DNA of 64,000 nt. It comes from Arthrobacter sp. ISL-48. Lineage in GTDB: Bacteria > Actinomycetota > Actinomycetes > Actinomycetales > Micrococcaceae. A program made the position numbers and the translations under genes. Location: assembly GCF_018613805.1 (NCBI RefSeq), contig NZ_JAGGPL010000001.1, forward strand, positions 62,001-126,000, given 5' to 3'. Under the pieces are notes generated by a model, which worked only from the letters and a program-made list of their open reading frames with translations, did not search any database and was not told where the DNA came from. Below, one piece after another: positions 1-64,000 of the stretch. Each line of letters begins with the position of its first letter. The stretch's first letter is position 1.

Positions 1-1475
1 GAGACCACCTTGCCGGTGGCGCGGTGGATGACCGTGATGATGGAGATAAAGCCCTCATCGCCAAGGGTCTGGCGGTCCTTGAGGTCGGCTTCCGTGACTT
101 CGCCCACGCTGGAGCCGTCCACATAGACGAAACCGACTTCGACCTGGCCTACGATGTCCGCCTGGTGGTCGTGGAGGTCGATGACGGTGCCGTTGTCCGC
201 CAGCAGGATGCTCTCGTCGGGGACGCCTGAGTCCAAGGCGATCTTGCCGTTGGCAATCAGGTGACGCGTCTCGCCGTGTACCGGCATCGCGTTGAGCGGC
301 TCAAGGATGTTGTAGCAGTAAAGCAGCTCACCGGCGGCGGCGTGGCCCGAGACGTGGACCTTGGCGTTGCCCTTGTGGATCACGTCGGCCCCAAGCTTCA
401 GCAGGCCGTTGATGATGCGGAATACCGCGTTCTCATTACCCGGGATGAGGCTCGAGGCGAGGATGACCGTGTCACCGTCGCCCACCACCACACGGTGATC
501 GCCATTGGCCATCCGGGACAGCGCCGCCATGGGTTCGCCCTGCGAACCCGTGGACATCAGCACGACGCGGTTATCCGGCAGGTTGTCGATGTTCTTGATG
601 TCGACAAGGAGGCCATCAGGAACGTCGAGGTAGCCCAACTTTGCGGCAATAGCCATGTTGCGGACCATCGAGCGGCCCACGAAGGCCACCTTGCGGTTGT
701 GCTTTGCCGCGGCATCAAGGACCTGCTGGACGCGGTGAACGTGCGAGGAGAATGAGGCCACGATCAGCCGCTTTGTAGCCTGGCCGAACAGCCGGTCCAG
801 GGTGGGGCCGATTTCCTTCTCGGCGGTCGTGAAGCCCGGGACGTCGGCGTTCGTGGAATCGGACATGAACAGGTCGACGCCTTCTTCACCCAATTTGGCG
901 AAGTGGCGCAGGTCGGTGATGCGCCCGTCCAGGGGCAGCTGGTCCATCTTGAAGTCGCCGGTATGCAGCACGGATCCACCTGCGGTGCGGAGGAACACGG
1001 CGAGGGCATCCGGGATGGAGTGGTTGACCGCGACGAACTCGCACTCGAACGGGCCGAACTTCTCCACCTGGCCTTCGGTGACCGTGAGGGTCAGCGGCCT
1101 GATCCGGTGTTCCTGCAGCTTCGCCTCGATCAGGGCCAGCGTCAGCTGCGATCCCACGAGGGGGATGTCGCTGCGCAGGCGCAGCAGGTAAGGAACTGCT
1201 CCGATGTGGTCTTCGTGGCCATGGGTCAGGACGACGGCGACGATGTCGGCGAGGCGGTTCTCGATGTAGGAGAAATCGGGAAGGATCAGGTCCACGCCGG
1301 GCTGGGTTTCCTCCGGAAAGAGGACGCCGCAGTCGACGATGAGCAGCTTGCCGTCGATTTCAAAGACGGTCATGTTGCGGCCGATCTCGCCCAGGCCTCC
1401 AAGCGGCACGATGCGCAAGGTGTCCTTGGCGAGTTTCGGGGGCGTGACAAGGCCGGGAAGGGCGGTTTGGGTCAT
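1..1475 (-). CDS. rnj: Ribonuclease J, 3' end outside window
   Basis: Metallo-beta-lactamase/beta-CASP ribonuclease with 5'-3' exo- and endonuclease activity in mRNA turnover and rRNA maturation. 491 residues are present from the ATG at 1475; the family is about 560 long, so roughly 70 C-terminal residues lie beyond base 1. The zinc motif THGHEDHIG is at residues 84-92; VGRSMVRN and HVSGHAAAGE of the beta-CASP part follow. A GGAAAG stretch lies 9 bases before the start. dapA is 62 bases upstream on the same strand, so the two are probably co-transcribed. The identification is firm. Confidence 0.96.
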   Translation of the reverse strand, partial: MTQTALPGLVTPPKLAKDTLRIVPLGGLGEIGRNMTVFEIDGKLLIVDCGVLFPEETQPGVDLILPDFSYIENRLADIVAVVLTHGHEDHIGAVPYLLRLRSDIPLVGSQLTLALIEAKLQEHRIRPLTLTVTEGQVEKFGPFECEFVAVNHSIPDALAVFLRTAGGSVLHTGDFKMDQLPLDGRITDLRHFAKLGEEGVDLFMSDSTNADVPGFTTAEKEIGPTLDRLFGQATKRLIVASFSSHVHRVQQVLDAAAKHNRKVAFVGRSMVRNMAIAAKLGYLDVPDGLLVDIKNIDNLPDNRVVLMSTGSQGEPMAALSRMANGDHRVVVGDGDTVILASSLIPGNENAVFRIINGLLKLGADVIHKGNAKVHVSGHAAAGELLYCYNILEPLNAMPVHGETRHLIANGKIALDSGVPDESILLADNGTVIDLHDHQADIVGQVEVGFVYVDGSSVGEVTEADLKDRQTLGDEGFISIITVIHRATGKVV

Positions 1476-1537
1476 AGTGCACTACTTTCCAGGCGGGTTG
1501 CCGGGCAGGTCGTTGCCGATCAGGGAAAACACCTGAA

Positions 1538-2446
1538 TCAGGAAAAGACCAGCCCCGCTTGCGCCAAATCCTCGCGGATGGTTTCGATCTCGGCTTCGTC
1601 CGGCTCCACGAGGGGCAAACGGACGACTGAGTTGGGCAGGACTCCCTGCCATTTAAGAATTTGCTTGGCCGCAACGGCACCCTGGACGCGCGTCATCGTT
1701 GCACGCACCACGGGTTCAAGTTCGAAGTTTATCTTGCGGGCCGTTCCGAGGTCATTGGCATTGACGGCGTCGATAAGCTCACGGAAACGGCGGGTGGCAA
1801 CGTGTGTTGTGACACCTACCAGGCCTACGGCGCCCAAAGCCATCCACGGAAGAGTCAGTCCGTCGTCCCCGGAGTAAAAGAGAAGGTCGGTCTCAGCCAT
1901 GACGCGCGTGGCGGCAGCGAAGTCGGCCTTGGCATCCTTGACGGCCACGATATTGGGGTGCTGCGCAAGACGGATCATGGTCTCGGGCTCTATCGCAATG
2001 GAGGAGCGGCCAGGAATGTCGTAGACCATGACGGGCACGTCCGTGGATGAGGCCACGGTCTCGAAGTGGGCGCGGACGCCGGCCTGGCTGGGCTTGTTGT
2101 AGTACGGCGTGACGAGCAGGAGGCCATCGACACCGAGCGCAGCTGCCTGCTGGGAGAGATGCACAGAATGTGCAGTGTCGTTGGTCCCGGTGCCGGCGAT
2201 GATGGCGGCCCGTCCTCCGACGGCCTCCTTCACGGCGCGGAACATTCCGAGGTTTTCCTCATCTGTCAGGGTGGAGGTTTCGCCCGTGGTTCCGGTCACC
2301 ACCAGGCCGTCGCAGCCGTCGTCCACGAGCTTGCCGGCCAATTCCGCCGCCTGCTGGTAGTCCACTTTGCCGTCCTTGGTGAACGGCGTGACCATCGCGG
2401 TCAGGAGGGTACCAAGAGCAGGAACGTTCGCGGAAGTGTCAGCCAT
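1538..2446 (-). CDS. dapA: 4-hydroxy-tetrahydrodipicolinate synthase
   Basis: Condenses pyruvate with aspartate semialdehyde, the first step of the lysine/diaminopimelate branch; cytoplasmic TIM-barrel lyase. The 302-residue product has the usual length. Seen: the GTTGETSTL loop at 52-60, the YDIPGRS tyrosine at 142, and the Schiff-base lysine in VAVKDA at 170. The frame stays open to 2548, but the ATG at 2446 fits the family N-terminus and lies 7 bases after a TAACGT -10 box. This suggests a leaderless transcript. dapB is 3.3 kb away at 5777-6535. Confidence 0.96.
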   Translation of the reverse strand: MADTSANVPALGTLLTAMVTPFTKDGKVDYQQAAELAGKLVDDGCDGLVVTGTTGETSTLTDEENLGMFRAVKEAVGGRAAIIAGTGTNDTAHSVHLSQQAAALGVDGLLLVTPYYNKPSQAGVRAHFETVASSTDVPVMVYDIPGRSSIAIEPETMIRLAQHPNIVAVKDAKADFAAATRVMAETDLLFYSGDDGLTLPWMALGAVGLVGVTTHVATRRFRELIDAVNANDLGTARKINFELEPVVRATMTRVQGAVAAKQILKWQGVLPNSVVRLPLVEPDEAEIETIREDLAQAGLVFS

Positions 2447-2453
2447 GGAAAAA

Positions 2454-2459
2454 ACGTTA
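2454..2459 (-). promoter_or_regulatory. dapA -10 box (leaderless promoter)
   Basis: TAACGT on the minus strand, 7 bases before the ATG of dapA. This is the TANNNT-N6/7-start arrangement of actinobacterial leaderless genes. No clear -35 or Shine-Dalgarno sequence was seen. Confidence 0.6.
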
Positions 2460-2544
2460 CCCTGTTGGCGGCTGGTTAGGACAATGCCGGTGGCGTGATG
2501 ATCGTCAAATAACGGGCTTGCGGTGTCATGAGGGGCCAGATGGC

Positions 2545-3291
2545 TCACCGGAATTTCCGCAGCGCACTCCGCTGGAGAATGGCCGTCACCAGTTCAGCGC
2601 CTGTTCCGGCCGCCCTTTTCATCAGGAGGCCGTCGGGACCCCAGAACCCACTGAGCCCGCATGAGGGGCCCAGCGTGCTCGTTCCGCCAAGATTGGCCAG
2701 GACACCGAACATTCTGTTGTCCGTGGCCCGGGCGCCCAGGTGCAGCGCCAGCCGGTGTTCTTCCTGCCGGGTGTAGACGGCCGAGACGGCATAGGCGTCT
2801 GCCCCTGCTGCAGCGGCGCCGGCGGAGTGGGCAGGAACCGCGGCATCGAAGCAAATGGCCAGCGCGATTTTCCAGCCGTCAAGCTCAAGGAGGACGGCGC
2901 CGTCGCCGGCAGCGAACATTTCCAGTTCCTGGCCGTGGAGATGCGTCTTGAACGCGGCCTGGATGATGCCTTCGGGATGGATGGCCAAGGAAGCCAGGCG
3001 GGGTGTGCCATCCGTTTCATGGCAGGCGGCACCTACCACGGCCGTAATTCCTGTGCGGCGGCAGATTTCGCGGATGTCCCCCAGCCGGTGGTCGTCCGGC
3101 TCCAGCCAGTTCTCCGGGGTCTTCAGCGACGGCAGGTTATAGCCGGTGAGTGAGAGCTCCGGAAATATCACGAGCCGGGACCCGTGGGATTCGGCGTCCT
3201 CGATCAGGCGGACGTGCTCCATGGCATTGGGGACAACCCCGCCGTCGAGGGCCTGGTACTGGACAGCGGAAACAGTCAGGGCATCGCTCAC
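2545..3291 (-). CDS. Carbon-nitrogen hydrolase (nitrilase superfamily)
   Basis: Cytoplasmic amidase/nitrilase-type hydrolase of 248 residues, the normal length for the domain alone. The catalytic triad is visible: Glu in FPELSLTGYNLP (about 44), Lys in AAFKTHLHG (about 136) and Cys in LAICFDAAVPAHS (about 168). The substrate cannot be deduced. It starts at a GTG 6 bases after a TAGGAT box and ends 98 bases before the dapA start. The upstream promoter overlaps a tandem hairpin repeat (3301-3341). Confidence 0.85.
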   Translation of the reverse strand: MSDALTVSAVQYQALDGGVVPNAMEHVRLIEDAESHGSRLVIFPELSLTGYNLPSLKTPENWLEPDDHRLGDIREICRRTGITAVVGAACHETDGTPRLASLAIHPEGIIQAAFKTHLHGQELEMFAAGDGAVLLELDGWKIALAICFDAAVPAHSAGAAAAGADAYAVSAVYTRQEEHRLALHLGARATDNRMFGVLANLGGTSTLGPSCGLSGFWGPDGLLMKRAAGTGAELVTAILQRSALRKFR

Positions 3292-3297
3292 ACCTTC

Positions 3298-3303
3298 ATC
3301 CTA
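3298..3303 (-). promoter_or_regulatory. -10 box of the carbon-nitrogen hydrolase gene
   Basis: TAGGAT, then GAAGGT, then the GTG start at 3291: a leaderless arrangement. The box overlaps the first unit of the 3301-3341 tandem repeat. Confidence 0.6.
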
Positions 3304-3341
3304 GGGAACCGCCGTGGTTCCTAGGGAACCGCAGTGGTTCC
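3301..3341. repeat. Tandem 20-bp repeat, each unit a hairpin
   Basis: Two 20-bp units (3301-3320 and 3321-3340) differ at one base. Each contains GGAACC, a 5-base loop (GCCGT or GCAGT) and GGTTCC, so each can form a 6-bp hairpin (3305-3321, 3325-3341). They lie between the stop of the DUF222-like gene and the promoter of the nitrilase gene. They could be tandem terminators for the former or operators for the latter. Confidence 0.8.
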
Positions 3342-3358
3342 GCCACTGGCCGAAGTCC

Positions 3359-3898
3359 TTATGGCGACGGGGCAGGTTTCCCGGCTGTGGGGTCACCAGC
3401 AGGCACCGCGGGGCGGCAGTACCTTGCCACTGCCTCCTCCCGCAGCCCCTCTGCCCAGGACGCCAGCCGCTGAGCCGCCCTGACATAGTGGAACAGCTCT
3501 ATGGGCGTGAGTGCCTCAAGGTCCGTTTCAGCCAGCCTCCGCGCCAGTTCCGCTCCCGGCGGCTGGGCCGAGAGCGTGATGCCCTCTTTTTGCCACTGAA
3601 CGTCCTCCGGCGACTCACCCGCAACCAATTGGCGGAAGAGATAGTCCACAACTCCGGGGCTCATGGCCTTCATCAACCCTGCAGGCTGTGAGGGACCGCC
3701 GTCGTCCTTTGCCACTTGTGCGGGTGCTGCCCTCGACGGCGTGTCCGTTCCCGGCTGCTGCTGAGACCGGACGTTGTGCGCCACAGGACGCCCGGACCCA
3801 GGACGCCCGGACCCAGGACGCTCGGACTCAGGACGCTCGGACAGGGGTCGCTGCGATGGAATGCGCTGGGACGGAAGCCGCTGGGAGGGAGTCTGCAT
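3359..3898 (-). CDS. DUF222-like N-terminal protein, probably SOS-controlled
   Basis: 179 residues from the ATG at 3898. Residues 3-40 are low-complexity SQR/SER/SGRP pentapeptides encoded by 15-bp tandem repeats. The C-terminal half (AELARRLAETDLEALTP and VRAAQRLASWAEGLREEAV) resembles the first helices of the DUF222/13E12 family, but the rest of DUF222 and the HNH nuclease are absent. It is thus a truncated or free-standing N-terminal piece. The start follows TACAAT by 7 bases, with a LexA-like box in the promoter spacer. Family assignment is by eye and moderate; function is unknown. Confidence 0.6.
   Translation of the reverse strand: MQTPSQRLPSQRIPSQRPLSERPESERPGSGRPGSGRPVAHNVRSQQQPGTDTPSRAAPAQVAKDDGGPSQPAGLMKAMSPGVVDYLFRQLVAGESPEDVQWQKEGITLSAQPPGAELARRLAETDLEALTPIELFHYVRAAQRLASWAEGLREEAVARYCRPAVPAGDPTAGKPAPSP
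3784..3843. repeat. Four 15-bp tandem repeats inside a coding region
   Basis: Units at 3784-3798, 3799-3813, 3814-3828 and 3829-3843. The first two are identical (CAGGACGCCCGGACC); the others differ at one or two bases. They encode 5-residue SGRPG/SERPE-like repeats of the gene at 3359-3898 and keep its frame. Confidence 0.85.
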
Positions 3899-3905
3899 GG
3901 CGTCA

Positions 3906-3934
3906 ATTGTATTCGAACATATATTCGAATACAA
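3906..3934 (-). promoter_or_regulatory. Promoter of the DUF222-like gene
   Basis: On the minus strand: TTGTAT (3929-3934), a 17-base spacer (3912-3928), TACAAT (3906-3911), 7 bases, then the ATG at 3898. Both hexamers match consensus well, and the transcript would be leaderless. The spacer is occupied by a LexA-type palindrome. Confidence 0.75.
3913..3928. promoter_or_regulatory. Putative LexA (SOS) box
   Basis: TCGAAC-ATAT-ATTCGA differs at one base from the actinobacterial SOS box TCGAAC-N4-GTTCGA. It is the core of a perfect 10-bp inverted repeat (3908-3917 and 3924-3933). It fills the -35/-10 spacer of the DUF222-like gene, an ideal repressor position. DUF222/13E12 genes of M. tuberculosis include known LexA targets, which supports the call. 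Confidence 0.7.
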
Positions 3935-4009
3935 GAGTTCCTCCTGTTCGGCGCCAGCGGATAACCACTTTGACCGCCGGCCAGGAGGTTGGTGTGAGAA
4001 CATCGGCTC

Positions 4010-5245
4010 ATGACCTCGCGTGCCACGGCAACACCTTCCAGGGCGCCCAGGAGCTCATCTGCCGCGGACCGCTTGCGCGGCATCGACGCGGCCCGCGGGT
4101 TGGCGCTTCTTGGCATGATGGCTACGCACCTGCTTCCCACCTTCGAGGCCAATGCGAGCCTCACTCCCACCTGGATCGGCCTCACGTTCTCGGGCCGCGC
4201 CGCTGCCCTGTTCGCGGTGCTGGCTGGGATCGGACTGGCACTGTCCACGGGAAAGCAGGTGCCGGCAGCGGGGAGGGCCCTGGGCGCGGCCCGCCGAGGC
4301 ATCGCGCTCCGCGCGGGGGTGATCGCCGCCGTCGGGCTAACGCTGGGCGGGCTGGAAGTAAACCTGGCCATCATCCTGGTCCATTACGCCGTGCTGTTTC
4401 TGTGTGTGCTGCCGTTCCTGGGCCTGAGACCGGGGATCCTGTGCGCCTGGGCCGCCGGCTGGATCCTGGCGTCCCCGGTGTTGGCCTACCTGCTTCGTCC
4501 CTGGCTCATGGCGTCCTATCCGCCGCTGAAGCTTGACCACAATCCGTCCTGGGAGGACCTGGCCACGCCCTCCCGGCTTTTGGGCGACGTCTTCTTCACC
4601 GGTTACTACCCGGTGTTCCAGTGGATGTCGTATTTGCTGGTGGGCCTGGCCATCGGCCGGCTTGCTTTGACGAAGGCCAGGATTCCGGTCCTGCTGCTGG
4701 CCGGCGGCACGGTACTGGCTGTCCTGGCCAAGGCTTTGGGCACGGCAGCGATGGAGAACTGGGGCGGCAGGGCCGCCCTCCAGGAGGTACTGAATGCCCC
4801 GGGCTACCCCCTGGACAGCGTGCTGCAGGTCAACCTCGCGGGCGTGCAACAGGAGGGATCGTGGTGGTGGCTGGCGTCAGCGGCACCGCACTCCGGCACT
4901 ACCCTTGACCTGGCCCACACCTCCGGCGTGGCGGTGGCTGTGGTGGGTGCGTGCCTGTTGCTTGGCAGGCTGGCTGACTGGCTCAACCTTGACTTGCTGC
5001 TGCCGCTGCGCGGAGCGGGCGCCATGACGCTGACCTTGTATTCGGCTCATGTGTGGGTGGTGGCGGCGTTCTACCTGAAGCCGCTTCCGGCTGGCTGGAC
5101 GGAAGACGGGATGTACTTCGCGCATGCGGCCACAGCCATCATTGTGGGCATGGTGTTTGTCCTGCTGAAATGGCGGGGCCCGCTCGAATGGCTGGGACAT
5201 GCCGCGAACCAACTGGGCCGCCATGAAGGAAACAAACTCCGTTAA
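4010..5245 (+). CDS. DUF418/HGSNAT-type multi-pass membrane protein
   Basis: 411-residue integral membrane protein with about 10 hydrophobic segments. The N-terminus RLRGIDAARGLALLGMMATH is typical of the heparan-alpha-glucosaminide acetyltransferase-like domain, with a conserved Asp and His. The C-terminal GAMTLTLYSAHVWVV is typical of DUF418. Such proteins are putative transmembrane acyl transferases; the acceptor is unknown. It is transcribed divergently from the DUF222-like gene, across the LexA box. GAACAT lies 6 bases before the ATG, one mismatch from TANNNT. Confidence 0.8.
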   Translation: MTSRATATPSRAPRSSSAADRLRGIDAARGLALLGMMATHLLPTFEANASLTPTWIGLTFSGRAAALFAVLAGIGLALSTGKQVPAAGRALGAARRGIALRAGVIAAVGLTLGGLEVNLAIILVHYAVLFLCVLPFLGLRPGILCAWAAGWILASPVLAYLLRPWLMASYPPLKLDHNPSWEDLATPSRLLGDVFFTGYYPVFQWMSYLLVGLAIGRLALTKARIPVLLLAGGTVLAVLAKALGTAAMENWGGRAALQEVLNAPGYPLDSVLQVNLAGVQQEGSWWWLASAAPHSGTTLDLAHTSGVAVAVVGACLLLGRLADWLNLDLLLPLRGAGAMTLTLYSAHVWVVAAFYLKPLPAGWTEDGMYFAHAATAIIVGMVFVLLKWRGPLEWLGHAANQLGRHEGNKLR

Positions 5246-5296
5246 GCGCGCCGGACTAGCGGGCCGCAGCCAGCCGGTACCGGCAACTGCCAGCGC

Positions 5297-5773
5297 TCAG
5301 GCCGGAAGCTTCGAACGGAAGAGGCGGACGGCGTCGCGCATGGAGGCGCGGGCGCGCTTGCGGTCCCCGGCGGCGTCGTAGGCGCAGCTGAGCCGGAACC
5401 AGGAACGCCAGTCATCAGGCGCCGTCTCAGCCTCGATCCGGTATTTTTCGAATTCCTGGTCCGCCGCCGCGCGGACGATCCGTCCACCGGGAGTGCGCGG
5501 CAAATCGTCCACCGGCAATCCTCCCTCCGCTTCAAGGACCCTGGCCATCTGCTCAGTGCGCGCCCCGAACATCAGCTCCCGGATCATGGCCCACGCGCCG
5601 ATGATGGGCAGTACCAGGTACGCGGCGCCAATAGCTTTAGCCGTCAGGTTAGTGTCCAGGAGCAGCAGAACGGACCGTTGGAAGGACACCAGCAGGTAGA
5701 AGACCAGGAGGAGCGTCACTGCGCCCACCCAGATCTTGGTGCGGTTCTTCTGGAACGCCGCGATGAAGCCCAC
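5297..5773 (-). CDS. Small membrane protein with a TPR-like tail
   Basis: 158 residues. Two hydrophobic segments (about 15-33 and 42-65) are followed by a soluble tail. Residues 108-150 (FEKYRIEAETAPDDWRSWF, then SCAYDAAGDRKRARASM) look like one tetratricopeptide-type helical pair. It begins 3 bases after the dapB stop and is therefore probably co-transcribed with dapB. The function is not known. Confidence 0.75.
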   Translation of the reverse strand: MGFIAAFQKNRTKIWVGAVTLLLVFYLLVSFQRSVLLLLDTNLTAKAIGAAYLVLPIIGAWAMIRELMFGARTEQMARVLEAEGGLPVDDLPRTPGGRIVRAAADQEFEKYRIEAETAPDDWRSWFRLSCAYDAAGDRKRARASMRDAVRLFRSKLPA

Positions 5774-5776
5774 GGC

Positions 5777-6535
5777 TCAGAACCCCAGGTCCAGGTAGCC
5801 GTCCAGGCCCACCGTGAGTCCCGGGTGCGCGGCGACGTTGCGGAGGCCCAGCAGCACGCCGGGCATGAAGGAGGCCCGGTCAAACGAATCGTGCCGGAAC
5901 GTCAGTTGTTCCCCGGGCCCGCCGAGGAGCACCTCCTGGTGGGCCACCAGGCCACGGAGCCTGACGCTGTGCACGCGGATTCCGTCCACGTCGCATCCCC
6001 GTGCGCCGGCACGTTCGCTGGTTGTGGCGTCGGGGCTGGGCGGGACACCGGCCCCTGCACGCTCGGAGGCGATGAGCTGGGCAGTGCGGACGGCCGTGCC
6101 GGAAGGTGCGTCCACCTTGTCGGGGTGGTGCAGTTCGATGATTTCCACGGACTCGAAGTACTTTGAGGCCTTGGCGGCAAGCGCTGACGCCAGCACTGAA
6201 CCGAGGGCAAAGTTGGGGGCGATCAGCACGCCGGTCTCGGGCCGGGCGGCCAGCAGCGATTCCAGGGCCGAGAGCCGTGAGGCATCCCAACCGGTGGTTC
6301 CCACCACCGCGTGCATGCCGTGCTCGACGGCGAACCGGACGTTGGCCTCGGTGCTTTCGGGAACCGTCAGGTCCACCACATACCTGGCCCCGGACGAAGC
6401 TAACTGGTCCAGCGAGTCAGTGCGTCCCAGTGCCGCTACGAGCTTCATGTCGGCGGCGGCTTCAACGGCCTTTATGGCCTCTGCGCCCATGCGTCCGTTG
6501 GCGCCCAGGACGGCGACTGCTAGTTGTTCGGTCAT
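5777..6535 (-). CDS. dapB: 4-hydroxy-tetrahydrodipicolinate reductase
   Basis: NAD(P)H-dependent reductase, the second step of the lysine/diaminopimelate branch after DapA. 252 residues, the usual size. The nucleotide-binding GANGRMG is at 11-17. The catalytic stretch ELHHPDKVDAPSGTA and the C-terminal substrate part (HSVRLRGLVAHQEV and FRHDSFDR) are present. The ATG at 6535 follows TAGGGT by 7 bases. A small membrane protein follows directly. Confidence 0.96.
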   Translation of the reverse strand: MTEQLAVAVLGANGRMGAEAIKAVEAAADMKLVAALGRTDSLDQLASSGARYVVDLTVPESTEANVRFAVEHGMHAVVGTTGWDASRLSALESLLAARPETGVLIAPNFALGSVLASALAAKASKYFESVEIIELHHPDKVDAPSGTAVRTAQLIASERAGAGVPPSPDATTSERAGARGCDVDGIRVHSVRLRGLVAHQEVLLGGPGEQLTFRHDSFDRASFMPGVLLGLRNVAAHPGLTVGLDGYLDLGF

Positions 6536-6542
6536 GGCCTTA

Positions 6543-6548
6543 ACCCTA
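6543..6548 (-). promoter_or_regulatory. dapB -10 box (leaderless promoter)
   Basis: TAGGGT, 7 bases (TAAGGCC), then the ATG of dapB. No -35 box was recognised. Confidence 0.55.
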
Positions 6549-6684
6549 CCGTCGGGCCGGGGGCGGGACTGAACCGGGCGCTATGCGTTACCTCGCATAT
6601 AGCCGCCCTCACCTGACCGCTCGGAGGGATCCCTGGGGAACGGCCGCTGTTCGGACAGCGCGAGGCGTACGGCGGACCACAGAC

Positions 6685-7146
6685 TCAGCCGGCCGCGCCT
6701 ACCCACTCAACGGTGCCGTCCGAAAAGAACTGCTCCTTCCAAACGGGCACCTGTTCCTTGATCCGGTCCACCAGTTCGGAACAGACCGCAAAGGCCTGGC
6801 CGCGGTGCGCGGCCGACACGGCACACACAAGCGCGGGATCGCCAATCTCCAGCATCCCGATCCGGTGGGCTGCCCAGATGCGAACGGGCCGGGTGGATGA
6901 CCCCTCGGCCTCCTGCTCGGCCGCGAGCCGCGCCACGACGTCGGCCATGACCTGGTGGGCGGTCGGGTGCGCGCTGTAGCTAAGGCGCTCCACTGCCTTG
7001 CCGCCGTCGTGGTTCCTGACGACGCCGCTGAAGCTGACCACCGCACCGGCGGTGTCCGATTCCACGGCGGCAATGGCCTGGTCAACAGAGATGGGCTCAG
7101 CACTCAGGACTGCGTGGACCACTTCGAAAACCGATTCAGTGCCCAT
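6685..7146 (-). CDS. moaE: Molybdopterin synthase catalytic subunit
   Basis: Transfers sulfur from thiocarboxylated MoaD to cyclic pyranopterin monophosphate. 153 residues. Conserved stretches seen: GAVVSFSGVVRNHDGGK, YSAHPTAHQVM, RIWAAHRIGMLEIGD and the PVWKEQFFSDGTVEWV C-terminus with the catalytic Lys. It is the last gene of the minus-strand molybdenum-cofactor operon and overlaps mog by 11 bases. Its partner moaD is on the other strand at 14315. Confidence 0.96.
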   Translation of the reverse strand: MGTESVFEVVHAVLSAEPISVDQAIAAVESDTAGAVVSFSGVVRNHDGGKAVERLSYSAHPTAHQVMADVVARLAAEQEAEGSSTRPVRIWAAHRIGMLEIGDPALVCAVSAAHRGQAFAVCSELVDRIKEQVPVWKEQFFSDGTVEWVGAAG

Positions 7147-7672
7147 GGCCGCCCTCCAGCTGGTCGCACAGGTGCCCGATCACGGGGTCCAGGACGGACA
7201 GCCCATCCATGACTCCCTTCGGTGATCCGGGCAGGTTGACGATGAACGTGCTGCCGTGGGATCCGGCGTGGCCGCGGCTCAGCGCAGCGAGCGGCGTCTT
7301 GGCTGCCCCGGCGCGTCTCATGGCCTCCATGATTCCCGGGATTTCACGGTCCAGCAGCGGGAGGGTCACGTCCGGGGTCCGGTCGTCAGGGCTGAGGCCG
7401 GTCCCGCCGCTGGTGATCACGACGGCGGGATGCTGGGTGAGGAGGGCACGGATGGCCGCCCCGACGGGCTCGCCATCCGGAACTACCATGGCAGGGAAGG
7501 CCTCAAACCCGTGCTCGGTGAGCCAATCGATGATGATCGGGCCGGTCTCGTCCTCGTAGATGCCCGCGGCGGCCCGGGTGGACGCGATGACGACGCCGGC
7601 CTTCCGTCCCTGCACGTCTCCGTGCCGGTGCGGTTCGGGCAGGTTCAAGGTGTTCCCAGTGGTGCTGCTCAT
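7136..7672 (-). CDS. mog: MogA/MoaB-type molybdopterin adenylyltransferase
   Basis: Adenylylates molybdopterin before molybdate insertion. 178 residues with the MoCF-domain motifs [18 protein letters not shown] and [11 protein letters not shown] short His/Pro-rich N-terminus precedes the domain. The start overlaps the end of moaC by 4 bases (ATGA), so translation is probably coupled. Plain MoaB-like naming is equally possible; the reaction is the same. Confidence 0.92.
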
Positions 7673-8163
7673 AGTGTCCAGTCCCCGCTCTTGCCGCCGC
7701 TTTTCGCCAGCACTTTTATGTCCATGAGCACGGCATGCTTGTCCACGGCCTTGATCATGTCGTAAACGCTGAGGGCGGCCACAGACGCAGCCGTCAGCGC
7801 TTCCATTTCCACACCCGTGACGCCACGGGTCTTGACCGTGGCGAGGATGGCCACGGAATCGGCCCTGAGTTCGAAGTCAACGGTCACCTTCGACAGCGGC
7901 AACGGATGGCACAGCGGGATAAGTTCCGGCGTCTTTTTTGCGGCCATGATGCCCGCCACCCGGGCAACGGCGAGGGCATCTCCCTTAGGCAGGCCGCCTG
8001 ATCCCAGCAGGTCCAGCACTTCGCTGGTGGTCCGCACGGTGGCCGTGGCGGTGGCTTGGCGGGTGGTTTCGGCTTTGGCCGACACGTCTACCATCTGGGC
8101 GGTACCGTCCCCGCGCATATGCGTCAGGGCGGACGGGCTCTGTTCTGCATTCACAGCATCCAT
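7669..8163 (-). CDS. moaC: Cyclic pyranopterin monophosphate synthase
   Basis: Works with MoaA in the first step of molybdenum-cofactor synthesis from GTP. 164 residues. The family motifs [13 protein letters not shown] and [20 protein letters not shown] with the DMIKAVDK catalytic lysine region are intact. It overlaps moeA by 13 bases and mog by 4, in one operon. Its functional partner moaA is divergent at 13189. Confidence 0.96.
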
Positions 8164-9500
8164 ACTTCCACCTCGTCGCCCTCAGCGAGCGCCGAGACCC
8201 CCTGAGGCACGTGCACCAGCGCATTTGAACCAGCCAGGGCATGCATCAGATGGGAGCTTTCGCCGCCCTCCAGCCGGACTGTCCCGTCCGCCCGGAGGCT
8301 CCCGCGGCGGACCTGGTGCTTGTGTTCAGGCGAGCTGAGTCCGCCCGCAATCCTGGCACGGACGGGCATCCGCGGCGCCGGAGATCCGAAGAGCTCGGCC
8401 AGCACGGGACGGAGAAACATTTCGAAGGAAACCAGGCAACTGACAGGGTTTCCCGGGAATCCAAGGAAAGGCACGGCGTCGAAAGTGCCAATTCCCTGCG
8501 GACCGCCGGGCTGCATGGCCACGTGAAGGAACTCGGCCTGCTGCCCTTCCATCGCCTGGCGAACCACCTCGTAGGCACCTTTGCTGACGCCGCCGGTGGT
8601 GACGATCAGGTCCACTGCCGGTCCTTCGGCGCGCAGGAGCGCCCGCAGCTCCTTGGGCTTGTCAGTGGAGATCGCTGTGCGAACCACCGTGAGGCCTGCC
8701 TGCCGCATGGCACTCTCCAGCAGGGTGCCGTTGGCATCGTAGATCCTGCCCTGCTCAAGGGGCTGGCCCGGTTCGACGACTTCGTCTCCGGTGGTAACCA
8801 GGAGGACCGTCACGGGGCGGTACACGGTGACTTCCGGTATTCCCAGTGCTGCCAGGAGTCCAAGCTGGGCTGGGCCCAGGAAAGCCCCCGCCGCGAGCGC
8901 CAGCTCCCCCACCTGGACATCGCTTCCTATGCGCCGAACGAATGTCCCGGCCGCCGTGGCAGGCAGCCACACTTTGTTTTCCCGGCTCCCGTCGTCTGCA
9001 AGCGGGAACCTGTCGGGCACCGCACGTTCCACAGGTACGACGGCGTCCGCACCGGCCGGGATCATGGCACCAGTCATGATGGGGGCGGCGGTGCCCGGCT
9101 CAAGCCGGGCCGGGACGGCACCAGCCGGAACGGCAGCCACCGCCCGCAGCTCCGCGCCGGCGTCGGGCAAATCAGCTGTGTTGACGGCAAAGCCGTCCAT
9201 CTGTGAGTTGGCGAACGGCGGGAGGCTGACGGTCGCTGTGATGTCCTGCGCCAGCCCTTTACCCAAGGCCGCACGGAGGGGCAGTGTTTCCGTCCGGTCC
9301 GTGGAGCGCAGGGGCGCAAGCAACTCCCGCACGGCGGCCCGGTGTGCCGCCACGGACCTCGCGGCGTGGACCGCTTGGTGCGTGCCGCCGTCGTGCCTGC
9401 CGTGATCCTGGGTGGAGCCGTGGCCGGAATCCTCCCTGGGAACCTGGCCGTGCTGATGCGGAGGGCTGTGCATGGTCCTGCCTTCGGTTGCGGCCGTCAT
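8151..9500 (-). CDS. moeA: Molybdopterin molybdenumtransferase with His-rich N-terminus
   Basis: Inserts molybdate into adenylylated molybdopterin. 449 residues, longer than the usual 400 because of an N-terminal extension. Motifs: [59 protein letters not shown]. Residues 11-53 contain nine or more histidines ([28 protein letters not shown]), possibly a metal-binding tail. A second ATG (9473) would shorten the tail only slightly. The start overlaps the preceding oxidoreductase stop by 4 bases. Confidence 0.94.
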
Positions 9501-11050
9501 GGTCTCACGTCAACTCTAATCGTGTGGAAGCCTGTGGCTCCGTCCGGCGCAACCGGCCTGCTTTCCTCCTTTTGGGGTTCGCCCTTGAGGTTTGTGGCCC
9601 GCACCTGGACCTCATACTGCCCGGGCGCCAGGTCGATGCCCAGCGTCCACTGGTACCAGGTGTCCAGCGAGATCCCAGGCGCGAGGGCTGCCATCTGCCA
9701 TGGTCCGCGGTTGACCCGGAGTTCCACTTTCCCGATCCCGTTGTGCTGGGCCCAGGCTACCCCTCCGAACATTACTTTTCCGGCAGCTACCTGGCGGCCG
9801 GTGCGGGGTACATCGATCCGGGACGACGTCTTGATCGGCCCGCGGGCTGACCAGCCCCGGGGCGTCCAGTACCCGACGTCGTCCGCGAACCTGGTGACCT
9901 TCAGCTCCGTGAGCCACTTGGTGGCGGACACATAACCATAGAGCCCGGGCACGATCATCCGTACCGGAAAGCCGTGTTCCAGAGGCAGCGGTTCGCCGTT
10001 CATCCCCACCGCCAGAATCGCGTCCCTGCTGTCCATGAGGACTTCGAGCGGAGTGCCTGCGGTCCAGCCATCCGAGCTCCGTGACAGCACCATGTCCGCT
10101 CCGGTCTGGGGCCCGGCCATGGCCAGCAACTCCCGGACCGGCCAGCCAAGCCAACGGGCATTGCCGATCAGGTCGCCGCCAACCTCGTTCGACACACAGG
10201 CGATGGTCACGTGCCGTTCGATCAGGGGTTTGGCCAGAAGCTCCGCGAAACCCAGTTCAATCTCGTGGTCCACCATGCCAGTGACCCGTAGCATCCACTT
10301 GTCCGGGTCAATCGCCGGCACGGAGAGGGCTGTGTCAATCCGGTAGAAATCGCGGTTGGGGGTTACCAGCGGCTCCATGCCGTCCAGGCTTACCTCCGCA
10401 CCGGCCGGGATGGCCGGCGCCGGCGATCCTGCATCCGGAAGCTGCAGCCGTTGCCTGGCTTCGTTGATGCCGGCCGCCGCACCTCGCCATCCTGCGGCCA
10501 GAACGCCGCCCACCGCTGTCACTGCGGCACCCCCGGCCAGGGCCCGCATGAAGGTACGTCGGCGGGCACCTTCAACGCCTTCAGGGGCCCGCCCCTGCCA
10601 TTCCCCGAGCCGGCGGGTGAGCAGCCTCAGCAGGATCCCGCCCACCACCGCTGCCACCAAGGGGACAGCCACGGCGTTGGGTGTCATTTGCGGCCGGGTC
10701 AGGACGGCCGCCACTCCGACCAGCCCGAAGACCGCAATGATCGCGACGCCGGCAAACCGGCGGCGCTGTTCGATGATCCCGGCCAGCGCGGCCAGGGCGG
10801 CAATGACAAGCACCATTCCGGTCAGGAGGGCTATCTTGTCGGCCGTCCCGAACAGCGCGATGGCTGCGTCCTTCACCCCCGGTGGAACGGCGTCGATCAC
10901 TGCTCCACCAACCGCCGTCATGGGCGACACCGACGGGCTAACGAGCCCGGCCAGCAGTTCGCCCAGTACCAGGCCGGTGCCGGCGGCGACTACTCCGGAG
11001 GCGGCAGCCCACCGGCTATTCCGGTCATGCACGTTCCCGTCACGCCGCAT
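9497..11050 (-). CDS. Membrane-anchored molybdopterin oxidoreductase (sulfite oxidase family)
   Basis: 517 residues. Four hydrophobic segments (about 15-35, 70-92, 100-118, 125-145) precede a twin-arginine-like GARRRTFMRALAGG (161-174). The soluble part has a sulfite-oxidase-type molybdopterin domain with the Mo-ligating Cys in TIACVSNEVGG (Cys285), GYVSATKWL, then a Mo-co dimerisation domain. The soluble part probably faces outside. The substrate is unknown (sulfite, oxidised protein or other). It lies between a two-component system and moeA in one operon, overlapping both, so this enzyme is the likely client of the locus. Confidence 0.88.
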   Translation of the reverse strand: MRRDGNVHDRNSRWAAASGVVAAGTGLVLGELLAGLVSPSVSPMTAVGGAVIDAVPPGVKDAAIALFGTADKIALLTGMVLVIAALAALAGIIEQRRRFAGVAIIAVFGLVGVAAVLTRPQMTPNAVAVPLVAAVVGGILLRLLTRRLGEWQGRAPEGVEGARRRTFMRALAGGAAVTAVGGVLAAGWRGAAAGINEARQRLQLPDAGSPAPAIPAGAEVSLDGMEPLVTPNRDFYRIDTALSVPAIDPDKWMLRVTGMVDHEIELGFAELLAKPLIERHVTIACVSNEVGGDLIGNARWLGWPVRELLAMAGPQTGADMVLSRSSDGWTAGTPLEVLMDSRDAILAVGMNGEPLPLEHGFPVRMIVPGLYGYVSATKWLTELKVTRFADDVGYWTPRGWSARGPIKTSSRIDVPRTGRQVAAGKVMFGGVAWAQHNGIGKVELRVNRGPWQMAALAPGISLDTWYQWTLGIDLAPGQYEVQVRATNLKGEPQKEESRPVAPDGATGFHTIRVDVRP

Positions 11051-12263
11051 GGTGGGTTCCCGTCCTGTCGTGCGTCTCGGCGGCCTCCGTTGGCGGTTCC
11101 AGGGCGGCGCTGTCAGTCAACTCTGCGGGAAGGCGCAGTGTGAAGCGGCAGCCGGCGCCGACGTTTTCCACGCTGATGCTGCCACCATGGGCGCGGGCAA
11201 TTCCAGCCACCATGCTCAACCCAATGCCGGCGCCGCTGTAGGGGGCGTTGCCGGTCATGTCAGGCCCCGCCGGGTCCAAGCGTGCCTGGCTCCCCTGCCA
11301 TCCGGTTTCGAAGACGTGTTTCAGGTCTTCCACGGGGATTCCGCCGCAACCGTCCGTTACTGACACAGAGGCGCTCCCGTCCTGGCGGCCCACCGTGACC
11401 GTGACCTGTGATCCGGGCCGGCTGTAGAGGACGGCGTTCAGGACAAGATTGCGGACAGCACGTCCTACCGAGGGCCCGTCAGCGAGTGCCAGGCTCTCAC
11501 GGTGACCACCGCCGTCGAGCGTGATGCCCCGGCGGGCCGCGAGGGGCGCCAGATCCGCGAGGGCGTCACTGGCCAGGTCATACAGGTCCAGAGGCTCAGC
11601 GTTGAGGCGCAGCGTCCCGGCCTGGATCTTGGACAGTTCCAGGAGGTCGTTAACCATCCCGGCCATCTGATCCGTTTGGGCAATGATGGTTCGGTGGTAG
11701 GCGGAAGGGTCTCCTGCCATGCCGTCCTCCAGTGCTTCCGCCATGGCGCGCATGCTGGCCAGCGGCGTACGGAGATCGTGAGAGATCCAGGACACCAGTT
11801 CCCGGCGTGACTTCTCGACGGCGGCCTCCCGCTCCCGGGATTCCTCGAGCCGGCGGCTGCTTAGGGCAAGTTCACTGGCGAGCGCGGACAGTTCCGATCC
11901 CATGACGGGCGCGGCGGGGCCGGCCTTCTCGCCCCTGCCGATGCTCCGTGCGGCTTCCAGGAGGACCCGGGCATTCCGCGAGACCCGTGCTCCGAGTATC
12001 AGGGCTATCGCAACTGCCACCGCGGAGGCGATGGCCAGGATGTACCACATGACTTCCAGGTCCCTGGCGGAAATGAACATGGCGTTGAAGGCGCTGACCA
12101 TTCCAGCGGTCAGGACAGCCACGGTGGCCAGGACAACCACGCAGATCTGGACAGCAAAGGACGCGCGGCGCAGTGATTTCAGGGCCAGCAGTGCCGCCGC
12201 CCCGACGACGACCGCCCACAGCAGTGCCCAGCCGATGATGGCGAAAAGCTCACTGCCCTGCAT
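11040..12263 (-). CDS. Sensor histidine kinase
   Basis: 407 residues. Three hydrophobic segments (about 7-29, 37-59, 72-92) with very short loops, then a HAMP-like linker, the H-box SWISHDLRTPLASM (His162), and an HATPase domain with VRNLVLNAVLYSRPGS (N box), DGCGGIP and GAGIGLSMVAGIARAHGG. There is almost no extracytoplasmic domain, so the signal is probably sensed in the membrane. It overlaps the response regulator by 14 bases and the oxidoreductase by 11. Confidence 0.93.
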   Translation of the reverse strand: MQGSELFAIIGWALLWAVVVGAAALLALKSLRRASFAVQICVVVLATVAVLTAGMVSAFNAMFISARDLEVMWYILAIASAVAVAIALILGARVSRNARVLLEAARSIGRGEKAGPAAPVMGSELSALASELALSSRRLEESREREAAVEKSRRELVSWISHDLRTPLASMRAMAEALEDGMAGDPSAYHRTIIAQTDQMAGMVNDLLELSKIQAGTLRLNAEPLDLYDLASDALADLAPLAARRGITLDGGGHRESLALADGPSVGRAVRNLVLNAVLYSRPGSQVTVTVGRQDGSASVSVTDGCGGIPVEDLKHVFETGWQGSQARLDPAGPDMTGNAPYSGAGIGLSMVAGIARAHGGSISVENVGAGCRFTLRLPAELTDSAALEPPTEAAETHDRTGTHHAA

Positions 12264-13056
12264 CTGATGCCCCGCTCAATTCCTGGGAGGCCAGTGTCGC
12301 TTCGGCGGACGCATTATCGGAGGCGGGATCTCCAGAGCGATCCGGGACGTCCAGCCGGTATCCCACTCCCCATACCGTTTTCAGGAGGATCGGATGCTGG
12401 GGGTTCTCCTCGATCTTCTCGCGCAACCGCCTGACGTGAACCGTGACGGTGGAAAGATCACCGAAATCCCATCCCCACACGGCCTTGATGAGGTCCTCCC
12501 GGCTGAACGCCTGGTTGGGCCGGCGGAGCAGGAAGGCCAGAAGGTCGAACTCGCGGGCGGTCAGGGCCAGCGGGCTGCCTTGATGGGTAACTGTGCGGGC
12601 TGAGGGATTCAGTTCGAAGCCGGCCACTTCAACGGGAGGCTCGGGGCTGAACTCCTGCAGGCTGCGGCGGAGCACTGATCTGACCCGGAGCACCAGTTCC
12701 CGCGGCGAGAACGGCTTGGTGATGTAGTCGTCAGCGCCGGCTTCCAGTCCCAGGATCCTGTCGTCTTCTGTGCCAAGTGCCGTGAGCATGATCACCGGCA
12801 CTGTCATGGTCTTCCTGAGCCTGCGGCAGACCTCCACACCGTCCAGCCCGGGGAGCATCCGGTCGAGGATGACCAGGTCCGGGTGTCGGGATGCGGCCAG
12901 TTCCAGGGCTACGAATCCATCCCGGGCGAGGTCGATCTGGAATCCTGCCTGAAGCAGGTAGTCGCACACCACACCGGCGATTGTCTGCTCGTCCTCGACG
13001 AGCAGGATCCGGCGATTGCCGACGTCGGCCGTTTCCTGCGGCTGGGACCTGTTCAC
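12250..13056 (-). CDS. OmpR/PhoB-family response regulator
   Basis: 268 residues. Receiver domain with acidic pair ED (21-22), phospho-acceptor Asp65 in LVILDRMLPG, and Lys114 in ITKPF. A winged-helix DNA-binding domain follows (LTAREFDLLAFLL, TVTVHVRRLREKIE, WGVGYRL) and then a Ser/Ala-rich tail of about 35 residues. It is the first gene of the seven-gene Moco operon. The GTG start follows TATGCT by 6 bases; an apparent GGAGGA touches the start codon, so leaderless translation is likelier. Confidence 0.94.
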   Translation of the reverse strand: MNRSQPQETADVGNRRILLVEDEQTIAGVVCDYLLQAGFQIDLARDGFVALELAASRHPDLVILDRMLPGLDGVEVCRRLRKTMTVPVIMLTALGTEDDRILGLEAGADDYITKPFSPRELVLRVRSVLRRSLQEFSPEPPVEVAGFELNPSARTVTHQGSPLALTAREFDLLAFLLRRPNQAFSREDLIKAVWGWDFGDLSTVTVHVRRLREKIEENPQHPILLKTVWGVGYRLDVPDRSGDPASDNASAEATLASQELSGASDAGQ

Positions 13057-13062
13057 TCCTCC

Positions 13063-13068
13063 AGCATA
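13063..13068 (-). promoter_or_regulatory. -10 box of the two-component/Moco operon
   Basis: TATGCT, 6 bases, then the GTG at 13056. It faces the moaA promoter; 132 bases separate the two start codons, so one regulator could control both directions. Confidence 0.6.
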
Positions 13069-13176
13069 GGTTCGCCGGAGCGCCGCGGCTGCGGAGTTGG
13101 CGGTCCTGAGGGGAACCGTAGGACTTCCGTAAGATTCCCGGGCGTCACGGGCGCGATGAAGGGGCCCAAGGTGGCG

Positions 13177-13182
13177 TAGCCT
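13177..13182 (+). promoter_or_regulatory. moaA -10 box (leaderless promoter)
   Basis: TAGCCT, GAATTC, then the ATG of moaA at 13189. No ribosome-binding site fits in the 6 bases. Confidence 0.6.
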
Positions 13183-13188
13183 GAATTC

Positions 13189-14310
13189 ATGACTGTTCAG
13201 CTGGGCATGCCGCAGACTCCCAAGGGTGCGGGTACGGGCCTGCCGCTGGCCACCCGGCCGGCGGATGCACCGCCGGGACTCCTGGACCGCTACGGGCGCC
13301 GCGCCACTGACATGAGGCTGTCATTGACTGACAAATGCAACCTGCGCTGCACTTACTGTATGCCGGCCGAAGGGCTGGAGTGGCTGGCCAAGCAGGCTGT
13401 CATGTCTGCTGAGGAGATCGTGAGGATCGTCCGGGTCGGAGTGGACAGGCTGGGCGTGCGCGAACTTCGGCTGACGGGCGGAGAGCCGCTGGTCCGCGCG
13501 GATCTGACCAGCATCATCGGGGCCATCAGGAGCAACCACCCCGAGCTTCCCATCTCCATGACCACCAACGGCGTGGGCTTAGACAAAAAGGCATCTGCCC
13601 TCAAGGCCGCCGGACTCACGCGCATCAACGTTTCACTGGACTCCCTGCATGAGGAGACCTTCGCCAAGCTGACGCGCCGTCCCTTCCTGGACCGCGTGCT
13701 GGCCGGGGTGGACGCCGCATGGGCAGCCGGGCTGGGCCCCGTGAAGCTCAATGCCGTGCTGATGCGGGGCATCAATGACACCGAGTCGCCGTCGCTGCTC
13801 GCCTGGGCTTTGGACCGCGGCTATGAACTGCGCTTCATTGAGCAGATGCCGCTGGACGCCGACCATGGCTGGACGCGCCGGAACATGATCACGGCAGCGG
13901 AGATTCGGGGGCTTCTGTCCACCGATTACGTCCTCAGCCCGGACCCCCGCGCCCGTGACGGGGCACCAGCGGAACGCTTTGAAGTCCGACGCCGAAAAGC
14001 CGGGTCAGAGGAATCGCAGGGACCCGTGCTGGGAACCGTGGGGATCATCGCGTCCGTGACGGAGCCGTTCTGTTCCGATTGCCGCCGGACCCGGATCACT
14101 GCCGAGGGCAAGATTATGAGCTGCTTGTTCTCGCGCGAGGAGTTTGATCTCCTCGGGCTCCTGCGGGAAGGCGCCAGCGACGAAGCGCTGGCCGAACGAT
14201 GGCAGGACGCCATGTGGGTCAAGCCCAAGGCGCACGGCATGGACCATGTAGGACTTGACGCCCCGGACTTCGTCCAACCGGACCGCAGCATGAGCGCCAT
14301 CGGAGGCTGA
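13189..14310 (+). CDS. moaA: GTP 3',8-cyclase (radical SAM)
   Basis: Radical SAM enzyme that converts GTP to 3',8-cyclo-GTP, the first step of Moco synthesis. 373 residues. The SAM cluster CNLRCTYC is at 50-57; LTGGEPLVRADL follows. The second cluster lies in EPFCSDCRRTRI and IMSC near 290-306, and the C-terminal SAIGG carries the double glycine typical of MoaA. It begins 133 bases from the divergent response regulator and is followed 4 bases later by moaD. Confidence 0.97.
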   Translation: MTVQLGMPQTPKGAGTGLPLATRPADAPPGLLDRYGRRATDMRLSLTDKCNLRCTYCMPAEGLEWLAKQAVMSAEEIVRIVRVGVDRLGVRELRLTGGEPLVRADLTSIIGAIRSNHPELPISMTTNGVGLDKKASALKAAGLTRINVSLDSLHEETFAKLTRRPFLDRVLAGVDAAWAAGLGPVKLNAVLMRGINDTESPSLLAWALDRGYELRFIEQMPLDADHGWTRRNMITAAEIRGLLSTDYVLSPDPRARDGAPAERFEVRRRKAGSEESQGPVLGTVGIIASVTEPFCSDCRRTRITAEGKIMSCLFSREEFDLLGLLREGASDEALAERWQDAMWVKPKAHGMDHVGLDAPDFVQPDRSMSAIGG

Positions 14311-14314
14311 ATTC

Positions 14315-14581
14315 TTGAACGTACGATACTTCGCTGCCGCACGCGCCGCCGCGGGTATGGAGGAGGAGCAGTTCGACTTGCCCTCCGGTACTACGGTTTC
14401 GGACCTCCTTCAGGCCGTGCTTGCCGTGGAACGCGCTGAGCCGCCGGCCGGTACGCCTGCCTTGCCGCGCATCCTGTCTCGGAGCAGCTTCCTGCTCAAC
14501 GAGGTGGCTGTGCGGGACCGGAGTGTGGCGCTGGAACCGGGAGATGTTGTCGACGTTTTGCCGCCGTTCGCCGGAGGTTAG
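14315..14581 (+). CDS. moaD: Molybdopterin synthase sulfur carrier subunit
   Basis: 88-residue ubiquitin-fold sulfur carrier ending in PPFAGG; the C-terminal Gly-Gly is thiocarboxylated. N-terminus VRYFAAARAAAGMEEEQFDLP and ILSRSSFLLNEVAV are typical. It starts at a TTG 4 bases after moaA, so it is probably translated by coupling. Its partner MoaE is encoded at 6685-7146. Confidence 0.92.
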   Translation: MNVRYFAAARAAAGMEEEQFDLPSGTTVSDLLQAVLAVERAEPPAGTPALPRILSRSSFLLNEVAVRDRSVALEPGDVVDVLPPFAGG

Positions 14582-14692
14582 GCCCTGGCGCGAACGTACA
14601 CTTCAGGCCCGCGTTGCCTCCGCTTCAAAAACTTCGAAAAAGGTTTCTGTATTTCTCTACGGAGGCGCCCCGAGGCGCTTTATTGTCGGTGG

Positions 14693-15008
14693 CTCGCAGG
14701 ATGATTTGGGTATGGATAGCAGATCGGCCTGGCAGGCTGAAAATAGGAAAGCCCTGGAGGCTATTGCCAGGTCCGTTGCCGCGCTTCAAGCAAGAGTCAT
14801 CACAAACCAAGCTGACCCGCCTCGCTCGTCTAATGGCCCGTATGTTGAGGCGCTGGCTCGGAAGGCTATGTACTTGGCCAGCCTCGCCGAGCTCGCCAGC
14901 GTGGAAACCAGGATCACCGCCCTGAAGGCCCGACTGGTTGCAGGTTATCCACATAGCCTCCTGTTGCGCCGTTAAAGTCAGACCCTCGCGGGATGATTTG
15001 AGTATGGA
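14693..15008 (+). repeat. Two 24-bp copies of a start-site cassette
   Basis: 14693-14716 and 14985-15008 match at 22 of 24 bases. Each ends in the ATG (14712, 15004) of a DUF222-related frame and contains GATGAT-N6-ATG, one mismatch from the TANNNT leaderless pattern. The copies are 292 bp apart, consistent with tandem duplication of the 5' end of the DUF222 gene. Confidence 0.8.
14712..14975 (+). CDS. N-terminal DUF222 fragment, duplicate of the next gene's 5' end
   Basis: 87 residues from the ATG in the repeated start cassette. ENRKALEAIARSVAALQA and ITALKARLVAGY align with ENRAAADVLEAFEASAAAL and VSALRVHLTAGF at the start of the full DUF222 protein. It stops where the first DUF222 helices end, 28 bases before the next start. 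It is either a decaying partial duplicate or a free-standing N-terminal domain. No function is assigned. Confidence 0.6.
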   Translation: MDSRSAWQAENRKALEAIARSVAALQARVITNQADPPRSSNGPYVEALARKAMYLASLAELASVETRITALKARLVAGYPHSLLLRR

Positions 15009-16383
15009 AAACAGGGCGGCAGCTGATGTGTTGGAGGCCTTTGAAGCGTCCGCCGCTGCGCTTGTTGCCTTGGTACGCCGCGGGACAGGTCACCCTGGCG
15101 CTGATGGTACGGATCCGCTCCGGGATCAGGCGGATGCGTGCCTGGACGGGCTCGCAGAAACTGCCCGTGTGCACGCCATCGTGTCCGCCCTGAGAGTGCA
15201 CCTCACCGCCGGATTCGCCGATAAATCCACAGCCCTGGCCGGCCCTGCCACGAGTCCGGGTGAACACACGGCCCAGGATATGGCGGTGGCCGCGGAGGTC
15301 GCGTGCGTCCTGACGGTGAGTGAACGCACCGCTGGGGCCCTGCTCGCCGAATCCCATGAGCTGACCACCAGCCTGCCGTTGACGCTGGCCGCGCTGGAGT
15401 CGGGAAACCTTTCCTGGCAGCACGCGAGGGCCATGGTCGACGAAACCGCCAACCTCGACCCCGCCGGCGCAAAGGCTGTGGAAGCCCATTTCCTGGACCC
15501 GGCAGCACCGAATCCGGCGAGGGGTTGCCCGGCCGGGCAGCTTGTCCCGTCCCGGTTCCGGCACAAGGTCAGAACCTGGCGGGAACGCCACCACGCGGAC
15601 AGCATCGAAAAACGCCACACCAAAAGCGCGCTGGACCGGCGGCTCGAATACGCCCCGGACCGGGACGGCATGGCCTGGCTCTCCGCCTACCTGCCCGCAG
15701 ACAAGGCGGCCGGGATCTGGAACCGCACCACGACCGCAGCTCGGGCACTCCAAGGCCCCGACGAAGCAAGGACCATGACCCAGCTCCGCGCCGATATCGC
15801 CGCGACACTGCTCCTTGGCGGGACTGCAGGTGAAATCAGCCCAGAGGCAAGCCGTAGCAAGGAGGCGGGCAGGAACGGGCAGAACGGCACGGAGCCTACA
15901 GCCGGTGACGTCAGTAACGCGGGCCGTGGCACGAACACGCGCATGAACCCGCCTGATGTTCCGTCCCCGCGGGCGGAGGTCCTCGTCACGGTGCCCGTCT
16001 TTTCACTCATGGGCCTCACCGACGAACCCGCCACCCTGGATGGTTACGGGCCGATCCCAGCCTCCATGGCCCGGGACCTCGTCGCGAACGGGGCCGAGTC
16101 GTTCCACCGCGTCCTGACCGACCCGAACACCGGGGCCCCCTTGGAAATCGGCCGGTCCAGCTACCGCATCCCGAAAGCCATGCGCCAATGGCTACGGCTC
16201 CGCGACGGCAAATGCCCCTTCCCCGGCTGCAATAACCACTCGCTGGACAACGAAGCAGACCACCTTCTCGCCTGGGCAGACGGTGGCGCCACCGGGATCG
16301 CCAACCTCGGCCAGCCCTGCCTCAAACACCATCGACTCAAGCACACGACGCCATGGAAACCGGTTGACGCCGGCACCGATTAG
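15004..16383 (+). CDS. DUF222 / HNH endonuclease family protein (13E12-type)
   Basis: 459 residues. An N-terminal helical DUF222 domain (about 1-330) contains LPLTLAALESGNLSWQHA, RHHADSIEKRHTKSAL and GMAWLSAYLPADKA. A C-terminal HNH nuclease (about 395-450) contains LRDGKCPFPGC, NEADHLLAWADGG and CLKHHRLKH. The family is multicopy in Arthrobacter and mycobacteria; its role is unsettled. The ATG at 15004 is chosen because it ends the duplicated 24-bp cassette. Residues 285-325 form a hydrophilic low-complexity insert. Confidence 0.88.
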   Translation: MENRAAADVLEAFEASAAALVALVRRGTGHPGADGTDPLRDQADACLDGLAETARVHAIVSALRVHLTAGFADKSTALAGPATSPGEHTAQDMAVAAEVACVLTVSERTAGALLAESHELTTSLPLTLAALESGNLSWQHARAMVDETANLDPAGAKAVEAHFLDPAAPNPARGCPAGQLVPSRFRHKVRTWRERHHADSIEKRHTKSALDRRLEYAPDRDGMAWLSAYLPADKAAGIWNRTTTAARALQGPDEARTMTQLRADIAATLLLGGTAGEISPEASRSKEAGRNGQNGTEPTAGDVSNAGRGTNTRMNPPDVPSPRAEVLVTVPVFSLMGLTDEPATLDGYGPIPASMARDLVANGAESFHRVLTDPNTGAPLEIGRSSYRIPKAMRQWLRLRDGKCPFPGCNNHSLDNEADHLLAWADGGATGIANLGQPCLKHHRLKHTTPWKPVDAGTD

Positions 16384-16913
16384 CCACCTGGCTGGGTTTC
16401 CCCCAGGGGCCGCCATTATCCCAGTGAGCAGCAAGACTGGGAATCGCCACACTGGCCTGCCATTCTCCAGACCCAAGCACTCCGTTCAGATCCGGGCCTC
16501 CAACTGGAACTTGAACCTGCCCCTGCCCAAATCTCCCGTCGCGAATGAGGCACGGCCAATGAGCCGTCGTCACAGGTGTGCTCAAATACCTAAGCGCTGA
16601 CGGACAATGTGTGGAACTCCTCGGCCTCTTCCTCTGCCCCTGAAAGGGGCGCCGCGGACGCGGATTACCGAATCGGCAGGATGTCAAGCCGATTTTCGGG
16701 GGCGCGAGGGTCCGCTCGCGCTACGGGAAGGGCCGCAAGTGTCGGCTCGCGCTACGGGAAGGGCCCGCATGGGTCCGCTCGCGCTACGGGAAGGGCCCGC
16801 ATGGGTCCGCTCGCGCTACGGGAAGTGCCGCAAGGATCCGCTCGCGCTACGGGAAGGGCCGCAAGTGTCGGGTCGCGCCGGGTAAGGGCCCAAGAGTTAA
16901 GCCAGCGCGCAGG
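16384..16913. other. 530-bp gap between two convergent genes
   Basis: No convincing gene. The open frames here are low-complexity or arise from the repeat. The left half (16384-16700) holds nothing recognisable; the right half is the 31/32-bp tandem repeat described separately. Confidence 0.7.
16711..16890. repeat. 31/32-bp tandem repeat, five copies plus a decayed sixth
   Basis: Units: 16711-16741, 16742-16773, 16774-16805, 16806-16836, 16837-16867, then a degenerate 16868-16890. The shared core is CTCGCGCTACGGGAAG followed by GGCCGCAAG or GGCCCGCATGG; the two tail types give 31- and 32-bp units. Length not divisible by three and mixed tails argue against coding. There are no spacers, so it is not CRISPR. 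It lies between convergent genes. Confidence 0.9.
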
Positions 16914-17375
16914 TCAGACGCGGCGGCACTCCGAGGTCATGAACGGAACATAGTCCTGGTCCTCGCCAAGGCGCAGTTCTGCCGTGTGAATGAGCACGTC
17001 GCCATCCACCCGGAAGGTGTGGCGGGCGGTCGCGCGGTCGCTGTGGCGCTCCACACGCAGGACGCCGTCCACCCAACTGCAGCGGACCGGCGTGCCCGGC
17101 GGCAGGCCCATGCTGTCGACGTAGTACCAGAGAACGTCGTCATGGTCGGGATCGATGGTGAAGACCCCATGTCCTTCAAAATGCGTCCCGTCAGCTTCTG
17201 TGTGCCGGTAGCTTTGAACGACGGCGTAGCCGCCGGCCGCCCGCGTGTAGCTCACTTCGGCGGCGGCGGTGCGCTCCGGCCCCCACGCCGACGCCGCCAG
17301 CCGGGTGGTGCCCCGCCAGTGTCCCAGGAAGTCCTCCAGCACTGCGTGCAGGGCGCCAGGCTGTGGGCTGCTCAT
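16914..17375 (-). CDS. DUF1579-like protein
   Basis: 153 residues, cytoplasmic, no signal peptide. The pattern LEDFLGHWRGTTRL, GGYAVVQSYRH, HGVFTIDPDHDDVLWYYVDS is typical of the DUF1579 beta-barrel family, with no known enzyme activity. It starts 33 bases after the M16 peptidase stop on the same strand, so it is probably in that transcript. The assignment is by motif memory and moderate. Confidence 0.7.
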   Translation of the reverse strand: MSSPQPGALHAVLEDFLGHWRGTTRLAASAWGPERTAAAEVSYTRAAGGYAVVQSYRHTEADGTHFEGHGVFTIDPDHDDVLWYYVDSMGLPPGTPVRCSWVDGVLRVERHSDRATARHTFRVDGDVLIHTAELRLGEDQDYVPFMTSECRRV

Positions 17376-17408
17376 GGCTGCAACGCGCTCCCTTGGTATG
17401 TCATTCGG

Positions 17409-18752
17409 TCAGAGACCGAACGTCTCGGTTTCCTCGAATGGTCCCACGACCGTGACGGTGCGTGGCGCCGCGGCCAACTCCCGGGCAAGGTCCTGGACTT
17501 CCTGGGCCGTGACCGACTTGATCAGCCTGAGGGTCTCATCGATGTCCTGGTATTCACCGGACACCAGTTCGGCGCGGCCCAGGCGCGACATCCGGGAACC
17601 GGTGTCCTCCAGTGCCAGTACGATTCCGCCACAGAGCTGGCCTACAGCCTTGCGGAGCTCGTCGTCGGAGATCCCGCCCTCGGCCAACTTGTCCAGCTCA
17701 AGCCCCAGCAGGTCCAGCACCTGACGGACCTTGGAAGGCGTGCAACCGGCGTACATGCCGAAGTAGCCGGCGTCGGCGTAGGAGGACGCGAAGGAATAAG
17801 TGGAGTATACGAGTCCTCGCTTCTCCCGGACTTCCTGGAACAACCGCGAGGACATTCCGCCGCCGAGCACGGCGTTAAGCACGCTCATTACGTAGCGCCG
17901 ATCATCGGTGGCCACGATCGTGGGGCAGCCCATGATGATGTTGGCCTGCTCCACCGCACGCTTGACCACGTGCAGGCCAGCGGTGCCGGTGATCTCGGCA
18001 CGTTCGGTGGAGCGGCGCTCTACGGGTGCGGCATCGGACTCCAGCGGCCAGCCGGCCGTGTGGAGCGCGTCCACCACGAGGCGGCAGACGACGTCGTGCT
18101 CCAGGCCTCCGGCGGCGGTGATCACCAGCTCATCCGGCCGGTAGTAACGGCGGTAGTGCTCCCAGACCGAGTCACGGGCCACAGCCCTGATGGCGGCGGG
18201 CGTGCCGCCGATGGGGCGGCCCAGCGGATGGGTCCCCAGCACTGCCGCTACAAAGTGTTCGTGAGCGACATCGGTGGGGTCATCGCTGTCCATGGCGATT
18301 TCCTCGAGGATGACATCGCGCTCCTGCTCCATTTCCGTAGGATCCAGGACGGCACCGGTGATCATGTCGGCGATGACGTCGATGGCCATGGGCAGGTCCG
18401 TGTCCAGGACGCGGGCGAAGTAGCAGGTGCTTTCCTTGGCCGTAGCGGCGTTGGACTCGCCTCCCACCTCGTCGAAGGCGGATGCGATTTCCAGCGCGGT
18501 CCGCCGTTTGGTGCCTTTGAACAGGAGGTGTTCCAGGAAGTGCGTGGAACCGTGCTGCCCCGGGGCCTCGTCGCGGGATCCGACGCCCACCCAGAAGCCA
18601 ATGGTTGCCGAGCGTTGCCCGGGCATCGCCTCGGTCAGCACCCGCACGCCGCCAGGCAGCACGGAGCGCCTGACCACGGGGCCGCCGTCGGATCCATGGA
18701 CCAGGGTGTCGCCAGGCCGGTTCTGCTCCAGCGGGAGGGGTACAACAGTCAT
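17409..18752 (-). CDS. M16 family zinc metallopeptidase
   Basis: 447 residues, pitrilysin/processing-peptidase family. The inverted zinc motif HFLEH is at 71-75, and the distal Glu lies in the VGGESNAATAKE region. A C-terminal M16 domain contains GGGMSSRLFQEVREKRGLVYS. Actinobacteria usually carry this gene next to pnp, as here (125 bases downstream). AAAGG lies 5 bases before the ATG. A strong hairpin separates it from pnp, so it may have its own promoter or readthrough control. Confidence 0.93.
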   Translation of the reverse strand: MTVVPLPLEQNRPGDTLVHGSDGGPVVRRSVLPGGVRVLTEAMPGQRSATIGFWVGVGSRDEAPGQHGSTHFLEHLLFKGTKRRTALEIASAFDEVGGESNAATAKESTCYFARVLDTDLPMAIDVIADMITGAVLDPTEMEQERDVILEEIAMDSDDPTDVAHEHFVAAVLGTHPLGRPIGGTPAAIRAVARDSVWEHYRRYYRPDELVITAAGGLEHDVVCRLVVDALHTAGWPLESDAAPVERRSTERAEITGTAGLHVVKRAVEQANIIMGCPTIVATDDRRYVMSVLNAVLGGGMSSRLFQEVREKRGLVYSTYSFASSYADAGYFGMYAGCTPSKVRQVLDLLGLELDKLAEGGISDDELRKAVGQLCGGIVLALEDTGSRMSRLGRAELVSGEYQDIDETLRLIKSVTAQEVQDLARELAAAPRTVTVVGPFEETETFGL

Positions 18753-18769
18753 TGAAGCCTTTCAAAAGC

Positions 18770-18789
18770 GGCAGCCCAATCTGGCTGCC
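18770..18789 (-). other. Short hairpin in the M16 peptidase leader
   Basis: GGCAGCC, six bases, GGCTGCC: a 7-bp stem 18 bases upstream of the peptidase start. The role is unknown; it could affect translation or stabilise the mRNA 5' end. Confidence 0.5.
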
Positions 18790-18797
18790 ATCGTAAC

Positions 18798-18836
18798 AGC
18801 GGCGGGGCCGGTGGATCATCCACCGGCCCCGCCGCT
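18798..18836 (-). terminator. Strong hairpin after pnp
   Basis: A near-perfect palindrome: 19-base arms (18798-18816 and 18818-18836) around one base, folding as an 18-bp GC-rich stem with a TCA loop. It lies 41 bases after the pnp stop. There is no U-tract, as is common in actinobacterial intrinsic terminators. It could equally be a barrier to 3' exonucleases. Confidence 0.7.
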
Positions 18837-18876
18837 TCATGCTGTGTGCAGGAGGCTGCGACTCCGCGTCAGTGGA

Positions 18877-21141
18877 CTATTCCGCTTCGGAAGCGCCCTC
18901 TGCCGCGACGGAAGCGTGAACGCGCTCGCCTTCGCCTGCGCCTTCCTCTTCAGCCACTACGGGGGACAGCGACAGCTTTCCGCGGTCATCGATCTTGGTG
19001 ATTTCCACCTGGATCTTCTGGCCCACGGAGACGACGTCCTCGACGTTGTCCACGCGCTTGCCGCCGGCAATCTTGCGCAGCTCGGAGATGTGCAGCAGGC
19101 CGTCCTTGCCCGGGGTCAGCGAAACGAAGGCGCCGAAGGTGGTGGTCTTGACGACCGTGCCCAGGTAGCGCTCACCGATTTCGGGGACCTGCGGGTTGGC
19201 GATGGCGTTGATGGCGGACCGTGCTGCGTCGGCAGACGGGCCGTTGGTGGCGCCGATGTAGACAGTTCCGTCGTCCTCGATCGAGATGTCGGCTCCGGTG
19301 TCTTCCTGGATCTGGTTGATCATCTTGCCCTTCGGGCCGATGACCTCGCCGATCTTGTCAACCGGGATCTTGACCGCGATGACGCGCGGCGCGAACTCGG
19401 AGAGCTCGTCCGGGGTGTCTATCGCGGAGTTCAGGACATCCAGGATGTGCAGGCGGGCTTCGCGGGCCTGCTTCAGGGCTGCTGCCAGGACAGAGGCCGG
19501 GATGCCGTCGAGCTTGGTGTCCAGCTGGATGGCTGTGACGAACTCGGCGGTGCCGGCGACCTTGAAGTCCATGTCACCGAAGGCATCTTCGGCGCCGAGG
19601 ATATCGGTCAGGGCGGCGTAGCGGGTCTGGCCGTCAACCTGGTCGGAGACCAGGCCCATGGCGATACCGGCAACGGCTGCCTTCAGCGGCACACCGGCAT
19701 TGAGCAGGGATAGCGTGGAGGCGCAGACGGAACCCATCGACGTCGAACCGTTGGAGCTGAGGGCCTCCGACACCTGGCGGATGGCGTAAGGGAACTCCTC
19801 GCGGGACGGCAGCACCGGCACGAGCGCACGCTCGGCCAGGGCACCGTGGCCGATTTCGCGGCGCTTCGGGGAACCGACGCGGCCGGTCTCGCCAGTGGAG
19901 TACGGCGGGAAGTTGTAGTTGTGCATGTAGCGCTTGCGCGTGACGGGAGACAGCGAGTCGATCTGCTGCTCCATCTTGAGCATATTCAGCGTGGTGACGC
20001 CCATGATCTGGGTTTCGCCGCGCTCGAAGATCGCTGAACCGTGCACGCGGGGCAGAACCTCAACCTCGGCAGTGAGCTGGCGGATGTCCGTCAGGCCGCG
20101 GCCGTCGATGCGGATCTGGTCCTTGAGGATGCGCTGGCGCACAACCTGCTTCGTGACCGAACGGAATGCTGCGGAGAGTTCCTTGTCGCGGCCTTCGAAC
20201 TGGCCGGCCAGGGAGGAAACTACCTCATCCTTGAGTGCGTCGGAAGCGTCGTCGCGCTCCGTCTTGTCTGCGATCTGGAAGATTGCGGCCAGCTTCTCAG
20301 CGGCAGCGGACTCAACGGCTGCGAAGACGTCGTCTTCGTAGTCGAGGAAGACCGGGAACTCAACGGTGGGCTTCGCAGCGCGGGCGGCGAGGTCCGACTG
20401 TGCGTCGCACAACGCCTTGATGAACGGCTTGGCAGCCTCGAGGCCCTCGGAGACGACCTCTTCCGTGGGAGCCGTTGCGCCCTGTTCCTTGATGAGGTTC
20501 CAGGAGTTGTCCGTTGCTTCGGCTTCGACCATCATGATGGCGACGTCGTCGCCGGCAATGCGGCCGGCCACAACCATGTTGAAGACCGAGTTCTCCAGCT
20601 GGGAGTGCTTCGGGAAAGCAACCCACTGGGAACCATTCTCGTCAGCTACGAGGGCAACGCGGACGCCGCCGATCGGGCCGGAGAACGGGAGACCGGAGAG
20701 CTGGGTGGACATGGAGGAGGCGTTGATTGCCACCACGTCGTAGAGCTCGTCGGGGTTGATGGCCAGGACGGTCACCACGATCTGGACTTCGTTGCGCAGG
20801 CCCTTGACGAAGGCCGGACGCAGCGGGCGGTCCATGAGGCGGCAGGCCAGGATGGCCTCAGTGGAGGGGCGGCCTTCACGGCGGAAGAACGAGCCCGGGA
20901 TACGGCCGGCAGCGTACATGCGCTCTTCAACGTCGACCGTCAGGGGGAAGAAGTCGAAGCCTTCGCGCGGGTGCTTGCCTGCGGTGGTGGCGGACAGCAG
21001 CGCGGTGTCGTCGTCGATGTACACCATGGCTGCGCCGGCTGCCTGCTTGGCAAGGCGGCCGGTTTCGAAGCGGATTACACGCTTGCCGAAGCGGCCATTG
21101 TCAATGACTGCTTCTGAGAACTGGATTTCGGGACCCTCCAA
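18877..21141 (-). CDS. pnp: Polyribonucleotide nucleotidyltransferase (PNPase)
   Basis: Phosphorolytic 3'-5' exoribonuclease and guanosine pentaphosphate synthetase of actinobacteria. 754 residues: two RNase PH domains (RRDGRP-like [19 protein letters not shown]-like [12 protein letters not shown]), then KH ([17 protein letters not shown]) and S1 ([16 protein letters not shown]). An in-frame ATG exists at 21222, but the TTG at 21141 is chosen because GGAGGTGA lies 5 bases upstream and EGPEIQF is the normal N-terminus. It follows rpsO. Confidence 0.95.
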
Positions 21142-21389
21142 GAGAGTCACCTCCGTTTCTTGTTTCACGGAGTCCAGCCGCATCAACCCAGTCCAGCATC
21201 TGTCTACTGGCCTGCACTGCACCCGGTCATCGATCGAGACCCACGGGCCGGGGGCTTCAGTCTTCGAAGCCGTTCCCGGGGATCACTACCGAGGACCGCG
21301 AATGCGTGATGCGGTTGATCCTCCTGTTTTTAGTTTTCTTCTGAAGAAGGCGGCCCGATCCGAAGGAAAGGGCCGCCCCTTAAGCCTGA
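21142..21389 (-). ncRNA. rpsO-pnp intergenic leader, candidate Actino-pnp element
   Basis: A 248-base leader separates rpsO from the pnp TTG. It contains a stem GGCGGCCC (21349-21356) / GGGCCGCC (21370-21377) just after the rpsO stop, plus further GC-rich complementarity. A conserved Actino-pnp RNA motif is described upstream of actinobacterial pnp genes, and this interval is the expected place. I could not test its consensus. Confidence 0.45.
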
Positions 21390-21659
21390 CTAGCGGCGCA
21401 GGCCGAGACGCTCGATGAGCGCACGGTAGCGGGCAATGTCAGTGTTCTTGAGGTAGGTGAGCATGCGCTTGCGACGACCAACCATGGCCAGCAGACCGCG
21501 CTGGGTGTGGTAATCGTGCTTGTGCTCCTTCATGTGCTCAGTCAGATCCTTGATCCGCTGGGTCAGGACTGCAACCTGGACCTCCGGCGAACCGGTGTCG
21601 CCCTCGGACGTTGCGAAATCCTTGATGATGGACTGCTTTACAGCGGCGTCAAGTGCCAC
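21390..21659 (-). CDS. rpsO: 30S ribosomal protein S15
   Basis: 89 residues, the standard length, starting at GTG. Motifs [33 protein letters not shown] and [10 protein letters not shown] are diagnostic. It binds 16S rRNA early in small-subunit assembly. It precedes pnp, an order conserved across bacteria. Its long 5' leader may carry an S15 autoregulatory structure. Confidence 0.98.
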
Positions 21660-21794
21660 AATAACTCCTAGAGATGTGCCGTGAGGCCCGAATCAGTAAC
21701 TCACTGCCGGGTCTGCCGGCGCAGGATCCCCCCGGAAACCAAGGGTTTTCCACGCATGGCAGGAACCAGCCGCCACGGACTGCAGCCGGATCCA
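21660..21794 (-). promoter_or_regulatory. Long rpsO 5' leader, candidate S15 autoregulatory RNA
   Basis: If transcription starts near 21794, the leader is about 135 bases. It is GC-rich, with two GGATCC copies and a GCCGGCAGACCCGGC hairpin-like stretch. S15 represses its own mRNA through different leader structures in several phyla, including actinobacteria. Assignment here rests on position only. Confidence 0.35.
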
Positions 21795-21800
21795 ACGTTT

Positions 21801-21830
21801 AGTTTACCGGCAGCGCTGCAATCTTGTCGA
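21801..21830 (-). promoter_or_regulatory. rpsO-pnp promoter
   Basis: On the minus strand: TCGACA (21825-21830), an 18-base spacer, TAAACT (21801-21806). Predicted start near 21794. Confidence 0.55.
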
Positions 21831-21908
21831 AACAGCCCCGACTGGCACTGCAGAGGCACTGATATACCGACAGGCAGAGGCACCGGCACGGCGACGCTTA
21901 CGGGCCAG

Positions 21909-23168
21909 TCATGCGCGCAGCTGGTCCCGGACAGCGGCCATTCCCCGGTACAGTTCCGCAAAACTGGTGCTCAGGGGCGACAGTCCGATGCGGATGCCGT
22001 GCGGTGCCCGAAAGTCCGGGACAACGTCCTGTCCCCACAATGCGGCAGTCACGTTCCGGAACGCCGGGTGGTCCACGGTGATGTGACTCCCCCGCCGCCG
22101 AGGATCACTGGGTGAAGCCAATTGAACCCCCAGCGGTTCCAGCCACGCTTCGAACAGCTCGACGGAGAAAGCGGTAAGTTTCAGGGACTTCTCCCGGATG
22201 GCTGCCATCCCGACCTCTTCGATAAGGTCCAGGGTGCCGCGCGTGGCCAGCATCCCGAAGATGGCCGGGGTCCCGCTCAGGAACCCGCGGATCCCGGGTG
22301 CCGGCTCGTAGCCTGCCGCCATCTCGAACGCATCCTTACGTCCCATCCATCCCCAGATAGGCTGCCTCAAGCCGGGCAGGTGCCGGCTGTTGACGTAGGC
22401 AAAAGCCGGCGAGCCCGGGCCTCCGTTGAGGTACTTGTACGTGCAGCCGGCCGCAAAATCCACCCCCGCGCCGTCAAGGTCCAGTTCAACGGAACCGGCC
22501 GAATGGCACAGGTCCCACACCACCAGTGCCCCCGCACTGTGCGCGGCTTCGGTGATAGCTGGAAGATCGGCCAGGAACCCGGAACGGTACGCCACGTGGC
22601 TCAAGAGTACGACGGCGGTGGCCGGCCCGGTGGCTTCCCTCACCTGTTCGGGGGTCACGCCGGCTGCCGGGTCCGCTTCGATCCAGCGCAGGGAGAGGCC
22701 TTCCTCGCGGGCGACGCCCTCCACCAGGTAACGGTCCGTGGGAAAGTTGTCCGTGTCCAGGACAACCTCCTTCCGGGCAGGGTCTGTCACGGCGGCGAGT
22801 GCAGCGCGGAGGAGCTTGTACAGCACCACGGTGGTGGAATCGGCGATGACGGTCTGGCCAGGAGCTGCGCCCAGCACGGCACGGCCCAGCTGGTCGCCGA
22901 TGGCCTGCGGCAGGTCCAGCCATTCCTCGTCCCATCCCCGGATCAGCCGGCCACCCCAGCCGTCCTGGATGAAAGTGCTGATGTCTGTGAGGGTGCGCTT
23001 GAGCGGACGCCCCAGGGAGTTTCCGTCGAGGTAGGACAGCTCCGTGTCCGTACCGATGAAGAGGTTCCGGCAGGGTGCCAGGGGGTCCTGGGCATCGAGC
23101 TGCGCTGCCCGCTCAAGGAGGGCGCCGCCGTCGTGATGTTCTACTGGGAGCTGTGCTTCCTCCGTCAT
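21909..23168 (-). CDS. kynU: Kynureninase
   Basis: PLP-dependent hydrolase that splits kynurenine into anthranilate and alanine. 419 residues. YLDGNSLG (46-53), VVWDLCHSAG with Asp219, and the PLP lysine in CTYKYLNGGPG (Lys245) are present, as is GIRIGLSPL near the end. The frame is open upstream to 23315, but the ATG at 23168 overlaps the dioxygenase stop by 4 bases and matches family length. It forms a two-gene tryptophan-degradation operon with kynA. Confidence 0.95.
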   Translation of the reverse strand: MTEEAQLPVEHHDGGALLERAAQLDAQDPLAPCRNLFIGTDTELSYLDGNSLGRPLKRTLTDISTFIQDGWGGRLIRGWDEEWLDLPQAIGDQLGRAVLGAAPGQTVIADSTTVVLYKLLRAALAAVTDPARKEVVLDTDNFPTDRYLVEGVAREEGLSLRWIEADPAAGVTPEQVREATGPATAVVLLSHVAYRSGFLADLPAITEAAHSAGALVVWDLCHSAGSVELDLDGAGVDFAAGCTYKYLNGGPGSPAFAYVNSRHLPGLRQPIWGWMGRKDAFEMAAGYEPAPGIRGFLSGTPAIFGMLATRGTLDLIEEVGMAAIREKSLKLTAFSVELFEAWLEPLGVQLASPSDPRRRGSHITVDHPAFRNVTAALWGQDVVPDFRAPHGIRIGLSPLSTSFAELYRGMAAVRDQLRA

Positions 23169-24019
23169 TGGCCGATCTCCGTCCGAACGGCGAACAGTTC
23201 GGGGAAGAAGGTCAGTTCGAGGGCCTTCTGCAGGAACGCCGCGCCGCTGGAGCCTCCGGTTCCCCCTTTCATGCCGATGGTGCGCTGCACAGTACGCAGA
23301 TGCCGGAACCGCCACAGCTGGAAGTTGTCCTCTAGGTCGACGAGTTCCTCGCAGGCCTCGTAAGCACCCCAGTTCTCTGCCGCGTTTTCATAGATGTGCT
23401 TGAACAATGGCACCAGTTCCGGGCGGAACTCGTGGGCGCGGGTGACGTCCCGTTCCAGGACTGACGGCGGCACCTCGAAGCCCTGCCTCGCGAGGTAGGC
23501 GAGGAACTCGTCATAGATGCTGGGGGCATGGAGCAGCTCCTCGAGCATGGCGTGCGCTTCGGGGTCGGATTCAAAGACGGGAAGCATCTTGCGGTTCTTG
23601 TTCCCTAGGACGAACTCCACCGCCCGGTACTGGCTGGACTGGAAGCCCGACGAGTTGCCCAGGAAGCCGCGGAATTGCGAATACTCTGTGGGCGTCAGGG
23701 TGGCGAGGACTGACCACTGCTCTGTGAGGGTTTTCTGGATGTGCTTCACGCGGGCGATGCCCTTGAGAGCGGAACCGAGGTCGTCTTCCCGGAGCCACGC
23801 GGCGGCACTCCGAAGTTCGTGCAGGACCAGCTTGAGCCACAGCTCCGTGGTCTGGTGCTGGATGATGAACAGCATCTCGTCGTGGTGCTCGGGCTGGCTG
23901 ACCGGCTGCTGTGCGCTGAGGAGGGTCGGCAGCTGCAAGTAGGACGCATAGCTCATCCGCGAACTGAAGTCACGGACGATGCCCTTGTCCAGTTTTCGAG
24001 TGTTCTTTTCTACGGACAC
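23165..24019 (-). CDS. kynA: Tryptophan 2,3-dioxygenase
   Basis: Haem enzyme that opens the indole ring of tryptophan to N-formylkynurenine. 284 residues, normal for the bacterial form. SYASYLQLPTLLSAQ, HHDEMLFIIQHQTTELWLKL, SQFRGFLGNSSGFQS and RFRHLRTVQRTIGMKGGTGG (haem His region) are present. It starts at a GTG with AGGAAGG 7 bases upstream. kynU follows with a 4-base overlap. The formamidase gene kynB is not seen nearby. Confidence 0.96.
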   Translation of the reverse strand: MSVEKNTRKLDKGIVRDFSSRMSYASYLQLPTLLSAQQPVSQPEHHDEMLFIIQHQTTELWLKLVLHELRSAAAWLREDDLGSALKGIARVKHIQKTLTEQWSVLATLTPTEYSQFRGFLGNSSGFQSSQYRAVEFVLGNKNRKMLPVFESDPEAHAMLEELLHAPSIYDEFLAYLARQGFEVPPSVLERDVTRAHEFRPELVPLFKHIYENAAENWGAYEACEELVDLEDNFQLWRFRHLRTVQRTIGMKGGTGGSSGAAFLQKALELTFFPELFAVRTEIGQ

Positions 24020-24055
24020 GGTGCTGCCTTCCTGGCTGATGGTTCCTGGAACGGA

Positions 24056-25039
24056 TCAGCGCCGGGCCAGGAGATCATGGGCCTGGACCACGTCCAGGCG
24101 CATCTGGTCAACGAGCGCCTCAGGCCCACGGTATGCCACCATTCCGCGGAGCCTGGCCACGAATTCCACGACTACTGTCTGGCCGTAGAGATCGAAGTCC
24201 TCCACCGATTCTTCGGGACGGTCGATCACGTGGGCCTCGACCTGGCGGCTGACGCCGTCGAACGTGGGGTTTGAACCGACAGAAATAGCGGCCGGCCAAC
24301 GCGTTCCGGCCTGGTCAACGAGCCAGCCGGCGTAGATCCCATCCGCGGGGATGAGTCCGCTGGCCTCGTGGGCAAGGTTGGCTGTGGGGAACCCGAGCGC
24401 GCGCCCGCGGGCAGCACCGTGCACCACCTCGCCGCGCATGCGGTGCGGACGGCCCAGAACGTCAGCGGCTGTGGCGACGTCACCCTCCTGCAGTGCCTCA
24501 CGCACCCAGGTGGACGAGCAGCGGCGGTCCTCTCCGTCGTCGTCATGCAAGGGGTACCCTTCGGAACCGAACTCGCTGATGACCTGGACGTCGAAGCCGA
24601 ACTTCTCGCCGAGCTGTTTCATGGTGTCGAGGTCCCCGGAGTTGCCGCGGCCGAAACGGGCGTCGTGGCCGATTACCACGTGGCTGGCGTGGAGGCTGTC
24701 CACCAGCACCTGGCCCACGAACTCTTCGGGGGTGAGGCTGGCCAGTTGCAGCGAATATTTCATCACCAGGATGGCGTCAAGGCCCAGCTCTCCGAGCGCC
24801 TCCAGCTTGTCGTGCAGCCCCATGATCAGCTCCGGGGCGGACTCGGGGCGGTGGATCAGGGCCGGATGGGGGTCAAACGTCACCGCTACGGCCTTTGTCC
24901 CGTTAAGCCGGGCCGAGCGGATGAGCTGGGACAGCACCTGCTGGTGGCCACGGTGGACGCCGTCGAAGTTGCCGAAGGTGACAACGGATGGACCGAAGTC
25001 CGCCGGGACCTCGGACGGATCGTTCCAGATGTAGACCAT
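24056..25039 (-). CDS. ribF: Bifunctional riboflavin kinase / FAD synthetase
   Basis: Makes FMN and FAD from riboflavin. About 327 residues. The N-terminal adenylyltransferase has TFGNFDGVHRGHQQ (23-36) and HDARFGRGNSGD. The C-terminal kinase has GRALGFPTANL, ADGIYAGWL and FDLYGQTVVVEF. GTG (25042) and ATG (25039) lie side by side; the ATG is preferred for spacing from GGCGAGG. It lies downstream of truB and two membrane-protein genes on the same strand. Confidence 0.94.
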   Translation of the reverse strand: MVYIWNDPSEVPADFGPSVVTFGNFDGVHRGHQQVLSQLIRSARLNGTKAVAVTFDPHPALIHRPESAPELIMGLHDKLEALGELGLDAILVMKYSLQLASLTPEEFVGQVLVDSLHASHVVIGHDARFGRGNSGDLDTMKQLGEKFGFDVQVISEFGSEGYPLHDDDGEDRRCSSTWVREALQEGDVATAADVLGRPHRMRGEVVHGAARGRALGFPTANLAHEASGLIPADGIYAGWLVDQAGTRWPAAISVGSNPTFDGVSRQVEAHVIDRPEESVEDFDLYGQTVVVEFVARLRGMVAYRGPEALVDQMRLDVVQAHDLLARR

Positions 25040-25134
25040 CACCCTCGCCTTTTACTGCCTGCAACTGACATGTCCCGGAGCCTGACCGGCCCGGGAACTC
25101 TCTAAGATTACCCGCAAACCTGGTGGCCGGGATG

Positions 25135-25644
25135 CTAGCCCTCGGGGCTCAGCGGACGCTTCTCCGGCCGCCGCCGGTACAGCCAGACCAGCCCCAGGAT
25201 GGGCAGCACCAGCGGGATGAATGCGTACCCCCGGCCGAAGAGGGACCAGACCGTCTCGTGCGGGAACTGGACCGAATCGAAGATGCTGAGGGCGCCGACC
25301 ACCAGGACTCCGATCAGCTCGACCAGGACGGCAGTCACAGACACCTTGAACCAGGTGCGGCCGGGCTTGGCCAGGGACACCGTTGCCACCACGTACACCA
25401 GGGCCGCAAAGGCGGACAGCAGATACGCCAGCGGCGCTTCGGAGAACTTGCTGAGGATCTGGTAGCCTGCGCGCGCGGTGGCCGAGATGGCAAATACCGC
25501 GTAAACGGCAATCAGGAGACGGCCGGGACCGGTGTTGCGGGTGTCCTTGGCCGGGACCGGCGTTTGTCCCGGGGTCGCTTGGGAATGGGACTTCAGGGGA
25601 TCGGACTTCTCTGGTCGGGACTTCACAGTGCGGGCTTCTTCCAT
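25135..25644 (-). CDS. Membrane protein, four segments
   Basis: 169 residues. A hydrophilic N-terminus of about 40 residues is followed by four hydrophobic segments (about 43-62, 70-90, 100-122, 138-156) and a basic tail (YRRRPEKR). No family is recognised. It is separated by 1 base from the preceding small membrane-protein gene, so the two are almost certainly co-transcribed and may form a complex. Confidence 0.75.
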   Translation of the reverse strand: MEEARTVKSRPEKSDPLKSHSQATPGQTPVPAKDTRNTGPGRLLIAVYAVFAISATARAGYQILSKFSEAPLAYLLSAFAALVYVVATVSLAKPGRTWFKVSVTAVLVELIGVLVVGALSIFDSVQFPHETVWSLFGRGYAFIPLVLPILGLVWLYRRRPEKRPLSPEG

Positions 25645-25645
25645 T

Positions 25646-25999
25646 TCAGTACCAGATCTGGTTCATTCGGGCGGCCATCACCAGGGCGGTGACGCCAACG
25701 GCGGCCAGGACAAAGTTGCTCCAACGGGTACGTTCCAGGATGGACCAGTACACGGCAGCGACGGGGAGCAACAGGGCGGTTGCCAGGTACCCCCAGAATT
25801 CCCAGGCTTCGCCGGCCATGTGTTCGCCGGCGGAGACTCTGACAATCGAACCCACGAGGTACACCAACAGCGCCAGTTCAACCGCCGCGACGGAAACGAT
25901 GGTGACATCGTTGGGCGCTTTTTTGAGGATGCCGGCCACCAGGCAGATTCCGCTGGAGAGAAGACCGACCACCAGGATGATGTAGAAATATGCGTCCAC
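25646..25999 (-). CDS. Small membrane protein, four segments
   Basis: 117 residues. It begins in the membrane (MDAYFYIILVVGLLSSGICL) and has further segments at about 33-55, 70-87 and 95-112. No recognised family. It starts 2 bases after the truB stop and ends 1 base before the next membrane-protein gene, so it belongs to the truB transcript. Confidence 0.75.
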   Translation of the reverse strand: MDAYFYIILVVGLLSSGICLVAGILKKAPNDVTIVSVAAVELALLVYLVGSIVRVSAGEHMAGEAWEFWGYLATALLLPVAAVYWSILERTRWSNFVLAAVGVTALVMAARMNQIWY

Positions 26000-26001
26000 G
26001 C

Positions 26002-26940
26002 CTAGGCCTCCGGGCCTGCAGTCTTTTCCGGGGCAGCATTACCTGGCGCGAACACGAGCACGGGCTTGGCAAAACTGCCCGAATCTGCCAGCAGAGCCAC
26101 GAGGCTGCCGTCCGGGGCGAAGGCCGCAGCGGGACGCTCTGCGGTTGCCGCCGCCGGACTTCCAGCGGGTGCGCCGGCCGCAATCCTGCGGCCGAAGGAG
26201 ATCTCCGTGGTCTCCTCGGTGGTGAGTTCCCTGTTGGGCATCAGCGCCCGGGCGGCCTGTGACATTTCCAGGATATTCAGTTCCTCGGCCAACTGCTCCA
26301 GCGTCCCCGCCTGTTCCAGTGTGTAGGGGCCAACGTGCGTGCGGCGCAGCGCGGTCAGGTGGCCGCCGACGCCCAATGCAACTCCGAGGTCCCGGGCGAG
26401 GGCGCGGATGTAGGTGCCGGAGGAACACTCCACGGTGACGTCGACGTCGACGACATCACCGTCTGGCTCCCGTCTGATGCCGTGGACTTCGAACCGGTGG
26501 ATGGTGACAGGACGTGCTGCGAGCTTTACTTCTTCGCCGGAACGGACCCGTGCATAGGCGCGTTCGCCATTGACCTTGATGGCGCTGACGCTGCTGGGCA
26601 CCTGCTGGATTTCACCGGTGAGCGCTGCAACGCCGTCGTGGATTGCTTCGTCGGGGACGGCGGCGGCGCTTATGGCGGCAACGACCTCACCTTCGGCGTC
26701 GTCGGTGATGGTGGATTCACCCAGCCGGATGGTTGCCGTGTACGTCTTGGACGTCCCCACGATGTAGGTGAGCAGGCGGGTTGCCTTGTTGATGCCCAGC
26801 ACCAGGACGCCTGTGGCCATGGGGTCGAGGGTCCCCGCGTGGCCTACCTTCCGGGTACCGGCGAGCCGCCGCATCCGGCCAACCACATCATGGCTGGTCC
26901 ATCCCTGCGGTTTGTCCACTATCACCAGTCCAGAAAGCAC
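26002..26940 (-). CDS. truB: tRNA pseudouridine(55) synthase
   Basis: Makes pseudouridine 55 in the T-loop of tRNAs. 312 residues. VDKPQGWTSHDVV (9-21) and the catalytic Asp39 in GHAGTLDPMATG are present, as are YTATIRLGESTITDDAEG and SGTYIRALARDLG. The open frame runs to 27345, but the GTG at 26940 gives the standard N-terminus and follows TATACT by 7 bases. It therefore looks leaderless and divergent from the aminotransferase, 78 bases away. Confidence 0.95.
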   Translation of the reverse strand: MLSGLVIVDKPQGWTSHDVVGRMRRLAGTRKVGHAGTLDPMATGVLVLGINKATRLLTYIVGTSKTYTATIRLGESTITDDAEGEVVAAISAAAVPDEAIHDGVAALTGEIQQVPSSVSAIKVNGERAYARVRSGEEVKLAARPVTIHRFEVHGIRREPDGDVVDVDVTVECSSGTYIRALARDLGVALGVGGHLTALRRTHVGPYTLEQAGTLEQLAEELNILEMSQAARALMPNRELTTEETTEISFGRRIAAGAPAGSPAAATAERPAAAFAPDGSLVALLADSGSFAKPVLVFAPGNAAPEKTAGPEA

Positions 26941-26947
26941 GCTTCCC

Positions 26948-26953
26948 AGTATA
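26948..26953 (-). promoter_or_regulatory. truB -10 box (leaderless promoter)
   Basis: TATACT, 7 bases, then the GTG of truB. This is the best -10 match of the leaderless set. Confidence 0.65.
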
Positions 26954-27005
26954 TCGGCGCTGTTCCCGCCGCCTGCCACGCTGTCTTCGAGGAATCGTGC
27001 ACGGC

Positions 27006-27011
27006 TAGGAT
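27006..27011 (+). promoter_or_regulatory. Aminotransferase -10 box (leaderless promoter)
   Basis: TAGGAT, 7 bases, then the ATG at 27019. It is back to back with the truB promoter. Confidence 0.55.
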
Positions 27012-27018
27012 GGCAGAC

Positions 27019-28206
27019 ATGCCTGAGCTTTCCGCGCATATCCGCGACGTTCCCGTCAACCAGATCCGTGAGATCACCGAAGCCGCGTGGCGTACCCCGG
27101 GGGCCGTTGTGCTCAGCATCGGCGAACCGGGCTTTCCGCTCCCCCGGCACGTACTGGAAGCCGGAATGGCGTGCCTGGAAAGGGACGAGACAAACTACAC
27201 CCCGAACGCCGGCCTTCCGGCACTGCGGGAAGCTTTTGCCGCCAGGTTCCGCGAACAACACGGCCCCGGCCAGGCCCCGGGAGACAAAAGCAGCATTGGT
27301 GCCGAACGGGTCTACGTGGTGGCAGGCGCGCAGCAGGGTCTGCACCTGGCGATGAGCCTCCTGCTCTCCCCAGGGGATGAAATCCTGATCCCCAATCCCG
27401 GCTACCCCACGTTCGCCATGACCAGCAGGCTCCTGAATGCTGTCCCGGTGGGCTACCCGCTGTACCCCGAACAGGACTTCCAGCCCAGGATCCAGGACAT
27501 CGAGGCGCTCATCACCGAGCGGACGAGGGTGCTGATGCTCAATTCACCGTCCAATCCGCTGGGGGCCGTGCTCGGCGAGGATCTGACCCGTGAGCTGGTG
27601 GAACTCGCCCGTCGGCGTGACCTCTGGATCATTTCGGACGAATGCTATGAGGCGTTCACCTACGATGTCCCTCACATTAGCCCGGCCAGCTTCGACAGCG
27701 ATGTCCCCGGCCAGGCACGGGTATTCACCTCGCTGACACTTTCGAAAACATACGGCCTTACCGGGCTTCGCATCGGCGCGCTGATCTGCCCGCCGGGGCT
27801 GGAGCAGACGATGAACAACGTGATGGAGGCGATCGTGTCCTGTGTCGCCTCGCCGTCGCAGTATGCCGCGCTGGCCGCGCTGACCGGTCCGCAGGACTAC
27901 GTCGAGCAGGCTCATGCCCACTACCTGGCCAACCGGGATACCGCCTCCGCCATCCTCAAAGCCAAGGGCATTCCCTACCTGACCGCACAGGGTGCCTTTT
28001 ACCTCTGGGCAAACGTGTCCCATGCCAGCGGGGGCGACGTCCGCGGCTGGACCCGCCGGTTCCTCGCCGAGTCCGGGGTCGCGCTGGCCCCCGGAACAGC
28101 GTTCGGCTCCATCGGCGAGGGCTGGGTGCGGATCGCTCTTTGCGGCAACCCGGAGGAACTCGGGGAGGGCCTGTCCCGGCTGCCGGCCCGCGAGCGGCAA
28201 GGCTAG
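27019..28206 (+). CDS. Class I/II PLP aminotransferase
   Basis: 395 residues, fold type I. Seen: YTPNAGLPALREAFA, VVAGAQQGLHLAMSLLLSPGDEILIPNPGYP, LNSPSNPLG, IISDECYEAFTY, the PLP lysine in SLTLSKTYGLTGLRIG, and GYxR-like WVRIAL near the end. The amino-acid substrate is not determined. ATG 27010 is an alternative; 27019 is preferred because it lies 7 bases from TAGGAT. Its stop TAG overlaps the stop of thioredoxin on the other strand. Confidence 0.88.
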   Translation: MPELSAHIRDVPVNQIREITEAAWRTPGAVVLSIGEPGFPLPRHVLEAGMACLERDETNYTPNAGLPALREAFAARFREQHGPGQAPGDKSSIGAERVYVVAGAQQGLHLAMSLLLSPGDEILIPNPGYPTFAMTSRLLNAVPVGYPLYPEQDFQPRIQDIEALITERTRVLMLNSPSNPLGAVLGEDLTRELVELARRRDLWIISDECYEAFTYDVPHISPASFDSDVPGQARVFTSLTLSKTYGLTGLRIGALICPPGLEQTMNNVMEAIVSCVASPSQYAALAALTGPQDYVEQAHAHYLANRDTASAILKAKGIPYLTAQGAFYLWANVSHASGGDVRGWTRRFLAESGVALAPGTAFGSIGEGWVRIALCGNPEELGEGLSRLPARERQG

Positions 28207-28640
28207 CCGGGGGCTCCTGAGAGGGCTCCGTCCAGCCACGAACGCAGGACCTCGGCCGGCGCAGCTCCTGCCTGCCGGGCCGCAACCTTTCCGTCAACCA
28301 CCACCATCAGTGTGGGGATCGCCTGCACGTCGAACCGCCCGGACAGGCCGGGCGATCTATCCACGTCAACCTTGACCAGTTTGATCCGGCCGGGCCGTTC
28401 CCGCGCCAGTCTGTCCAGCACCGGACTCACCATCCGGCAGGGGCCGCACCATGCCGCCCAGAAGTCCACGAGCACGGGAACCGGGGATTGTTCGGCCACG
28501 GCGGTGAAGTCCGCGTCTCCGGCGTTCACGATCCAGGGCAGCCCTGCCCTGCAGTTCCCGCAACGGGGCCGGCCGGCTGCCTGGGCGGGGATCCGGTTGG
28601 TTTTTCCGCAGGCGGGGCAGGCGATAAGTGTGGGCTCCAT
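28203..28640 (-). CDS. Thioredoxin 2 with N-terminal zinc ribbon
   Basis: 145 residues. Two CxxC pairs at 8-11 and 27-30 form the zinc ribbon of TrxC-type thioredoxins. A thioredoxin domain with WCGPCRM (Cys65, Cys68) and the cis-proline AIPTLMVVV follows. It reduces disulfides in the cytoplasm and is usually tied to oxidative stress. It starts 2 bases after the deaminase stop, so it is co-transcribed with it. Confidence 0.93.
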   Translation of the reverse strand: MEPTLIACPACGKTNRIPAQAAGRPRCGNCRAGLPWIVNAGDADFTAVAEQSPVPVLVDFWAAWCGPCRMVSPVLDRLARERPGRIKLVKVDVDRSPGLSGRFDVQAIPTLMVVVDGKVAARQAGAAPAEVLRSWLDGALSGAPG

Positions 28641-28642
28641 CC

Positions 28643-29125
28643 CTAGTACTCCTTTCTCCTCTTGAAGGCACCCCAGGCCTGGAAAGGGGCGTCCGACGCC
28701 GGGATGTCACCGCGAGTGACCGGCAGCAGTTCCGGCCGGGCACCGGCGAAGTAGTCATAGAAGAGGGCGTCGTCGAAGCCTGCAGCGGCTGCGCCATGGC
28801 GGTCGGCAGCAAAGTAGACCCGGCCGATCCGCGCCCACAGTGCAGAGGCCAGGCACAGCGGGCAGGGCTCACAGCTGGTGTAGAGCACTGCGCCGTGCAG
28901 ATCGTAGCTCGCACTTGCAGCGGCCGCCGTTCGGATGGCCACCACTTCGGCATGGGCAGTGGGATCATTGTCGCGGGTGACCCGGTTGACGCCTTCATGC
29001 ACGCGCCCGTCCCGGGTCACCACCACAGCGCCGAATGGTCCCCCACCATCGTCGACGTTCCGGGTGGCAAGGGCTACGGCCCGTTCAAGGTACTGGTTGG
29101 CATCGCCGTGGTCCGCCTGGTTCAT
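28643..29125 (-). CDS. Nucleoside/guanine deaminase-like zinc hydrolase
   Basis: 160 residues of the cytidine-deaminase fold. The zinc motifs are AHAEVVAI (His58, Glu60) and EPCPLC (Cys88, Cys91). The GGPFGAVVV loop and the C-terminal FxAWGAFKRRKEY resemble bacterial guanine deaminase (GuaD of Bacillus). tRNA-adenosine deaminase is less likely given this tail. The ATG follows TAGGAT by 6 bases. Thioredoxin follows in the same transcript. Confidence 0.85.
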   Translation of the reverse strand: MNQADHGDANQYLERAVALATRNVDDGGGPFGAVVVTRDGRVHEGVNRVTRDNDPTAHAEVVAIRTAAAASASYDLHGAVLYTSCEPCPLCLASALWARIGRVYFAADRHGAAAAGFDDALFYDYFAGARPELLPVTRGDIPASDAPFQAWGAFKRRKEY

Positions 29126-29131
29126 AGCTCG

Positions 29132-29137
29132 ATCCTA
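29132..29137 (-). promoter_or_regulatory. Deaminase -10 box (leaderless promoter)
   Basis: TAGGAT, CGAGCT, then the ATG at 29125. Confidence 0.6.
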
Positions 29138-29388
29138 GCCAAAGGGTTGGTGTTAGGGGATGAAAATAGGGGGCAGGACCGCAACGACTACCTGCCGGTA
29201 CAGGCCTGGTCTTCCAGCGGGAGCCCTCGGCTGGCCTCCCCAACACGAGTATAGGTACGGCGACGTCTTCGCCACGTGGACGCGCTGCCGGCGCCGCCGG
29301 ATCCGTCAGCACCTGACGCCCCTGCCCCCAGGCCTGAGGGCAGGGTCATCGAAGTCGACTGTTGATCAGGAGAGGCCTTAAATGGAAC

Positions 29389-29414
29389 AGGACCCGGATA
29401 TGTCTCCGGGTCCT
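29389..29414 (-). terminator. Hairpin after rbfA
   Basis: A perfect 10-bp stem, AGGACCCGGA / TCCGGGTCCT, with a 6-base loop, 27 bases after the rbfA stop. The following sequence (GTTCCATTTAA) is only modestly T-rich. It is the probable end of the rimP-nusA-infB-rbfA transcript. Confidence 0.65.
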
Positions 29415-29441
29415 CTTCCACGCTTGCGGGATGTCCGCGGG

Positions 29442-29951
29442 CTACTTGTTACCGTCTTCGTCGAGCTCCTCGTCGTCGCCGAGGTCCGGATCCTCTTCGT
29501 CGAAGTCATCCTCGTCGATCTCCACATCGGCGGGGATGTCGCTTTTGTACGGGTCGGCATCGCCGGCGTGCTTGGCGTTCTCGGCCAAGGCAGCCACCTC
29601 GGCGTCGCGCTTCTTCGCCGCGCGGAGGAGTTCCTCCAGGTTTGAAGCGTTGACGGGGATCTGGTCGGCCACAAATTCCAGGGTGGGTGTCAGCCGGACA
29701 GTAACGTTCCGGCCCACCTCCTGGCGGAGCACACCCTTGGCCTTCTCCAGACCCTTGGCGGCTTCGGACTGGACCAACTGGTCGCCGAAGACGGTGTAGT
29801 AGATCGTGGCATGCTGCAGATCGTTGGTCACGCGCGCATCCGTGACAGTAATGCCCTCCAGCCGGGGGTCCTTGACCTTCCGGCCCAGAGCCTCCGCAAC
29901 AACAACCTTGATCCGCTGCGCCAACTTGGCAGCCCGTGCGGGATCAGCCAT
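29442..29951 (-). CDS. rbfA: Ribosome-binding factor A
   Basis: KH-fold factor for late 30S maturation. 169 residues. RAAKLAQRIKVVVAEALGRK, DPRLEGITVTDARVTNDLQ, ATIYYTVFG and PTLEFVAD are typical. From about residue 135 the protein has an acidic tail (DVEIDEDDFDEEDPDLGDDEE), longer than in E. coli. The ATG at 29951 is chosen because AGGAG lies 5 bases upstream. A 248-base leader separates it from infB. Confidence 0.95.
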   Translation of the reverse strand: MADPARAAKLAQRIKVVVAEALGRKVKDPRLEGITVTDARVTNDLQHATIYYTVFGDQLVQSEAAKGLEKAKGVLRQEVGRNVTVRLTPTLEFVADQIPVNASNLEELLRAAKKRDAEVAALAENAKHAGDADPYKSDIPADVEIDEDDFDEEDPDLGDDEELDEDGNK

Positions 29952-30042
29952 TTCCACTCCTAAAAAAATTTGGGGGTACGACGGCGCCTAGCGACCTGCG
30001 TACACACGTTCAGTTTGTTGCCACGCACTCACCGGGAGTCCA

Positions 30043-30173
30043 CAACGGACCCCCGTTGGAAGTTTTTCCGGCGGCCTGGGAGTGGCATCGGGCCTGCCGA
30101 AGCTGGGCGGCAAAGGATCGCAGATCCGTTGCCGCCCAGCGTAGGGGCGGGGCCGCCGGAAAAATTCCAACGG
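30043..30173. repeat. Nested inverted repeat between infB and rbfA
   Basis: Outer arms: 30053-30076 and 30151-30173, 23 bp paired (CCGTTGGAA plus TTTTTCCGGCGGCC against their complements) with one bulged base at 30062. Inner hairpin: 30102-30140, 12 bp, one mismatch, 5 bp and a GCA loop. CAACGG at 30043-30048 can alternatively pair with CCGTTG at 30053-30058, which would compete with the outer stem. It could be a structured leader of rbfA or a small mobile inverted-repeat element. Confidence 0.85.
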
Positions 30174-30199
30174 CCCCGCACCGGTCAAGCTAGAACAGC

Positions 30200-33163
30200 C
30201 TAGACGCGCGGCTTCTCACGCATCTCGAAGGTCTCAATGATGTCGCCTTCGGTGATGTCGTTGAACGAGCCAAGACCAATACCACACTCGAAGTCCGTGC
30301 GGACCTCGGTGGCGTCGTCCTTGAAGCGCTTGAGCGTCTCAACGGTGAGGTTGTCACCGATGATCTTGCCGTCGCGGCTGATGCGGGCCTTCGTGTTGCG
30401 TCGGATAACACCCGAGCGGACGATGGAACCGGCAATGTTTCCGAACTTGGAGGAACGGAAGACTTCGCGGACCTCGGCGGTGCCAAGCTGGACCTCTTCG
30501 TACTCCGGCTTGAGCATGCCCTTGAGGGCCATCTCGATGTCATCGATTGCTGCGTAGATGACGGAGTAGAAGCGCATGTCCACGCCTTCGCGGTCTGCCA
30601 GTTCGGCAACCCGCTCGGCAGGCTTGACGTTGAAGCCGATAATGACGGCGCTGTCCACTGTTGCCAGGTTGACGTCGTTCTGCGTGATGGCGCCAACGCC
30701 GCGGTGGATGACGCGCAGCTGCACGCCTTCGCCGACGTCGATCTTGAGCAGTGCGTCTTCGAGGGCTTCCACGGCACCGGACACGTCACCCTTGAGGATG
30801 AGGTTGAGGGTGTCGATCTTGCCTTCGGCCACGGCCTGGTCGAAGTCTTCCAGGCTGATGCGCTTGCGGCGCTTAGCCAGGGCGGCATTGCGGTCCGCTG
30901 CTTCACGCTTCTCGGCGATCTGACGGGCAGTGCGCTCGTCAGCGGTCACGAAGAAGGTGTCGCCAGCGCGCGGCACGTTGGACAGACCCAGTACCTGCAC
31001 GGGGCGGGACGGGCCGGCCTCGGTCAGGGCACTGCCGTCGTCGTCGAACATCGCACGGACGCGGCCGTGGGCCGTGCCTGCCACGATGGTGTCGCCGACG
31101 CGGAGGGAGCCGGACTGCACCAGGACGGTGGCCACGGAGCCGCGGCCCTTGTCGAGGTTGGCTTCGATCGCGATACCGCGGGCGTCCTTGTTCGGGTTGG
31201 CGCGCATGTCAAGGGCTGCGTCTGCGGTAAGCAGGACGGCCTCGAGCAGCTCGTCGATGTTGAGGTTCTGGCGGGCAGAGACCTCAACGAACATGGTGTC
31301 GCCACCGTACTCTTCAGGAACCAGGCCGTACTCGGTCAGCTGGCCACGAACCTTTTCCGGGTTGGCGCCTTCCTTGTCGATCTTGTTCACGGCCACCACG
31401 ATCGGCACATTGGCTGCCTGGGCGTGGTTGAGGGCCTCAACGGTCTGCGGCATCACGCCGTCGTCCGCCGCGACCACCAGGATGGCGATGTCGGTGACCT
31501 TCGCACCACGGGCACGCATGGCGGTGAACGCCTCGTGGCCCGGAGTATCGATGAAGGTGATCTTGCGGTCTTCGCCTTCGTGGTTGTGCGTGACCTGGTA
31601 GGCACCGATGTGCTGCGTGATGCCGCCGTGTTCGCCAGCCATGACGTCGGACTTGCGGATGGCATCGAGCAGCCGGGTCTTACCGTGATCGACGTGGCCC
31701 ATGACCGTGACGACCGGAGGACGTGCCTCGAGGTCTTCGTCGCCTTCGGCCTCGAGCTCGGCTTCGAAGTCGATGTCGAAGGTGGAGAGCAACTCGCGCT
31801 CCTCGTCCTCCGGCGACACAACCTGCAGCTTGTAGCCGAGTTCTTCACCAAGAAGTGCGAAGGTTTCCTCGTCGAGCGACTGGGTAGCCGTTGCCATCTC
31901 ACCAAGGTGGAACAGCACGGTAACCAGTGCGGCGGGGTTTGCCTCGATCTTGTCGGCGAAGTCCGTGATGGACGAGCCACGGCGAAGCCGTACTACGGTA
32001 TTGCCGTCGCCGCGGGGTACGCTCACGCCACCCAGCGACGGAGCACTCATCTGCTCGAGTTCCTGACGCTTGGCACGCTTCGACTTGCGCTGCTTGCCAC
32101 GCCCGGCGCCACCCTTACCGAAGGCACCCTGGGTACCACCGCGACCGCGGCCACCCTTGCCGAAACCTCCACCTGCGGGAGCTCCGCCACCGGCACCCGG
32201 AGCACCGCCGGTGCCGGGTGCGCCGCCTGGACGACCCGGACCACGGCCACCGCCACCGGGACGTCCGCCGGCGCCAGCCGGTGCGGGACGCTCAGTGCGG
32301 TTGGGCATCATGCCCGGAGTAGGACGGTTTCCACCGGCACCCGCGGGACGCGGACCACCGGCACCGCCCGCGGTACGCGGAGCACCAGCGCCACCCGGAC
32401 GGGCGCCACCGGCACCACCCGCGGTACGCGGAGCACCGGCGCCACCCGGACGGGGGCCGCCCGCACCGGCTGCGGGGCGCGGACCGCCGGGACGGTCGCC
32501 GTCGGTACGGCTGCCACCCGGGCGGGGCATGCCCTGCGAAGGAGCGAACGGGTTGTTACCCGGACGCGGGGGACGTTCTCCGTCGCCGCCACGGCCGCGG
32601 GGCATGCCCTGGGACGTCGCGAAAGGGTTGTTGCCCGGACGGGGACCGCCGGGACGCGGTGCCGATCCACCCTGCGCCGACCCGCCCTGTGCCGACCCAC
32701 CCTGGCGGGTGGGAGCAGCCGGGGTTTCAGCCTTGGGTGTGGGCCTCGCACCAGGCTTGGCGCCGGTAGAGAGAGCACCGGCGGACGGGGCACCTGCGGC
32801 AGGTGCTGCGGCGACCGGAGCCGGAGCAGCCGGTGCAGCAGGAGCCGAAGCCGCAGGAGCAGGCGCGGAGGCCTCTGCCTGCGGAGCCGGAGCCTTGGGT
32901 GCTGCGGGGCGTGATTCTGCCGATGGGGCAGGCGCCGCGGGACGTGATTCGGCCGACGGGGCAGGCGCCTTGGGCGCGGCTGCCGGTGCTGCGGACTTCG
33001 CAGCGGCGTCGGGGTAGGCGTTGCGGAGTTTCCGCACAACCGGGGCCTCAATGGTGGAAGAGGCGGAGCGAACGAATTCGCCCAGTTCCTGCAGTTTTGT
33101 CACTGCATCTTTGGAAGTAATACCGAGCTCTTTTGCAAGCTCATGTACGCGGACCTTGGCCAC
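30200..33163 (-). CDS. infB: Translation initiation factor IF-2
   Basis: GTPase that places initiator tRNA on the 30S subunit. 987 residues, long as in other actinobacteria. The N-terminal IF2_N helix ([20 protein letters not shown]) is followed by an Ala/Pro/Gly-rich region (about 55-345) with internal repeats, then a Lys/Arg-rich stretch. The GTPase domain has GHVDHGKT (about 490), DTPGHEAF and NKIDK, followed by domains II-IV. It lies between ylxR and rbfA. Confidence 0.97.
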
Positions 33164-33315
33164 ATTTCTCCTGTCTCGGTCCGCACCGAGCCAGGCACGA
33201 ACCGTCTACTTCTTACTGCGGGCCCTCGCCGCGGTTGCAGCTGAAGGACCCATTGCAGAGCGCAACAAAGTTGTCATCGTTGCGCACTCATCGCTGGGAA
33301 CTCATCGGGTTTCCA

Positions 33316-33693
33316 TCAGATTTCTGACCCGCTTTCAGGTTGGACGGTTGGTGCTGCGTCTACCGGAGGTATCCGCAGCGTGCCTGGAGCGTTCGCGCCC
33401 GCCTTGATCCGGCTTTCGACGGCGGCGGTTCCGGTTGCGCCGTTGAGGGCACGCCCGAATGCTCGCCGCTTGACTGCCAGAGCCAGGCACGATTCGCTGG
33501 GGTGCAGCCATGCACCCCGGCCAGGCATCCGGCGTCGTTCATCCACCAGGACAGCGGCGGAACCACTGCCTTCGGCGACGAGCCGGAGTAACTCAGACCG
33601 CGGGCCCTTGTTCCGGCATCCGATGCAGGTACGCTGCGGTTGATCCTCGCTGTGAAGCACTTCTGCCACGGTGAGCATCTTCCTGACGTTCAT
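33316..33693 (-). CDS. ylxR: YlxR family RNA-binding protein
   Basis: 125 residues. RTCIGCRNKGPRSELLRLV, GRGAWLHPSESC and RRAFGRAL are the family signature (DUF448). The protein is a small nucleoid/RNA-binding factor whose gene normally lies between nusA and infB, as here. A Pro/Ala-rich tail of about 35 residues follows the domain. The exact start is uncertain: ATG 33693, ATG 33678 or a later GTG are all possible. Confidence 0.88.
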   Translation of the reverse strand: MNVRKMLTVAEVLHSEDQPQRTCIGCRNKGPRSELLRLVAEGSGSAAVLVDERRRMPGRGAWLHPSESCLALAVKRRAFGRALNGATGTAAVESRIKAGANAPGTLRIPPVDAAPTVQPESGSEI

Positions 33694-33881
33694 ATCTGCC
33701 GGCCCCAGCGGCGAGTTTCCGCATGTCAGCGGAAACGGGCAGGTCCAGGGCGCACGAACACCGGCCGTTAGGCGCGGTCATTGTCTATTCTAGCCCCTCG
33801 GGGCCGTTCTGCCGGAAACCCACGCGCCGGCCGGCACGGCGGGCGCTCCGGAGCACCTTCAGTTCCGGCGCGGGTTGCGCG

Positions 33882-34862
33882 TCAGTTCCCGCGTGGCGCG
33901 GCAGCGTCGGAGACGATGTCGATGCGCCAGCCGGTCAGCTTTGCTGCCAGCCGCGCGTTCTGGCCCTCTTTGCCGATGGCCAGCGAAAGCTGATAGTCGG
34001 GCACCACGACACGGGCGGACCGGGTGGCCTCGTCGATGATGGTGACGGAATTCACACGCGAGGGCGACAGGGCGCTGGCGATGAAGGTGGCGGGATCTTC
34101 GCTGAAGTCGACAATGTCGATCTTCTCGTCATTGAGCTCCGTCATGACCGCGCGCACACGCGAACCCATCTCACCAATGCAGGCACCCTTGGCGTTGATG
34201 CCGGGGGTGTTGGCCTTGACGGCGATCTTGGTGCGGTGGCCGGCTTCACGTGCCAGTGCCACGATCTCCACGGAGTGGTCCGCGATCTCCGGGACTTCAA
34301 GCTCAAAAAGCTTCCTGACGAGTCCGGGGTGCGAGCGGGAGAGCGTGATGGACGGCCCCTTGGTGCCACGGTGCACGTCGATGACGAAGGCGCGGAGCCG
34401 GTTGCCGTGGAGGTACTTCTCCCCCGGCACCTGCTCGGGCGGCGGCAGCAGCGCCTCCACGGTTCCCAGGTTGACCTGGATCATGTGCGGGTTGTTGCCC
34501 TGCTGGATCAGGCCAGCCACGAGTTCACCCTCGCGGCCTTTGAACTCGCCCAGGACGTTGTCGTCCTCCACGTCGCGCAGGCGCTGCAGGATGATCTGCC
34601 GGGCAGTGCTCGCCGCGATGCGGCCAAAGCCGGCAGGGGTGTCCTCGAACTCGCCGATAGGGGCGCCGTCGTCGTCGATTTCGACAGCCCAGATGGTCAC
34701 GTGGCCGCTCTTGCGGTCCAGTTCAGCGCGGGCCTTCTCGAAGGCGCCGGGCGACTTGTGGTACGCCACCAGGAGCGCCTGTTCGATGGTGGGAATCAGG
34801 AGGTCCAGCGGAATTTCGCGCTCACGCTCCAGAAGTCTCAGTGCGCTCATGTCAATATCCAT
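33882..34862 (-). CDS. nusA: Transcription termination/antitermination factor NusA
   Basis: 326 residues, the short actinobacterial form without the C-terminal acidic repeats. Order: N-terminal RNAP-binding domain ([20 protein letters not shown]), S1 domain (about 105-180), then two KH domains with [18 protein letters not shown] and [24 protein letters not shown]. The start overlaps the rimP stop by 1 base (TGATG), giving coupled translation. Confidence 0.97.
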
Positions 34863-35479
34863 CAGGCCTCCTCAGAAGGTCCATTGTGCTCAGGTTCCAG
34901 ACCAGCCTCGTCGAGGTGGCTGAATTCGATCTCGACTTTTCCGTTGCGGATCCTGTCGAAAGGAAGTTTTACAGGCTCGCCCTGCTTGGGCTTCATGCCT
35001 TTTTTGACGGCGATTTCCGGGACAATTGTCACGCCGGAATCATCCACGGACTGGATCCTGCCGGTGACGTTCTCTCCTTGGAGCACACTGACTTTTGCCA
35101 TGCGGCCCCGGGCGCGGTGCCAATGCCGGGGCTCGGTCAGGGGGCGCCCCACACCCGGGGAGGAGACCTCAAGATCGTAGGGCCGTCCGTCATCGCCCGG
35201 GTCATTGTCGAGGACGTCAGAGAGGACCTTTGAAATGTCCGAGATCACGTCAAGGTTTACGCCGCCGGTTTCCTCCTGCGGGAGGTCCACCACCACGTGG
35301 ACTACACGGTGTGAACCGGCCACATTGATGACCACATCCTCGAGGTACAGGCGGTTGGCCTGGACGGAGGGTTCCAGCAATGCCCGGAGCCGGGCGGCTT
35401 CCGGATTGTGGGCAGGCGAAGGGTCAGCCTTACCCGGACCGGTACGGCCTGATGAAGTCGTGGCTTCTGCGTTATTCAC
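34862..35479 (-). CDS. rimP: Ribosome maturation factor RimP
   Basis: 205 residues. Two domains, with [22 protein letters not shown] and DYxLEVSSPG-like [14 protein letters not shown] typical of the family. A disordered Ser/Pro-rich N-terminus of about 25 residues and an acidic C-terminus are extra. It starts at a GTG with GGGAGG about 12 bases upstream. It is the first gene of the rimP-nusA-ylxR-infB-rbfA cluster, divergent from the DUF4439 gene. Confidence 0.95.
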
Positions 35480-35518
35480 GATGCCGGACGCCTCCCGATA
35501 GATGATGTTGTGACTACT

Positions 35519-35524
35519 AGCCTA
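35519..35524 (-). promoter_or_regulatory. Candidate rimP-nusA operon -10 box
   Basis: TAGGCT on the minus strand, about 40 bases before the rimP GTG. Transcription would begin near 35512 and give a leader of about 33 bases. No good -35 was found. Confidence 0.4.
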
Positions 35525-35555
35525 ACGATTTTCCGGACGCAGTGGTGCACGGAGT

Positions 35556-36791
35556 ATGGCTCCAGGCGTGACAACATGGTCTGTTGTGAAAGACGACAGC
35601 CAGGAAATCAGCCACCGCAGGCGCTATTTCCGGTACGCAGTCTTTTCGCTCACAGCCCTCCTTGTCCTGAGCCTCGGGATTGCCCTCATCCCCCGCCAGC
35701 CCGCTCCCCCGGCGGAACCCCAGTTTTCGGAGCAGGCAAGGGCTGCCGCCTTCGCGGACGCCATGTCCCTTCGTTCCGCCGGACTTGGACTTACTGACCC
35801 CGCTGCCGGCGCCGGCAAGGCCCCCACCTCCGCGTCGTTGGACCGTGTTGTGACTTTGCTGACCCTCCAGGCACGGGCGCTGATGCTGCCTGGGGATCCC
35901 GCCGCTTCCGGGCCCTCCGCCGGGCCAACACCAGGAACAACGTCCCGAACCGCCCCTGGACCAACCGGCGGCTCTTCCGCCCCGGCTTCCGCGTCTCCCC
36001 TCCCGTCCACCGCAGCGGGGCTGGCTGTCGCGCTCTCGGCGAGCTCGGTGCAGCGGCTCAAGGATTCAGAAACGGCCGACGGCGGCATGGCCCGCCTTCT
36101 CGCCGGCGCGGGGACCGCGCAGTTCCTGGCGGCCCAGGATCTGGCAGCGGCTGCAGGTGTTCCGGCGGAGGTGCTTCCTGCTCCGGCTCCAGACCCGGGC
36201 CCTGCAACCGACCACGCCGATGACCCAAGTGGCACAGGGCGGCCGGAAGACACTCCAGCCCCTTCAGCGGCCTCAGCTGCCCCGCCATGCACGGCCATTC
36301 CGTCCGCCTTCCCGTCCGCTGACATTGCTGAAGAGACGAACCGTGCGACCTTGGCGTCCGCCCTGTCGTCAGCCGTGGAAGCCGAACTGGAGGCGGTCTA
36401 TGGCTACCAGGCAGCGCTCACCAGGTTGGATCCGGCGTCGGTTGTGCCGGCGTCGCACCTTTTGGAACAGCACAAAGAGCTTGCGGACGGCGCCGCAGCC
36501 CAGAGCAGGATGCACTGCGCGGCTGTTCCGCCGCAACAGCCCGGCTATGCCCTTAGTCAAGCGTTCCTTGACGCTCCGGCAGCCGGGTTGGGGCGGCTGG
36601 AAGCCGGAACATTGGCTGTCTACGGAGATGTGGTGGCCCTGAGCGCAGGATCCACCCGGAGCTGGGCTGTCTCGGCGCTCGTGGCGGCTGCCGGGCGGAC
36701 GCGCCACTGGGGCGCCGACCCTGGGCCCCTGCCGGGAGTGCCGCTGGACGAATCCGAACTCCCGCAACTTCCTGGCTTTCCGGAGGAGTAA
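35556..36791 (+). CDS. DUF4439 ferritin-like protein, membrane-anchored
   Basis: 411 residues. One hydrophobic segment at about 27-45 anchors it, with RRRYFR before it, so the rest is probably outside. A long Pro/Ala/Ser/Gly-rich region (50-250) leads to the C-terminal domain (about 265-400) with VEAELEAVYGYQAALTRL and SHLLEQHKELADGA, whose E...YGY and H..H-like pattern is that of DUF4439. Function is unknown. GTG 35586 is an alternative start. It is divergent from rimP. Confidence 0.75.
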   Translation: MAPGVTTWSVVKDDSQEISHRRRYFRYAVFSLTALLVLSLGIALIPRQPAPPAEPQFSEQARAAAFADAMSLRSAGLGLTDPAAGAGKAPTSASLDRVVTLLTLQARALMLPGDPAASGPSAGPTPGTTSRTAPGPTGGSSAPASASPLPSTAAGLAVALSASSVQRLKDSETADGGMARLLAGAGTAQFLAAQDLAAAAGVPAEVLPAPAPDPGPATDHADDPSGTGRPEDTPAPSAASAAPPCTAIPSAFPSADIAEETNRATLASALSSAVEAELEAVYGYQAALTRLDPASVVPASHLLEQHKELADGAAAQSRMHCAAVPPQQPGYALSQAFLDAPAAGLGRLEAGTLAVYGDVVALSAGSTRSWAVSALVAAAGRTRHWGADPGPLPGVPLDESELPQLPGFPEE

Positions 36792-36800
36792 CGCCAGGTC

Positions 36801-37379
36801 TTAGGGGTCTGCATTAAGGGCTGAACGTGTCCGGGTGATCAGTTCGGAGTAAGACTCGGATTCCGGCTCGAAGGACACGAACGCTTCGTCCGGCTCGGGG
36901 GCCTCAAAGCCCTCTAGGTGCTCCATCATGACCGAGTCAGTAACGTCATGTCTCTCCAACGCCGACCGGTTAACCCGGTGGCGCTGAAGGAGGACTTCCT
37001 CAGTCGTGTCCACGAACACCAATGCGAATGCTGCTCCGACGGAACGCGCAGCCGAGCGCCACTTGTCGCGGAGAAACCGGGGCGAACTGGTGTCGTCAAC
37101 GACGACCGTCCGGGCTCGGGACAAAAGCTCGAGCACTTCCGCCGTCGCGATCTCGTGGGTCCGGATCCATTCCTCAACTGGAACGCCCTGGCCGCCAAAG
37201 AGGCCGCGTTCCTCGTTGATCATGTCAAGGCTCACGACGTCGGCAGGCAGGGCTGTGGAGAGCTGCAGCGCCACTGTACTTTTGCCGGAAAAGGACCGGC
37301 CGCAAAGCAGGACGAGTTGCCCATTCGTAACGGTGCCGGCGTTGGCTTCCATCGTTCCCATGCCTTTATGATCCTGCAT
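36801..37379 (-). CDS. P-loop kinase-like AAA protein
   Basis: 192 residues from the ATG at 37379 (CGGAG 6 bases upstream). The Walker A is LLCGRSFSGKST, and DDTSSPRFLRDKWR and VFVDTTEEVLLQRHRVNR (lid-like) follow. This resembles small-molecule or antibiotic kinases and zeta-toxin-like P-loop kinases; the substrate is unknown. No antitoxin-like gene is adjacent. It is convergent with the DUF4439 gene (9 bases between stops). Confidence 0.75.
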   Translation of the reverse strand: MQDHKGMGTMEANAGTVTNGQLVLLCGRSFSGKSTVALQLSTALPADVVSLDMINEERGLFGGQGVPVEEWIRTHEIATAEVLELLSRARTVVVDDTSSPRFLRDKWRSAARSVGAAFALVFVDTTEEVLLQRHRVNRSALERHDVTDSVMMEHLEGFEAPEPDEAFVSFEPESESYSELITRTRSALNADP

Positions 37380-37549
37380 TACTGGCTCCGGACGCTGGAA
37401 CTTGGTGTTAGCTGGAAGCCGCGGCCCGTCTAAGCTGACGGGAACCCGGAATCGCGGCCAGCCGCGCCGCTGACACAGCAGACCCCAGGAGATGGCCGAC
37501 CCTTGAATCGGGAGTGGCACGGAGCAACAAGTGATGGTTTGCTGAATTC

Positions 37550-38326
37550 ATGGATTCCCACGACCCACCCGAGCCGGCAGACTTAACAGGCATGCAGGCG
37601 GTTAACCGAGATCTGGAACGCCACCTTGAAAGCGAGCCGCATGACAATGATGTGGCACAGCGGCTCAACTGGCTGCGCGCCGGAGTCCTGGGTGCGAACG
37701 ATGGAATAGTCTCTGTGGCCGCCATCGTGGTGGGCGTGGCCGGAGCCACGTCGGCCACCGGGCCCATCCTCGCCGCAGGGGCAGCGGGGCTGGTAGGTGG
37801 AGCTGTCTCGATGGCCCTTGGCGAATACGTCTCCGTGAGCAGCCAAAGCGATAGCCAGAAAGCGCTGATCGAAAAGGAACGCCGGGAACTTGCCGAAGAG
37901 CCGGAGGAAGAACTTGCCGAGCTGACCGCCATCTACCGTGACAAGGGCCTCAGCCCGGAGACCGCACGGGCTGTGGCCGAAGAACTGACCAGCCACGATG
38001 CCCTGGCGGCCCACCTTTCCGCAGAGCTCAACATCGACGAGTCCGACATCGTCAGCCCCTGGCACGCCGCTTTAGCCTCGGCTGTGGCATTCACTCTTGG
38101 CGCCGTACTGCCGATGCTGGCCATCCTCCTGCCGCCACCGGACCTCAGGGTTCCTTTGACGTTCGGCGTCGTGCTGGTGGCACTGGCCCTAACCGGGGCA
38201 TTGGGCGCTTGGATCGGAGGCGGTTCAAAGTCCCGGGCTGCCGTCCGAGTGGTGGTCGGCGGCGCGTTGGCACTGGCCGCCACATTCTCTATCGGCAACC
38301 TGCTGGGTGCCAGCGGCGTCGTCTAA
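37550..38326 (+). CDS. VIT1/CCC1-family transporter
   Basis: 258 residues, predicted Fe2+/Mn2+ transporter of the plasma membrane. RLNWLRAGVLGANDGIVSVA and GAVSMALGEYVSVSSQSDSQKALI are the family hallmarks of the first two membrane segments. An acidic cytoplasmic helical region (EKERRELAEEPEEELAEL) precedes three more segments. TTTGCT lies 6 bases before the ATG, a near match to the leaderless pattern. Confidence 0.92.
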   Translation: MDSHDPPEPADLTGMQAVNRDLERHLESEPHDNDVAQRLNWLRAGVLGANDGIVSVAAIVVGVAGATSATGPILAAGAAGLVGGAVSMALGEYVSVSSQSDSQKALIEKERRELAEEPEEELAELTAIYRDKGLSPETARAVAEELTSHDALAAHLSAELNIDESDIVSPWHAALASAVAFTLGAVLPMLAILLPPPDLRVPLTFGVVLVALALTGALGAWIGGGSKSRAAVRVVVGGALALAATFSIGNLLGASGVV

Positions 38327-38385
38327 GCCCTGGCGCACGGGTACCGCACCCTGCGCCCCTGCGGCCTGAAGGAGCCCCGGTCAAC

Positions 38386-38391
38386 TACGCT
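38386..38391 (+). promoter_or_regulatory. APH-like gene -10 box (leaderless promoter)
   Basis: TACGCT, 7 bases, then the ATG at 38399. GGAG within those 7 bases is too close to the start to be a useful ribosome-binding site. Confidence 0.55.
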
Positions 38392-38398
38392 GGAGCTA

Positions 38399-39457
38399 AT
38401 GAGACAGCAGACTGAAGTACCGATCCCCCCGGACCTCAGCGCACGGTACAGCCGGAGCAGTGCAGGTCGCGCATGGCTGGCTTCGCTGCCTGGCCTGCTG
38501 CAGGGCAGGTTGGAACACTGGGAGCTGGAAGCAGAGCTGGCTCCCGGCACCCTTCCCTGGAACGGCCACGGTGGCGTAGTGGTCCCCGTCCGCCGGTACG
38601 ACGGGACCCCGGCTGCGCTCAAGATCGCCTTTCCGCATGATGAGGCCCGGGTTGAGCGCCACGCACTGGCCCTGTGGGGAGGGCACGGTGCCGTCCGCCT
38701 GCTGGAATCCGACGCCGGAACCTGTGCCATGCTGCTGGAGCGCTTGGACGCCGGCCGCTCGTTGCAGACCGTCCCGATGGATGACGCGGTGACCGTGTGG
38801 GGCGCACTGATGCGCCAGCTCAGCCTGGTCCCCGACGGACGGCCGCAATGGCAGGAGTTTGACCATATTGCGGGGCGGGCCGAGCAGTGGAGCGATGACC
38901 TGCCGGCGGACTGGGAACAGCAGGGCCGCCCGTTTCCGCGCTGGCTGCTGGAAGCGGCCCTCGAAGTCTGCCAGACCCGCGGCGCCGTTGGCCGCCGATC
39001 GGGACGCGACGTACTGGTGCACACGGACTTCCATTTTCTCAACATCCTGGCCAGGCCTGGAATGGGCCAAACGGGAGGGATGGACGGCACCCGTTTGCAG
39101 GCCGCGGAGGGCTTCGCCGCTATCGATCCGCAGCCCATGATCGGCGAGCCGGAATTTGCCGTGGCTCCGCTGCTGTGGAACCGGATTGCTGACCTCCCGC
39201 GGAGCGATCCTCAAGAGGGCCTTAGGCGGCGCTGCCGGGACTTCAGTGCCGCGGCCGGTCTTGATGCGGAGGTCGCCCGTCAGTGGGGCATCGCCCGTGA
39301 AGTGGAGAATGCGCTCTGGTACGCCTCCCGGCCGCATCACCAGGGGGATCTGGCGCGCTCGCTGTGGGTGGCCAGCACCCTGGCCGGCCGGACCTTGGAC
39401 GGCCTTCCGGCCGCGCACTCCCTTCCGGAACCAGGGCAGGAACAGTCGGCTGGCTGA
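38399..39457 (+). CDS. Aminoglycoside/hydroxyurea kinase, APH(6)-like
   Basis: 352 residues. ATP-binding Lys75 in PAALKIAF, a catalytic loop VLVHTDFHFLNIL with Asp210 and Asn215, and a metal site IDPQPMIGEPEF match the streptomycin 6-phosphotransferase/hydroxyurea kinase family. Whether it confers resistance is unknown; chromosomal copies are common in soil actinobacteria and may act on other substrates. It is convergent with the decarboxylase gene. Confidence 0.82.
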   Translation: MRQQTEVPIPPDLSARYSRSSAGRAWLASLPGLLQGRLEHWELEAELAPGTLPWNGHGGVVVPVRRYDGTPAALKIAFPHDEARVERHALALWGGHGAVRLLESDAGTCAMLLERLDAGRSLQTVPMDDAVTVWGALMRQLSLVPDGRPQWQEFDHIAGRAEQWSDDLPADWEQQGRPFPRWLLEAALEVCQTRGAVGRRSGRDVLVHTDFHFLNILARPGMGQTGGMDGTRLQAAEGFAAIDPQPMIGEPEFAVAPLLWNRIADLPRSDPQEGLRRRCRDFSAAAGLDAEVARQWGIAREVENALWYASRPHHQGDLARSLWVASTLAGRTLDGLPAAHSLPEPGQEQSAG

Positions 39458-39459
39458 CA

Positions 39460-39482
39460 GGCTGACTTAGCCGGGGTCAGCC
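39460..39482. terminator. Hairpin between convergent genes
   Basis: GGCTGAC, 9 bases, GTCAGCC: a 7-bp stem just after the APH-like stop and overlapping the stop of the decarboxylase gene. A bidirectional terminator is plausible but no T-tract is present. Confidence 0.4.
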
Positions 39483-40874
39483 CGATTCGGCCCGGATGGC
39501 CGCAAAAGCGGAACTGACTGCGTCCACCGCGGTGCCGACGTCGTCAGTGTCAGTGCTCCAGTTGCTGACTGACACGCGCAGCACATCGCGGCCCTGCCAG
39601 TGTGACCCTGACATCCAGACCTTGCCGTCCTGGATGACCTTGGCTGTCACGGCCCGGGTGGTGGCATCGTCTCCGAAAGCGAGCGAAACCTGGGTGTAGT
39701 CCACAGCGTTCAGGACCTCGATGCCGTCCACCCGGTCCAGTCGCTCGGCGATCGAGGAAGCTGCTTCGGCCAGCCCGCTGACCTGCGCTGCCACGCCCTC
39801 CCGGCCCAGTGACCGGAGAGCGGCCCACACCGGAACACCGCGGCCGCGCCGGGAGAGCTCCGGCACTTTCTGGAACGGATCGCCAGGGCCTTCTGCGTCC
39901 TGGACCAGGTAGCTGGTGGTCAGTCCCATGGCACTGCGCAGCGCAAGGGAATCGTTAACCACTGCGATGCCGCAGTCGTACGGAACGTTGAGGGTCTTAT
40001 GGGCATCGGTGCCCCACGAGTCAGCCGCGACCATGCCTTCAGTGAGGTAGGCCAATTCCGGGACGGCCGCCGCCCACAGGCCGAAGGCTCCGTCGATGTG
40101 GACCCAGGCGCCATGGCGCCGGGCTACCCGGATTGCGTCGTCGAACGGGTCGAAGGCTCCTGAATGCAGGTTCCCGGCCTGGAGGCAGACAAGGGCGGGC
40201 CCAGCACCCTCTGAGAGCAGCCTGTCCAACTCGATGGGAAGCAGCCTCCCCTGGGCATCAGCGGGCACCGCAGTGGGCGCGCCCAGGCCGAGGTAGCGCA
40301 GCCCCAGGTCGATGGTCTCGTGGCGTTCCTGCCCCGCAAAGCACCTGATCCGTGGTGCTCCTGACAGTCCGTCCCGGTCAAGATCCCAGCCTGCATCAGT
40401 CATCAGCCGCCATCGTGCGGCGGCCAGCCCGGTGAAGTTGGCCATGGTTGCGCCGGTGGTAAAGCCGACGTCAGCCTCCTCCGGCAGCCCCAGGAGCTGC
40501 AGCAGCCAGTGGCCGGCGGCTTCCTCGATGGCAGCCATGGCAGGTGTGGCGTAGCGCAGCCCTGAGTTCTGGTCCCAGGCGCTGACCAGCCAGTCCGCCG
40601 CCAGGGCCGCGGGAAGGGTGCCGCCGATCACCCAGCCGAAGAACCGGCCGGAAGGCATGGCCATCAGTCCAGGCTCTGCCTTGAGTGCGAGGTAGTCCAC
40701 GACGTCGGCGGCGGGCATCCCCGCTTCCGGGAGGGGACCGCCGAAGTCAGCGGCCAGATCATGGGCTGTCACTCCGGGGCCGACGTGCCGGCCGGGCAGG
40801 CTCCCCAGCCAGTCACTGGCGTGGCGGGCCGCAGCGGACAATGCTGCCGAATACGGTTCAGCGCCTGCGGACAT
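39477..40874 (-). CDS. PLP-dependent decarboxylase (group II)
   Basis: 465 residues, related to aromatic-L-amino-acid and glutamate decarboxylases. GRFFGWVIGGTLPAALAADW, FTTGATMANFTGL, WVHIDGAFGLW (Asp261) and the PLP lysine in TDAHKTLNVPYDCG (Lys293) are present. The substrate is not known; an aspartate-aldehyde lyase activity is possible in such homologues. The ATG follows TAGCAT by 6 bases, which looks leaderless. Confidence 0.87.
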   Translation of the reverse strand: MSAGAEPYSAALSAAARHASDWLGSLPGRHVGPGVTAHDLAADFGGPLPEAGMPAADVVDYLALKAEPGLMAMPSGRFFGWVIGGTLPAALAADWLVSAWDQNSGLRYATPAMAAIEEAAGHWLLQLLGLPEEADVGFTTGATMANFTGLAAARWRLMTDAGWDLDRDGLSGAPRIRCFAGQERHETIDLGLRYLGLGAPTAVPADAQGRLLPIELDRLLSEGAGPALVCLQAGNLHSGAFDPFDDAIRVARRHGAWVHIDGAFGLWAAAVPELAYLTEGMVAADSWGTDAHKTLNVPYDCGIAVVNDSLALRSAMGLTTSYLVQDAEGPGDPFQKVPELSRRGRGVPVWAALRSLGREGVAAQVSGLAEAASSIAERLDRVDGIEVLNAVDYTQVSLAFGDDATTRAVTAKVIQDGKVWMSGSHWQGRDVLRVSVSNWSTDTDDVGTAVDAVSSAFAAIRAESG

Positions 40875-40880
40875 ACCAGC

Positions 40881-40886
40881 ATGCTA
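40881..40886 (-). promoter_or_regulatory. Decarboxylase -10 box (leaderless promoter)
   Basis: TAGCAT, GCTGGT, then the ATG at 40874. Confidence 0.6.
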
Positions 40887-40946
40887 CGCCTGCGCCGGAC
40901 CAGGCACGAGGCCTCGCCCAGGACCGTCTGCCCGGAACGGAACCCG

Positions 40947-42794
40947 TCACGGGGTTCCCTCGTCCCTGGCGGCAGCGGGCGCGTCTTTGTCCTCAGCCGT
41001 GCGGATGGCCCAGGCTGCGTTGACGAGGCCGATATGGCTGAAAGCCTGTGGGAAATTTCCGAGCAGCTCGCTGCTGTCCGGGGCAACCTCTTCGGCCAGC
41101 AGGCCCAGATCGGTGGCGAATCCCGCGGCCCGTTCGAAAACGGTCCGGGCGCGCCGGTTCTGACCGGCCAGGGCCAGGGCATGGGCCAACCAGAAGGTGC
41201 ACAGGAGGAACGTTCCTTCCTTCCCGGTGAGCCCGTCGTCGGCCTGATACCGGTACACCAGACCCCGGCTATCGGTGAGCCGGTCTTCGATGGCGTCGAT
41301 CGTTGCCAGCATCTTGGGATCGTCGGCGGCCACGAACCCCACGATGGAGAGCATCAGCGCCGATGCGTCGAGGTCCTCTGAGCCGTAGGCCTGGGTGTAG
41401 GCGTGGGCTGTCTCGTTCCAGCCGTTCAAGAGGATGGAGCCAGCCAGCTGCGCCCGGGTCTGTATCCAGTACGGAACCCGCTCTTCCGCGTTCAGAATCC
41501 CGGCGAGGCTGATGGCCCGGTCAACGGCCACCCAGCACATCAGCTTTGAATGAAGGTAGTGCCTGGGTGCGCCGCGAACCTCCCAGATGCCCTGATCCGT
41601 GGACTGCCAACGCGATGCTGCAGCGTCGGCCGCATCGGCAAGGAAATGCCGCGTCCCGGGCTCCAGATCGTTGAGGTACTCAGGGAGGGCCGCGGCGGCG
41701 TCGAGGAGTTCGCCGTAGACGTCGAGCTGGCGCTGGTCCCAGGCGCCGTTGCCCACCCGCACCGGGGCGCTGTCGCACCAGCCCGGAAGATGGGCCAGTT
41801 CGCGTTCGGACAGGTCCCGTTCGCCACCGATGCCGTACATGATCTGCAGATCGTCGCCGTTGCTCAGCCGGCCGGCGGCTGCCGACGCGAGGAACTGGAA
41901 AAACTTCCCGGCTTCGTCCGGACACGCAGCCACCCACAACGCCTGCAGGGTCATGCTGGCGTCCCGGATCCAGGTGTACCGGTAGTCCCAGTTCCGGGTG
42001 CCGCCGACGACTTCGGGCAGGGACGTTGTCGGGGCCGCGACGATCGCGCCGGTCGGATAGAACGTCAGTGCCTGCAGAATCCTGCCGCTGGAAGCGACGA
42101 GGTCCTGCCAGGGTCCGTCGTAGCTCTGATGCAGCTGCGACCAACTGTCCCAGCCCTCCAGCGTGTCCTCCAGCCGGCGGGCGATCTCCTCCTGGCTCCA
42201 GAACGGCGGCGGTACTGGCCCGGCGTTCCGGTGGTGAAGGGCGAATCCCAGAACGTCACCGGTACGGAGGACCGGCTTCGCCTGCGCTTGGCCACCCTCG
42301 AAGTCGAAGGGGACCGGGGTGGAAAAGGCCATCACGTCGGCCCCGCCGTGGACGAAGATTCCGGTGGCCGTGTCCTCAAGGAGTGGCCGGACCAGGCCGT
42401 ATTCCGGCCGCGGCGCGAACGTCACCTCCATCTCGACTTCGCCGTCGGTGCAGGCAACATGCCGCAGCAATGTTCCGGGAGCCCCCGCCCCGAGTTCGTG
42501 GCCCCGGCTCCCTTCACCCAGGACCAGGGCATCGGTGACTGTCACGGTTCCGGCGGCTGTGGTGTGGACCGTCTCGAGCACCATCGTCGGCCCGAGGTAC
42601 CGGCGGGTCGAGGAATGTGGGGCCGCAGGCCGGATCGACCAGTAGCCTGCGTCGTCGCCCAGGATCCGTCCGAACACCGAGGGGCTGTCAAAACGGGGGA
42701 AACACAGCCAGTCCACCGAACCCGAGGCGCTCACTAGCGCGGCGGAGCGGCAATCAGAGAGAACGCCGTAGTTGGCGATGGGCTCGCTGGTCAT
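40947..42794 (-). CDS. Glycoside hydrolase family 15 (trehalase/glucoamylase-like)
   Basis: 615 residues, cytoplasmic (no signal). An N-terminal trehalase-like beta domain (YGVLSDCRSAALVSASGSVDWLCFPRFDSPSVFGRIL) precedes an (alpha/alpha)6 barrel with VGGTRNWDYRYTWIRDASMTLQAL, DVYGELLDA and CWVAVDRAI. Actinobacterial proteins of this layout include trehalases and glucoamylases; the substrate cannot be fixed from sequence. AGGG lies 7 bases before the ATG. The 3' end is 72 bases from the decarboxylase start. Confidence 0.9.
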   Translation of the reverse strand: MTSEPIANYGVLSDCRSAALVSASGSVDWLCFPRFDSPSVFGRILGDDAGYWSIRPAAPHSSTRRYLGPTMVLETVHTTAAGTVTVTDALVLGEGSRGHELGAGAPGTLLRHVACTDGEVEMEVTFAPRPEYGLVRPLLEDTATGIFVHGGADVMAFSTPVPFDFEGGQAQAKPVLRTGDVLGFALHHRNAGPVPPPFWSQEEIARRLEDTLEGWDSWSQLHQSYDGPWQDLVASSGRILQALTFYPTGAIVAAPTTSLPEVVGGTRNWDYRYTWIRDASMTLQALWVAACPDEAGKFFQFLASAAAGRLSNGDDLQIMYGIGGERDLSERELAHLPGWCDSAPVRVGNGAWDQRQLDVYGELLDAAAALPEYLNDLEPGTRHFLADAADAAASRWQSTDQGIWEVRGAPRHYLHSKLMCWVAVDRAISLAGILNAEERVPYWIQTRAQLAGSILLNGWNETAHAYTQAYGSEDLDASALMLSIVGFVAADDPKMLATIDAIEDRLTDSRGLVYRYQADDGLTGKEGTFLLCTFWLAHALALAGQNRRARTVFERAAGFATDLGLLAEEVAPDSSELLGNFPQAFSHIGLVNAAWAIRTAEDKDAPAAARDEGTP

Positions 42795-42873
42795 GGGTAC
42801 ACCCTGCCTGATTCATTCAAGACGGTCCAGTGCGTCTTAAATGGCGTCGTGGACGTCGGATACGCGTAGGACA

Positions 42874-43668
42874 CTAGGCGAAGTTGTCCTGCCAGACGTC
42901 ATAGCCGAGCTTGATGATCAGGGCACCCACCACGAGCAGGAAAACAACCCTGATGAAGCGGCTCCCCTGCTTCACGGCGGTCCGTGCGCCGAGGTAGCCG
43001 CCCGCCATGTTGGCCAGGCCCAGCACCAGGCCGACACCCCACAACAGGGAGCCGTGCGGCAGGAAGAACAGCAGGGCACCGGCGTTCGTGGCCATGTTCA
43101 CGATCTTGGCTTTGGCGCTGGCCTCCAGGAAGGCGTATCCCATGGCCGACACCAGGGCAATGATCAGGAAGGAACCCGTGCCCGGACCGATCAGCCCGTC
43201 GTAAAAGCCGATCACTGCCCCGATCAGGCAGGCCACCAGATAGTGGGTACGGCCGTCGTGGCGCAGCACCGTGATGTCCCCGACGTCAGGCTTGAGGGCA
43301 GTGAAAAGCGCGACGGCGACCAGCGCGGCCACGATGATGGGCTTGAAGACACTGGACGGAAGCGAAGCCGCCAAGACGGCGCCCCCGAAGCTGCCGGCCA
43401 GCGCGATCACCGCCATCGGCAGGGCAGTCCGGAGGTCCGGCCGAACGCGCCGGTAGTAGGTGACGGCACTGGTGGTAGTGCCGAAAATGGAGCCCATCTT
43501 GTTGGTGGCGAGGGCCTGGACAGGCGTGATGCCAGGCACCAGCAGCAGGGCGGGCAGCTGGAGCAGTCCGCCCCCGCCCACCACTGCGTCCACCCAGCCT
43601 GCAGCGAACCCAGCCACCACAATCAGGATGATCGTAGTGAGCTGGATCGACTCAAATCCCGAAACCAC
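42874..43668 (-). CDS. TSUP/TauE-SafE family permease
   Basis: 264 residues with about eight hydrophobic segments. GFAAGWVDAVVGGGGLLQLPALL and the repeat-half motif GFYDGLIGPGTGSFLIIAL are diagnostic. The family exports or takes up small organosulfur anions such as sulfite or sulfoacetate. It begins 21 bases after proS, so it is probably in that transcript. The GTG start lacks a good ribosome-binding site. Confidence 0.93.
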   Translation of the reverse strand: MVSGFESIQLTTIILIVVAGFAAGWVDAVVGGGGLLQLPALLLVPGITPVQALATNKMGSIFGTTTSAVTYYRRVRPDLRTALPMAVIALAGSFGGAVLAASLPSSVFKPIIVAALVAVALFTALKPDVGDITVLRHDGRTHYLVACLIGAVIGFYDGLIGPGTGSFLIIALVSAMGYAFLEASAKAKIVNMATNAGALLFFLPHGSLLWGVGLVLGLANMAGGYLGARTAVKQGSRFIRVVFLLVVGALIIKLGYDVWQDNFA

Positions 43669-43689
43669 CTGCTTACAGCACGTCGGGCG

Positions 43690-45501
43690 TCAGCTGCTGT
43701 GGACGGCGTTGACCACATAGTCAACGGCCTTGTCCACTGCCACGTTTTCGGCGACTCCGGTGCGGCGGTCCTTAATCTCCACCACGCCGTCCACGAGTCC
43801 CCGGCCGACGGCGAGGATGGTGGGGACGCCGACCAGCTCGGCGTCGCCGAACTTCACGCCGGGGGAAACCTTCGGACGGTCGTCATAAATGACGTCCAGG
43901 CCTGCTGCTTCAAGCTCCGATGCCAGCTGCTCGGCGGCGGCGAAGATCTCCTCGCCGCGGCCGACCGCCACGATATGGACATCGGCCGGGGCGACGGCGC
44001 GGGGCCAGGTCAGGCCCTTCTCGTCGTGGTTCGACTCAGCCAGGGCCGCGACGGCCCGGGTGACGCCCACACCGTAGGAACCCATGGTGACCACTACCTG
44101 CTTGCCGTTCTGGTCGAGGACCTTCAGCTCAAGGGCTTCGGCGTACTTGCGGCCCAACTGGAAAATGTGGCCCATTTCGATCCCACGGGCGGTCTCCAGC
44201 GGTCCGGAGCCGTCCGGTGCGGGGTCCCCTTCACGAACTTCGGTGCATTCGATGACGCCGTCCCAGCTGAAGTCCCGTCCGGCCACGAGGCCAAAGACAT
44301 GCTTGCCTGTTTCGTTGGCACCCGTAACCCAGGCGGTGCCGCTGACCACGCGGGGGTCCACGAGGTACAGCAGCTTGGTTGAGCCTTCGCTGCCCAGCAA
44401 GGGTTCATCCAGCGCCAGGCCCGGGCCAAGGTAGCCCTTGACGATGAGGGGGTGCTTCTTGAGGTCGTCCTCGTTGGCCGCTTCCAGTCCGATCTCTCCG
44501 GCGATGGGCAGGAAGGAGCCGATGTTGGCCTCCACCCGCTTGAGGTCCACTCCGCGGTCTCCGGGGACACCGATCACCACGATCTGGCGCTCACCGGTGG
44601 GCAGGGTGACCGCGAGCACCACGTTCTTGAGCGTGTCAGCGGCAGTCCAGGCGCCGCCGTCGGCCTCTGCGCGGGGAGCAAGCTGGTTGGCAGCCGCCAC
44701 GAGCGTTTCAATGGTGGGGGTATCAGGGGTGTCCAGGACCTCGGCGGGCGCAGCCCCGGTGAAGTCGATCTCAGCAGGAACCACCGTGGTCACTGCCTCG
44801 ACATTGGCGGCGTAACCCCCGGCTGAGCGCACGAACGTGTCCTCGCCGATCTCAGTGGGGTGCAGGAACTCCTCGCTCTTGGAGCCGCCCATGGCACCAG
44901 CCGTTGCGGCCACCGGAATCACTTCCAGGCCCAGGCGCTCAAAGATCCTGAGGTAGGCGCCGCGGTGCGCGGCGTAGCTGGCGTCCAGTCCGGCATCGTC
45001 CACGTCGAAGGAGTAGGAGTCCTTCATGATGAACTCGCGGCCGCGGAGGAGGCCGGCGCGGGGACGCGCCTCATCGCGATACTTGTTCTGGATCTGGTAG
45101 AGGCTCAGCGGCAGGTCCTTGTACGAGGAGTACAGGTCCTTGACCAGGAGGGTGAACATTTCCTCGTGCGTGGGGGCCAGCAGGTAATCGGCGCCCTTGC
45201 GGTCCTGCAGGCGGAAGAGGCCTTCGCCGTACTCGGTCCAGCGGTTGGTGACCTCATACGGCTCCCGCGGCAGCAGAGCCGGGAAGTGGACTTCCTGGGC
45301 GCCGATGGCGGCCATCTCCTCACGGATGACGGCCTCGACTTTCCGCAGGACACTGAGCCCCAGCGGCAGCCAGGTGTAGATGCCAGGTGCCGCACGGCGG
45401 ATGTAACCGGCGCGGACCAGGAGCCGGTGGCTGGCGACCTCTGCGTCGACGGGATCTTCACGCAGGGTGCGCAGGAAAAGCTGGGACAGTCTTAGGACCA
45501 C
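43690..45501 (-). CDS. proS: Prolyl-tRNA synthetase
   Basis: 603 residues, bacterial type with the editing insertion. [14 protein letters not shown] at the N-terminus, class II motif 2/3 stretches ([24 protein letters not shown] split here, [15 protein letters not shown]) and the editing domain (about 225-400) are present. The upstream frame is open to 45627, but the GTG at 45501 gives the family N-terminus. A TauE-type permease follows in the same direction. Confidence 0.96.
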
Positions 45502-45568
45502 TGGTCGGTATCCGTTTCTGGGGAAGTGCTGCTTGGGAAAGCAGAGCCGGGCAAATCGTCTGGGTACT

Positions 45569-45574
45569 AATCTA
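45569..45574 (-). promoter_or_regulatory. Candidate proS -10 box
   Basis: TAGATT on the minus strand, about 68 bases before the proS GTG, giving a leader of roughly 60 bases. No clear -35. Confidence 0.35.
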
Positions 45575-45607
45575 CCGGCAAGCGCACGTATCCCATGCGG
45601 AGCAATA

Positions 45608-45673
45608 GAGCCACGCCCGGGATGCAAAGCCCCTGGCCCCCATCGGGCTGGTCATCGCTTCCGGGCGTGGCTC
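45608..45673. ncRNA. Stable hairpin element upstream of proS
   Basis: A perfect 13-bp stem GAGCCACGCCCGG / CCGGGCGTGGCTC encloses 40 bases. Inside, GATG (45621-45624) pairs with CATC (45653-45656) and AGCCC (45628-45632) with GGGCT (45645-45649). There is no T-tract on either side and no coding frame. It may be a small RNA, a structured leader or a terminator for incoming transcripts. Confidence 0.5.
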
Positions 45674-45733
45674 CACGGCCATTGACGCCTTTGTTTCTGG
45701 TGAGGACTGGTGAGACCGCCCACGCCACTCCAG

Positions 45734-45755
45734 CGCATTAGGTCGAACCTATGCG
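45734..45755. promoter_or_regulatory. Small palindrome, possible operator
   Basis: CGCATTAGGT-CGA-ACCTATGCG: 9 paired bases with one extra T on the left. It lies about 45 bases upstream of the exporter -35 box. The binding protein is unknown. Confidence 0.35.
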
Positions 45756-45798
45756 ATCACCGCCGCCTTGACAAGGGTTTTTTCCAATCGAAGGGTTA

Positions 45799-45827
45799 TT
45801 GACGGCTGAAGTCACGAGGCATAGCTT
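45799..45827 (+). promoter_or_regulatory. Promoter of the ABC exporter-TetR operon
   Basis: TTGACG (45799-45804), 17-base spacer, TAGCTT (45822-45827). Predicted start near 45834. One of the best promoters in the window. Confidence 0.75.
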
Positions 45828-45851
45828 TAATTCATCACCTGGTGAATTAAA
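45826..45851. promoter_or_regulatory. Palindromic operator, probably for the TetR protein
   Basis: TTTAATTCA-TCACCTGG-TGAATTAAA: 9-bp perfect arms with an 8-base centre that itself contains TCACC-T-GGTGA. It overlaps the -10 box and the transcription start, so binding would block initiation. The operon it controls ends in a tetR gene, suggesting autoregulation. Confidence 0.7.
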
Positions 45852-45877
45852 ACCGGGTTCCCCCGATGGAGGCATCC

Positions 45878-46735
45878 ATGTCCCACGCAGCAGCTGCAAC
45901 CAGTACCATCCCGGGGAGCAAGGCAGCCGTGGTGACAAGGGGCCTCCGTGTGACCAGGGGCAAGGTCCCTGTCCTGCGGGGGCTGGACTTTTCCATCCCC
46001 ACGGGCCGGATCACCGGACTGCTGGGGCCCTCCGGCAGCGGCAAAACCACCCTGATGCGGGCCATCGTGGGAGTCCAGCGGTTGTCCTCCGGCTCCGTTG
46101 AAGTCCTGGGTCTCCCCGCGGGACATCCCACTCTCCGGCACCAGGTGGGATACGTCACCCAATCACCCAGCGTGTACCCCGACCTGACGGTGGAAGCCAA
46201 CGTCAGGTATTTCGGCGCCATGCACAGCAAGGGCCGGGCCGAGGTGGCCGAGGCGATTGCCGCCGTCGGACTTGAAGCGCAGGCGAGGCAAAAAACCGCC
46301 GATCTGTCCGGCGGACAGCTTAGCCGTGTGTCACTGGCCTGTGCACTGGTTGCGCACCCCACACTCCTGGTACTGGACGAGCCCACCGTGGGCCTTGACC
46401 CAGTGCTCCGGGCTGACCTTTGGGAGCGTTTTCGGTCGATGGCCGAGTCCGGCACCACGCTGCTGGTTTCCAGCCATGTCATGGAGGAGGCAAGCCACTG
46501 CGGATCGCTCCTGCTGCTGAGGGAGGGCCTGCTGCTGGCCCAGCTGACGCCCCAGGAGCTGAGCCAGCGCGGGCACAGCGCAGACCTCGAAAGGGCTTTC
46601 CTGCTCATCATCCAGAACGCGGAAGACGGCAGTGCAGGGTCCCCGGGAACGGTACCTCCTCAGGCGGGCCAGGTTCCCGAAAGCCATTCGACTCCTGAAA
46701 GCCATCAAACCCCGGAAAGCACAGTGCGGTCATGA
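45878..46735 (+). CDS. ABC exporter ATP-binding protein
   Basis: 285 residues. Walker A GPSGSGKT (50-57), signature LSGGQLSRVSLACAL, Walker B LLVLDEPTVGLDP and switch histidine in VSSHVMEEASHCG are intact. An ABC-2 type (drug or polyketide resistance) exporter ATPase with a Pro/Ser/Glu-rich tail containing ESHSTPESHQTPEST. ATG 45878 is chosen over 45866 because GGAGG lies 5 bases upstream. The next gene overlaps by 4 bases. Confidence 0.92.
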   Translation: MSHAAAATSTIPGSKAAVVTRGLRVTRGKVPVLRGLDFSIPTGRITGLLGPSGSGKTTLMRAIVGVQRLSSGSVEVLGLPAGHPTLRHQVGYVTQSPSVYPDLTVEANVRYFGAMHSKGRAEVAEAIAAVGLEAQARQKTADLSGGQLSRVSLACALVAHPTLLVLDEPTVGLDPVLRADLWERFRSMAESGTTLLVSSHVMEEASHCGSLLLLREGLLLAQLTPQELSQRGHSADLERAFLLIIQNAEDGSAGSPGTVPPQAGQVPESHSTPESHQTPESTVRS

Positions 46736-47487
46736 ACCTGCTGATGATGCTGGCTACAACCAGGCGGGTCCTGGACCAGCTGCGGCACGACCACCGCAGT
46801 GTGGCGCTGATCCTGGTGGTGCCGGCCCTTCTGCTGACGGCCGTTTACTTTCTCTTCGAGAACGAGACGCTGCCACCGGGCGTACCCCGGACGTTCGACC
46901 GTGTGGGCCTGATGATGCTGGCCATCTTCCCGTTTGTCGTGATGTTCCTGGTCACGTCCATCACCATGCTTCGCGAGCGGACCTCCGGGACCTTGGAGCG
47001 GCTGCTGACTACCCCCATCCACAAGGCCGATCTGCTCTTCGGCTACGGGCTGGCGTTTTCCATCATGGCCGCCCTGCAGTCACTGGTTGCCACGGCCGTT
47101 GCCTACTGGATTTTCGGCCTGGATATCAAAGGAAGCCCCTGGCTGGTGGTCCTGATTGCTGTGATTAACGCGGTCCTGGGCGTCGCGTTGGGCCTGTTCT
47201 GTTCGGCCTTTGCCCGGACGGAGTTCCAGGCCGTGCAGTTCATGCCGGTGGTGGTGGTGCCGCAGATACTACTCTGCGGGCTCTTTGTTGCCCGCGACAG
47301 GATGAACGAGGTCCTGGAAGCCGTCTCGAACGTCCTGCCGCTCACGTTCTCGGTGGATGCACTGCAGGAGATTGCGGCCAACGCGGACGCCACCGGCCAG
47401 CTGTGGCAGGATGCCGTCGTCATGCTGGTCATCGTCCTGGGCGTGCTGGTGCTCGCTTCCCTCACCCTGCGCCGGCGGACTGCATGA
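46732..47487 (+). CDS. ABC-2 type exporter permease
   Basis: 251 residues with six hydrophobic segments. TSITMLRERTSGTLERLLTTP is the typical loop after the second segment. GLFCSAFARTEFQAVQFMPVVVVPQILLCGLF is split across the later ones. It forms an exporter with the preceding ATPase; the cargo is unknown. The start overlaps the ATPase stop (ATGA) and the stop overlaps the tetR start (ATGA). Confidence 0.92.
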   Translation: MNLLMMLATTRRVLDQLRHDHRSVALILVVPALLLTAVYFLFENETLPPGVPRTFDRVGLMMLAIFPFVVMFLVTSITMLRERTSGTLERLLTTPIHKADLLFGYGLAFSIMAALQSLVATAVAYWIFGLDIKGSPWLVVLIAVINAVLGVALGLFCSAFARTEFQAVQFMPVVVVPQILLCGLFVARDRMNEVLEAVSNVLPLTFSVDALQEIAANADATGQLWQDAVVMLVIVLGVLVLASLTLRRRTA

Positions 47488-48164
47488 CCGGAACCCAGCG
47501 TGTCGGGCACGCCGGCAAGGGAGCAACCAGCGCCCCGGGCCAGCGGACGGCATCCGGCCGGAGGGGCCGCCGGGGCGGGACCACGGAAACCCGGGCCCAG
47601 ATCCTGGATACGGCACGCCGGTTGTTCGCGGAGCGCGGCTTCGACGGCACCACACTCCGGCAGGTAGCCCGCGAAGCCGGGGTGGACCCTGCCATGATCC
47701 ACCACTTCTTCAAGGGCAAGGACGAACTGTTCGCCCGAAGCGTGGCCCTGCCGGCGGACCCGGCCCAGGTCCTTGAGGGCGTTGACCGCCATGATCCCGG
47801 GCATCGTGCCGAGGCGATCGTGTGGGCGGTGCTCCATCTCTGGGAGAGCCCCGCACAGCACAGCCTCGAGGCGTTTCTCCGGGGCGCCATCGGCTCGAAG
47901 GCAAAGACCCTGCTGCTGCGGGAAATGGTGACCCGGACCGTCCTCAGCCGAATCATGGCCGGAGTCCCGGGAGCGCCGGAGGAAGTGGCCACCCGAGCAA
48001 ACCTCGTGGCAACGCAGATGGTAGGCCTGATGCTGGTCCGCTACGTGGTCAGGCTCGAACCCCTGGCGTCGGCCCCACCCGAGGACGTGGTGGCCCTCAT
48101 TGCACCCAACGTCCAGCACTATCTGACGGGCGAGCTAAAAGTGATAGGGCTGTCAGCTACTTGA
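47484..48164 (+). CDS. TetR family transcriptional regulator
   Basis: 226 residues. A basic N-terminal stretch of about 35 residues precedes the HTH: TETRAQILDTARRLFAERG, FDGTTLRQVAREAGVDPAMI, HHFFKGKDELF. The C-terminal part is a TetR_C-type ligand domain. It is the third gene of the exporter operon and probably the repressor acting at 45826-45851. Its 3' end overlaps the convergent lipoprotein gene by 8 bases. Confidence 0.93.
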   Translation: MTGTQRVGHAGKGATSAPGQRTASGRRGRRGGTTETRAQILDTARRLFAERGFDGTTLRQVAREAGVDPAMIHHFFKGKDELFARSVALPADPAQVLEGVDRHDPGHRAEAIVWAVLHLWESPAQHSLEAFLRGAIGSKAKTLLLREMVTRTVLSRIMAGVPGAPEEVATRANLVATQMVGLMLVRYVVRLEPLASAPPEDVVALIAPNVQHYLTGELKVIGLSAT

Positions 48165-48915
48165 TCTGGGCCCCCGCCTGATCCAACATCGCCCCGGCCC
48201 GTGAGATTGCGGCTTCTTCGGTCGCTCCACCCATCGAAATAACGCTAATCAGCACACTGTGGACGACAGCCTGCGCCGTGATGATTGACTGCTTCCGGCC
48301 ATCGGGCAGGGTGGTGTCAGTCCGGTAGGCCAATGTCCCGGGGACCGAGCTGAGTCCGTCAATCGTGGTGAGCGCCACGTCGAGTTTTTTTCCTGCCGCC
48401 GTAATTGACATGTTCGCGCACTTGGATATCTCGCCCGCTTGGGCCATCCCCTTCGCCAGGAATGCGGGGTCCAGCCCGGAAGCCATGGACACGGTTGTGG
48501 TCGCTCCCTCGGCTGCGTCCATGCTGGTCCCCACCGCAACTGTAGCGCCGGCAACGGATGGTGCAGTGCCGGAGATGGCCATTTCCTGGCACTCCGCCGG
48601 TTCCACGGACATGGAGGAGAGAAGGGCTTTGGTCTGGTCCAGGGATCCGGTCAAGTCGGCGCTGGACATCACTGAGAGTTTGACTCCCTTTGCGTCCTTC
48701 AGCTGACCTACCAGAGCGCCCAGTTCATCGCTTGTATAGGACTTTGCTGGAGTCACGCTCGGCGAAGGCGTTTGGCTGGGCGAAGGCGTGGAGGCGGCAG
48801 ATGTTTCGTTAGCCGGGTGTTGGGCCCCATTGTCTGTGGGAGCGCCGGCGCAGCCCGTGAGGCCGGTCATCAACAGAGCAGAGATTCCGATGGCGCGCGC
48901 CATGACCTTATTCAA
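48157..48915 (-). CDS. Secreted lipoprotein, unknown function
   Basis: 252 residues. Signal peptide with lipobox LTGC (Cys22), then a Ser/Thr/Pro linker (35-58) and a soluble domain of about 190 residues that is rich in Ala/Thr/Ser. It would be lipid-anchored on the outer face of the membrane. No family is recognised. The start is a TTG at 48915 with GGGGA 4 bases upstream; ATG 48903 is an alternative. Confidence 0.75.
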   Translation of the reverse strand: MNKVMARAIGISALLMTGLTGCAGAPTDNGAQHPANETSAASTPSPSQTPSPSVTPAKSYTSDELGALVGQLKDAKGVKLSVMSSADLTGSLDQTKALLSSMSVEPAECQEMAISGTAPSVAGATVAVGTSMDAAEGATTTVSMASGLDPAFLAKGMAQAGEISKCANMSITAAGKKLDVALTTIDGLSSVPGTLAYRTDTTLPDGRKQSIITAQAVVHSVLISVISMGGATEEAAISRAGAMLDQAGAQIK

Positions 48916-48953
48916 GTGTTCCCCTGGGTTTAGTGGGGACAGCAGTCTGTCCC

Positions 48954-49853
48954 CTAAAAGAGAACTGTAGCGAAGGTACCCACTTCACAGAATCCGACTC
49001 GCTGGTACGAGGCCCTGGCACGCGAATTGAAGCCGTTGACGTAGAGGCTCGTGACTGGTGCGATCTTCCTGGCCTGTTCCACTACTGCAGCCATGTAGCC
49101 CGCGCTCAGGCCCTGCCCCCGGTAGAGGGGGTTCATCCACACTCCCTGGATTTGAGTCACCTCGGCCGTCACTGCTCCCAGCTCGGCCTTGAACACCACT
49201 TCCCCGGCCGAATTGAGGTGCACCAGCGAATGCCCTTGCCTGATCAGCCCCTCCACCCGGCGGCTGTAGAACTCCCTGCCGCCAAGGAAAGGCGAATAGC
49301 CCACTTCCTCTTCGAACATGGCGGCGCAGGCGGGGAGGATGCGGTCAAAATCGGCCAGCCGGCCAAGTGTCAGATCCTGGTTCGGTTCCACTGACGGGGG
49401 CCCGGCGATGGTCATCAGTGGCTGTTCAGACCGCACTTCGTGGGCCGCGTGGCCAAGCTCCTCCAGTTCGGCATGCAGGGCAAGGACAGGCTCCGCGGGA
49501 CCAAAGGCGGAGGCATAGCGGCGGCCCGCACTGTTCGCAGCCGCGGCAACGGGACCGGCATAGGAAGGGTCCAGCTGGATCGGAACCAGGTTGGCTCCTG
49601 TCCAGCACGCCCCCACCAGGATGCCGTCGTCGAACACACCCAACACGCTGGCGCCGCCGCTGGTGGGACCGGCGGTACCGGCCGCGCGGAGGTGCGCCAG
49701 GATAAAGACGTTGGCTACCGGATCCTGCAGGGCAAGGCACCGGAGAGCGGGCGTGTCCGCCCCGCCCAGGGTCCTGACCAGCACCCCTGCGGAAGCGGGG
49801 CCTTCCTTATGAGACGCTAACCACGGGGCTACCCTTGACAGCATCTTCGCCAT
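48954..49853 (-). CDS. GNAT family acetyltransferase (Rv2867c-like)
   Basis: 299 residues: an N-terminal DUF4081-type domain ([18 protein letters not shown]) and a C-terminal GNAT domain with [27 protein letters not shown] and [14 protein letters not shown]. The position next to ispG matches Rv2867c in M. tuberculosis. The substrate is unknown. If it starts at the ATG at 49853 it overlaps ispG by 47 bases; ATG 49844 or GTG 49784 are alternatives. Confidence 0.87.
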
Positions 49854-50973
49854 CGGCCTCCCCCATCTCTTCAGCGATACGCATGGCCTCTTCGATCAGT
49901 GTCTCAACAATCTGGCTCTCAGGCACAGTCTTAATGACTTCGCCCTTCACAAAGATCTGGCCCTTGCCGTTGCCTGATGCGACTCCAAGATCGGCTTCGC
50001 GGGCTTCGCCGGGTCCGTTGACCACGCAGCCCATAACAGCCACACGGAGCGGGATTTCCATACCCTCGAGGCCTGCAGTGACCTGTTCGGCCAGGGTGTA
50101 GACGTCCACCTGGGCCCGTCCGCATGACGGGCAGGAGACAATTTCCAGCTTGCGCGGGCGCAGGTTGAGCGACTGCAGGATCTGGTTGCCGACCTTGATC
50201 TCCTCCACTGGCGGGGCGGAGAGGGAAACCCGGATGGTGTCCCCGATGCCGCGCGAGAGCAGGGCTCCGAAGGCGGTGGCCGATTTGATGGTTCCCTGAA
50301 ATGCCGGGCCGGCCTCGGTAACGCCGAGGTGCAGGGGCCAGTCACCCTTTTCTGCCAGCATTTCGTAGGCGGCCACCATGATGACGGGGTCGTTGTGTTT
50401 GACGGAGATCTTGAAGTCGTGGAATCCATGCTCCTCGAACAGGGAAGCCTCCCATACGGCCGATTCCACGAGTGCCTCAGGAGTGGCCTTGCCATACTTC
50501 TTCAAGATGCCCGGCTCGAGGGAGCCCGCATTCACGCCGATGCGGATGGACGTGCCATGGTCCTTGGCGGCCTTGGCGATTTCCTTGACCTGGTCATCGA
50601 ATTTGCGGATGTTGCCGGGGTTGACCCGCACCGCGGCGCAACCTGCCTCAATGGCCGCAAACACGTACTTGGGCTGGAAGTGGATGTCCGCGATGACCGG
50701 GATCTGGGACTTGCGGGCAATGATGGGCAGCGCCTCGGCATCATCAGCTGACGGGCAGGCGACCCGCACGATGTCGCAGCCGGAGGCCGTGAGTTCGGCG
50801 ATCTGCTGCAGGGTGGCGTTGATGTCCGTGGTGGGCGTGGTGGTCATGGACTGCACACTGATGGGCGAGTCCGAGCCCACTCCCACCGAACCGACCTTGA
50901 TCTGGCGCGTCTTGCGGCGGGGGGCAAGGACGGGCGGCGGTGCTGACGGCATTCCCAGGCTGACCGAGGTCAC
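49807..50973 (-). CDS. ispG: 4-hydroxy-3-methylbut-2-en-1-yl diphosphate synthase
   Basis: Iron-sulfur enzyme of the MEP isoprenoid pathway. 388 residues. [42 protein letters not shown] and the cluster cysteines in [16 protein letters not shown] and [10 protein letters not shown] are present. AGGAG lies 5 bases before the GTG start. dxr, another step of the same pathway, is 3 kb upstream on the same strand. Confidence 0.97.
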
Positions 50974-51022
50974 GTGGACTCCTAGAGTTGGAAGGTGGAT
51001 CTGTGAAGGAAGAGACCCGGGA

Positions 51023-51316
51023 TCAGGACGCGTGCGCGGCGAGAATGCCGATCACGGGTGTCCACTCGGTGGTGCGGATACCCGCGATGGTCCCGGCGAG
51101 GGCGAAGGGATCCTGCTTGAGCAGTTCGTTCAGCTCAGACTCGTCCTGGGCCTTGAAGATCAGTAGGGCCCCTGCTCCATCACCATACGGTCCGCTGGTC
51201 AGCAGCCGGCCATCATCGGCAAGCCCGGAAAGCCAGGCGCGGTGTGCGGGGCGGTGCTCATCGCGGGCGGGTGCGGAATCGGCGGCGTAAACGTACTCAA
51301 CGGCAAAAACAGTCAT
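51023..51316 (-). CDS. YciI family protein
   Basis: 97 residues, ferredoxin-like fold. [22 protein letters not shown] (split family pattern), [20 protein letters not shown] and the conserved His/Asp pair are typical of YciI. The biochemical role is unclear. The ATG follows TAGGGT by 6 bases. It lies 49 bases before ispG and may be read through into it. Confidence 0.85.
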
Positions 51317-51322
51317 ACCGCT

Positions 51323-51328
51323 ACCCTA
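51323..51328 (-). promoter_or_regulatory. yciI -10 box (leaderless promoter)
   Basis: TAGGGT, AGCGGT, then the ATG at 51316. Confidence 0.6.
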
Positions 51329-51395
51329 TCGCCCTGGCTGCCTTCCTTCCCATCCGAAGAGCAGCCGGAACCGGGAACCACTCGCCAACTGGCGC

Positions 51396-51923
51396 TCAGC
51401 CAAGAAACAGCACTTTCACCGTGGCCGCGATACCTGCTGCCCACAGCATGGAAGTAAGCGTCCCGATAATGAACCGTTCGGCCGCCACCGGAGTTTCCTT
51501 CAGCTCCGCGAACCTGCCCAGGCCCTTGATGGCCACAACGTACGCGATAGCCACCGGCTGTCCGGCGAGGATGGCAAGGCAGACAGCCAGCCGCTCCAGG
51601 ACGCCGATGATCGCCCCGCCGCGAAGGATCCGCTGGCCTGGATCAGCAGGCTGGCCTGGTCCGGACGACGGCGTCTGGCCGGCTTCGGCCGTCAGCTCGC
51701 CATCGATCATCTGGGCGGCGCCCGCTCCAACCCCGGTGGGGACGGCGTCCACCGTGACATCGGCCGACGGATCCTCCGCAGCTTTCCGTGCAGAATCGTC
51801 GCCTGAGGTGGCGGCGTCGGCTTTGTCGTCAATTGTCCTGGCCAGCTTGAACACGAGGGCGGTCACGGGCCAGCCCAGAAGTCCGGCCACCAGGAGGGCC
51901 CCCGTAATCCAGAGTGCGTTCAC
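51396..51923 (-). CDS. Membrane protein paired with SatD (DUF3307-like C-terminus)
   Basis: 175 residues. One N-terminal segment (about 4-28), an acidic soluble loop (30-100), then two segments (about 105-135 and 152-174). The part GQPVAIAYVVAIKGLGRF and IIGTLTSMLWAAG resembles the conserved end of DUF3307 membrane proteins that neighbour satD in other bacteria. It overlaps the satD-like stop by 4 bases, so both proteins are made together. It may be the membrane effector or anchor of the unit. Confidence 0.7.
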   Translation of the reverse strand: MNALWITGALLVAGLLGWPVTALVFKLARTIDDKADAATSGDDSARKAAEDPSADVTVDAVPTGVGAGAAQMIDGELTAEAGQTPSSGPGQPADPGQRILRGGAIIGVLERLAVCLAILAGQPVAIAYVVAIKGLGRFAELKETPVAAERFIIGTLTSMLWAAGIAATVKVLFLG

Positions 51924-52624
51924 CGGTCTCCTTCTTTAGGTGTTCCAGCCGCCTCGACGCTCGCGGATGGAACGATTTGGGAGTGCGCATAATCCAGGAG
52001 CATCGCCGCTGCTGGCCTGGCAGCCCATTCTTCCTGCCAGCCGGACCTCAGCAGGGCACGGCTCACCGATTGTTCCGTTATTCCCAGTTCCTTGGCCACT
52101 TGCTTCTGACTGCCGTGCTTACCGCCGCTCCGCTGGATGCTGCGTAGCTGGTCAACAACCTTCCATTGGGCGTCGGTCCGTTCCAGGACGAGCCGCCCGA
52201 TCAGGCGGAGCACAGCTTCGGCGTTGGCGCAGCTCCTGGCTCCTTCCTTGGCGTCGTGGGGTATATCCATTCCACGGCCGATACTGCCGGAGACCACTGA
52301 CAATGGGACGTGGCCCGCCGCACTCTTGGCCTCGTCAACTGCCTTCCGGGCCGCGACGAAGCCGCTTCCGGTTCCCTCGCGTGGCGCGGCGGCGGCGGCA
52401 AGCCGTACGCTGCCGATACCGATTCCCACATACCAATGCCCGGCACGCAATGCATGGAGGGCGATATCCACTACCTCGTCGGGATCTCCCACCACGCCCT
52501 GGATTTCGTCGCCGACGGAGCGTTCAAAGACGGCCGAGGTGAGTCTGCGCAGTTGCGAGACGAGTTCGGGGACCCGGTCCACGTCCGTGCGGCTTCCGCG
52601 CTGGTCGATAGTCATGACGTACAT
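51920..52624 (-). CDS. SatD family protein: cyclase-like N-terminus and HTH C-terminus
   Basis: 234 residues. N-terminal part (1-115): TIDQRGSR with Asp7, a helix, FERSVGDEIQGVV with Asp39-Glu40, a helix, then WYVGIGIGSVRL and GSGFVAARKAVDEA. This order of strands, helices and two carboxylates is that of class III cyclase/GGDEF palm domains (inference). C-terminal part (about 165-215): helix-turn-helix QKQVAKELGITEQSVSRALL. ATG 52624 is preferred because TACGGT lies 7 bases upstream. Three operator-like sites lie in and above its promoter. Confidence 0.75.
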   Translation of the reverse strand: MYVMTIDQRGSRTDVDRVPELVSQLRRLTSAVFERSVGDEIQGVVGDPDEVVDIALHALRAGHWYVGIGIGSVRLAAAAAPREGTGSGFVAARKAVDEAKSAAGHVPLSVVSGSIGRGMDIPHDAKEGARSCANAEAVLRLIGRLVLERTDAQWKVVDQLRSIQRSGGKHGSQKQVAKELGITEQSVSRALLRSGWQEEWAARPAAAMLLDYAHSQIVPSASVEAAGTPKEGDR

Positions 52625-52631
52625 GACATAA

Positions 52632-52660
52632 ACCGTACGCGGCTGATATCAGATAATCAA
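52632..52660 (-). promoter_or_regulatory. satD promoter (leaderless)
   Basis: On the minus strand: TTGATT (52655-52660), 17-base spacer, TACGGT (52632-52637), 7 bases, ATG at 52624. Confidence 0.7.
52641..52659. promoter_or_regulatory. satD operator site 1
   Basis: GGCTGATATCAGATAATCA. It covers most of the -35 box and spacer of the satD promoter, so a protein bound here would repress it. Confidence 0.65.
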
Positions 52661-52668
52661 TCGTATTT

Positions 52669-52690
52669 GGCTGATAGGAAATAATCAGCC
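52669..52690. promoter_or_regulatory. satD operator site 2
   Basis: GGCTGATAGGAAATAATCA followed by GCC. It has the same layout as site 1, 28 bp away, and is itself an inverted repeat (GGCTGAT / ATCAGCC, 8-base centre). Confidence 0.65.
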
Positions 52691-52699
52691 GAAAGCAGA

Positions 52700-52718
52700 T
52701 GATATTGAGGTATCAGCC
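52700..52718. promoter_or_regulatory. satD operator site 3 (inverted)
   Basis: The complement reads GGCTGATACCTCAATATCA, the same GGCTGATA...ATnTCA pattern in opposite orientation. It ends 19 bases before the rip stop codon. Confidence 0.55.
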
Positions 52719-52736
52719 ACCGAGGATTCTCCCGCC

Positions 52737-54068
52737 TTAACCGAACAGGTTCACGGGCTTCACGATGTCGGCGTATATCAACAGCGCGCTCATCCCCATC
52801 AGCAGGGCGGCCACCACATAGGTCACCGGGAGCAGCTTGGCAATATCGAAAGCGCCCGGATCAGGCCTGCCGAACAGCTTGGCCACGCGCCGCCGGGCAC
52901 CTTCGTAAAGGGCGCCGGCGACATGGCCGCCGTCGAGCGGAAGCAGAGGGATGAGGTTGAAGACAGCCAACGCGAAATTAAGCCCGGCAAGCAGCCCCAC
53001 CAGAGCGGCGAGCCTGGACTGCAGCGGTACTTGTTCCATCGCGGCAACTTCACCGGCTACGCGGCCCACGCCCACCACGCTGATCGGGCCGTTGGGATCA
53101 CGTGGCTCCTCGCTGAAGGCAGCCTTCGCCACTCCCACCACGCGGGCGGGGAGGTTGAAGACAACCCCTGCTACCTGGCTGATGTTTTCCCCCGCCACGG
53201 GCAGGACGGACGACGCCGGCTGGGGCACCAGTGCCGTCTGCGCGCCGATGCCCAGGAAGCCGACGTCCTGGTACTGGAGGTTGCCGGCGTCGTCCTTTGC
53301 CTGGCGGCCGTCAGCTCCGATAACCGGCCGGGCGGACAACACCGGCGTGATAGTTGTGGTGACGGGTGCGCCGCCGCGTTCAACAGTGATGCTGACCTCC
53401 TTACCGGCCGAGGCGCGGATCCACTCCGTCAGCTGGTCCCAGGCCGTCACGGCTTTGCCGTCAAAGGAGGTGACCACGTCGTTGGGCTTGAGCCCTGCCG
53501 CCGCGGCCGGAGTCAGGTTGCAGTCCGGCGAATCGGGATCAACGGTCTGGCCCGCGGCCACCTGGCATTTGGAGACGTCGGAGATGGTCCTGGTTGCCGT
53601 GGCGACGCCAAAGCCCATCAGGAGGACAGCGGTGAGCACCACGCCGATCAGCAGGTTCATGGCCGGGCCGCCCAGCATCACAATGACTTTCTTCCAAACG
53701 GGCAGGCGGTAGAAGACGCGGTTCCCGTCGCCCGGTCCCACCTCCTCGTGGGCCAGGGACCTGGCTTCCGTGGCCAGGGTCTGGAACATGCCGGTGCTGG
53801 AGGGACGCACCGTTCCGTCTTCCTTGTTGGGCGGGTACATGCCGACCATGGAGACGTAGCCGCCGAGCGGAATGGCCTTGACCCCGTACTCGGTCTCACC
53901 CTTGCGTTTCGACCAAAGTGTGGGGCCGAAGCCGATCATGTACTTTGTGACGCGCACGTTGAAGAGCTTGGCTGGAACCAGGTGCCCCACTTCGTGCAGC
54001 GCGATGGACACGGCGATGCCGATCGCCACGAAAACGACACCGAGGACAAAAAGGAGAACGGGACTCAT
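52737..54068 (-). CDS. Site-2 intramembrane metalloprotease (RseP/Rip1 family)
   Basis: 443 residues. The zinc motif HEVGH is at 25-29 in the first membrane segment, and the third ligand lies in NLIPLLPLDGGH near the end. A PDZ domain sits in between (AAAGLKPNDVVTSFDGKAV). The family cleaves anti-sigma factors in the membrane (Rv2869c/Rip1 in M. tuberculosis). It lies 18 bases downstream of dxr, a conserved order. An insertion with proline/glycine-rich loops (about 85-105) is extra. Confidence 0.94.
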   Translation of the reverse strand: MSPVLLFVLGVVFVAIGIAVSIALHEVGHLVPAKLFNVRVTKYMIGFGPTLWSKRKGETEYGVKAIPLGGYVSMVGMYPPNKEDGTVRPSSTGMFQTLATEARSLAHEEVGPGDGNRVFYRLPVWKKVIVMLGGPAMNLLIGVVLTAVLLMGFGVATATRTISDVSKCQVAAGQTVDPDSPDCNLTPAAAAGLKPNDVVTSFDGKAVTAWDQLTEWIRASAGKEVSITVERGGAPVTTTITPVLSARPVIGADGRQAKDDAGNLQYQDVGFLGIGAQTALVPQPASSVLPVAGENISQVAGVVFNLPARVVGVAKAAFSEEPRDPNGPISVVGVGRVAGEVAAMEQVPLQSRLAALVGLLAGLNFALAVFNLIPLLPLDGGHVAGALYEGARRRVAKLFGRPDPGAFDIAKLLPVTYVVAALLMGMSALLIYADIVKPVNLFG

Positions 54069-54086
54069 GGGTGGTTCTGCTGCTTC

Positions 54087-55271
54087 CTAGAGACTACTGA
54101 CTGCTAAACGTTCGTGGGCGCGGGCACGTGCCCAGCTTTCAGCATTCAGCACGGACTCCAGCGTCAGCACGGAGGATCCTGAATGTTCGCTGAGGACAGA
54201 GTCGATGGTATCCACGATGTCGGTGAAGCGGATGCGGCCATCATGGAAGGCAGTCACCGCTTCCTCGTTCGCGGCGTTGAACACCGCCGGGAACGTGCTC
54301 CCCTGCTTGGCGGCGTCCCTGGCGAGGTCCACTGCTGGGAAGGCGGCGGCATCCAACGGCTCAAACGTCCAGCTGGTGGCCTTCGTCCAGTCACAGGGCG
54401 ATGCAGCGTTGGGGACCCTGTCCGGCCAGCCCAGTCCCAATGCTATCGGGAGCCGCATGTCAGGCGGAGACGCCTGCGCAATGATGGAGCCGTCCACGAA
54501 CTGGACCATGGAATGGACCACAGACTGCGGGTGGACCACGACGTCGATCCGGTCCAGCGGGACGTCGAACAGAAGATGCGCTTCGATCAGCTCCAGGCCC
54601 TTGTTGACCAGCGTGGCTGAGTTGGTGGTGACCATCAGGCCCATGTCCCACGTGGGGTGCGCCAGCGCCTCGCGGGGTGAGACGTCATGGAGCTCTTCCC
54701 TGGTCCGGCCACGGAAGGGGCCACCGGATGCGGTGAGGATCAGCTTCTCAACCTCCGGGGCGGAGCCCGACCGCAGGCATTGGGCAATAGCGGAGTGTTC
54801 GGAGTCCACCGGCACGATCTGGCCTTCCCTGGCCGCGGCTTTCACCAGGGCGCCGCCAACAATCAGGGATTCCTTGTTTGCCAGCGCCAGTGTGGCACCC
54901 GATTTCAGGGCCGCGAGCGTTGGGGCAAGGCCGATAGAGCCCGTAATGCCGTTGAGCACCACATCCGCCTCCACTCCGGCGATGCGGGCCGACGCCTCAG
55001 GACCTGCGATGATTTCCGGCTTGAACTCCGGCCTGCCGGCGGCCCTCGCAGCATCGGCGATCAGGTCCTGGAGCCGCCGTGGATCGCCCGATGCAATGCC
55101 CACGGCCCCGGCGCCCGTATGGACGGCCTGGTGTGCCAGCAGTTCCAGGTTTCCTCCGCCGGCGCTGAGGGCCACCACCTCAAAAAGGTGCGGGGCGCCG
55201 TCGACGACGTCAATGGCCTGGGTGCCGATGGAACCGGTGGATCCGAGGAGGACGATTCTGCGTGGCTGCAT
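54087..55271 (-). CDS. dxr: 1-deoxy-D-xylulose 5-phosphate reductoisomerase
   Basis: NADPH enzyme of the MEP isoprenoid pathway. 394 residues. [17 protein letters not shown] (7-22, split by one residue here), [36 protein letters not shown] and [18 protein letters not shown] are diagnostic. GATACT lies 6 bases before the ATG, a one-mismatch leaderless promoter. It is followed by rip and, further on, ispG. Confidence 0.97.
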
Positions 55272-55294
55272 TGCTTAAGTATCCCGCAACGGCC

Positions 55295-55322
55295 TTGACC
55301 CGAAACGCGGCGGGCGTAACGT
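55295..55322 (+). promoter_or_regulatory. Promoter of the lipase maturation factor homologue (leaderless)
   Basis: TTGACC (55295-55300), 16-base spacer, TAACGT (55317-55322), 6 bases, GTG at 55329. It is divergent from dxr. Confidence 0.7.
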
Positions 55323-55328
55323 GGAAGC

Positions 55329-56807
55329 GTGGACTGGCTTTCCTGGTTGGATGCGCCGGATTACGAGTTCGCCCGGCAGGTGCTGCAGCGCGGCGTCGCG
55401 GCACTCTACTTCGTTGCCTTCCTTTCCTCGGTCAACCAGTTTCCGGCACTCCTCGGGGAACGAGGACTCCTTCCCGTTCCCGATTATCTGGAGGGATTCG
55501 GCACACACCGGCGGCCCACTCTTTTCCGCTGGCGCTATTCGGACCGTCTGCTGCGCGCGGTCTGCGCAACCGGACTGGCCATCTCGGCGCTGCTGGTGGC
55601 CGGTCTTCCGCAGCTGGGGCCGCCATGGCTGCCTCTGATTGCCTTCCTCTCGCTGTGGCTGCTGTACATGTCAATCGTGAATGTGGGCCAGACCTTCTAC
55701 GGCTTCGGCTGGGAGATGCTGCTCCTCGAAGCAGGCTTCATGGTTGCTTTCCTCGGGTCGGACCAGACGGATCCGCCGCGCACCATCCTGATCCTGGTGG
55801 CTTGGCTGGTGTTCCGGCTGGAGTTTGGCGCGGGCATGATCAAGATCCGCGGCGGCCGGGAATGGCGCGACCTCACCGCCCTGTATTACCACCATGAGAC
55901 CCAGCCGATGCCGGGGCCGTTGAGCCGGCAGGCGCATCTCCTGCCCCGCCCCTTCCATCGAATGGAAGTGCTGGGAAACCATGTTGCGCAGCTGGTGGTG
56001 CCCTTCTTCCTCTTCGCCCCACAGCCAGTCGCCAGCGCCGCCGCGGGAATCATCATCTTCACCCAGTTGTGGCTCGTGGCCAGCGGAAATTTCGCGTGGC
56101 TCAACTGGATCGCCATCGTGCTGGCTTTCTCGGGGGTCAGCGACCGGGTGGCCCACGCCGTGCTTCCGGTCCTGCCGGTGGACTGGCATCCCGAGGTCAC
56201 TCCCGGCAGCCGGGTCTCTCCGCTGTGGTGGCTGGCCATCACGCTGGCTGCGACGCTCCTGCTGGTGGTGCTGAGCTACTGGCCGGTGCGCAACCTGTTC
56301 TCCAGGCGCCAACTCATGAATGCAAGCTTCAACCGGTGGCAACTGGTCAACACCTATGGGGCGTTCGGCACGGTCACCAAGCAGCGGGTAGAGATCGTTG
56401 TGGAGGGCACCCTGGATGAGAATCCGGAGGCCTCCGCGGACTGGCGCGAGTATGGCTTCAAAGGAAAGCCCGGTGACGTGCGCCGTGTGCCGCGGCAATG
56501 GGCCCCCTACCACCTGCGGCTGGACTGGTTGATGTGGTTCCTGCCGCTGCGCACTGTGCACGAGGAATGGTTTTACGCCTTCCTCACGAAGCTGCTCGAA
56601 GCGGACCGGCAGGTCCTGCGCCTGCTGCGGCAGGACCCGTTCGACGGCGGCCGGCCCCGCTGGGTGCGCGCCCGCAGCTACCTGTACCGCTTCGCCACGC
56701 GGGCCGAGTTCCGCGAAACGGGTCAACGTTGGGTCCGGACGCCCCTCTATGAGGCCATCCCGCCGCTGTCCCTCCCCCGGGCACGGGGGCGCAGCATGGA
56801 CGAGTGA
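55329..56807 (+). CDS. Lipase maturation factor family membrane protein
   Basis: 492 residues. About eight hydrophobic segments in the first 330 residues are followed by a soluble C-terminal domain. SIVNVGQTFYGFGWEMLLLEAGF, FRLEFGAGMIKIRGGREWRDL and YYHHETQPMPGPLS are typical of the LMF1 family; LNTYGAFG-like LVNTYGAFGTVTKQR opens the C-terminal part. LMF1 folds lipases in the animal ER; the bacterial role is unknown. The GTG start lies 6 bases after TAACGT. Confidence 0.9.
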   Translation: MDWLSWLDAPDYEFARQVLQRGVAALYFVAFLSSVNQFPALLGERGLLPVPDYLEGFGTHRRPTLFRWRYSDRLLRAVCATGLAISALLVAGLPQLGPPWLPLIAFLSLWLLYMSIVNVGQTFYGFGWEMLLLEAGFMVAFLGSDQTDPPRTILILVAWLVFRLEFGAGMIKIRGGREWRDLTALYYHHETQPMPGPLSRQAHLLPRPFHRMEVLGNHVAQLVVPFFLFAPQPVASAAAGIIIFTQLWLVASGNFAWLNWIAIVLAFSGVSDRVAHAVLPVLPVDWHPEVTPGSRVSPLWWLAITLAATLLLVVLSYWPVRNLFSRRQLMNASFNRWQLVNTYGAFGTVTKQRVEIVVEGTLDENPEASADWREYGFKGKPGDVRRVPRQWAPYHLRLDWLMWFLPLRTVHEEWFYAFLTKLLEADRQVLRLLRQDPFDGGRPRWVRARSYLYRFATRAEFRETGQRWVRTPLYEAIPPLSLPRARGRSMDE

Positions 56808-56811
56808 CGGG

Positions 56812-57651
56812 CTAGGTTCGGGCTCCGGCCCTGCGCAGAGTGGCCTCGGCATGCTTGAGAATGGGCCCGTCGATCATTCTGCCGTTGTACTGGAAGACTC
56901 CTGTCCCGGCTGTTGCGGCGGCCTGCAGCAGTGCGGTGGCGGCGGCGACGTCGGCCTCGGAAGGTTCGTAGGCACTCCGGACAACATTGGCCTGGGTGGG
57001 GTGGATGCAGGCCTTGGAGCTGAACCCTGAGGCCACAGCGTCGCCGGCTTCCACGGAAAGGCCGGCGACGTCCGGGATATTGACGTACACCGCGTCGACC
57101 GCCTCCTTCCCGAAGGCGCGCGCGGCCAGAAGCACCGAGGACCTGGCGTGGAGCGCGACAGCCCGGTAGCCGCCGTCGTCCTTCCTGCTGGACGTCCCGC
57201 CCAGGGAAGCAAGCAGGTCCTCCGCGCCCCACATCAGCGCCACGACGTTGGGGGCGGCGGCGATGGCCGGGGCATTGAGGACTCCAGCGGCTGTCTCGCA
57301 CAGGGCAATCACGTGGTAGCCCTCAAGTGGCTTCAGCTGTTCCGCGCTCTCGGCCTTGGCCAGCATCACTGTCTTGTAGGGTGTGTGCGCGAGGCAGTGG
57401 AGGTCCTTCTCAAATTCTTCCGTTCCTGCCGGGTTGATCCGGACGATGGTGCGGCTGGGATCCAGCTCCGGAGTATCGCCGGCGGCGCCGAGCTGCGCCA
57501 GGATGGCGCCCCGGGCCCGTTGCTTGTCCGCCGGGGCCACCGCGTCCTCGAGATCCAGGATGACGGCGTCCGCGCGTTCAGCGGCCTTCTGGTAGCGCTC
57601 CGGCCTGTCGGCAGGGCAGAACAGCAGGGCAGGTCCCATCAGGAAGGTCAT
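56812..57651 (-). CDS. CitE-like HpcH/HpaI lyase, probable (R)-3-hydroxyacyl-CoA lyase
   Basis: 279 residues, TIM barrel. LFCPADRPERYQKAAERADA, VILDLEDAVAP, IVRINPAGTEEFEKDL, ALCETAAGVLNAPAI and LMWGAEDLLASLGG carry the metal-binding Glu/Asp. Last gene of the catabolic operon, overlapping maoC by 4 bases. By gene content it matches Rv2498c, which splits (R)-HMG-CoA in leucine breakdown and citramalyl-CoA in itaconate breakdown. Function here is inferred from context. Confidence 0.85.
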   Translation of the reverse strand: MTFLMGPALLFCPADRPERYQKAAERADAVILDLEDAVAPADKQRARGAILAQLGAAGDTPELDPSRTIVRINPAGTEEFEKDLHCLAHTPYKTVMLAKAESAEQLKPLEGYHVIALCETAAGVLNAPAIAAAPNVVALMWGAEDLLASLGGTSSRKDDGGYRAVALHARSSVLLAARAFGKEAVDAVYVNIPDVAGLSVEAGDAVASGFSSKACIHPTQANVVRSAYEPSEADVAAATALLQAAATAGTGVFQYNGRMIDGPILKHAEATLRRAGART

Positions 57652-58229
57652 AGGGACATTGTCCCCTTTTCACGCCCCTGCCGGCGCCCCTGCCGGCTCT
57701 CCTGTTGGCTCTCCTTGCTACTGTCCCCCTCCAGGCCGACGTGGGCCTCGCGTGTCCACATCAGGCAACTCCGGCTGGCCAGGGCCACCACAATGCCGTC
57801 CTGATTCCGGCCGGTGTGCGCCATGGTCACGACGCCCTGGCCTGGCCGTGAACCCGAAAGTCGCTTCCGGGTAACCACGGTCTCTGTGTAGAGAGTGTCC
57901 CCGTGGTACAGCGGATGCGGAAAGGAGACGTCCGTCAGGCCGAGCTGGGCGACGATGGTGCCCTGGGTCAGCTGGGAAACGGACTGGCCGACCACGGTGG
58001 CCAGGGTGAACATCGAGTTCACCAGTCGCTGGCCGAACGGTTGCCCGGCGCTCCAGGCCGCGTCGAGGTGCAGCGCCTGCGTGTTCATGGTCAGGGTGGT
58101 AAACAGGACGTTGTCCGCTTCCGTCACTGTCCGGCCCGGCCGATGGGCATAGACCACTCCTTCTTCGAGTTCCTCGAAGTACAGGCCGCGCTGTTCAATG
58201 ACGCGGGGCGGCGGTGGATTATCCGTCAT
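57648..58229 (-). CDS. MaoC-like enoyl-CoA/itaconyl-CoA hydratase
   Basis: 193 residues, hot-dog fold. [23 protein letters not shown] and [21 protein letters not shown]-like residues ([13 protein letters not shown]) match MaoC hydratases such as Rv2499c. It would hydrate 3-methylglutaconyl-CoA or itaconyl-CoA. The last 23 residues form a basic Ser/Gln/Arg tail. It overlaps both neighbours by 4 bases. Confidence 0.85.
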
Positions 58230-58987
58230 ACGGTCATTTCCCGGTCTTCTTCGAACAGCTCAGCGCCGGTTGCTGCCGCCACATCCTCAGCGGAAACATT
58301 CGGCGCCAGCTCACGGAGGACCAGCCTGGAAGCCCCTCCATCAGGGACGACGTCGATCACGGCAAGGTCGGTGATGATCCGGTCCACGCAGGCCTTGCCC
58401 GTCAGGGGCAGCGTGCACTGCTGCACGATCTTGGGATTGCCGTTGCGGTCCACGTGTTCCATCATCACGATCACCTTCTTTGCTCCGAAGACCAGGTCCA
58501 TGGCCCCGCCCATGCCCTTGACCATCTTTCCCGGGATCATCCAGTTGGCCAGGTCCCCGTTGGCAGCGACCTCCATGGCACCGAGCACTGCCACATCGAC
58601 ATGCCCGCCGCGGATCATGCCGAATGATGACGCGGAGTCGAAGAAGGCGGCGCCTTTGTTGACGGTGACGGTTTCCTTGCCCGCGTTGATCAGGTCGGGA
58701 TCCACCTCGTCCTCGCCCGGATAGGGCCCGACGCCGAGGATACCGTTCTCCGAATGAAGCACCACTTCCACACCCGCCGGAATGTAGTTGGGGATCAGGG
58801 TGGGCATGCCGATGCCCAGGTTCACGTACTGTCCGTTGCTGAGTTCCTGGGCCACCCTTGCCGCCAGTTCGTTGCGGGTCCAGCCTTTGCTGCCAGGAAG
58901 GGTGGTCGACGGGTGCGCGACGGCGGCCCGGCGGTATTCAGGCCGGACGCCTTCCGGCCTGGGAGCCTGGGGGCTGTTCGGGTCCAT
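58226..58987 (-). CDS. scoB: 3-oxoacid CoA-transferase subunit B
   Basis: 253 residues. [17 protein letters not shown] and the catalytic Glu in [13 protein letters not shown] are present, as are [19 protein letters not shown] and [17 protein letters not shown]. With subunit A it transfers CoA from succinyl-CoA to acetoacetate. The N-terminus has an extra 30 or so residues before the domain. It lies 2 bases after scoA and overlaps maoC. Confidence 0.92.
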
Positions 58988-58989
58988 GG

Positions 58990-59817
58990 CTAGGCTCCTG
59001 CCTGATCTGCTGTTGTTTCTGTTGCCGGTGCTGTTGCCTTTGCAAGCCCAGCGGATGCTGACGGCGCCGCGAGGGACACCGTCCGCTTTTCAATGCGTTT
59101 CTCGCTCTGCCCTGCAAGTACCACGCGCTGGACGAAGATGCCGGGCGTGTGCACATGCTCCGGATCGAGTTCCCCAGGTTCCACCAGTTCCTCCACCTCG
59201 GCGATGGTGATCCTGCCTGCCATGGCGCAGAGCGGGTTGAAGTTCATGGCCGTGGCATGGAAGACCAGGTTGCCGTGGCGGTCGCCCTTCCAGGCATGGA
59301 CCAGGCCGAAGTCCGGCGTCAGTGACTCCTCCAGGACGTAGTCAACCCCGTTGAAGGTGCGTACTTCCTTGGGCGCGGAGGCTATGGCGATGCCGCCGTA
59401 AGCGTCGTACTTCTGCGGAAGGCCGCCGTCGGACACCTGCGTGCCCACGCCCGCCTTTGTATAGAACGCCGGGATCCCGGCCCCGCCCGCACGCAGTTTC
59501 TCGGCCAGCGTTCCCTGCGGCGTCAGAACCACCTCCAGTTCACCGGAAAGATACTGGCGGGCGAACTCCTTGTTTTCGCCCACGTAGGAGCTGACGGTGC
59601 GCCGGATCCGGCCGTCACGCAGCAGGACGCCCAGTCCCCAGTCGTCCACGCCGCAGTTGTTGCTCACGGTTTCCAGGTCCTTGGTGCCGCGGCGGTGCAG
59701 GGCGTCGATCAGGCCTATCGGAATCCCGCAGAGGCCGAACCCGCCGACAGCCAGGGATGCGCCGTCGGGAATGTCCGCGATAGCTTCCTCTGCGCTGGCA
59801 ACAACCTTGTTAATCAT
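58990..59817 (-). CDS. scoA: 3-oxoacid CoA-transferase subunit A
   Basis: 275 residues. [54 protein letters not shown] (shortened here) and [19 protein letters not shown] are characteristic. It forms the SCOT-type transferase with scoB, ending leucine breakdown by activating acetoacetate. A C-terminal Ala/Thr-rich tail of about 30 residues is extra. Confidence 0.92.
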
Positions 59818-59837
59818 CAGTGATCCTTTCAGGCCGG

Positions 59838-61001
59838 CTACAGTCCCAGTTCGCGGGCGATCAGCATCAGCTGGACCTCCGTGGTGCCCTCCCCCACTTC
59901 AAGGATTTTGGAGTCGCGGTAGTGGCGTGCCACGGTGAATTCGTTGATGAAGCCATAGCCGCCGAACACCTGGGTGGCGTCCCGCGCGTTGTCCATGGCT
60001 GCCTCGCCTGCGACCATCTTAGCGATGGCCGCCTGGGTCTTGAACGGCTTGCCTGCCAGCATCCTCGCCGCGGCGTCGTAGTAGGCCAGGCGGGCGGTGT
60101 GGGCCCGGGCTTCCATCCGGGCAATCTTGAAGGAAATGGCCTGGTACTTGCCGATGTGGTGCCCGAAGGCGCTGCGTTCCTTCGCATACTTCACGGACAG
60201 GTCCACGCAGCCCTGTGCGGCTCCTGTGGCCAAGGCTGCGATGGCGATCCGGCCCTCATCCAGGATGGAGAGGAAGTTGGCGTAGCCGCGGCCTTCTTCG
60301 CCGAGCAGGTTCTCTTCAGGGACGCGGACATTGTTCAGGGTCAGCGGATGCGTGTCGGAGGCGTTCCAGCCCACCTTGTTATAGGCCTTCTCCGCCTTGA
60401 ACCCAGGGGTGTTGGTGGGCACCAGGATGGTGGAGATCTCCTTCTTGATGCTCCCGTCCTTGCGCTCCTTTTGGCCGGTGACGGCGGTGACGGTGACCAG
60501 GCGGGTGATGTCCGTCCCGGAGTTGGTGATGAATTCCTTGTTGCCATTGATCACCCAGTTCCCCGCCTCACGCCGGGCGTGCGTCTTGGTGCCGCCGGCG
60601 TCAGAGCCCGCCTCCGGCTCGGTGAGGCCGAAGCCGGCCAGAGCCTCGCCCGAGGCCAGCAGCGGCAGCCACTCCTTTTTCTGGGCGTCAGTGCCGAAGC
60701 GGTAGACGGGCATGGCACCGAGGGACACGCCTGCCTCCAAGGTGATGGCCACGGACTGGTCCACCCGGCCCAACTGCTCCAGGGCGAGCGCCAGGGCGAA
60801 GTAGTCACCGCCCATTCCGCCGTACTCCTCCGGGAACGGCAGTCCAAAGAGCCCCATGTCGGCCATGTGGGAGACCACCTCGTAGGGGAAGCTGTGCTCC
60901 TCGTCGTGCCGCGTGGAGACCGGTGCCACGACGTTGTCCGCGAAGTCCCGGACAGTATCGCTGAGGTCCTGGTATTCCTCGCTGAGGTCAAAATCCGGCA
61001 T
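59838..61001 (-). CDS. Acyl-CoA dehydrogenase, probably isovaleryl-CoA dehydrogenase
   Basis: 387 residues, FAD flavoenzyme. [46 protein letters not shown]-like [15 protein letters not shown] and [21 protein letters not shown] are standard. Between the carboxylase genes and the CoA transferase genes it best fits isovaleryl-CoA oxidation to 3-methylcrotonyl-CoA (FadE19-like), though motifs alone do not fix the chain specificity. Confidence 0.9.
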
Positions 61002-61003
61002 GT

Positions 61004-63232
61004 CTAGGCTCCCTTGCCAGTGCTGGTTGAAGTGTTGCCAGTGTTGGTTGAAGTGTTCGTTGGTTCGTTGGTTGGATCGTTGGTTGGTTTCTGGATGGTG
61101 GCCACCACTTGGTCAGCCTTCACGAGGTCGCCGGACCTGATGCTGATGTGCACGGTGCCCTCCAGCGGCGCCAACAGCTGGTGTTCCATCTTCATGGCCT
61201 CCACGGAGAGCAGTACCTGTCCGGCTGCCACGGTGTCGCCGTCGCCTACCGCGACGGACACCACGGTTCCGGGCATCGGCGAGCGCACCGCCGGGTCCGC
61301 GGTTCCCTCCTCGCCTTCGATGGCTGCCAGCACACGGGCCAGCCGTGATTCACGGGTGAGCACCTCAAGCCGGCAGGACCAGCCTCCGTTGCCCAGGTAG
61401 ACGGTCTGTGGATGGCCCTCCGGCGGGTAGTCCGCCCAGGATGAGCCCAGGGCGAACCGCACTTCCTCGCCGTCGATCTCCACAAATGCGTTGTCATCCG
61501 AGAGCCCGATCACCTTCACCACATGCTCGGGTCCGGCGTCGACCCTCACCCTGGCGTGCCCAAGGTCCCTGTTGTTCAGCCAGGTAACTGCAACGGTGGA
61601 GATCGTGTCGTCTGGGACGCCGAAGCTCATCGTCCAGGGGGCGGGTGCGCCCACACGCCAGCCATGGATGGTGTTCCAGGGGGACCCCACTGTGGACGGC
61701 GCCTCGGCCAAGACCCAGAACTGCATGGCCGCGGCGATGAGCTCGGCATCACCAACGTGGCGGAAGCTGAAGTGGGGCATCCTGCGCTCGATCAGTCCGG
61801 TGTCGAGCCTGCCGGCCCGGACGTCATGGTCGTTGATCAGCAGGCGCAGGTATTCGACGTTCGTGTCGATGCCGAGCACCGTATACCGCGCAAGGGCCTC
61901 GTCCAGCTTGTCCAGCGCCGCTCTCCGGTCCCGGCCCCAGGCAATGACCTTGGAGACCATGGGATCGTAATCGCTGGAAATCTCGAGTCCCTGGAGCAGT
62001 GAGGAATCGATCCGGATGGCCGGGTCCTCCGACGCCGGTGTGGAGGCATCAAAATCGTCCATGGCGGTGAAGATCGTGCCCCTCTCATCCAAGAGCACCA
62101 CTTCGCCGCCTGCTGGCAGGAAGTTCCGTTCCGGGACCTCGGCGTAGACGCGGGCTTCGACGGCGTGGCCGTTGAGTTCGACGTCGGACTGGCGGACGGT
62201 GAGCACCTCGCCAGCGGCGATGCGCACCTGCCATTCGACCAGATCGACGCCGGTAACCATTTCGGTGACGGGGTGTTCCACCTGCAGGCGGGTGTTCATC
62301 TCCATGAAGAAGAACTCGTCCGGGGCGTCGTCGGAGACCAGGAACTCCACGGTCCCGGCCCCACTGTAGTTGACACTGCGGGCGGCCTGACAGGCGGCTT
62401 CTCCGATCCTCGCCCGGACCGCGGCACCGTCGGGAAGTGATTCCAGCAGCGGAGATGGCGCCTCCTCGATGACCTTTTGGTGCCGGCGCTGCAGGGAGCA
62501 TTCACGCTCGCCAAGAAAGATGACGTTGCCATGGTTGTCGGCCAGGACCTGCACCTCGATGTGCCGGGGCGTGGACACAAGCCTTTCCAGGAACAGGGTG
62601 TCGTCGCCGAACGCACTCGCCGCGACGCGCCGGGCCGTGGCCAGGGTGGCTTCCAGTTCCTCGGACCGTTCGACGGCGTGCATGCCCTTGCCGCCGCCGC
62701 CCGCGGAGGGCTTGATGAGCAAGGGAAAGCCGACTCGGGCCGCGGCCTTAACCAGCTGGGCATCAGTCAGTCCCGGCTGTGCGATTCCCGGGACGACGGG
62801 AACGCCGTAACCTGCCACGTGATTCTTGGACCGGATCTTGTCCCCCATGATATTCAGGGAGTCAACGCCGGGGCCGATGAACGTGATGCCGGCTTTCTCC
62901 AGGGCCCGGGCAAAGTCCACATTCTCACTCAGGAAGCCGTAGCCGGGGTGGACAGCCTCGGCGCCGCTGTCACGGCAGGCCTGGAGAATGGCCTCGATCT
63001 TGAGGTAGCTCTCGGACGCGGCGGCCGGGCCGATCAGCACGGCGCTGTCCGCTTCGCGCACGTGGCGCGCGCCGGCGTCGGCCTCGCTGTACACGGCGAC
63101 CGAACGAATGCCCAGGGCGCGCAGGGTCCGGATCACGCGGCAGGCGATCTCGCCGCGGTTGGCCACGAGCACGGTATGGAACAGCGGCTCGGGGCTCTGG
63201 GGCTTCTGCTGTGGTATGGAAGTACTCGTCAT
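61004..63232 (-). CDS. Biotin-dependent acyl-CoA carboxylase alpha subunit (probable 3-methylcrotonyl-CoA carboxylase)
   Basis: 742 residues. Biotin carboxylase (VANRGEIACRVIRTLR, KPSAGGGGKGMHAV, FMEMNTRLQVEHPVTEMVTG), a linker, and a biotinyl domain with EAMKMEH (Lys681). It carboxylates the carrier that the beta subunit then uses. The context makes 3-methylcrotonyl-CoA the likely acceptor. After residue 714 there is an unusual PTN/STN-rich tail. It lies 7 bases after the beta-subunit gene and 2 before the dehydrogenase. Confidence 0.92.
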   Translation of the reverse strand: MTSTSIPQQKPQSPEPLFHTVLVANRGEIACRVIRTLRALGIRSVAVYSEADAGARHVREADSAVLIGPAAASESYLKIEAILQACRDSGAEAVHPGYGFLSENVDFARALEKAGITFIGPGVDSLNIMGDKIRSKNHVAGYGVPVVPGIAQPGLTDAQLVKAAARVGFPLLIKPSAGGGGKGMHAVERSEELEATLATARRVAASAFGDDTLFLERLVSTPRHIEVQVLADNHGNVIFLGERECSLQRRHQKVIEEAPSPLLESLPDGAAVRARIGEAACQAARSVNYSGAGTVEFLVSDDAPDEFFFMEMNTRLQVEHPVTEMVTGVDLVEWQVRIAAGEVLTVRQSDVELNGHAVEARVYAEVPERNFLPAGGEVVLLDERGTIFTAMDDFDASTPASEDPAIRIDSSLLQGLEISSDYDPMVSKVIAWGRDRRAALDKLDEALARYTVLGIDTNVEYLRLLINDHDVRAGRLDTGLIERRMPHFSFRHVGDAELIAAAMQFWVLAEAPSTVGSPWNTIHGWRVGAPAPWTMSFGVPDDTISTVAVTWLNNRDLGHARVRVDAGPEHVVKVIGLSDDNAFVEIDGEEVRFALGSSWADYPPEGHPQTVYLGNGGWSCRLEVLTRESRLARVLAAIEGEEGTADPAVRSPMPGTVVSVAVGDGDTVAAGQVLLSVEAMKMEHQLLAPLEGTVHISIRSGDLVKADQVVATIQKPTNDPTNEPTNTSTNTGNTSTSTGKGA

Positions 63233-63239
63233 CTCGGCC

Positions 63240-64000
63240 TCACATCCTAAAGAGGCCGAAGGAGGTCTCCGGCAATGGGGTGCGGGAGACGACGTCGAGT
63301 GCCAGCCCCAGAACAGTGCGGGTATCCGCGGGGTCGATCACGCCGTCATCCCACAGCCGGGCGGTGGAGTAGTACGGGCTGCCCTGGTCCTCGTATTGCT
63401 GCTTGATGGGGGCCTTGAACGCTTCCTCGTCAGCGGCGGACCAGTCCTGCCCCGCAGCCTGGTACTGATCCCGCTTCACCGTGGCCAGCACGCTGGAAGC
63501 CTGGTTCCCGCCCATCACCGAGATCCGGGACGCAGGCCACATCCACAGGAACCGCGGCGAGTAGGCCCGGCCGCACATCGAGTAGTTGCCCGCCCCGAAC
63601 GATCCGCCAATCACTACCGTCAGCTTGGGTACCCGGGCCGTGGCCACAGCCGTGACCATCTTGGCTCCGTTCTTCGCGATCCCGCCCTGCTCGGAGTCCT
63701 TACCCACCATGAACCCCGAGATGTTCTGCAGGAAGACCAGCGGAATGCCGCGCTGGTCACACAGCTCGATGAAGTGCGCGCCCTTGAGCGAGGACTCGCT
63801 GAAAAGCACACCGTTGTTCGCCACGATCCCCACCGGGTGCCCATGCAGCCTGGCGAAGCCCGTGACGAGGGTGGCGCCGTACTCCCTCTTGAACTCGTGG
63901 AACCTGCTGCCGTCCACCAGCCGCGCAATGACCTCGTGGACGTCGTACTGGGCATTGACGTCCGTCGGGACGGCACCATACAGCTCCTCCGGATCGGCCA
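63240..64000 (-). CDS. Carboxyltransferase beta subunit, 5' end outside window
   Basis: The last 253 residues of a propionyl/3-methylcrotonyl-type carboxyltransferase; the frame runs off the right edge. [21 protein letters not shown] (split by one), [43 protein letters not shown] and [15 protein letters not shown] match the MCC beta type rather than AccD of fatty-acid synthesis. It is the first gene of the operon seen in this window. Confidence 0.93.

Follow-up and report, generated by a model that had tools for sequence, protein, structure and literature searches.

In Mycobacterium smegmatis, a three-gene efflux operon (MSMEG_3762/63/65), corresponding to Rv1687c/86c/85c of Mycobacterium tuberculosis, has the gene order ATPase-permease-TetR (PMC5660060). 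According to the available parts of the papers on this system, deletion of MSMEG_3765 raises expression of the operon 55-fold and complementation restores it, the regulon defined by arrays consists of MSMEG_3762 and MSMEG_3763 only, and purified MSMEG_3765 shifts a 36-bp fragment in gels (PMC5660060), the sequence of which is given in a second paper (PMC10663510). The same parts report that rifampicin and ciprofloxacin, and not streptomycin, weaken MSMEG_3765 binding and that both of these drugs induce the operon (PMC10663510). The pump is described as exporting rifampicin and ciprofloxacin, and loss of the permease in M. smegmatis lowers ethidium export and increases sensitivity to the two drugs (PMC7744416). 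Induction was also reported under acid-nitrosative stress and in macrophages (PMC5660060, PMC10663510, and PMC7744416), as was an influence of the pump on biofilm formation (PMC7744416).

Here, we describe an operon of similar organization in a 64,000-nucleotide stretch (the window) of the genome of Arthrobacter sp. ISL-48 (4.54 Mb in 37 contigs). The operon is very likely an autoregulated export operon, with the TetR encoded by its third gene acting as a repressor from an operator on its own promoter. Its exporter is of the same two-gene ABC-2 kind as the daunorubicin exporter DrrA/DrrB, and its TetR has a full-length match (residues 10 to 206; E value, 5.8e-33) to the "Putative TetR-family regulator" of PDB entry 2np3. 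Identity with the DrrAB daunorubicin exporter was rejected, as both curated cutoffs were missed by far (152.8 of 312.45 bits for TIGR01188 and 46.7 of 223.05 bits for TIGR01247). The permease scored 137.5 bits against TIGR00025 (DrrB family), slightly below the cutoff of 146.9. The term "drug exporter" would be a fair guess for this operon, taken from its mycobacterial homologue.

Genes, promoter, and palindrome of the Arthrobacter operon

The features of the operon are collected in Table 1. The ATPase and the ABC2_membrane permease both scored above their Pfam cutoffs, which places the pair among ABC-2 type exporters. The third gene was confirmed as a tetR, as the first-pass annotation had read it: the protein has an N-terminal TetR_N helix-turn-helix (cutoff for PF00440, 24 bits) followed by a TetR-type C-terminal domain (cutoff for PF17920, 26.2 bits). 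Overlaps of 4 nt, with an ATG on the preceding stop codon, join the ATPase gene to the permease gene and the permease gene to tetR.

Table 1. Features of the export operon, in coordinates of the window
Feature	Coordinates	Strand	Evidence
-35 element TTGACG	45799..45804	+	Sequence; TTGA-type here in 43/44 rows
-10 element TAGCTT (TAnnnT type)	45822..45827	+	Sequence; 8 nt ahead of core in 41/44 rows
Palindrome	45826..45851	.	Sequence
Conserved operator core ATTCATCA-CC-TGGTGAAT	45830..45847	.	44-row conservation and tetR co-occurrence in 150 genomes
Ribosome-binding site GGAGG	45868..45872	+	Sequence; 5 nt ahead of ATG 45878
ABC transporter ATP-binding protein, 285 aa	45878..46735	+	PF00005, 108.4 bits (cutoff, 25)
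ABC-2 type permease, 251 aa	46732..47487	+	PF01061, 109.3 bits (cutoff, 26.9)
TetR-family regulator, 226 aa, probable repressor	47484..48164	+	PF00440, 64 bits; PF17920 (TetR_C_16), 97.2 bits

Actinobacterial promoters of one type carry TTGAC and TAnnnT elements, and TTGACG-N17-TAGCTT, with a spacing of 17 nt, fits this type. The promoter was identified through its conservation (see below) and not by a strict E. coli-type sigma-70 scan, which gave 0 promoters. The earlier statement that a strong promoter underlies the palindrome thus holds for the promoter and not for its strength.

The palindrome (TTTAATTCA TCACCTGG TGAATTAAA) has the perfect 9-bp arms that were noted at first sight, separated by an 8-nt spacer; taken further inward, it has a 2-nt center and 11 of 12 matching pairs. 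The ATG of the ATPase gene begins 26 nt past its end. Order-1 Markov surrogates served as the control for a count of palindromes in which 11 or more of 12 pairs match and the gap is 0 to 8 nt. The window held 23 overlapping placements, representing 12 distinct places, whereas 50 surrogates averaged 2.7 placements and never exceeded 8, and the 250-bp intergenic region at 45628-45877 held one such palindrome (at least one in 0.55% of 2,000 surrogates). Because 12 distinct places in the window are equally good, the palindrome alone is modest evidence, and it is conservation, not palindrome statistics, that decides that the site is real. A plasmid search with the sequence at 45700-45900 gave no match.

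Other inverted repeats were observed in the window. A perfect 13-bp inverted repeat at 45608-45673 (GAGCCACGCCCGG, with 40 nt between the arms) lies in what is presumably the 5' leader of the divergently oriented upstream gene, which was read as a prolyl-tRNA synthetase gene (proS) from its open reading frame (ORF) alone, and each arm is unique in the genome. Folding of the leader strand (45740-45500) gives -101.4 kcal/mol (z, -2.25), a value reached by 3 of 200 shuffles, and the repeat, which has no Rfam match, is a possible attenuator. At 3906-3935, just inside or ahead of a minus-strand ORF of 214 aa, there is a strong palindrome (TTGTATTCGAACATATATTCGAATACAA) that presumably resembles the actinobacterial LexA/SOS box. 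A perfect G+C-rich palindrome (GGGCCGGTGGATCATCCACCGGCCC; 12 of 12 pairs) at 18802-18832 may be either a terminator or an operator.

Conservation of the operator and its co-occurrence with tetR

A TetR scan of named genomes yielded 58 loci, 43 of which belong to the Arthrobacter group (L034 to L075 and L080), with the closest matches in Arthrobacter and Pseudarthrobacter. The ATPase and permease genes precede tetR on the same strand in all 43 loci, and the operator is kept in every one of them, with 16 of 16 fixed positions in 25 loci, 15 in 16 loci, and 14 in 2 loci. Across 44 rows (the window and the 43 named loci), the operator contains 1.75 bits per column versus 0.16 bits in the flanks. 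The consensus of the core derived from this conservation is ATTCATCA-NN-TGATGAAT (18 bp), which falls slightly inside the 45826-45851 interval first proposed for the site. The TTGA...TAnnnT pair, with the elements 16 to 18 nt apart, was found in 43 of the 44 rows by a rule that also took TTGCC and a one-base shift (CTTGA), and the -10 element starts exactly 8 nt ahead of the core in 41. Because of this position of the -10 element, the operator covers the start site, which is expected near 45834-45836.

In one of the 43 loci (L080, Arthrobacter sp. Hiyo8, positions 4001 to 4560; also the contig of L210), tetR matches in two pieces and the operator is perfect; the repressor may have been lost naturally, or the split may be an artifact of sequencing.

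The column pattern bears on whether the palindrome could be an RNA or DNA structure, such as a terminator or attenuator, with no protein site. A terminator-like pattern does overlap it on the minus strand (45867-45852), but that stem lies in the unconserved flank columns, the core conserves sequence and not pairing alone, and an Rfam search of 40000-52000 gave no match. We regard such a structural role as extremely improbable.

The association of site and gene was examined in a sample of 150 genomes of the genus, 73 of which had a TetR match at an E value of 1e-30 or better. A close TetR relative (at least 61% identity; split in two in G132) is included in 71 of these, and the two genomes with only a paralogue of 40 to 43% identity (G047 and G138) were recounted as lacking tetR. 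The exact motif ATTCAYCANNTGRTGAAT was present in 63 of the 150 genomes, and its backwards control in none. It occurred in 61 of the 71 genomes with a tetR orthologue versus 2 of the 79 without one (both, 61; orthologue only, 10; motif only, 2; neither, 77), for which the Fisher P value of 1e-28 is too strong because the species of the genus are related and their independence is overstated. Near-perfect sites (14 to 15 of 16 positions) are carried by 9 of the 10 orthologue-only genomes; in the tenth (G119), the stretch ends short of the site, and a named contig of equal length (L057) has 15 of 16. Both motif-only exceptions are accounted for: the contig of G048 stops past the site, within the permease gene, and the match in G098 falls within an ORF (2714-4351 of L209) whose product looks like a solute-binding protein.

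The window's genome contains the exact motif only once. A search for a wider regulon with a relaxed form of the motif and up to 3 mismatches gave 61 places in this genome versus 24 for the backwards control; among the matches listed, one has 0 mismatches, none has 1, and three have 2. This single exact copy and the tracking of the motif with this tetR in the genus argue against the palindrome belonging to a different regulator, be it another TetR or a global factor, while the operon's own TetR acts elsewhere, as does the in vitro binding of the homologous pair, MSMEG_3765 and its 36-bp fragment, in the available parts of the mycobacterial papers. Similar sites (TTCAAC-N4-GTTGAA) of TetRs of the subfamily ahead of other genes speak for such a regulator, which we nevertheless consider improbable. 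The repressor-operator pair put forward in the first-pass annotation is supported by footprint conservation, by site-gene co-occurrence, by the presence of only one good site in the genome, and by the gene order and half-site shared with the MSMEG_3765 system, and it remains our preferred candidate.

For this pair, we propose that a dimer of the third-gene TetR would occupy the 18-bp operator, which starts just past the -10 element and spans the expected start site, and would thereby block RNA polymerase. Binding of a small molecule to the C-terminal domain of TetR would then release the protein from the operator, exporter and repressor would be made together, and the repressor would shut the loop again. 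The operator, the promoter geometry, and the linkage to this tetR are established insofar as comparison among loci can do so. By analogy with the M. smegmatis system, TetR would bind the operator, repress, and come off in response to a drug-like ligand, and we would only conjecture that each site holds one dimer, that the regulon is one operon, and what the ligand and the cargo may be. The switch is well supported and of an ordinary kind, and the same DNA signal very probably guards related pumps in other actinobacteria, among them the mycobacterial one.

Relation to the mycobacterial system and to sites outside the genus

The exact published 36-mer was found in 1 of 396 genomes of the mycobacterial genus (G860) and with up to 3 mismatches in 9 of 396. 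The G860 proteins are 58% (ATPase), 58% (permease), and 39% (TetR) identical to those of the window, and by eye, the residues named in the available part of the MSMEG_3765 paper sit at their stated numbers in the G860 TetR. The window operon is like MSMEG_3762/63/65 in gene order, in the homology of all three proteins, in the TTCATC half-site, and in having its operator on the promoter. It differs in that the mycobacterial operator is 36 bp long and runs into the ATPase coding sequence, whereas the window has one site, ahead of the ATPase gene. The TetRs of the window and G860 are reciprocal best hits, but the best and second hits on the mycobacterial side score nearly the same (130.5 versus 129.7 bits); no ATPase or permease homologue could be detected near the second of these genes in the 5.9 kb fetched. 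A tree of 113 TetRs, from which rows with stops, duplicate sequences, or 150 or fewer aligned residues were left out, was dropped as proof of orthology, since the backbone linking the window and the mycobacteria is poorly resolved and long branches meet there. Because of the near-tied hit and this tree, and because the window has no 36-bp double operator, we describe the system as homologous to and apparently working like MSMEG_3762/63/65 rather than as its strict orthologue.

Of the 14 positions listed for the rifampicin pocket obtained by docking, the window TetR shares 5 (W120, R133, L145, A176, and V180), differs at 8, and leaves 1 unaligned, so that a rifampicin-type ligand is not to be assumed. 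This divergence favors a reading in which the TetR activates or merely tunes itself and has no drug-responsive role, the cargo being endogenous or made under stress. The available mycobacterial reports of an effect on biofilm formation and of induction not by drugs alone but also in macrophages and under acid-nitrosative stress point in the same direction. The same reports also describe the drug sensitivity and reduced ethidium export of the strain without the permease and the weakening of MSMEG_3765 binding by rifampicin and ciprofloxacin, which argue against this reading, and a site over the -10 element and start region suits repression. We consider it a possible but less likely account, and we retain repression by the operon's own TetR as the preferred one.

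A class-wide search gave a TetR match at 1e-25 in 204 of 394 genomes, and 39 class stretches were fetched, plus one same-genus paralogue. Sites were scored as the number of positions, out of 12, that match TTCA(T/A)C-N4-G(T/A)TGAA. An ATPase at least 50% identical lies beside the TetR in 26 of the 39 stretches, and all 26 score 11 to 12; among the 15 named loci outside the Arthrobacter group, an ATPase of this similarity is present in 11, of which 10 score 11 to 12. In total, 36 of the 37 loci outside the genus with this ATPase score 11 to 12, the exception being Myceligenerans (L089; ATPase 60% identical), which has a TTCCTC-type palindrome scoring 10. The 17 loci without such an exporter include 13 that score 10 or less and four that score 11 to 12 (L188, L084, L085, and L192). 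The site precedes other ABC exporters, each ending in a TetR, in L188 and L084, and it precedes a FAD-dependent oxidoreductase (NF004833; 620 bits; cutoff, 488), with a TetR at the end, in L085. Because these sites front other genes, the half-site is not limited to the exporter type of the window; it stays with the TetR subfamily.

TTCAAC-N4-GTTGAA sites, scoring 12, were also found at the same-genus paralogues L198, L213, and L214, and the sister TetRs with this site are about 40% identical. The sites lie at position 2387 in L198, 2701 in L085, 2655 in L213, and 2472 in L214. The gene between site and TetR in L198 looks like that of the same oxidoreductase as in L085; the L085 protein scored 78.8 of 800 bits against the rifampin monooxygenase model, far under the cutoff. 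A portable switch of this kind would have as cargo ABC exporters of two or more kinds and, with the sister TetRs, a FAD-dependent monooxygenase.

The recognition helix reads VDPAM(I/V)HH in the window type and VD(P/A/S)ALVHH in the mycobacterium-type loci. A strict covariation of helix and operator is unclear, since TTCAAC also occurs with VDPAMIHH (Micromonosporaceae and Rhodococcus). Gene order varies as well: tetR lies ahead of the ATPase gene on the same strand, with the operator between them, in L162, L164, L165, L172, L173, L187, L189, and L197, and the window, with tetR last, is unlike these tetR-first families.

One operator or two

The published 36-mer consists of TTCATTGCATGATGAC and TTCATCGCGCGATGAA side by side. 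At all 20 loci of the mycobacterium kind (16 mycobacterium-type loci, L166, and L159 to L161), a second site scoring 10 to 11 of 12 is found at a distance of exactly 16 bp from the best-scoring one, and no other offset between 5 and 40 bp scores above 9; only 17 of the 20 are independent of the motif, because L224 to L226 were fetched by motif match. In 57 Arthrobacter-group rows (the window, 43 named, and 13 fetched), which represent 53 distinct neighborhoods including the window because four loci were fetched twice, no score at 16 bp exceeds 8. On these alignments, the mycobacterial "36-bp palindrome" reads as a pair of abutting 16-bp operator copies and Arthrobacter has one, a contrast that is possibly new. 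The simplest reading would give mycobacteria two dimers, spaced about 1.5 helical turns apart, and Arthrobacter one; with this phasing, the mycobacterial dimers would lie on roughly opposite faces of the DNA. Loss of the 3' end of the motif abolishes MSMEG_3765 binding in the available part of the original study (PMC5660060), a result compatible with a damaged second site and equally with one long site.

The available parts of the papers on the mycobacterial operator describe one long palindrome and have no tandem-site wording, their sole related mention concerning EthR. A literature search with the letters of the motif found no paper, one on Arthrobacter TetR, ABC transporters, and operator palindromes in efflux found none, and one on Arthrobacter TetR and ABC-2 found, by title, none about this operon. 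In the literature searched, as far as its text was available, no paper states the one-site/two-site contrast or a portable half-site, and these two parts may be new.

Taking both parts together, we think it likely that the TTCA(T/A)C pair is an old, portable switch of Actinomycetes set on varied cargo and that the 36-bp mycobacterial site would be two operators holding two dimers, in contrast to one in Arthrobacter. For this soil genus, the comparison gives an exact operator for the regulator of a pump whose mycobacterial relative matters for drug efflux, and the contrast between one and two sites suggests how the mycobacterial operator is built.
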